A stretch of 23,262 bases of DNA, taken from the NCBI GenBank assembly GCA_017617145.1, contig JAFZWX010000198.1, positions 1-23,262 on the forward strand, read 5' to 3'. The translations under genes were made by a program, and so were the position numbers. The notes beneath the pieces are model-generated. The model was not told the origin of the DNA. It saw only the letters and a list, made by a program, of their open reading frames with translations, and did not search any database. This document shows, piece by piece, positions 1 to 23,262 of this stretch. This DNA comes from Treponema sp. Lineage in GTDB: Bacteria > Spirochaetota > Spirochaetia > Treponematales > Treponemataceae. Every line of letters begins with the position of its first letter. Position 1 is the first letter of the stretch.

Positions 1-51
1 CCTAAAAGAAAAAAACGACCATCAAAAAAACTCAAAATCCTATTTAAAGTC

Positions 52-98
52 AAAAAAGGCTGTCCTTTGTTGAAGTGTAAATTACTTGTAGGACAGCC
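52..98 (-). terminator. Hairpin terminator of the tmRNA gene
   Basis: A perfect 9-bp inverted repeat (ggctgtcct at 58-66, aggacagcc at 90-98) encloses a 23-nt loop. On the minus strand it starts 16 nt past the tmRNA 3' end and is followed by six T residues (complement of 52-57), as expected for an intrinsic terminator of ssrA. The plus strand also has a T-rich run right after the hairpin (101-113), so it could stop transcription in both directions. No gene is seen in bases 1-51. Confidence 0.75.
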
Positions 99-114
99 CC
101 TTCTTTTTTTATTG

Positions 115-488
115 TGGAGGTGAGGAGAATTGAACTCCTGTCCGGGAAGGTAAACCAGGTACATCTACAGGTTTAGTTATGCGAGGTATTTGTCGGGAGC
201 CGGTAGCAGCATAACAAGCGTCGCCTCCGTATTCTGATAAAATGTCCCCGTTATATTACAGAAACTATAACAGGCAAGTCCCGATAGGTGAAGGAACATC
301 TTCAGACGCGGAACAGAGCCCAAAGAGTTCCTGCACTGCTATGCAGCGAGTGCTTCTGCAGAAGAAACTTCTTCAGCTTCTTCTTCTTTTCTTGCGAAAA
401 TTGCAGTTATTTGTTTGTCAGTTTAAGGAACCTTCACTCCTACTTGCAGTACAAGATTTCGCAATCCCGTCGAAACCGGGACACCCCC
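115..488 (-). ncRNA. ssrA: Transfer-messenger RNA (tmRNA)
   Basis: tmRNA rescues stalled ribosomes by trans-translation with SmpB and tags the nascent chain for proteolysis. On the minus strand the 5' end reads GGGGGTGTCCCGGTTTCGAC, a typical tmRNA start, and the 3' end carries a T arm with the loop TTCAATTC. The seven 5' bases GGGGGTG pair with 3' CACCTCC (one G-U), giving an RNA of 374 nt before CCA addition; CCA is not encoded. The tag frame is preceded by AAATAACT, resembling E. coli AAATAGTC, has resume codon GCA at 404-402 and stops at TAG (341-339). The tag begins AIFARK and ends AEALAA, with an acidic middle: 21 codons, about twice the usual length. The conserved ALAA end supports the frame. 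Short ORFs overlapping this interval on the plus strand are not genes. Confidence 0.96.
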
Positions 489-501
489 ATACCGTTATAA
501 G

Positions 502-530
502 AATATAGTGCTAATGATATTACATGTCAA
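502..530 (-). promoter_or_regulatory. Sigma-70-type promoter of ssrA
   Basis: On the minus strand TTGACA (530-525), a 17-nt spacer and TATATT (507-502) match the housekeeping consensus at 6/6 and 5/6. The -10 ends 13 nt before the mature tmRNA 5' end, which leaves a short leader for RNase P to remove. A strong promoter suits an abundant stable RNA. Confidence 0.85.
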
Positions 531-550
531 GAGAAAATGAAAATACATCA

Positions 551-642
551 AAAAAATAACTGTTACGGAGTGAAAAAAAGACTGCGACAACTTCCTTCTG
601 TTGTCACCGTCTTTTTTTCACGGGAGTAGCAGTTATTTTTTT
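551..642 (-). repeat. Nested palindromic element, copy A (likely terminator)
   Basis: The element sits between the end of the 7TM phosphatase gene and the ssrA promoter. It has three concentric stems: an outer 12-bp arm (551-562 with 630-641), a middle arm gtgaaaaaaagac/gtctttttttcac, and an apical gacaac/gttgtc stem with loop agaaggaa. Between outer and middle stems lies an internal loop (minus strand ctactccc on one side, tccgtaa on the other). T-runs end both strands, so it can act as a terminator for the upstream gene. The apical 18 nt and both internal-loop strands recur in copy B at 11580-11678, while the stems differ, so this is a repeated family rather than a chance terminator. Confidence 0.8.
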
Positions 643-654
643 ACAAAAATTTCA

Positions 655-2670
655 TCATTTTTTCTTAAGTATTACTAATGTAATATCATCTGCAATTTTA
701 GTACGATTTGCAAAAGTCTTTGCTTCTTCTACAATATTCTGAATCTGTTCTTCCAGCTTTAGGTCTGCACCTTTAAGGAAAGTTCGTTTAAGACGTTCTA
801 CTCCAAATTCCTCACGATTGCGGTTCATTGTTTCTGTTACACCATCTGTGTACAAAAGCATTGTATCGCCTTTTTCTATAGGAACACTAACACATTCAAA
901 AGTTACAGGGAATCCTGAAATACCAATAATTCCAGATTCCATAGCATCACCACGCTTAATTATTTCAAGTTTATGACTTTTTGCCTTATAAAGAATTACA
1001 TTAGGATGTCCCGCATTTACAAAATCAACATTGTTTCCGTTTATTCTTGCAAGAACCCCAGTAAGATAGTTTTCGACATTTCCTTTTTGAGTAATAATTC
1101 TGTCATTTGTTATATTCATTACTTCTTCAAGAGGAAGCTTTTTACCTTTGTTGAATTCATCATTGATGATATTTTTTACAAGCATTGTAACAAGACCAGA
1201 AGAAATACCATGTCCCGAAACATCAAATAATCCAAATCCTTCAAGTGTATCTTTTGAGAAATAAAAATCATATAAGTCACCGGAAACACCTGCCATAGGT
1301 TTGTTGTAATAGGCAACTTCATAATTTTTAAATTCAGGAAGCTTTATGTTATAGAAACTCTGTTGAACAAACGAAGCAAGTTCTATTTCTTTTTCAGCAC
1401 GTTCAATTTCGTATTTGAGGTGTGTATTTGTCTCTTCAAGAGCAGTATTTGATTTTGTAAGTTCTTCAGTTCTGTTTTGTACAAGTCGTTCAAGATTGGC
1501 ATTTAAGAATTCAACGCGATTACTCATATTTGCAAAACTGATTATGAGCATTGCAAGGAAAGTAAAGATTACTGCCTGCCAGCCAAAAACTATTATGATT
1601 GAATAAACTTTCTTGTCAAATAGTATTAATAAACTGGTTATTAAAAGAGAAATTAATACAGGACAAAAACCTATTAATAATTCAGAAACCTTCTTTTTCT
1701 TAGTTTTTATTGATTTTATTATAAAATGTACGGCATAAAGCATTTGAAGAAGCGTTGCTACATACGAAATGCCAAGATATAGGAAAAAATCATGCATTGT
1801 CTGAGTAAATCCCAAAAAGAAACAAGGACCAATTGTCAATGCTGTACGATAGATTTTTCTTGTAAGTGATTCATTATAACCTATATAATCGCGCATGAAA
1901 GAAACAGCAAAGAAACTTGAAAGAATGGCAGATATGCCTCTGAATATTTTTTGTATCAGAAGATATGAAAAAATTGAATTTGAAATATATGGAACTTCAG
2001 AAAAAAAGAAAAACACAAGGAAGAAGCTTGAAAAGAGATTCAGGAGTGCAAATGAACAATACTGTTTATCCTGTTTTCTTAATGAGAATACAGTAAAGTA
2101 CATAATACTAATTATGAACATAACCATGGAAATAATCATATGCATTTTAGTATTAAAAAAATCATAAATTAATAAATGTCTGTCGATTTTTCTTTCTGTA
2201 GAAATGTAGGGAGCTTCCCCCATTCTTCCTTCACCATCAACTTGTATATGAATTATTATTTCATTTCTTTTTTCATCACTATAAAGGGAAGGGGGAAGAA
2301 TATAAGCACTTGCTTTTCCTGAATTTGAAAAAGGTTTTTCGCCAAGAATTCCACTGTGATCTATGTAGTTTCCGTTAAGATAGAATTCATTTGCAATTTT
2401 TATGTTTCCCAAAAAGATTTTCAGTTTTTGATTTTTGAGATCTTTTGGAACCATAAAATAAGTTCTAAGATAAATATCTCCTTTTCGATTTGTAAGTATT
2501 TTTGAAAGTTTTGAAAATTGAGAATTATCTATTGGGGTATAAGTAGTTTGCAACTGGTCAATTGAATATTCCCATTTAGTTAATTTAATTTCAGGATCAT
2601 CTCCGTATCGGCATGAGACATTTAAGAGAAGAATAAATATTATAATTGTAAAAAAAAGAAATTTTTTCAA
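655..2670 (-). CDS. 7TM lipoprotein with C-terminal PP2C/SpoIIE phosphatase domain (RsbU-like)
   Basis: This is a membrane receptor phosphatase, expected to dephosphorylate a STAS anti-anti-sigma-type protein on an external signal. The chosen TTG start gives MKKFLFF, a hydrophobic stretch and a lipobox ending LNVSC (Cys at residue 20); a TTG 45 nt upstream (2715) keeps the frame open but adds a less typical leader. After about 160 extracellular residues come seven hydrophobic segments (about residues 175-390), resembling 7TMR-DISM receptors. A coiled coil follows (NLERLVQNRTEELTKSNTAL and onward), then the phosphatase domain with GVSGDLYDFYF near 460, FDVSGHG near 483, VNAGHPN and LLYTDGVTE. 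The metal-binding Asp residues appear intact. It is the last gene of the signalling group, about 140 nt after the kinase-like gene, and ends at palindromic element A. No clear Shine-Dalgarno is seen, so the start is uncertain. Confidence 0.85.
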   Translation of the reverse strand: MKKFLFFTIIIFILLLNVSCRYGDDPEIKLTKWEYSIDQLQTTYTPIDNSQFSKLSKILTNRKGDIYLRTYFMVPKDLKNQKLKIFLGNIKIANEFYLNGNYIDHSGILGEKPFSNSGKASAYILPPSLYSDEKRNEIIIHIQVDGEGRMGEAPYISTERKIDRHLLIYDFFNTKMHMIISMVMFIISIMYFTVFSLRKQDKQYCSFALLNLFSSFFLVFFFFSEVPYISNSIFSYLLIQKIFRGISAILSSFFAVSFMRDYIGYNESLTRKIYRTALTIGPCFFLGFTQTMHDFFLYLGISYVATLLQMLYAVHFIIKSIKTKKKKVSELLIGFCPVLISLLITSLLILFDKKVYSIIIVFGWQAVIFTFLAMLIISFANMSNRVEFLNANLERLVQNRTEELTKSNTALEETNTHLKYEIERAEKEIELASFVQQSFYNIKLPEFKNYEVAYYNKPMAGVSGDLYDFYFSKDTLEGFGLFDVSGHGISSGLVTMLVKNIINDEFNKGKKLPLEEVMNITNDRIITQKGNVENYLTGVLARINGNNVDFVNAGHPNVILYKAKSHKLEIIKRGDAMESGIIGISGFPVTFECVSVPIEKGDTMLLYTDGVTETMNRNREEFGVERLKRTFLKGADLKLEEQIQNIVEEAKTFANRTKIADDITLVILKKK

Positions 2671-2811
2671 AGATAATCCCAAGCTTGTTAAACTATAATA
2701 TACAAAAAAGTCCAAAAAGAATTTATACCTTATAAGAAATAAATAACTTTTTAGACTTTTTATATAATAGAAACTGATATTTATACCGATTTGATTTCAA
2801 ACCCGTATTAA

Positions 2812-3366
2812 TTATTCTCCGTCGTGATTTACGTTTCTGTATTTCTGCTGATATTTTTTGAGCATAGCAACAGCGTTTCGTTTTCCATTGTAAACAAAAC
2901 CACCATTCCAGTATTCAAGAGCAGCAAAAAGTGCATTACCGCCATCCTGACTATCTGATTCTTTTGTACGGAAAGAAACATAATCAGCAAGCTGTAAGAA
3001 ATCATTGTTATGAAGACATTCCAAACGCTTCTTGTTAAATTCATTCCATTTTTCCAGATCCTGGAAACCTTCACCTTCATCCTGAACAATAATGTGTGCA
3101 TGAGTTGGACTGAATGAATACCATACTGTTACTTTTTTATTAATATCACAGTGATTTCCATGCTTTACAGCGTTCTTGATAACTTCACTTATCTGCTGTT
3201 CAAGAAGGTTGAGTTCCTTAATTTCTGTTGGAGCAGACTGAACAATAAGCAATGTAAAATATCTGATCTGCCTGAAATCTGAAGGGAATTCCTTCTTAAG
3301 CATGTTTGTTTTATCGAATAACGGATCGTTTTCGTCCGAGCGTAATTCTTTTAATTCCTGTGCCAC
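2812..3366 (-). CDS. HATPase (GHKL) serine kinase / anti-sigma-like protein, RsbW/SpoIIAB-type
   Basis: A 184-residue GHKL ATPase-fold protein, probably the kinase or switch partner of the adjacent STAS protein. The N-box EQQISEVIKNAVKHGN (E61 and N65) and the G1 box DEGEGF (about residues 98-103) are clear. The region where RsbW-type kinases carry a G2 lid motif reads DGGNALFAALEYWNGG, which is not a typical GxGL/M pattern, so ATP handling may be atypical. The N-terminal 30 residues are charged and outside the fold. The start is GTG, supported by AAGGAG about 7 nt upstream. It lies 30 nt after the STAS gene and is surely cotranscribed. No sigma factor gene is adjacent, so its final target is unknown. 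Confidence 0.87.
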   Translation of the reverse strand: MAQELKELRSDENDPLFDKTNMLKKEFPSDFRQIRYFTLLIVQSAPTEIKELNLLEQQISEVIKNAVKHGNHCDINKKVTVWYSFSPTHAHIIVQDEGEGFQDLEKWNEFNKKRLECLHNNDFLQLADYVSFRTKESDSQDGGNALFAALEYWNGGFVYNGKRNAVAMLKKYQQKYRNVNHDGE

Positions 3367-3396
3367 GAGTTACTCCTTTACTTCCAAAAAAACTGA

Positions 3397-3735
3397 TTAC
3401 TCTTTCACCATAAGAAGGCCTTCCTCTACGCTGTTTGCAATAGGGAAATAGCCCATAAGCTTTGTAAGCTCAATAACTTTCTTAACCGAACCATGAATGT
3501 TAGAAATGGCAAGTTTAAGATTCATCTTTTTAATTGTAGAACAGATGTAAATCAATGCACCAATTCCAGACGAGTCAATGTAGTCAACCTGTTCAAGATT
3601 AATTACGAAGTTCTTAACGTTCTTTTCAAGCATCTTCATTACAAGTTCCTTGAGCTTGTAAGAGTTATAAAGATCCATTTCGCCTGTTACGTCAATGATA
3701 TATACATCACCATTCTTACGTATTTTAAGTTCCAT
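3397..3735 (-). CDS. STAS-domain anti-sigma factor antagonist (SpoIIAA/RsbV family)
   Basis: A 112-residue single STAS domain. In this family the unphosphorylated form binds the GHKL kinase and releases its target; the kinase phosphorylates a Ser and a PP2C phosphatase removes it. The signature VDYIDSSGIGALIYI holds the expected phosphorylation site (S55 or S56, after D54). Length matches the family (about 110 residues). The ATG start has AAAGGAG upstream at good spacing. It follows the GAF/phosphatase gene by 20 nt and precedes the kinase-like gene by 30 nt, so enzyme, substrate and kinase are made from one mRNA. Confidence 0.94.
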   Translation of the reverse strand: MELKIRKNGDVYIIDVTGEMDLYNSYKLKELVMKMLEKNVKNFVINLEQVDYIDSSGIGALIYICSTIKKMNLKLAISNIHGSVKKVIELTKLMGYFPIANSVEEGLLMVKE

Positions 3736-3755
3736 AAAGAAGCTCCTTTCCTAGT

Positions 3756-5432
3756 TTATTGAATTTTAATAACCAGAATACTCTGGTCGTCGTATTGCTG
3801 TGCAGAACCGCAGTAACCTTTCAGATCGTCTTTAACACGATTAGAAATATCCTTTGCGTTTGCATTCTTATTCTTCAAAATTACTTTCTTTAAATTTTCG
3901 GTAGCATATTGTACACCATTTTCATTAAGAGATTCAAGTAAACCATCAGTACAAGTAACAAGAATGTCTCCATTTGAAAGTGCAACATCTATATCTGTAT
4001 AAACCGAATTCTTTTCAACACCCATTGGTTCACTTGGAGTTGTAAGCTGTTTGAATTCACCTGTAGAATATGAGTAGTGGAAAACAGGGTTATTACCACA
4101 AGTAGAAACCTGTGCTGTATTCTTTGTACTGTCAAAGTTGATAAGGGCTACACTTGCAAAATGGTCAATTTTGGCACTGTCGATACAAATACCTCTGTTG
4201 GCCCATGAAAGAATTGTTGCTGCAGATTGTTCTGTATTAACTGTAAGACGAAGAATGGCTCTAATCATAATCATTACAACAAGAGAATTCATACCTTTTC
4301 CGGCAACGTCTGTCATAATGAAAGAAATTCTATCTTTGCGCGAAGCAATTACATCATAATAATCACCACAAACACCTTCTACGCCATTTGAGAAGCAGCC
4401 GATTGAAACATTTGGAATAACCGGAAGCTTTGCAGGAAGAAGATCCTTCTGGTATTTAGAGGCAATTGTACCGTCTTTGCTGAGTTCTGTATGCTCTGCA
4501 TATGCAAGAAAGCTGTAAAGAGGAGTAAGGGCAGTAGAAATTGCGTCTGCAAGAATAACAGAAGTATCAAAATCGTCCTTTGTGAATTTTTCATTTGCAG
4601 GAAGTCTTGAAAGTCCAATAAGACCCATAGTCCTGTCCTGCTGTTTGATTGGAACAAAAATATAACTACCGCATTTAAGGAAGTCTTCCGGTCCGTTCTG
4701 ATAAACACGAGGATCTTTAATTGAATCTGCAATAAGAGCTGCTTCTCCACTTAAGAAAATAGAACCAAAGATATTTGTATCTGCTAATGGGAAAGATGCA
4801 AAACGAAGGTTTGTTTCAACTCTGAGAGGCTTATGAGGTAAATCATCAGGGAGCTTGTATGGAGGAGGGAAAGAACCCATAAGAGATTTAACGGCAAGGG
4901 CATTATCATAATCATCACCCATAAGGATTACACAACCATCAGCACTGATTTTTTCTGTAATCATCTTATTACAATAATCAAGGAAGTTTTCCATTGATTT
5001 ATCGCGGGAGAAGAATGTAGAAACCTGAGAAACAAGTGTTTTATTAACTTCAAGAAGCTTTTGATTCTTTGTTTCAAGTTCTTTAATAACGCCTTTAACA
5101 AAATCAGAATTTTCAATAGCTGCATTTTGTTCTGCAAGTTTCTTTTCTGCCTTTTTCTTTTCGCGTTTTTCTGGGTTATCAAAGGCTTTTATTACAAGAT
5201 AAGGGAGCGTAATGAATTCGGCAAGTATAACTGCAAATACAAAGTAAATGAAATGCAGATCAAAGAATGAAAAAACGGAGCAAGCTGTAACAATGCCCGT
5301 AACTATAAAAAATGTAAAACTAACTTTTGCAGTATTTCTTAACTTCATTATAAGAAGGAATAGAAATACCAGTACACCAAGTCCTGCTGCTATTAACAGT
5401 GGTACCCCAATGTAATTGTCTATAGAACCCAT
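3756..5432 (-). CDS. Membrane GAF-domain PP2C/SpoIIE phosphatase (RsbU-like)
   Basis: 558 residues, first gene of the partner-switch operon. The N-terminus has two to three hydrophobic segments (about residues 8-30 and 38-85) separated by a short basic loop, so it is anchored in the inner membrane with a cytoplasmic remainder. A Lys/Glu-rich coiled coil (about 90-145) leads into a GAF-like sensor region (about 150-310), then a SpoIIE/PP2C domain with GVCGDYYDVIA near 357, FIMTDVAGKGMNS, STCGNNPVFHY and LVTCTDGLLESL. These carry the usual metal-binding aspartates. The likely substrate is the phospho-STAS protein encoded 20 nt downstream. The ATG has TAAGGAG upstream, and a good promoter overlaps the end of the preceding gene. 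The GAF ligand cannot be deduced. Confidence 0.92.
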   Translation of the reverse strand: MGSIDNYIGVPLLIAAGLGVLVFLFLLIMKLRNTAKVSFTFFIVTGIVTACSVFSFFDLHFIYFVFAVILAEFITLPYLVIKAFDNPEKREKKKAEKKLAEQNAAIENSDFVKGVIKELETKNQKLLEVNKTLVSQVSTFFSRDKSMENFLDYCNKMITEKISADGCVILMGDDYDNALAVKSLMGSFPPPYKLPDDLPHKPLRVETNLRFASFPLADTNIFGSIFLSGEAALIADSIKDPRVYQNGPEDFLKCGSYIFVPIKQQDRTMGLIGLSRLPANEKFTKDDFDTSVILADAISTALTPLYSFLAYAEHTELSKDGTIASKYQKDLLPAKLPVIPNVSIGCFSNGVEGVCGDYYDVIASRKDRISFIMTDVAGKGMNSLVVMIMIRAILRLTVNTEQSAATILSWANRGICIDSAKIDHFASVALINFDSTKNTAQVSTCGNNPVFHYSYSTGEFKQLTTPSEPMGVEKNSVYTDIDVALSNGDILVTCTDGLLESLNENGVQYATENLKKVILKNKNANAKDISNRVKDDLKGYCGSAQQYDDQSILVIKIQ

Positions 5433-5461
5433 ACTAAACCATACTCCTTAGGTATTATTTA

Positions 5462-5490
5462 ATTTTAACATTGAAATTTTCAATCGTCAA
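5462..5490 (-). promoter_or_regulatory. Promoter of the partner-switch operon, overlapping the upstream stop
   Basis: On the minus strand TTGACG (5490-5485), exactly 17 nt, then TAAAAT (5467-5462): 5/6 matches in each box. The -35 lies in the last codons of the preceding gene and its TGA stop falls in the spacer. The start of transcription would be near 5455, giving a leader of about 20 nt containing the Shine-Dalgarno of the GAF/phosphatase gene. Confidence 0.7.
5470..5484. promoter_or_regulatory. Candidate operator palindrome between -35 and -10
   Basis: attgaaa-t-tttcaat forms a 7+7 palindrome with one central base and fills almost the whole 17-nt spacer of the predicted promoter. A dimeric regulator bound here would block RNA polymerase. 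No regulator gene is adjacent, and AT-rich DNA makes short palindromes common, so this is a tentative call. Confidence 0.35.
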
Positions 5491-6430
5491 GTTTTATATA
5501 ATTATCGGCAGAATTTGTAGAAATCGCCCGTCTTAAAACGATTCTTGTGAAAAAATTTTTTATTCTTTTATATAACGGAAGCTGGTAATATTTGCCAAAA
5601 TCCTGTACAGCCTTGTCTATAGAAACATCTTCACCAAAATTCTGCTTTAAGGAATCCCAGTAGCGTACAATCCATACATACATATCGCCCAAAGTACGAT
5701 GCGGAAATTTATGAAGTATATGACATTGGCGGACAGAAGTAACAATTGGCAGATAGACAGTGTTAAACCACGATAAAACTGCATCTTCCATAGAAACTTC
5801 TTCTTCTTTTCCCTGATTCATATAGTATTTATGAGTTAAAATGTGATTATAAATAACGTCGTAACGTCCTGTCCTGGAAAAATCGAGGCACCAGTAATCT
5901 GTAATGTCACCAAAGTTTGTTTCGCTGTAAAAGACACGTTTTTCATAATAAATAATCTGTTTTATGATATCCTGCATGTTTTCGGGCTTATTCAGCTTGA
6001 TTTCACTCTGCAAAGAAACTACTTCTGCATCAATAAATTCTGTTCCACGTGATTTTGCTACAGAAACACGGTGATTTCCATCGCGAACAAAGTAAAGTCC
6101 CGAAATTTCATAAACCTTGATTGGCGGAAGAATGATGTCTTTTATGGCGGCTTCGTCTACATGTTCCCAGCGCATTCTTAAATGTGAGCTTTTTGGGAAA
6201 AAGTGGTTGTCAAAGTCGTTGTATCGGCCTTCGCTGCCAACAATTTTTTCTATTGGAACGACCTTCATCCCAACATAGGTTTCATTTGTAGGATGTATTA
6301 ACTGCTTTACATCATTCAAAGAAATTAAAGATACTTCTTCCGGTGTAAGAAAATGCTGTATTTCATTAAAAAGTGCTTTATTTCTTGCTTTGTTAAAATC
6401 TTCTTCTGCTGTTTTGTCTATAAGATTCAT
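5480..6430 (-). CDS. ParB/sulfiredoxin-like N-domain protein of unknown function
   Basis: 316 residues, soluble, no signal peptide. A central segment (about residues 85-140) has the ParB/Srx-fold pattern: LPPIKVYEISGLYFVRDGNH, then RVSVAKSRGTEFIDAEV, where DGNHR corresponds to the nucleotide-binding GxxR-type box of ParB-like proteins. The remaining sequence, rich in aromatic and charged residues, is not one I recognise, and no helix-turn-helix is evident, so a plasmid-partition role is unlikely. The start ATG overlaps the stop of the metallophosphoesterase gene (ATGA), indicating translational coupling. Known ParB/Srx folds bind CTP or ATP; whether this one does is inference. A promoter for the next operon overlaps its 3' end. 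Confidence 0.75.
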   Translation of the reverse strand: MNLIDKTAEEDFNKARNKALFNEIQHFLTPEEVSLISLNDVKQLIHPTNETYVGMKVVPIEKIVGSEGRYNDFDNHFFPKSSHLRMRWEHVDEAAIKDIILPPIKVYEISGLYFVRDGNHRVSVAKSRGTEFIDAEVVSLQSEIKLNKPENMQDIIKQIIYYEKRVFYSETNFGDITDYWCLDFSRTGRYDVIYNHILTHKYYMNQGKEEEVSMEDAVLSWFNTVYLPIVTSVRQCHILHKFPHRTLGDMYVWIVRYWDSLKQNFGEDVSIDKAVQDFGKYYQLPLYKRIKNFFTRIVLRRAISTNSADNYIKLDD

Positions 6431-7152
6431 TTTTTTTGTGCTCCGTTTTGTGGAAATTCTATTATCCAGTGTGCATAAGCATTTACAACTGTGGTTTCTT
6501 CACTTACTGTAACTCTTTTTTCGCGCATATCGTAAAGGTGTATATGACCGTGAACAAGGTATGCAGGCTTAAATTTTTTTATAAACCAGTTAAAGCATTC
6601 AAAACCCTTGTGACACGGATCTTCTTTATCATGAATATGGCGTGGAGAGGCATGTGTTAGAAGAATATCAATGTATCTGCCGTATTTTAATTTATTTTTT
6701 ATAAGAGTCGGAATCATTTTACGCAGTTTGCGTTTCATTTGATGTTCTGTGTATTGATTTAGACCTTTGTTGTATTCTATGGAACCGGAAACTCCTGCAA
6801 TAAGAAGTGGAGTTGTCTTTCCTGTTATCGGATCTGTAAACTTCAGACTGGTATCTGCAAAAACTTTAAAACCAGCATAAGTACCACCGTGCCCGAAATT
6901 TGATTGCCTGTAGTCTGTATGAATTCCTTCTGGTGTATTACGTGCCGCCCTGTGATAAAAGGCAAAATCTTTTAAATTATGATTTCCAAAAACAAAATAT
7001 GTTGGTTTATTCAGCATTGTAACTACAAAATCAACATAATCAAGAGGAAGGTCTCCTGCACACAAGACCAGATCTACATCGCCAAAGGTTTCGCGTATAT
7101 TCTGATTGTATATAAGAGGATCAACATAATCGGAAAGACAAAGAATTTTCAT
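6427..7152 (-). CDS. Metallophosphoesterase-family protein with altered metal site
   Basis: 241 residues with the calcineurin-like phosphoesterase layout: MKILCLSDYVD (D8), CAGDL (G33-D34), VFGNHN (N57-H58), LLTHAS near 165 and VHGHIH near 200. It would hydrolyse phosphomono- or diesters with a two-metal centre. The first motif, normally D-x-H, has D8-Y9-V10, so one usual metal ligand is missing, and the GNHD/E motif ends in Asn. Activity, if any, may rely on D11 or a single metal. The gene starts 5 nt after the TPR gene stop and overlaps the ParB-like gene by 4 nt, so the three are one unit. The substrate is unknown; cyclic dinucleotide or nucleotide phosphodiester hydrolysis is possible. 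Confidence 0.85.
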   Translation of the reverse strand: MKILCLSDYVDPLIYNQNIRETFGDVDLVLCAGDLPLDYVDFVVTMLNKPTYFVFGNHNLKDFAFYHRAARNTPEGIHTDYRQSNFGHGGTYAGFKVFADTSLKFTDPITGKTTPLLIAGVSGSIEYNKGLNQYTEHQMKRKLRKMIPTLIKNKLKYGRYIDILLTHASPRHIHDKEDPCHKGFECFNWFIKKFKPAYLVHGHIHLYDMREKRVTVSEETTVVNAYAHWIIEFPQNGAQKK

Positions 7153-7157
7153 TATGC

Positions 7158-8528
7158 TTAGTCTGAACCGGCTTTTGAAAGAATAGATTCCAGTTTGATT
7201 TTATCTACAAGTTCTACAGGACGACCTTCTGCAAAATGTTTGGCGCTGTTTGAATAACCCGAAGAAGAAAAAAGATATCCTTTCTGGCAGTTTATTTGTT
7301 TCATTGTATCAAGAGTTTCACGAATAATATCATCTTCAATAGGATCAGGTTCGCGGAAGAATCTGAATAGAGTAGTCTGTTTTCGCATATTGCGCCAGCC
7401 TTCGGTAGAAGAATCTACTCCTGTAATCTGACAACCCCATTTTTTACCTTCGCAGGAAACAACCTGATGATTTATTGCTTTTTCTACAGTATTCTTACAA
7501 ATCATAAGGAATTCTTCATTGCTGCAGGTAAGGTAATCTTTTAAATAATCATTTGCCTGAAGGTCTTTATATTCAGAAAGCTTAGCAGAAACATCACGGA
7601 ATGTTTTATTACGCTTGTAAATCTGTTCCCACTGTTCAATTGCCTTATCAATTTTGCGGCTTTTTTCATAACAGGTAGCAAGAAAGTAGCGTGCATAAAG
7701 AGTTTCGCCGTTAAGATTTTCTTTATCGAGGTCAATTGCACGTTGAAAATCCATGGCGGCATTGTCAAAACGGTTTGCAAGCATATAGCAGGAACCGTGT
7801 TCTATAATTGCTTTTTGCTTAGTTTCAGGGTCACGCTGTGCTTTTTCAAACGATTTTAATGCAGCGGCAAGATCTTTTGCATCCTTTTCGATTTTTCCAA
7901 GATAATAATATGATGAATAAGTTTCGGGGCTGAGTTTAAGTGCAATATCAATCTCTTTTTTTGCTTCACCATAGTTCTTTGTTCTGTAATGCATTAATCC
8001 AATTTCGGCATGAGCTTTAGCATGTCGTACATTAAGCATAACTGCCTTTTGCATAAAGCCCATAGCAAGATCATAACGGTTACACTGTTCGTACAAATGG
8101 CCTGCGTTATAGAAATTTTCTGCATTTTTAGGGTCAAGTTTTGTAAGCAGAAGATAATTCTTGAGTGCTTCCTGGGGCTGATTATATTTCATTAATAGTT
8201 GTGCGTATTCTTCACGAAAAGACTGCTCGTCAAGATTTTCTCCAAAAAGGGCATTTTCATTAACAAGCTTGTATTCAATAATTGCGAGCTCCGGTTTATT
8301 TTCTTTAAGATAAGCTTTTCCAAGATAATAATGTGCAAGATAGTTTTTAGAATCTTTAGTCAGAATCTGTTTAGCCATTTTTATTGCATTAGGTGTTTTT
8401 CCTTGTTTGATAAGCTTTGGAATTGCATCAACTTTTTTTGGAGCAACAGTTCCTTTTATAATAAAAATGAGAAGACCTGTAATAAAAATTCCAAGTACAA
8501 CTATAGCAACAATTGCAACTGGACTCAT
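7158..8528 (-). CDS. Membrane-anchored TPR protein with restriction-endonuclease-like C-terminal domain
   Basis: 456 residues. Residues 4-25 form one transmembrane anchor followed by KGTVAPKK, which favours a cytoplasmic body. TPR units span about 30-320 (for example YLAHYYLGKAYLKENKPELA and AENFYNAGHLYEQCNRYDLA). From about 325 the sequence changes to an Mrr-like endonuclease fold: a start EEFLMICKNTVEKAINHQVV and an end KGYLFSSSGYSNSAKHFAEG followed by RPVELVDKIKLESIL, which closely follows the family's terminal pattern. The catalytic Asp and QxK are not obvious (LFRFF occupies the QxK strand), so it may be a binding or scaffold domain. The ATG has GAGGT 7 nt upstream. First gene of a three-gene unit with the phosphoesterase and the ParB-like gene. 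Confidence 0.85.
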   Translation of the reverse strand: MSPVAIVAIVVLGIFITGLLIFIIKGTVAPKKVDAIPKLIKQGKTPNAIKMAKQILTKDSKNYLAHYYLGKAYLKENKPELAIIEYKLVNENALFGENLDEQSFREEYAQLLMKYNQPQEALKNYLLLTKLDPKNAENFYNAGHLYEQCNRYDLAMGFMQKAVMLNVRHAKAHAEIGLMHYRTKNYGEAKKEIDIALKLSPETYSSYYYLGKIEKDAKDLAAALKSFEKAQRDPETKQKAIIEHGSCYMLANRFDNAAMDFQRAIDLDKENLNGETLYARYFLATCYEKSRKIDKAIEQWEQIYKRNKTFRDVSAKLSEYKDLQANDYLKDYLTCSNEEFLMICKNTVEKAINHQVVSCEGKKWGCQITGVDSSTEGWRNMRKQTTLFRFFREPDPIEDDIIRETLDTMKQINCQKGYLFSSSGYSNSAKHFAEGRPVELVDKIKLESILSKAGSD

Positions 8529-8629
8529 GGCTTACCTCAATAAAATAAATATAGTAAAATTATTTAAAACCGATAATAAACTTAATATAAGAATAATTAA
8601 TTTATTTTCTTATTTCAAGGGGTTTGCTT
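8529..8629. promoter_or_regulatory. Divergent AT-rich promoter region
   Basis: About 100 bp, very AT-rich, between two divergently transcribed TPR genes, so both promoters must lie here. Candidates are weak: on the plus strand TATAAG (8595-8600) with ttaaaa 16 nt upstream; on the minus strand TATATT with a poor -35 17 nt upstream. No inverted repeat or riboswitch-like structure stands out. Exact boxes are uncertain. Confidence 0.45.
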
Positions 8630-9433
8630 ATGAAGACAAAACAATTAATAGCAGTTCTGATTTTTTGTTCCGGTACTTTTCTTTTTGCCGAATCAGAGGG
8701 CGAAAAACTTTTTAAAAGCAATAAACCCGCAGAAGCTGTACTTTTTCTTGAAGATGAAATAAATAACGGAACTGCATCCTCGGCAGCATATAATTATCTG
8801 GGACTTGCATATTATCAGACAGGAGATTATCAAAAATCTGTAGATGCTTTTGCAAAGGGGCTCAAGGTTCCTGCAACTAATAAGAAGATTCTTTCATATA
8901 ATCAGGGAAACTCATATTATGCAATGGGAGACTATGAAAATGCAGCTAAAAGCTTTTCACTTGCCTTATCTGCTGACCCAAAATATACACAAGCGCTTCT
9001 GAATCGGGGAAATTCTTATCTTATGGCCCAAAAATATAATGAAACCATTACCGATTACGAGCGTTATATTATTATGGAACCTGAAGATCCACAGCGTTCT
9101 AAACTGGAACAGCTTATTGGATTATTAAAACAGGAAATTGCTCGTCAGGAAGAAGAAGCAAAAATTATGGCCGAAGAAGCTGCTCGACTTGCCGAAGAAG
9201 AAAAACGCATGGCAGAGGAACTTGCGCGTCAGAAAGAAGAAGAGGAACGTCTTGAAGCTGAACGAAAAGCAGAAGAAGAGCGTCTTGCCGAAATAAAACG
9301 ACAGGAAGAAGCTGAAAGAAGACGAAAACTTCTTGAAGATGTTGCAAATTCTTTGCAGAATACAGATTCTACGAATATGACAAGTGGAACAGAAGACTTG
9401 ATAGACTACGATTTCGAGTCTGAACTTGACTAG
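8630..9433 (+). CDS. Secreted TPR protein with long Glu/Ala/Lys-rich coiled coil
   Basis: 267 residues. The ATG at 8630 is preceded by AAGGGG and yields a clean signal peptide, MKTKQLIAVLIFCSGTFLFA, probably cut before ESEG; a TTG two codons upstream in frame is less likely. Residues 25-150 contain three to four TPR-like units (AAYNYLGLAYYQTGDYQKSV, SYNQGNSYYAMGDYENAAKS). Residues 165-240 are a charged coiled coil of repeating EEA/AEEE/RQEE pieces, then a short acidic tail. Product expected in the periplasm as a scaffold; no enzymatic motif is present. The next gene starts 9 nt later and encodes a related architecture, so the two proteins may form a complex. Confidence 0.87.
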   Translation: MKTKQLIAVLIFCSGTFLFAESEGEKLFKSNKPAEAVLFLEDEINNGTASSAAYNYLGLAYYQTGDYQKSVDAFAKGLKVPATNKKILSYNQGNSYYAMGDYENAAKSFSLALSADPKYTQALLNRGNSYLMAQKYNETITDYERYIIMEPEDPQRSKLEQLIGLLKQEIARQEEEAKIMAEEAARLAEEEKRMAEELARQKEEEERLEAERKAEEERLAEIKRQEEAERRRKLLEDVANSLQNTDSTNMTSGTEDLIDYDFESELD

Positions 9434-9442
9434 AGGTGGGGT

Positions 9443-11572
9443 ATGGACCAAAAGAAGAAAAAAATAATTATAATTTCATCTATTGCTGCGGTAATTATAC
9501 TTATATGCCTTATTTGCATTGGAAGCTGCGTGGGTAAAAAGGGAGCTGGTGCAAAGGCACGTGCAAATGTATGTAATCTTGCCAGAACCTATGCAGAACG
9601 GGGAGAATATGAACGCGCATTAAATAAACTTGATGATTATCTGGAAAAAAACGGAGATGACCAGGAAGTATGGGATCTTTGGAATTCAATTCTTGATATG
9701 AAAAAAGCTTCCGGTGCAGATGGAAATTCAAATAACGGTGGAAATACTTATGTTTATGGAGCCGGTTCAAATGCAGATGCTGGTAATTCAAACGGAGGAT
9801 ATCCCGATAGCTTAAAGATAGATGTTGATACATCAGGAATTTCCAGTGCTATGCAGGATTCTCTTTCTTCTATGAAAAGTGCGCTTGAAGAATCAAACAA
9901 ACAGGCTGAAGAAAATCGTAAGGCAATGGAAAATCTTGTAAAGTTCCAGCAGGAAGCCGAAGAAAAACGAATTGCAGATCAGCAGGCAGAAGCAGCACAA
10001 AAAAAAGCAGAAGAAGCTGCCGCAGCTGAACAAAAACGAATTGCCGAAGAAAAGCGTAAAGCCGAAGAAGAAGCTCTTGCACAAAAAAATGCAGAACTTA
10101 AGAAAAAAATTGATGACGTAAACAGTGAATTACAGCTTGGTCAGACTGCACTTGCAATGGGGAATATAGAAGAAGCCATGAAGCATTTTAATATGGCAGA
10201 CAGCATTGTTCCGTCAGATGCAGGTTCAAGCTTTAAATCGTCAAAAGAATCCGAAATTGCGCAATCTCTTTATGAAGCAGCACAAAAAGCAGATACAGAT
10301 GCAAAAAAGCAGCAGCTTATGAATAATGCGGTTGCAATGGCACAAAAAGCTGTACAGACAAATCCTAAAGATGCCGGAGCACATTATATTCTGGCACAAG
10401 ATGCTCTTGATAAAAAAGATTACAACACGGCACTAAAAGAAATGAAGGCTGCTGTTGAATATGATCCTAATAATTATCTTTACTGGTATAATCTTGGAAA
10501 AATTCAGTATACTTTAAAGAAATATAGCGAAGCAGCATCGTCGTTTACAAAGTCCTGTGAGTTGAATACAAATTTTGCTCCGAGCAGATATAATCTTGGT
10601 GTTACTCAAAAGGTACTTAAAAATGATACCGCTGCTCTTGCTGCATTCCGTAAAACTATTGATATTGATCCTCGTCACGAAAAAGCATATCTGGAAGAAG
10701 CACGAATTCTTGCAGATCGAAATGATTATTCCGGGGCAATTGAAGCATATAAGTCTGTCCTTAAAATTAATAATATTAATGTTCAAGCCGCAATGGAACT
10801 TGGAAATGTATATTATCAAAAAAAGAGTTATGCTGATGCAGAAGACAGTTATAAGCGTGCTCTTACAATGCTTTCGCCAAGTGAAAATATGACGCTTACA
10901 AAATACAATCTTTCTGCAGTTATGTTCGATTCCGGTAAGCTTGCTGATGCCGAAAAATATGCACGCGAAGCTTATGAGAGTAGAGAATATCTTAAAAATG
11001 ACAGTGCGAAGGTAAATGTAATCTATAACTATGCACTTATTCTTGATAATCAGGGAAAGGTCGATTCTGCAATTCCACTTTATCTTGAAGTTTTAAAAAT
11101 TAATCCGGATCACGCAAAAACAAAGATTAATCTTGGTGTAATGTACATGACACTTGATCCACCAGATGTAGATACAGCCCTGAGCCTTTTTACACAGGTT
11201 TATAATAAGGATAATAAAAATATTGAGGCAAACAATAACCTTGGAAAAGCATATCTGCTTAAAGAAGATTATAATAATGCGGTAAAATTCTACCAGAATG
11301 CCTTGAAACTCGATTCAAAAAATAATTCAATCCGTGCAAATCTTGCAAAAGCCTATGCCCAGGCAGGTGAATATGATTATGCAAAAGCTACATATACAGA
11401 ACTTTTGAAAACCGACAAAGAAAATTGGGATGCATATATTGAACTTGCAAAGGTCTGCATGCAATTGAACGATAATGCTTCGGCAGAAAAATATCTGATT
11501 TATGTTCAGGAGAAAAATCCTGGGTATAGAAAGAACGAGATTTCTGGACTTTTGAATACAATAACTGAATAA
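9443..11572 (+). CDS. Large membrane-anchored TPR protein with central coiled coil
   Basis: 709 residues. A lysine-rich start (MDQKKKK) and a hydrophobic segment (about 8-30, ending GSCVGKKGAG) form a signal anchor, so the bulk is probably periplasmic; a lipoprotein cleavage at the Cys is possible but the lipobox is poor. There is a TPR-like unit at about 40-75, a Gly/Asn/Ser-rich spacer (95-120), a Glu/Ala/Lys coiled coil (145-225), then about a dozen TPRs to the end (ALKEMKAAVEYDPNNYLYWY, AVKFYQNALKLDSKNNSIRA and others). The ATG is preceded by GAGGTGGGG. It ends at palindromic element B, and the next gene converges on it. The coiled coil resembles that of the preceding gene. A scaffold in envelope or motility assembly is plausible, but nothing identifies the partner. 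Confidence 0.87.
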   Translation: MDQKKKKIIIISSIAAVIILICLICIGSCVGKKGAGAKARANVCNLARTYAERGEYERALNKLDDYLEKNGDDQEVWDLWNSILDMKKASGADGNSNNGGNTYVYGAGSNADAGNSNGGYPDSLKIDVDTSGISSAMQDSLSSMKSALEESNKQAEENRKAMENLVKFQQEAEEKRIADQQAEAAQKKAEEAAAAEQKRIAEEKRKAEEEALAQKNAELKKKIDDVNSELQLGQTALAMGNIEEAMKHFNMADSIVPSDAGSSFKSSKESEIAQSLYEAAQKADTDAKKQQLMNNAVAMAQKAVQTNPKDAGAHYILAQDALDKKDYNTALKEMKAAVEYDPNNYLYWYNLGKIQYTLKKYSEAASSFTKSCELNTNFAPSRYNLGVTQKVLKNDTAALAAFRKTIDIDPRHEKAYLEEARILADRNDYSGAIEAYKSVLKINNINVQAAMELGNVYYQKKSYADAEDSYKRALTMLSPSENMTLTKYNLSAVMFDSGKLADAEKYAREAYESREYLKNDSAKVNVIYNYALILDNQGKVDSAIPLYLEVLKINPDHAKTKINLGVMYMTLDPPDVDTALSLFTQVYNKDNKNIEANNNLGKAYLLKEDYNNAVKFYQNALKLDSKNNSIRANLAKAYAQAGEYDYAKATYTELLKTDKENWDAYIELAKVCMQLNDNASAEKYLIYVQEKNPGYRKNEISGLLNTITE

Positions 11573-11579
11573 ATACTTG

Positions 11580-11678
11580 TTGTCAAAAAAAGCTGCTGCT
11601 CCCGTAGAAAATGTCTTCGGCCAACAGAAGGAAGTTGTCCTCAGCCATTTTCTACTCCGCATCAGCTTTTTTTGACAA
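11580..11678. repeat. Nested palindromic element, copy B (bidirectional terminator)
   Basis: It sits between the convergent TPR gene and mutL. The outer stem is a perfect 16-bp repeat (ttgtcaaaaaaagctg at 11580-11595, its complement at 11663-11678), the middle stem gtagaaaatg/cattttctac (11604-11613 with 11646-11655), and the apical stem caac/gttg with loop agaaggaa. A seven-base A/T run in the outer stem gives T-runs on both strands, so both genes could end here. The internal-loop and apical sequences match copy A at 551-642, while stems differ but stay paired. Confidence 0.8.
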
Positions 11679-11684
11679 ATAATT

Positions 11685-13457
11685 CTATGTTCGTTTAACT
11701 AATTCAAACAGCTTTGGCCTGGATATTACTGTATATATCGGTCTTCCGTGAGGACAGTGCGGGTCTTCTAATGTGAAGGCTTGTTCCACAAGGCGGGCTG
11801 CGGTTTCATCATCCAGAACATATCCGTCTTTTACGGCGGCTTTACAGGCGGTCATGGCGGCAATTGAGCGGATAATTTGTTCCGGTTCTACGTTTTTTAC
11901 AAATATAAGAGAACGGAAGTCGTATTCGGTGCCGGTCCAGCGTTCGGGGATTGAAGTGATTTCCCAGTAACCGTCGTCTTTTTTTTCTGTTTCAAAGCCT
12001 ATTGCACTAAGTCTTTCTTTTAGTTTTTCCAGTTGATTATCCTGCGTTTTTGATTCGGTTCTGATTTTATATGGAATAAGCAGCTGCTGTCGGCCGCCTT
12101 GACTGTTCATGATTTTGTCAAACAAAATGCGTTCATGTACTGCATGCTGGTCAATTATATAAAGAGAGTTGTTTTTTTCGGCAAGAAGAAATGTGCCAAG
12201 AGCAGGTCCAATATATCTAACAGTTTGTTTTTCCGGCTGAATTTGTGGTTCAGAAAATTCCTTTGAAAAAGACTGCATTGCTTGTTCTGCAAGAGCAACG
12301 GTGTTTGAATATGATGACGGTGTGTGTGAAGAAGGCATAAACTTAGAACGAAGGTCATGAACCATTGGGGTCCCTGAGGCTCTCGAAGGGCCGCTTTTAT
12401 ACGAAATATGTCTTTCATAAGTCGGTTCATCTGCCGGCTTGTCATTTACAAAATTCTGATATGTGTAATTATGATAAAATGCCCTTAGCGACGAACTTAA
12501 ACCATGATGCAAATCAGAAATATCATAAAACCTTGCTTCTTTTTTTGCAGGGTGAATATTAAAATCTACAAGTTTTGGATTAATTGTTATGTAAACAAGA
12601 GCAACAGGGTAAGTACCGTTCGGAAAAAATCCCTGACCTCCATATTCTACAGCCTGAACAAGCGAGTATTCCTGTATGCGCCGGCCATTTACATAAATAA
12701 ATATATCTTTTTTATTTGAACGACTGACTGCAGGCTCCCCTGTAATTACACTGAACGACCATTCCGGGTTTTTACCAGGGGCTGCACCTTTTACTTCATA
12801 AAAAAGTTTTTTGTCGTATTCATAGCGGTTTGAATCTACAAATCTGTCGCGTAATGTCTGTCCGGCCGGTAAATCAAGCTTTGTTTCTCCGTCACTTATA
12901 AAACGAAAGGCAATGTCAGGGCGCGAAACTGCTTTTTCTACAAAAGTATTCCTGCACATTAAACCTTCTGTAGCAGCCCTCTTTAAAAACTGGCGGCGGG
13001 CAGGGAAATTTTCAAATAAACCTTCTGACTGAACAATTGTTCCTTTTGTAACTGCTACACTTTCAATTATATGGTCTTCGGTAATGCTTGCACGCATTTT
13101 AAAACCACCGCTTGTAATACTGAGTCGCGCTACTGCCGCAATAGAAGCCAACGCTTCACCGCGAAAGCCCAGAGTTGAAAGATTCATTAAATCAACTTCG
13201 GTAGAAATTTTACTTGTTGCGTGAGGTCGTGCACAGTTTTGTAAATCCTCTTTTGTAAGACCACATCCGTCATCAATAACGCGTATTTTTTCTATTCCAC
13301 CGCCTGTAATTTCTACAGTAATCTGTGTGGCTCCTGAGTCAATTGCGTTATCTATAAGCTCGCGGACTACTGCATTTGGGCGGTCAATAACTTCACCGGC
13401 AGCAATTTTACGGGCAACTTCGGCATTTAAGGTTCTTACAGGATTTTGTGCACTCAT
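11685..13457 (-). CDS. mutL: DNA mismatch repair protein MutL
   Basis: 590 residues. MutL couples MutS mismatch recognition to strand incision and removal. The N-terminal GHKL ATPase is complete: IAAGEVIDRP, VRELIDNAIDSGA (E33, N37), DDGCGL, and LGFRGEALASIAA. The transducer region follows, then a Ser/Pro-rich linker (about 335-400). The C-terminal domain begins with IGPALGTFLLAE and carries DQHAVHERILFD (D436 to D447), ACKAAVKDGY and CPHGRP, the set found in MutL proteins with a built-in endonuclease; the last acidic position of DQHA(X)2E(X)4E is Asp rather than Glu. The start ATG overlaps the xseB stop (ATGA), with only a weak GGAA Shine-Dalgarno, so translation is coupled to xseB. The gene ends at element B. 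Confidence 0.97.
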   Translation of the reverse strand: MSAQNPVRTLNAEVARKIAAGEVIDRPNAVVRELIDNAIDSGATQITVEITGGGIEKIRVIDDGCGLTKEDLQNCARPHATSKISTEVDLMNLSTLGFRGEALASIAAVARLSITSGGFKMRASITEDHIIESVAVTKGTIVQSEGLFENFPARRQFLKRAATEGLMCRNTFVEKAVSRPDIAFRFISDGETKLDLPAGQTLRDRFVDSNRYEYDKKLFYEVKGAAPGKNPEWSFSVITGEPAVSRSNKKDIFIYVNGRRIQEYSLVQAVEYGGQGFFPNGTYPVALVYITINPKLVDFNIHPAKKEARFYDISDLHHGLSSSLRAFYHNYTYQNFVNDKPADEPTYERHISYKSGPSRASGTPMVHDLRSKFMPSSHTPSSYSNTVALAEQAMQSFSKEFSEPQIQPEKQTVRYIGPALGTFLLAEKNNSLYIIDQHAVHERILFDKIMNSQGGRQQLLIPYKIRTESKTQDNQLEKLKERLSAIGFETEKKDDGYWEITSIPERWTGTEYDFRSLIFVKNVEPEQIIRSIAAMTACKAAVKDGYVLDDETAARLVEQAFTLEDPHCPHGRPIYTVISRPKLFELVKRT

Positions 13458-13711
13458 TTTCGTGTTCCGTTTACTTCGCCTTGTTCAGAAAAAGTGTCAA
13501 ATTCCGGTTGATTTTCCTGATTCATCGGGTTTGGTTCGTTCATAAGAATCTGAACTTTGCCTTCTATTTCATCAAGCTGTTTTTCCATGCCGGCGGCAAG
13601 CTTTATGCCTTCTTCAAAATCCTTTAAGGCATCTTCAAGCGAAATGTCGCTGCGCTTTATGTCGGATGTGAGTTGTTCGAGCTTGTTCAAATTTTCTTCA
13701 AATGTGTTCAT
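13454..13711 (-). CDS. xseB: Exodeoxyribonuclease VII small subunit
   Basis: 85 residues, normal length for XseB. Exonuclease VII degrades single-stranded DNA into oligonucleotides, and XseB subunits bind helically along XseA. The typical body is present: FEENLNKLEQLTSDIKRSDI then SLEDALKDFEEGIKLAAGM, followed by a coiled coil. The C-terminal 30 residues are Asn/Glu/Gln-rich and not conserved. GGAGG lies about 11 nt before the ATG. It is in one operon with xseA (upstream, separated by a 117-nt gap with a large hairpin) and mutL (overlapping by 4 nt). Confidence 0.95.
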   Translation of the reverse strand: MNTFEENLNKLEQLTSDIKRSDISLEDALKDFEEGIKLAAGMEKQLDEIEGKVQILMNEPNPMNQENQPEFDTFSEQGEVNGTRK

Positions 13712-13754
13712 AAAAAATATGCCTCCAAATATATGGTAAATGAATTCTTATGGC

Positions 13755-13822
13755 GGTGGAAATTACTGTCCGCGAGCAAACAGGGCGAAGAGGGAGTTTG
13801 CTCGCAGCCAGCAATTTCCACC
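13755..13822 (-). repeat. Two-stem hairpin between xseA and xseB
   Basis: An outer 10-bp stem (ggtggaaatt 13755-13764 with aatttccacc 13813-13822) and inner 10-bp stem (gcgagcaaac 13772-13781 with gtttgctcgc 13796-13805) are separated by a 7/7 internal loop and capped by a 14-nt loop. No T-run follows on the minus strand, so it is not a simple terminator; it may attenuate, stabilise or mark a processing site between XseA and XseB messages. The architecture resembles elements A and B but I see no shared loop sequence. Confidence 0.7.
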
Positions 13823-13828
13823 ACAAAA

Positions 13829-15040
13829 TCATTCTTTTTTTATTACTTGTGCATTTATAACCCCATTTGAAGGAGTTATGACCAGCTCGCACCCAACGGT
13901 GACCTGGTTTGAATCTCGTATAACCGTGCCATTTTCATCACAAACCATAGAATAGCCTCGGTTCAGGATTGTCTGGGGGCTGGCGTTTTCTAAAATGGTG
14001 CGGCAGGTTACAATTTTGGTACGCAAGTCTTTTATTTTGTCTAAAAATCCGTCGTGTAGACCCTGTTTTGCATTATCAAATCTGTTCAAAAGGGGCTGCT
14101 GAATATTACGGAACCTCATTTCAAGGGCACTTGGGTCAAAAGCGCGAACAATCAATCTTTTATTTTCTATTTTTTGTTTAATCTGGTTGTAAAGTTCGGT
14201 TTTATAATCAAGAATATCCTGTTTTAAGTCGCTTAAAAGTGGAACGGCAAGCTCGGCGGCGGCAGAAGGGGTTGCGGCTCGTTTATCGGCAGAATAATCA
14301 CACAAAGCCCAGTCAATTTCGTGTCCAACTGCAGAAATCACAGGAATTTCAGACTCGGCAACTGCCCTTACAACAGCTTCGTCGCTAAAAGGAAGTAAAT
14401 CTTCAAGAGAACCTCCGCCTCGTCCAACAATCAGAATATCACAAAGCTTGTAAAAGTTTGCAATTTCAATCATTTTTACAATTGTTGCTGCAGCGGTATC
14501 TCCCTGAACAAGTGCCGGAAAAACAATCACATTTATATTTTTATTACGGCGACGGCTCACCTGTAAAATATCGCGGATTGCAGCCCCTGTAGGACTTGTT
14601 ACAACACCAATTGTACGCGGAAACTGTGGAAGCGGCTTTTTTCTGGATTCTTCAAACAATCCTTCGGCAGCAAGCTTTTTCTTTCGTTCTTCAAGCATTG
14701 CAAGAATATCACCGGCACCAGTTGCTTCCATTCTATTTACAATAAGCTGGTAGTTTCCCTGTGGCTCATAAACAGAAAGACGGCCTGTACAGCGAACCTT
14801 ATCTCCATCTTTTGGCTTGAATTTAAGAGAGTAGAGCGAACCCTTGAACATAACTGCCTTAAGCTGTGCAGTATTATCTTTGAGTGTAAAATATACATGG
14901 CCGGAACTTGAAGGCCTCCAGTTAGAAATTTCGCCTTCAACAACAATAGTACTAAACGCACTTTCAAGAATTTCTTTTATATAAGAAGTAATTTGCGAAA
15001 CAGAAAAGACTTGATTTAATTGTTCTTCCGGTACACCCAT
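13829..15040 (-). CDS. xseA: Exodeoxyribonuclease VII large subunit
   Basis: 403 residues. XseA is the catalytic subunit of exonuclease VII. An N-terminal OB fold (about 10-105; VEGEISNWRPSSSGHVYFTL) is followed by the catalytic domain with GVVTSPTGAAIRD, VGRGGGSLEDLLPFSDEAVV (near 205) and ISAVGHEIDWALCDYSADKR with ATPSAAAE, all characteristic. A coiled-coil region and a C-terminal small domain containing LNRGYSMV finish the protein. It is first in the xseA-xseB-mutL operon. No Shine-Dalgarno precedes the ATG, and the best promoter predicts a transcript that begins at or very near the ATG. The gene is divergent from the radical SAM gene, whose start lies 59 bp away. Confidence 0.97.
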   Translation of the reverse strand: MGVPEEQLNQVFSVSQITSYIKEILESAFSTIVVEGEISNWRPSSSGHVYFTLKDNTAQLKAVMFKGSLYSLKFKPKDGDKVRCTGRLSVYEPQGNYQLIVNRMEATGAGDILAMLEERKKKLAAEGLFEESRKKPLPQFPRTIGVVTSPTGAAIRDILQVSRRRNKNINVIVFPALVQGDTAAATIVKMIEIANFYKLCDILIVGRGGGSLEDLLPFSDEAVVRAVAESEIPVISAVGHEIDWALCDYSADKRAATPSAAAELAVPLLSDLKQDILDYKTELYNQIKQKIENKRLIVRAFDPSALEMRFRNIQQPLLNRFDNAKQGLHDGFLDKIKDLRTKIVTCRTILENASPQTILNRGYSMVCDENGTVIRDSNQVTVGCELVITPSNGVINAQVIKKE

Positions 15041-15046
15041 GTCTTT

Positions 15047-15076
15047 ATTTTATCTTAATTCCATTAACTTGTTCAA
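15047..15076 (-). promoter_or_regulatory. Promoter of xseA with predicted leaderless start
   Basis: On the minus strand TTGAAC (15076-15071), 18 nt, TAAAAT (15052-15047), 4/6 and 5/6 matches. Only six bases (aaagac) separate the -10 from the ATG at 15040, so transcription should begin at about the A of the start codon. Absence of any Shine-Dalgarno fits this. Confidence 0.5.
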
Positions 15077-15098
15077 CCAATTGCCGATAAAGAAGTTG

Positions 15099-16622
15099 AT
15101 GAAAAGTATTGTTGTTTTATTTGACGAAAAAAATAAATATGAAGATGAAAAGGTTTTCGCTGGCCTTAGTGCAAAAGAATTGTGCCACACTGCCGCCGAA
15201 TCCTTTGGTTTTGAAGTACGCACAATAAGCGGTTGTACTACAATTAGTGAACTTTTAGAAGAATTAGACAAAATCTGCACAGAGTCAAGCGCAGAATCGC
15301 TGATTTTCAGTTATGCAGACTGCCTTTTTCTTAATAAAATCCTTACAGAAGGTCTTTTAAGCACTCATTTTGACTACAAGGCAGAATATACCTTTGCCGA
15401 AGGCTACCCAGAAGGCTTTGCTCCAGAGGTTTTAAACAAAGGTACAATTACAATTCTTAAGGAACTATCTAAAACAACAGCAAAAGCAACAGGTGATCAG
15501 AAAATTACCCGCCATTCTATAATGGATATTATCAAAACAGACATAAATTCTTTTGAAGTAGAAACAGTTCTTGCACCAGTAGACTGGCGTCTTTTCCGTT
15601 TTGCCTTTGACTGCAGCAAAAAGGAAAACTTTATTGCATGCCAGAAGCTTTATGAACAGTTTGGAAATAACATTGCAGACCCTGTAGAACTATCAACTGC
15701 CGCAGCAAAAAATCCGGAAATCTTAAAAACTGTTCCTGGTTTTTATAACCTTCAACTTGCACAAAAATGTCAGGGAAAATGCTCATACTGTCCGTATCCG
15801 GCAGCCCTTAAGCAAAAAGAAGGAACTGAGCCAGTTACAGCCGCAAAAATCATGGATTTTAATAAGGCCTGTTCACTTGTCGAACAAATATCAGAACTTT
15901 CCGGCGAAGCAGTAATAGGACTTTCTGCCTGGGGAGAATGTTTTAATCACCCTGATTTACTTAAAATAATAGAAAAAATCCTTTCGTTTGAGGGACTTTC
16001 GGTATTTATAGAAGCCGACGGCTGCTCAATTCCACAAAACTTTGCTGCAGAAGTTGCAAAAATAGTAAATGCCGCTGGTGAACGTACAAACGGCTGGCAA
16101 AAACTTATGATTGCAGTTTCAATGGATGGTTTTACAGCACAGACTTGCGCAAGCTTGCGAGGAAGCGACTTTAATCTTGAAAAATCAGTTGAAACTGTAA
16201 AAAATCTGGAACAGTCTCTCCCTGGTTGTGTGTATCCTCAGTTTGTAAGAATGAACGCAAATGAAGAAGAACTCGAAGGCTTTTTCCGTTATTGGAACGA
16301 AAAAACAAATGCAACAGGCGGTAACTTTATAATTCAAAAATACAACAGTTTTGCAGGTCTGCTTAAAAACGAAGAACCTGCAGATCTTTCTCCATTAGAT
16401 AGAAACGTATGCTGGCATCTTCGTCGCGATATGGCAATCCTTTATAACGGCGATGTTCCGCTCTGTTATAGCCGCGTTCTCGATGATATAAAAGGCAATG
16501 TTTTTGAAGAAGGTCTTGTTTCTGTCTGGAAAAAGTTTGATGACGAGCTTAAAAAACATATAGAACAAAATTATTGTGAAAAATGCGGAGGTTGCGATGA
16601 GTTCTATACCTTCAACTTTTGA
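15099..16622 (+). CDS. Spiro-SPASM radical SAM protein with SpsF-like N-terminal domain
   Basis: 507 residues from the ATG at 15099; the frame stays open further upstream, but MKSIVVLFDEKN matches the start of a Rossmann-like domain. Radical SAM cluster motif CQGKCSYC (C224, C228, C231), with LSAWGE and IAVSMDG following. SPASM cysteines C438, C456, C493, C496 and C499 can hold an auxiliary Fe-S cluster. Residues 1-215 resemble SpsF-type nucleotidyltransferases (SYADCLFLN, GYPEGFAPEVL, VLAPVDWRLFRFAFD) but lack the RxxSxRLPGK phosphate-binding motif. NCBI models name a spirochaete family 'spiro-SPASM protein' with this make-up. SPASM enzymes usually modify peptides, and some act on sugars or other small molecules; the substrate here is unknown. 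First gene of a tightly packed operon, overlapping the next gene by 26 nt. Confidence 0.9.
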   Translation: MKSIVVLFDEKNKYEDEKVFAGLSAKELCHTAAESFGFEVRTISGCTTISELLEELDKICTESSAESLIFSYADCLFLNKILTEGLLSTHFDYKAEYTFAEGYPEGFAPEVLNKGTITILKELSKTTAKATGDQKITRHSIMDIIKTDINSFEVETVLAPVDWRLFRFAFDCSKKENFIACQKLYEQFGNNIADPVELSTAAAKNPEILKTVPGFYNLQLAQKCQGKCSYCPYPAALKQKEGTEPVTAAKIMDFNKACSLVEQISELSGEAVIGLSAWGECFNHPDLLKIIEKILSFEGLSVFIEADGCSIPQNFAAEVAKIVNAAGERTNGWQKLMIAVSMDGFTAQTCASLRGSDFNLEKSVETVKNLEQSLPGCVYPQFVRMNANEEELEGFFRYWNEKTNATGGNFIIQKYNSFAGLLKNEEPADLSPLDRNVCWHLRRDMAILYNGDVPLCYSRVLDDIKGNVFEEGLVSVWKKFDDELKKHIEQNYCEKCGGCDEFYTFNF

Positions 16623-17580
16623 TGAACATCAGATAAACATGACAGTACTTGGTGGAAAAGTTAATAATTCCCCCGATGTACTTAATATGTCTGTAATTCT
16701 TTTACATTCAAGTGCAAGTCATTTAAAACTTAATGTTTTTGAAAACTTAATGGGCTGCAACTTTCGTTCAATAATTTCTATAGAACACGACAGCAGCAAT
16801 TATTCTATTGAAGATATTTCGAAGAAATTTCCTGATATAAAATTTCTTATTCCGTTAGAAAAGGCTTCAGACGGCGAAGTTATAAATCTTGCAATGAGCG
16901 AAATTGATGCAGATTATGTACTTGTGCTTAGAGACAGTCTCTACATTCCAAGTGGAGTAGTACTTACAAATCTTGCAGACCGTCTTACAAGCTCAAAAAT
17001 CTATTGTGTAGTACCTAGGCTTCTTGATAAAAATAAGAACGGTTTGTATACAGTATTTACTCCCGGAGCAGAAAAATCTCATTTTATAATTGATTCCTCA
17101 ACCTTTGTAACAGATGGCAAAAAAACAATTTATCCAAAAGATTTTATAGCTTTATATAATCGAAAAAAATTCATTCAGCTTGGTGGCTTTGATCATACAA
17201 TAAAAACTCCTTACTGGCAGAATCTTGACCTTGCGGTTCGTTCATGGCTTTGGGGTGAAGAAACAAAACTTACAACAATGCTTCAGTTTTCTTATATAGA
17301 TGAGCCTTCGATTGATGACAAAACAATTAATCAGGATTATTTAAAATATTATCTTAAAAATGAAGTTCCAAAATATAAAAACGAAGCAGCATTCATAAAG
17401 AATTCTTCTTTTATTAAATTCCTGTTTCATTCTTCCTGCGGATATCTTGAAGCAAAAAAACAGTTTAAAGCCGCAAAAGAATGGGTAGAAAAAAATAAAT
17501 ATCAGTTCAAAATGGATTTGCAAACTTTTATAAAAGACTGGCAGCAGCCTACAACTCAGGCGGAAACAAATGAAAACTAA
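16597..17580 (+). CDS. GT-A-like (family 2-type) glycosyltransferase-related protein
   Basis: 327 residues from the ATG at 16597, which has GGAGG five bases upstream inside the preceding gene. The pattern is that of GT2-like enzymes: a beta strand VILLHSS, IISIEHDSS, an alpha/beta stretch up to ADYVLVLRDSLYIP (where DxD would be expected; only a single Asp is seen), then ALYNRKKFIQLGGFDHTIKT and WQNLDLAVRSWLWGEET, equal to the acceptor-side 'GGFDE..ED.DL..R...G' motif. Metal binding is therefore doubtful. No membrane segment; a cytoplasmic transferase or a degenerate relative. It overlaps both neighbours (26 and 11 nt), so translation is coupled with the radical SAM and tridomain proteins. 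The sugar and acceptor are unknown. Confidence 0.75.
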   Translation: MSSIPSTFDEHQINMTVLGGKVNNSPDVLNMSVILLHSSASHLKLNVFENLMGCNFRSIISIEHDSSNYSIEDISKKFPDIKFLIPLEKASDGEVINLAMSEIDADYVLVLRDSLYIPSGVVLTNLADRLTSSKIYCVVPRLLDKNKNGLYTVFTPGAEKSHFIIDSSTFVTDGKKTIYPKDFIALYNRKKFIQLGGFDHTIKTPYWQNLDLAVRSWLWGEETKLTTMLQFSYIDEPSIDDKTINQDYLKYYLKNEVPKYKNEAAFIKNSSFIKFLFHSSCGYLEAKKQFKAAKEWVEKNKYQFKMDLQTFIKDWQQPTTQAETNEN

Positions 17581-20035
17581 GCGTGCAGTCATTGTTCAAT
17601 GCAGATTATCATCTTCCAGATTACCAGGTAAAGCTTTGAAAATACTTGGTGAAAAGCCTGTGCTTGCCTGGGTTTTAAATTCAATGAAAAAAGTAAAAGC
17701 AGACAAGTATTTTGTTGCAACAGATCATGAATCGTATGAAATTTTAAAACCAATCTGTAAAGAAAACGGTTTTGAATGCTTTGCAGGCGATTTAGAAGAT
17801 GTTTTAAAACGCTTTTGTGACCTTATAAAAACACTCAAGGTTGAAACAATAATCCGTGCTACAGCCGATAATCCTTTTTTGTTTTATGAAGCTGCACAGG
17901 CTAGCGTAGAAGAATTTGAAGCTAGAAAAAAAAGTCGTCATCCATGCGATTATTTAACCTATACAGGGCTTCCTCACGGTTCGGGAGTTGAAATATTTAG
18001 TGCTCAATCTCTTCTTGATGCTGCAGAACAAACTGATAATCCTTATGACCACGAGCATGTTGGACCGGCACTTTATAATCATAAAGATAAGTTTAACTGC
18101 GAATTTATAAAAGCTCCCGCACGTTTTAATTATCCGGATTTGCGAACAACAATAGATACATATTCTGATTATCTTCGTGCAATTTCTATTGTAAATAATC
18201 TTAAAAACTGCAAAGAGCCGTATACAACAGAACAGATTATTTCGGCCTGTAAAGCAGATGTTGTAAATAATCCGATTATCTTTGTTCCATCTGTTGCAAA
18301 AGGTCAAGGTACAGGACATCTTCATCGCTGTCTTAGTGCAGCAATTGAAACAAAAGGTTTTGTGTATATACCAGACGATTGTACTCTTACAGAAACTGTA
18401 TCAATTCTTGATGAATATAAAGAAAAAGGACTTTCCTGCTGGCAGATAATTAATGAACTCCCCGATGAAACCTATAAACCTGTAATTGTTACAGATAATT
18501 TTAAGCTTTCACAGGAAGAAGCAGAAAAATTTTCAAAATGCAAAAAGCTGATTTCACTTGATGAAGGCTCTGATTTTTCTGAATACTGCGATTATCTTTT
18601 AGATATAATTCCATCTTATGATATTGAACGATTACCTAATCTTTTTGACACAAGCTATATTACAAAGCCTTTGAATGTTAAAAAAAACAGAACTAATGAT
18701 ATTGAAAAAGTTCTTGTTTGTATTGGTGGAGAAGATCCTGCAAGCCTTACACTTCCTGCAGCACAGGCACTTGTAAAAAATCTTCCGGGAGCGAATATTA
18801 CAGCTATTGTAAGTGATGTCGACAAATATAAAAATATTCTGAATATTAATTTTATTCCACCTGTAGAAAATCTTCGTGAAAAAATTTTTGAATATGATTT
18901 AGTTGTTTCACATTATGGACTTACAGCTTTTGAAGCAGCTTTTGCGGGATGCGCAGTAATAATGGTTGCAACAACAAAACTTCATGAACGCCTTGCACAA
19001 AAATATGATTTTGCATATATTCCGCATGGAAAAATTGATTCTGATAAAATGCAGAAAGCTTTAGAATCACCACTGCTTCATCCGCAAATAAAGATGAGCT
19101 TGAAGCAAAAATCTCTTGGATCTTGTATACAAAAACTCGCCCTTGGAACTAAGCTTACTTGTCCTGTTTGTTGTAATAATTCACAGACTATACAAAATGG
19201 TTTACGCCCAGATTCAATTGTATCACGAAATGCTGGACGAACTTACCGCCGCTGCAAAAATTGTGGAATTGTGTATATGTCATTTACTGCAGAAGAAGAA
19301 ATGCAGTATAAAAAATCATATTTTTTTGAAGATTACAAAAAACAATACGGAAAAACGTATGAAGAAGATTTCAATTCCATTAAGGCACAGTGTACTCGTA
19401 GACTTGAAATTATGAATGCCTTGCAGAATAATCAGGGCGGAAATAATTATCTTGATATTGGTTGTGCCTACGGACCTTCTTTAGCCGCTGCAAGTGAGCT
19501 TGGGCTTAATCCTTTTGGAACTGATATTTCTGAAGAAGCAATTCATTATGTAAAAACAAAGCTTCGTTTCCCGTCTTCCTGCAGTGCGTTCCCTGATATT
19601 GATTGTCAGAAAGAATTTGGAATTTCTAAATTTGATTCAGTTTCTATGTGGTATGTAATTGAGCATTTCAAAAATCTTGACAGCGTACTTTCAAAAATTT
19701 CACAAATAACAAAAGATGATGGAATTTTTGCATTTGCTACTCCATCTGGTGAAGGTGTTTCTGCAAAAAGTAACCTTGATCATTTTTATACAATTAGTCC
19801 AATAGACCATTTTTCAATCTGGGAGCCTTCAAAAGCACAGAAAATTCTTAAAAAATATGGTTTTGAAATAATAAAGGTTGTTTCTACAGGACATCATCCC
19901 GAACGATTTCCAATTTGTCAGAAGGAAAACATTCAAAAGGGTAGTGTTAAATGGAATTTGATAGATAAGTATTCAAGACTTATGCAGCTTGGTGATACGG
20001 TTGAAATATATTGCCGTAAAAAGGCGGAAAAATAA
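17570..20035 (+). CDS. Tridomain SpsF-like nucleotidyltransferase / PseG-like / SAM methyltransferase fusion
   Basis: 821 residues with three units. Residues 1-230: an SpsF/acylneuraminate-type nucleotidyltransferase, with RLSSSRLPGK (R12, R17, K21), ATADNPF, GLPHGSGVEIF and LRTTIDTYSDY, all intact, so it should activate a sugar with CTP or another NTP. About 233-525: a PseG-like GT-B hydrolase or transferase, with GTGHLHRC near 247 (His retained), GGEDPASLTLPAAQAL and SHYGLTAFEAAFAGCAV. About 528-821: a class I methyltransferase preceded by a zinc ribbon (CPVC at 530, CKNC near 561), with motif I LDIGCAYG near 627 and a late WYVIEHF. PseF and PseG act in pseudaminic-acid synthesis for flagellin glycosylation in other bacteria, hence a sugar-nucleotide pathway is likely. 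Overlaps the preceding gene by 11 nt and the next by one base. Confidence 0.88.
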   Translation: MKTKRAVIVQCRLSSSRLPGKALKILGEKPVLAWVLNSMKKVKADKYFVATDHESYEILKPICKENGFECFAGDLEDVLKRFCDLIKTLKVETIIRATADNPFLFYEAAQASVEEFEARKKSRHPCDYLTYTGLPHGSGVEIFSAQSLLDAAEQTDNPYDHEHVGPALYNHKDKFNCEFIKAPARFNYPDLRTTIDTYSDYLRAISIVNNLKNCKEPYTTEQIISACKADVVNNPIIFVPSVAKGQGTGHLHRCLSAAIETKGFVYIPDDCTLTETVSILDEYKEKGLSCWQIINELPDETYKPVIVTDNFKLSQEEAEKFSKCKKLISLDEGSDFSEYCDYLLDIIPSYDIERLPNLFDTSYITKPLNVKKNRTNDIEKVLVCIGGEDPASLTLPAAQALVKNLPGANITAIVSDVDKYKNILNINFIPPVENLREKIFEYDLVVSHYGLTAFEAAFAGCAVIMVATTKLHERLAQKYDFAYIPHGKIDSDKMQKALESPLLHPQIKMSLKQKSLGSCIQKLALGTKLTCPVCCNNSQTIQNGLRPDSIVSRNAGRTYRRCKNCGIVYMSFTAEEEMQYKKSYFFEDYKKQYGKTYEEDFNSIKAQCTRRLEIMNALQNNQGGNNYLDIGCAYGPSLAAASELGLNPFGTDISEEAIHYVKTKLRFPSSCSAFPDIDCQKEFGISKFDSVSMWYVIEHFKNLDSVLSKISQITKDDGIFAFATPSGEGVSAKSNLDHFYTISPIDHFSIWEPSKAQKILKKYGFEIIKVVSTGHHPERFPICQKENIQKGSVKWNLIDKYSRLMQLGDTVEIYCRKKAEK

Positions 20036-21672
20036 TGAAGAATATAGTAATTCTTGGTGCAGGTTTAATGCAAAAGCCTGCAATTTTAAGCGCAAAACAA
20101 TTGGGATTTCATACAATAGTGGTAGATGCAGATCCAAAAGCAGTTTGCATTCCACAAGCCGATGAGTTTTTTAAGATTGACTTAAAAGATAAAGAAGGAA
20201 TTCTTGAGCTTTGCACACGTCTTAAAAATTCGCCTGAAGGTCTTGAAGGAGTATTTACTGCCGGAACTGATTTTTCTGCAAGCGTAAGTTATGTATGTGA
20301 AAGACTAGGACTTCCTGCACACAGCTTTGAAGCAGCAACAAATGCAAGTATAAAAACCCAGATGCGTGCCTGCTTTGAAAAAGAAGGTGTTCCGTCTCCT
20401 AAGTTTATAAGAGTAGGAAAATCAGATATCGAGCCATCTTTGCTTGATTGTGTTCTTGCTAAAATGGATTTTCCTTTTGTGGTAAAGCCTGTCGACAACA
20501 TGGGAGCTCGTGGCTGCAGAATGGTTCGTACAAAAGAAGAGTTTCTTCCTGCTGTAATAATTGCCTGTGAATGCTCCCGAACCGGTTATTCGATTATTGA
20601 AGAATATATGGAAGGTCCTGAGTTTTCAATTGACGCTCTTGTTTATAACGGAAAATTTATTGTAACAGGTTTTGCTATCCGCCATATAAAATATGAACCT
20701 TATTTTATAGAAATTGGTCACACAATGCCGGCAGAAATTCCTGCTGAAATGCACGACGAGCTTATAAGTGTTTTTGCACTTGGAGCTAAAGCCGAAGGAC
20801 TTACTTGTGGTGCAGCAAAAGCAGATATTAAATACACAAAAAATGGTCCTATGATTGGCGAAATTGCAGCAAGACTTTCCGGCGGATACATGTCGGGCTG
20901 GACTTATCCATATGCAAGCGATTTAAATTTGACAGAGCAGGGCATTCTTATAGCAACAGGTCAGAAACCTGAAAAACTGCTGGAGCGTGCAAAGCCTGTA
21001 AATTACACTCCGTCAGAGCTTTGCAAAAATCTTTCTGCTCCGTACGAATTGTTTGAAGTTCCTTGTGTACGTACTTCTGCAGAACGCGCCTGGATGAGTA
21101 TTCCGGGAACTGTTGAATACGTAGAAAATATAAAAGAATACACAGACAAAGCAGTGTTTGATGTTTTACCGCGAGCAACAGTGAGTATTGGAAGTCACGT
21201 GGATTTTCCACGCAACAATGTAGAAAAATGCGGAAACATAATTGCAGTAAGTCATGACCGTGATACTGCAATTAAGGCTGCAGAAGATGCTGTTTCAAAT
21301 GTGTTTATAACGCTTAAACCAAATACGAAAGAAACTGACGATTATCTTGCAGGAGTTACTCAGTCTGATGAAGATAATTTCCCGCCTGATGCTTTTCGGA
21401 AGCTTACAGAAAATCAGCTTAATGAGTTGCAGGGTGAAATTGCCGCAGACACACCGGTTGCACAGACTCTCCCTGATTTTTTAAACACTTCTGAATATCA
21501 GAATTTGATAGACTGGAACTTTAATACAATTGCGCAGACTCTTCAAAAGTTCGACATTCTTCGTACAAAACATCCGGCATTAAATAAACAGGAATTTTTC
21601 AAAGCAATTATACGCGGTGGAATTCAGGGTGCAGTTTATTATTCCGATAGTATCAAGGCGGGCAGAAAATGA
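20035..21672 (+). CDS. ATP-grasp ligase-type protein
   Basis: 545 residues. A biotin-carboxylase-like N-domain (VILGAGLMQKPAILSAKQLG, VVDADP) precedes the ATP-grasp fold (about 105-300): FPFVVKPVDNMGARGCRMV (Lys near 150), IIEEYMEGPEFSID, and IGEIAARLSGG supplying metal-ligand Glu. Such enzymes form an amide or carboxylate bond through acyl phosphate, with ADP release. The C-terminal part (about 310-545) contains AWMSIPGTVEYVENI and a domain with no function I recognise; the last 120 residues are acidic. Closest types are amino-acid ligases and PurK/CarB-like proteins, with substrate unknown. The start overlaps the preceding stop (TAATG); the stop overlaps the amidase start (ATGA). Confidence 0.87.
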   Translation: MKNIVILGAGLMQKPAILSAKQLGFHTIVVDADPKAVCIPQADEFFKIDLKDKEGILELCTRLKNSPEGLEGVFTAGTDFSASVSYVCERLGLPAHSFEAATNASIKTQMRACFEKEGVPSPKFIRVGKSDIEPSLLDCVLAKMDFPFVVKPVDNMGARGCRMVRTKEEFLPAVIIACECSRTGYSIIEEYMEGPEFSIDALVYNGKFIVTGFAIRHIKYEPYFIEIGHTMPAEIPAEMHDELISVFALGAKAEGLTCGAAKADIKYTKNGPMIGEIAARLSGGYMSGWTYPYASDLNLTEQGILIATGQKPEKLLERAKPVNYTPSELCKNLSAPYELFEVPCVRTSAERAWMSIPGTVEYVENIKEYTDKAVFDVLPRATVSIGSHVDFPRNNVEKCGNIIAVSHDRDTAIKAAEDAVSNVFITLKPNTKETDDYLAGVTQSDEDNFPPDAFRKLTENQLNELQGEIAADTPVAQTLPDFLNTSEYQNLIDWNFNTIAQTLQKFDILRTKHPALNKQEFFKAIIRGGIQGAVYYSDSIKAGRK

Positions 21673-22697
21673 AAAAATATCCATTGCTTTTAGTTATATT
21701 TTCTCTAGTCTCAACTTTGTTTGCCGTAAACGACATATCCTTAATGGATAAAGCAAAGCAGGAAGGAATTACTCTTTATTGGGATTCACTTTCCGAAACT
21801 GGAATGCTCGAAAAAGACGGACATCAGATTACATTCAGAAAGGATGAAAGCATAGTAATGCTCGATAGTGTACGTTTTGAAGTAACTGATGCGCCAGAAA
21901 TTAAAAACAACAAAATTTATGTTTCGCAGAAATTCATGAACGATACCGACAAAATGTTTAAGGAAAACAATTCCACAATGTTTAAAGTTGGTGCAATTCT
22001 CATAGATGCAGGTCACGGAGGTAAAGATCCTGGCGCCTTAAAAACATATAAAATTAATGGAAAAGATGTTACGATTCAGGAAAAAGATATAAATCTTAAA
22101 GTTGCAAAACTACTTGGCGAACGACTAAAAACTGCATATCCAGACAAGCAGATTATCCTTACACGCGATAAAGATGTTTTCTTAACATTGCAGGAACGAA
22201 CAGAAATTGCAAACAATGTAAAGGTAAAAGAAGATGAAGCTGTACTGTTCATTTCTGTTCATGTAAATTCTTCTCTCAATAAAACTTCATCAGGTTATGA
22301 AGTCTGGTATCTTTCTCCGGGATATCGTCGTACAGTTCTCGATAAATCTTCAACAGATGACACTTCGCTTTTCCCAATTTTAAATTCAATGCTGGAAGAA
22401 GAATACACCACAGAGTCAATAATGATTGCAAAGTTTATAATGGATGGACTTCAAAGCCAGATTGGAGATCAGTCAAAGGCTCGTGGAATCAAAGCAGAGG
22501 AGTGGTTTGTCGTAAAGAATTCAAATATGCCTAGTGTTCTTATAGAGCTTGGATTTGTTTCTAATGAAAAAGAAGCCCTTCTTTTGAATAACGATACATA
22601 CTTGAAAAAAGCAGCCCTTGGAATATATAATGGCATTGCTGCGTTCATTACACACTTTGAACGTTCAAAAGGATTTACTTCTGCAAATGAAAATTGA
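21669..22697 (+). CDS. N-acetylmuramoyl-L-alanine amidase (Amidase_3)
   Basis: 342 residues with a signal peptide (MKKYPLLLVIFSLVSTLFA), so periplasmic. The enzyme cleaves the amide bond between N-acetylmuramic acid and L-alanine in peptidoglycan. An N-terminal domain of about 90 residues precedes the zinc amidase domain: LIDAGHGGKDPG (zinc His near 114), QEKDINLKVA (second ligand Glu), ILTRDKDVFLTLQERTEIAN, FISVHVNSS (His near 196) and VLIELGFVSN (catalytic Glu near 292). All key residues are present, so it should be active. It starts within the ATP-grasp stop (ATGA) and overlaps the GerMN gene by 11 nt. The amidase upstream of a flagellar-filament protein gene is an order I recall from T. 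pallidum (TP0247-TP0249), not checked here. Confidence 0.94.
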   Translation: MKKYPLLLVIFSLVSTLFAVNDISLMDKAKQEGITLYWDSLSETGMLEKDGHQITFRKDESIVMLDSVRFEVTDAPEIKNNKIYVSQKFMNDTDKMFKENNSTMFKVGAILIDAGHGGKDPGALKTYKINGKDVTIQEKDINLKVAKLLGERLKTAYPDKQIILTRDKDVFLTLQERTEIANNVKVKEDEAVLFISVHVNSSLNKTSSGYEVWYLSPGYRRTVLDKSSTDDTSLFPILNSMLEEEYTTESIMIAKFIMDGLQSQIGDQSKARGIKAEEWFVVKNSNMPSVLIELGFVSNEKEALLLNNDTYLKKAALGIYNGIAAFITHFERSKGFTSANEN

Positions 22698-23145
22698 CCT
22701 TAAAAAATATATTCCATTTTATGTTGCCACAGTTGCTGCTATTGGACTTCTAATTCTTTCTGCAGGCTTATATGCAAAAAAAGGATACGGTACAAAATAT
22801 GTATTTATTTTTCCTTGTGTTGATGAAGGAAAATATGTACTCGAAACCCGATATTTAAAAGATAATCCAAATAAAGATTCTATTTCATATTTTGCCGACG
22901 AACTTGTTTTAGGTTCAGGACTCGAACGAACAAAGTATCTTTTTACTCCAGGAACAAAGGTAAATTCCTGTTTTGAGCGAAATAAAACTGTTTACATAGA
23001 TCTTTCTGAAGATGTAATTTATATGGGTCACAATGTCATTTTAATTAAGGATGGTATTGAATTATTAAAGACAAATATAAAGAAGAATTTCCCGCATATT
23101 GATGAAGTGCAGGTGTTTGTAGATGGAAAATATGCTTTTGAATAG
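22687..23145 (+). CDS. Membrane-anchored GerMN-domain protein
   Basis: 152 residues from the ATG at 22687; an in-frame upstream extension lies inside the amidase gene and is not needed. One transmembrane helix (about residues 9-31, IPFYVATVAAIGLLILSAG) places the rest in the periplasm. The following stretch resembles the GerMN domain: YVLETRYLKD, DELVLGSGLERTKYLFTPGT, KVNSCFERNKTVYIDLSEDV. GerMN is known from sporulation and germination proteins and from many non-sporulating bacteria, where its role is not defined; a structural or peptidoglycan-linked role beside the amidase is plausible. No catalytic residues are obvious. Overlaps the amidase gene by 11 nt. The strong promoter of the next gene starts 11 nt beyond its stop. 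Confidence 0.8.
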   Translation: MKIDLKKYIPFYVATVAAIGLLILSAGLYAKKGYGTKYVFIFPCVDEGKYVLETRYLKDNPNKDSISYFADELVLGSGLERTKYLFTPGTKVNSCFERNKTVYIDLSEDVIYMGHNVILIKDGIELLKTNIKKNFPHIDEVQVFVDGKYAFE

Positions 23146-23156
23146 AAAAAAAAGCG

Positions 23157-23185
23157 TTGACAAAATAGAATACTTATAAGATAAT
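23157..23185 (+). promoter_or_regulatory. Strong housekeeping promoter upstream of the last gene
   Basis: TTGACA (23157-23162), exactly 17 nt, GATAAT (23180-23185): 6/6 and 5/6 matches. An AT-rich leader of about 45 nt carries AAGGAG. No hairpin lies between this promoter and the GerMN stop, so read-through from the operon can add to it. Confidence 0.82.
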
Positions 23186-23236
23186 AGTTTATTATACAAG
23201 GCTACATCGAATTAGTATAAAAAAAGGAGCTTCAAT

Positions 23237-23262
23237 ATGAAGAAGACTTTGGGTTTAATTGC
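23237..23262 (+). CDS. Start of a secreted protein gene, cut by window end (possible flaA)
   Basis: An ATG preceded by AAGGAG (spacing about 7) opens the frame MKKTLGLI, the start of a typical signal peptide; only 26 bases are in the window. The strong promoter implies an abundant product. In Treponema pallidum I recall the flagellar sheath protein gene flaA lying just after the amidase and a small gene; that makes flaA a good guess by position only, since the visible residues do not identify it. Confidence 0.6.

What the first reader, a model, noticed from the sequence alone, without database searches (positions are those of the whole stretch)
15099..23145. Candidate undescribed spirochaete envelope/flagellar glycan system
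Six overlapping or abutting genes combine a spiro-SPASM radical SAM enzyme, a glycosyltransferase-like protein, an activating fusion enzyme, an ATP-grasp ligase, a peptidoglycan amidase and a GerMN protein, directly upstream of a strongly expressed secreted-protein start (possible flaA). Flagellin glycosylation by an unusual sugar has been reported in Treponema denticola. A shared role in making a sugar or peptide-sugar for the filament or envelope would tie these together. This is inference; no target motif is seen.
Basis: inference. Interest (0 to 1): 0.7.

Follow-up and report, generated by a model that had tools for sequence, protein, structure and literature searches.

The report
Spirochaete flagellin sugar-activation gene cluster
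A conserved set of treponeme genes, sitting next to the gene for the flagellar sheath protein, probably builds and activates the unusual sialic-acid-like sugar put on spirochaete flagella; its supposed 'radical' enzyme has lost its catalytic iron-sulfur site again and again in evolution, including in what appears to be the syphilis bacterium.

Summary
The six genes are real (15099-23145). A seventh, truncated at 23237, starts exactly like flaA of close relatives. In relatives the order g1-g2-g3-g4-g5-g6-flaA is kept in 57 of 59 loci with room. g3 = CMP-sugar synthetase + PseG-like hydrolase + methyltransferase; g4 = ATP-grasp ligase. g1 and g4 (g2 and g3 by linkage) go with NeuB, PseB/PseC-like enzymes and Maf transferases; none of these was found in the two Borrelia-like genomes searched for all (g2, g3 not searched there). 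I propose they make and activate the acylated, O-methylated pseudaminic-type sugar of T. denticola FlaB (450.2 Da). Amidase, GerMN and flaA form a second module, separate in the T. denticola- and T. pallidum-sized genomes. Surprise: spiroSPASM (g1) is a degenerate cytidylyltransferase fused to a BtrN-like radical-SAM/twitch domain. Its CxxxCxxC is complete in only 96 of 246 sequences (15 changes by parsimony; 24 losses without regain), while the four auxiliary-cluster cysteines survive in 244. Radical chemistry thus seems dispensable in most members, though the window copy is intact. The chemistry is inferred. New variant of a known kind.

The parts
15099..16622 (+). g1, spiroSPASM: N-terminal degenerate cytidylyltransferase-like domain (about aa 1-205) fused to a radical-SAM core with CxxxCxxC (C224, C228, C231 counted from this start; C244/C248/C251 on the 15039 ORF) and a four-Cys SPASM/twitch domain
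16597..17580 (+). g2, GT-A-fold glycosyltransferase-like protein, 26-nt overlap with g1
17570..18274 (+). g3a, CMP-sugar synthetase (CTP_transf_3) domain, active-site residues conserved
   Evidence: PF02348 109 bits; 6oew E 6.4e-20; R12/S15/R17/K21/D100/D196 invariant in A5, 31 sequences
18275..19144 (+). g3b, PseG-like nucleotide-sugar hydrolase domain
   Evidence: TIGR03590 39 bits, below cut-off 153.6; no Pfam match when cut out alone; GxGHxxR in at least 95% of the aligned rows of 83 sequences
19145..20035 (+). g3c, zinc-ribbon plus SAM methyltransferase domain
   Evidence: PF13489 70 bits; CPxC...CxxC cysteines in at least 95% of the aligned rows (one shown outlier, L125)
20035..21672 (+). 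g4, ATP-grasp carboxylate-amine ligase with LAL_C2 domain
   Evidence: PF13535 54.7 bits, PF18603 34.9 bits; nearest solved: 4dim, L-amino acid ligase 3vot; homologues fused to an FMN_dh domain in G016 (L162) and G090 (L161)
21669..22697 (+). g5, N-acetylmuramoyl-L-alanine amidase (flaA module)
   Evidence: PF01520 162 bits; with g6 and flaA in L222 and L223
22687..23145 (+). g6, GerMN/Germane-domain protein (flaA module)
   Evidence: PF10646 25 bits; found between g5 and flaA
23237..23262 (+). start of flaA (truncated by the window end)
   Evidence: MKKTLGLI identical to the gene start in L001/L002; FlaA family PF04620 found downstream of the cluster in relatives
23157..23185 (+). possible sigma-70-type promoter of flaA
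   Evidence: TTGACA-17-GATAAT, 11 of 12; such matches are not enriched over shuffles

Best explanation
g1-g4 are the activation and tailoring arm of spirochaete flagellin glycosylation with a nonulosonic acid (NulO), physically coupled in Treponema to an amidase-GerMN-flaA module. Proposed flow: a PseB-like dehydratase and a PseC-like aminotransferase (encoded elsewhere) make a UDP-4-amino sugar. g4 (ATP-grasp) joins a carboxylic acid to its 4-amino group in place of PseH; g3c O-methylates that acid. g3b (PseG-like) removes UDP; NeuB adds three carbons; g3a makes the CMP-sugar; Maf transferases put it on FlaB. In T. denticola the product would be the 450.2 Da glycan. g1 binds a CMP-sugar or one of these enzymes through its degenerate cytidylyltransferase domain; its radical reaction is an optional tailoring step, kept in the window's lineage and lost in most sampled relatives. 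g2 is a glycosyltransferase or partner translated with g1. Shown: domains, conservation, co-occurrence of g1 and g4 with NulO/Maf genes, repeated loss of the cluster motif. Inferred: substrates, step order, target.
For: Co-occurrence: NeuB in 185 of 198 Spirochaetota genomes (E<=1e-25); spiroSPASM (E<1e-30) in 182 of 198; both 178, spiroSPASM only 4, NeuB only 7, neither 9; Fisher p 6.7e-9, not corrected for kinship. PseB-like in 8 of 12, PseC-like in 9 of 12 and Maf in 9 of 12 genomes tested; none of the three in Borrelia-like G112 and G187 or in flagellin-less G156. g4 homologue in 12 of 15 genomes, not in G112, G187 or G156. G006, the genome of L002 (80-81% identical g1), has NeuB, PseB-like, PseC-like and Maf. 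Even the 1.14 Mb T. pallidum-sized genome keeps g1-g2-g3, g4, NeuB, PseB/C-like and four Maf matches. PseH over cut-off in 0 of 13. Mass of a monoacetyl NulO residue 274.116 plus 2-methoxy-trihydroxyhexanoyl = 450.185 (structure recalled, 450.2 Da read in PMC9481697). Precedent: Shewanella sfmABCDE, a 274 Da NulO with a methylated 236-264 Da group, in an operon with a methyltransferase and an ATP-grasp protein (PMC3765264 passages).
Against: No gene in the cluster has been tested. g2 and g3 were not searched in the genome samples; their co-occurrence rests on linkage to g1. PseB/PseC matches are all below their equivalog cut-offs, though the same searches also hit many control genomes; the PseG match is weak; so the NulO type is open. 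Seven of the nine genomes lacking both NeuB and spiroSPASM look like one clade, so there are few independent co-losses; 11 of 198 genomes are discordant. G174 lacks spiroSPASM and NeuB but has a g4 homologue (2.9e-43), PseC-like and two Maf matches. PseH-like matches below cut-off occur in 5 of 13 genomes, up to 83 bits (cut-off 93) in G207 and 69 in G171. NeuB lies tens of kilobases or more from g1 in the nine genomes where I saw both. The window's own genome is not held, so its NeuB, Maf and other partners were seen only in relatives.
Confidence: 0.65

Rival explanations
1. The same enzymes make a nonulosonic acid for a surface polysaccharide, lipid or non-flagellar glycoprotein rather than for flagellin.
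For: No target motif is seen; NulOs decorate many envelopes (established knowledge); g2 is a GT-A transferase of unknown target.
Against: Gene order with flaA in 57 of 59 loci; Maf-family transferases in 9 of 12 genomes and none in G112, G187, G156, although G174, which lacks NeuB and spiroSPASM, has two; T. denticola FlaBs are reported to carry a 450.2 Da glycan.
Confidence: 0.17
2. One reading: one six-gene system in which a radical SAM enzyme makes an unusual sugar or peptide-sugar and the amidase and GerMN protein help to install it in the envelope.
Against: Radical cluster motif incomplete in 150 of 246 members; g5-g6-flaA separate from g1-g3 in the T. denticola- and T. pallidum-sized genomes.
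Confidence: 0.1
3. g1 lineages without the CxxxCxxC are decaying remnants, and the apparent family is an enzyme on its way out.
For: dN/dS is higher among pairs without the motif (median 0.28, 115 pairs) than among intact pairs (0.175, 24 pairs), and 0.31-0.33 in mixed pairs; intact pairs are also more closely related.
Against: dN/dS is far below 1; four auxiliary cysteines kept in 244 of 246; of 92 columns at least 90% conserved in intact members only 6 fall below 70% in the others; a long ORF is kept even in the reduced 1.14 Mb genome.
Confidence: 0.08

Closest known systems
Treponema denticola FlaB 450.2 Da glycan (Kurniyati 2017, not held; cited in PMC9481697, passages read)
   Same: Genus; mass equals monoacetyl NulO + methoxy-trihydroxyhexanoyl (structure recalled); NeuB present in the T. 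denticola-sized genome G171
   Different: My searches of the held papers showed no biosynthetic role given to g1-g4; in G171 g4 and flaA are not next to g1-g3
Campylobacter/Helicobacter CMP-pseudaminic acid pathway (PseB-C-H-G-I-F) with Maf
   Same: Same step types: dehydratase, aminotransferase, PseG-like hydrolase, NeuB-family synthase, CMP-synthetase, Maf
   Different: CMP-synthetase + PseG-like + methyltransferase fused in one protein; no PseH over cut-off; extra ATP-grasp, spiroSPASM and GT-A proteins; the PseB, PseC, PseG and PseH equivalog cut-offs tested are unmet
Shewanella oneidensis sfmABCDE (PMC3765264, passages)
   Same: PseI-like protein, SAM methyltransferase and ATP-grasp_4 protein linked to a 274 Da NulO on flagellin that carries a methylated group
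   Different: Other genes differ (TPP-dependent enzyme, reductase); the passages name no radical SAM protein; homology to g3c/g4 was not tested here
BtrN (radical SAM dehydrogenase of 2-deoxy-scyllo-inosamine) and other twitch/SPASM enzymes
   Different: g1 carries an N-terminal cytidylyltransferase-like domain, and most sampled members lack the complete radical-SAM motif
Leptospira cytidylyltransferase 6OEW
   Different: The g1 domain lacks the conserved R..S.R...K nucleotide loop and has its own invariant residues (G106, D162, R164, R167)
Polypeptide GalNAc-transferases (GT27)
   Different: About 11% identity, no strict DxD motif, no lectin-like second domain in 327 residues; shared fold only

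Membership tests
spiroSPASM (TIGR04321) | Whole-protein score over curated cut-off | tested here: met
   488 bits vs 250
Active radical SAM enzyme | CxxxCxxC cluster motif in the window protein | tested here: met
   CQGKCSYC present in the window copy; but PF04055 only 20.3 bits, below its cut-off 29.5
Active radical SAM enzyme | CxxxCxxC conserved across the orthologue family | tested here: not met
   96 of 246 complete; 15 changes by parsimony, 24 losses without regain on a 195-tip tree
SPASM/twitch auxiliary cluster | Four conserved cysteines | tested here: met
   244 of 246; PF13186 27.4 bits vs 21.5
CMP-sugar synthetase (CTP_transf_3), g3a | Domain score and nucleotide-binding residues | tested here: met
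   109 bits vs 22.6; R12, S15, R17, K21, D100, D196 invariant in 31 sequences
CMP-sugar synthetase, g1 N-terminal domain | Nucleotide-loop residues | tested here: not met
   No conserved R/S/K in the loop of 40 sequences although the fold matches
PseG (TIGR03590), g3b | Equivalog cut-off | tested here: not met
   39 bits vs 153.6
PseG-like hydrolase, g3b | GxGHxxR motif (its role recalled) | tested here: met
   G247, G249, H250, R253 in at least 95% of aligned rows
Pse-type NulO pathway in relatives | NeuB-family synthase | tested here: met
   12 of 12 genomes behind the loci tested; 185 of 198 in the phylum sample
Pse-type NulO pathway in relatives | PseB, PseC and PseH equivalogs over cut-off | tested here: not met
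   0 of 12, 0 of 12 and 0 of 13 over cut-off; sub-threshold matches in 8, 9 and 5
Maf-type flagellin glycosylation | Maf-family (PF01973) transferases present in relatives | tested here: met
   9 of 12 genomes; none in G112, G187, G156
Flagellin glycosylation | g1-g4 needed for the FlaB glycan | not testable with these tools
   Needs mutants and mass spectrometry
GT27 glycosyltransferase, g2 | Fold and metal-binding DxD/DxH | tested here: inconclusive
Sfm system of Shewanella | Homology of the methyltransferase and ATP-grasp proteins | not tested
   Only passages of PMC3765264 were read

The most novel reading that the evidence does not exclude
spiroSPASM is a CMP-nonulosonate-handling protein, a degenerate cytidylyltransferase fused to a BtrN-like radical-SAM/twitch domain, in which the catalytic radical-SAM cluster is facultative: lost many times (15 state changes, 24 losses without regain on the sampled tree) while the auxiliary cluster and the rest of the protein stay under selection. 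It would be a radical SAM family whose conserved, ancestral function is not radical chemistry, at the heart of flagellin-sugar synthesis in most spirochaetes sampled (182 of 198).
Probability: 0.4. Interest if true: 0.75.

Novelty: new variant of a known kind. Interest (0 to 1): 0.6.

Why it matters
If right, it assigns genes to the unusual flagellin glycan that T. denticola is reported to need for filament assembly, and implies that T. pallidum (if G068 is that species) keeps a scattered route for such a sugar despite its reduced genome. It also offers a natural experiment on radical SAM enzymes: sister proteins with and without the catalytic cluster motif in the same gene neighbourhood, which makes the question 'what does the rest of the protein do?' directly testable.

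Tried and rejected
Rejected: that all six genes are one pathway (g5-g6-flaA are a separate conserved unit in L222 and L223). Rejected: that the Cys loss is an alignment slip (the flanking P-Y residues are mostly shared, the 4 auxiliary cysteines are kept, and 69 other residue triplets occur at the three columns); some rows keep one or two of the three cysteines (35 of the 140 rows counted as lost), so 'incomplete' is the exact word. Weakly supported and left as a lead: a KDG-like origin of the acyl group. A KDPG aldolase lies about 6 kb from NeuB, and a HAD phosphatase and an FMN_dh lie next to g3 in the T. pallidum-sized genome, but in the loci held good matches of the HAD and the aldolase were not found beside these genes elsewhere. 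The FMN_dh link is better: it is fused to the g4 homologue in G016 and G090 by Pfam, and tblastn of an FMN domain hits the long g4-type ORFs of G054 and G151 too. But FMN_dh-family proteins occur in 15 of 15 genomes, so presence alone says nothing. TIGR04321 matches with E>1e-30 in 6 genomes were treated as other radical SAM proteins; the model also rings below cut-off in 10 of 14 control genomes. Literature: spiroSPASM/TIGR04321 in 0 papers of the held library; the T. pallidum locus tags gave only a genome paper listing fused ORF names. These searches cover only open-licence PMC.

Counts: one search used 246 rows: the window, one spiroSPASM from each of 129 loci (at least 100 bits; L129 with 84 bits dropped) and 116 of the proteins P0001-P0120 (at least 480 aa), themselves the best 120 of 696 found. 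Some of these rows are the same gene fetched twice. The tree used 195: 11 rows from genome places already present, L127 (dropped in error as a duplicate; its motif is incomplete) and 39 of the P0001-P0052 rows (those whose number is not a multiple of 5) were left out. The loss count is rooted on L130. dN/dS is NG86 on non-independent pairs with dS 0.1-1.5 and is rough.
Full report
What is there. The window is most likely from a Treponema: the closest fetched loci are Treponema metagenome-assembled genomes. On the + strand from 15099 six genes follow each other with overlaps or abutting ends, and at 23237 a seventh begins with the same eight residues as flaA of close relatives. In 80 loci fetched from public genomes with a spiroSPASM profile (the best 80 of 470), g1 and g2 are side by side in 80 of 80 and g3 follows in 77, the rest ending at the contig end. 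With enough contig left, g4 follows in 65 of 68, and all of g1-g6-flaA lie in order in 57 of 59 (exceptions L047, L055). g1 and g2 overlap by exactly 26 nt in 87 of 89 loci, including the T. denticola- and T. pallidum-sized genomes, which suggests coupled translation.

Two modules. In the genomes of T. denticola size (G171) and T. pallidum size (G068), g1-g2-g3 are together, g4 is elsewhere, and g5-g6-flaA are together at a third place. In 11 more distant spirochaete loci (L126, L129-L136, L138, L139) tblastn found no g2, g3c or g4 at the g1 locus; a separate cytidylyltransferase gene directly follows g1 in 4 of them (L129, L130, L131, L135). In four loci (L123, L125, L137, L140) the g3 fusion is split, with the PseG-methyltransferase part in its own ORF. 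So the amidase and GerMN protein belong with flaA, and g1-g4 with sugar activation.

Co-occurrence. In 198 Spirochaetota genomes spiroSPASM is over cut-off in 170 and without any match in 10, NeuB is present in 185, flagellin in 197. With spiroSPASM called at E<1e-30, 178 genomes have both, 4 spiroSPASM only, 7 NeuB only, 9 neither (p 6.7e-9, not corrected for kinship). Seven of the nine look like one Borrelia-like clade; the others are G156 (no flagellin) and G174. In the 12 genomes tested, PseB-like, PseC-like and Maf proteins are all missing from G112, G187 and G156, as is g4. G174 breaks the pattern: no spiroSPASM, NeuB or PseB-like match, but a g4 homologue (2.9e-43), PseC-like proteins and two Maf matches. 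PseH is over cut-off in none of 13, with weaker matches in 5; this fits g4 doing the N-acylation but does not prove it. g2 and g3 themselves were not searched in these samples. NeuB is not next to the cluster: in the nine genomes where I saw both positions (G001, G012, G018, G068, G126, G136, G163, G171, G207) they are more than 40 kb apart.

Link to a known glycan. PMC9481697 (passages read) states that T. denticola FlaB proteins carry a 450.2 Da glycan essential for filament assembly. From recall, Kurniyati 2017 describes it as a monoacetylated nonulosonic acid of pseudaminic configuration with an N7 2-methoxy-4,5,6-trihydroxyhexanoyl group; that paper is not held. The arithmetic agrees: 274.116 + 176.068 = 450.185. 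A methyltransferase and an ATP-grasp ligase are just what such a group needs. In Shewanella, the sfmABCDE operon, with a methyltransferase and an ATP-grasp protein, is required for a flagellin modification with a 274 Da nonulosonic acid and a methylated 236-264 Da substituent, in a species said to lack clear PseH, PseG, PseI and PseF orthologues (PMC3765264, passages; one heading there names only SO_3261-SO_3264 as required for normal motility). This mapping to spirochaetes is my inference.

The odd enzyme. In 246 spiroSPASM sequences the radical-SAM CxxxCxxC is complete in 96, while the four SPASM cysteines are kept in 244. On a 195-tip tree built without that loop there are 15 changes by parsimony (shuffled labels: mean 48.6), or 24 losses if it is never regained. 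The motif is missing in the T. denticola- and T. pallidum-sized genomes. Of 92 columns at least 90% conserved in 55 intact members, only six fall below 70% in the 140 others: the three cysteines, Y253 beside them, W298 next to the Gly-Glu motif, and S361; 47 stay at 90% or more. dN/dS stays well below 1 among pairs without the motif (median 0.28) but is higher than among the closer intact pairs (0.175). So the radical site is released while most of the protein stays under selection. The window copy retains the motif and may still perform a radical step, perhaps oxidation or epimerisation of a CMP-linked sugar (inference from BtrN, BlsE and CTP-binding viperin among the nearest folds).

Verdict. 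Flagellar-glycan role: likely (0.65) but untested. The most novel reading, a radical SAM family whose conserved function is not radical chemistry, has about 0.4 probability.

Noticed in passing
L193:10051-13589 (G068); L195:7785-11189 (G171); L196:10203-13757 (G001); L198:4873-8186 (G018): Directly after the PseC-like gene lies a three-gene set resembling a molybdenum hydroxylase (large subunit, [2Fe-2S], FAD), even in the 1.14 Mb T. pallidum-sized genome, where the large subunit matches only one MoCo-binding domain. Pfam was run on L193 only; the other loci were judged by gene sizes and N-termini.
   Followed up: partly
L157:8660-9073 and L158:9232-9645: A 137-aa protein with a sub-threshold DnaJ-like match follows NeuB in both the T. 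denticola- and T. pallidum-sized genomes (56% identical).
   Followed up: partly
L162:7416-9656 and L161:7173-9338: ATP-grasp ligase fused to an FMN-dependent dehydrogenase domain in distant spirochaetes; may hint that the ligase's acid substrate comes from a 2-oxo/2-hydroxy acid.
   Followed up: partly
L033, L035, L037, L047: One clade (three of the four from horse faeces) keeps g1-g2-g3, but g4 is not found downstream in the three loci where the contig allows a check (L035, L037, L047).
   Followed up: no
window:15039-15098: The stretch upstream of the likely g1 start reads in frame like the N-terminal extension (INLFN.LPI) of several predicted homologues, so either the longer start is real or the upstream DNA is conserved for another reason.
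   Followed up: no
window:655-8528: A minus-strand run of genes that look like SpoIIE-type phosphatases, an anti-sigma kinase and an anti-sigma antagonist, followed by a TPR gene (judged by eye, no family search made).
   Followed up: no
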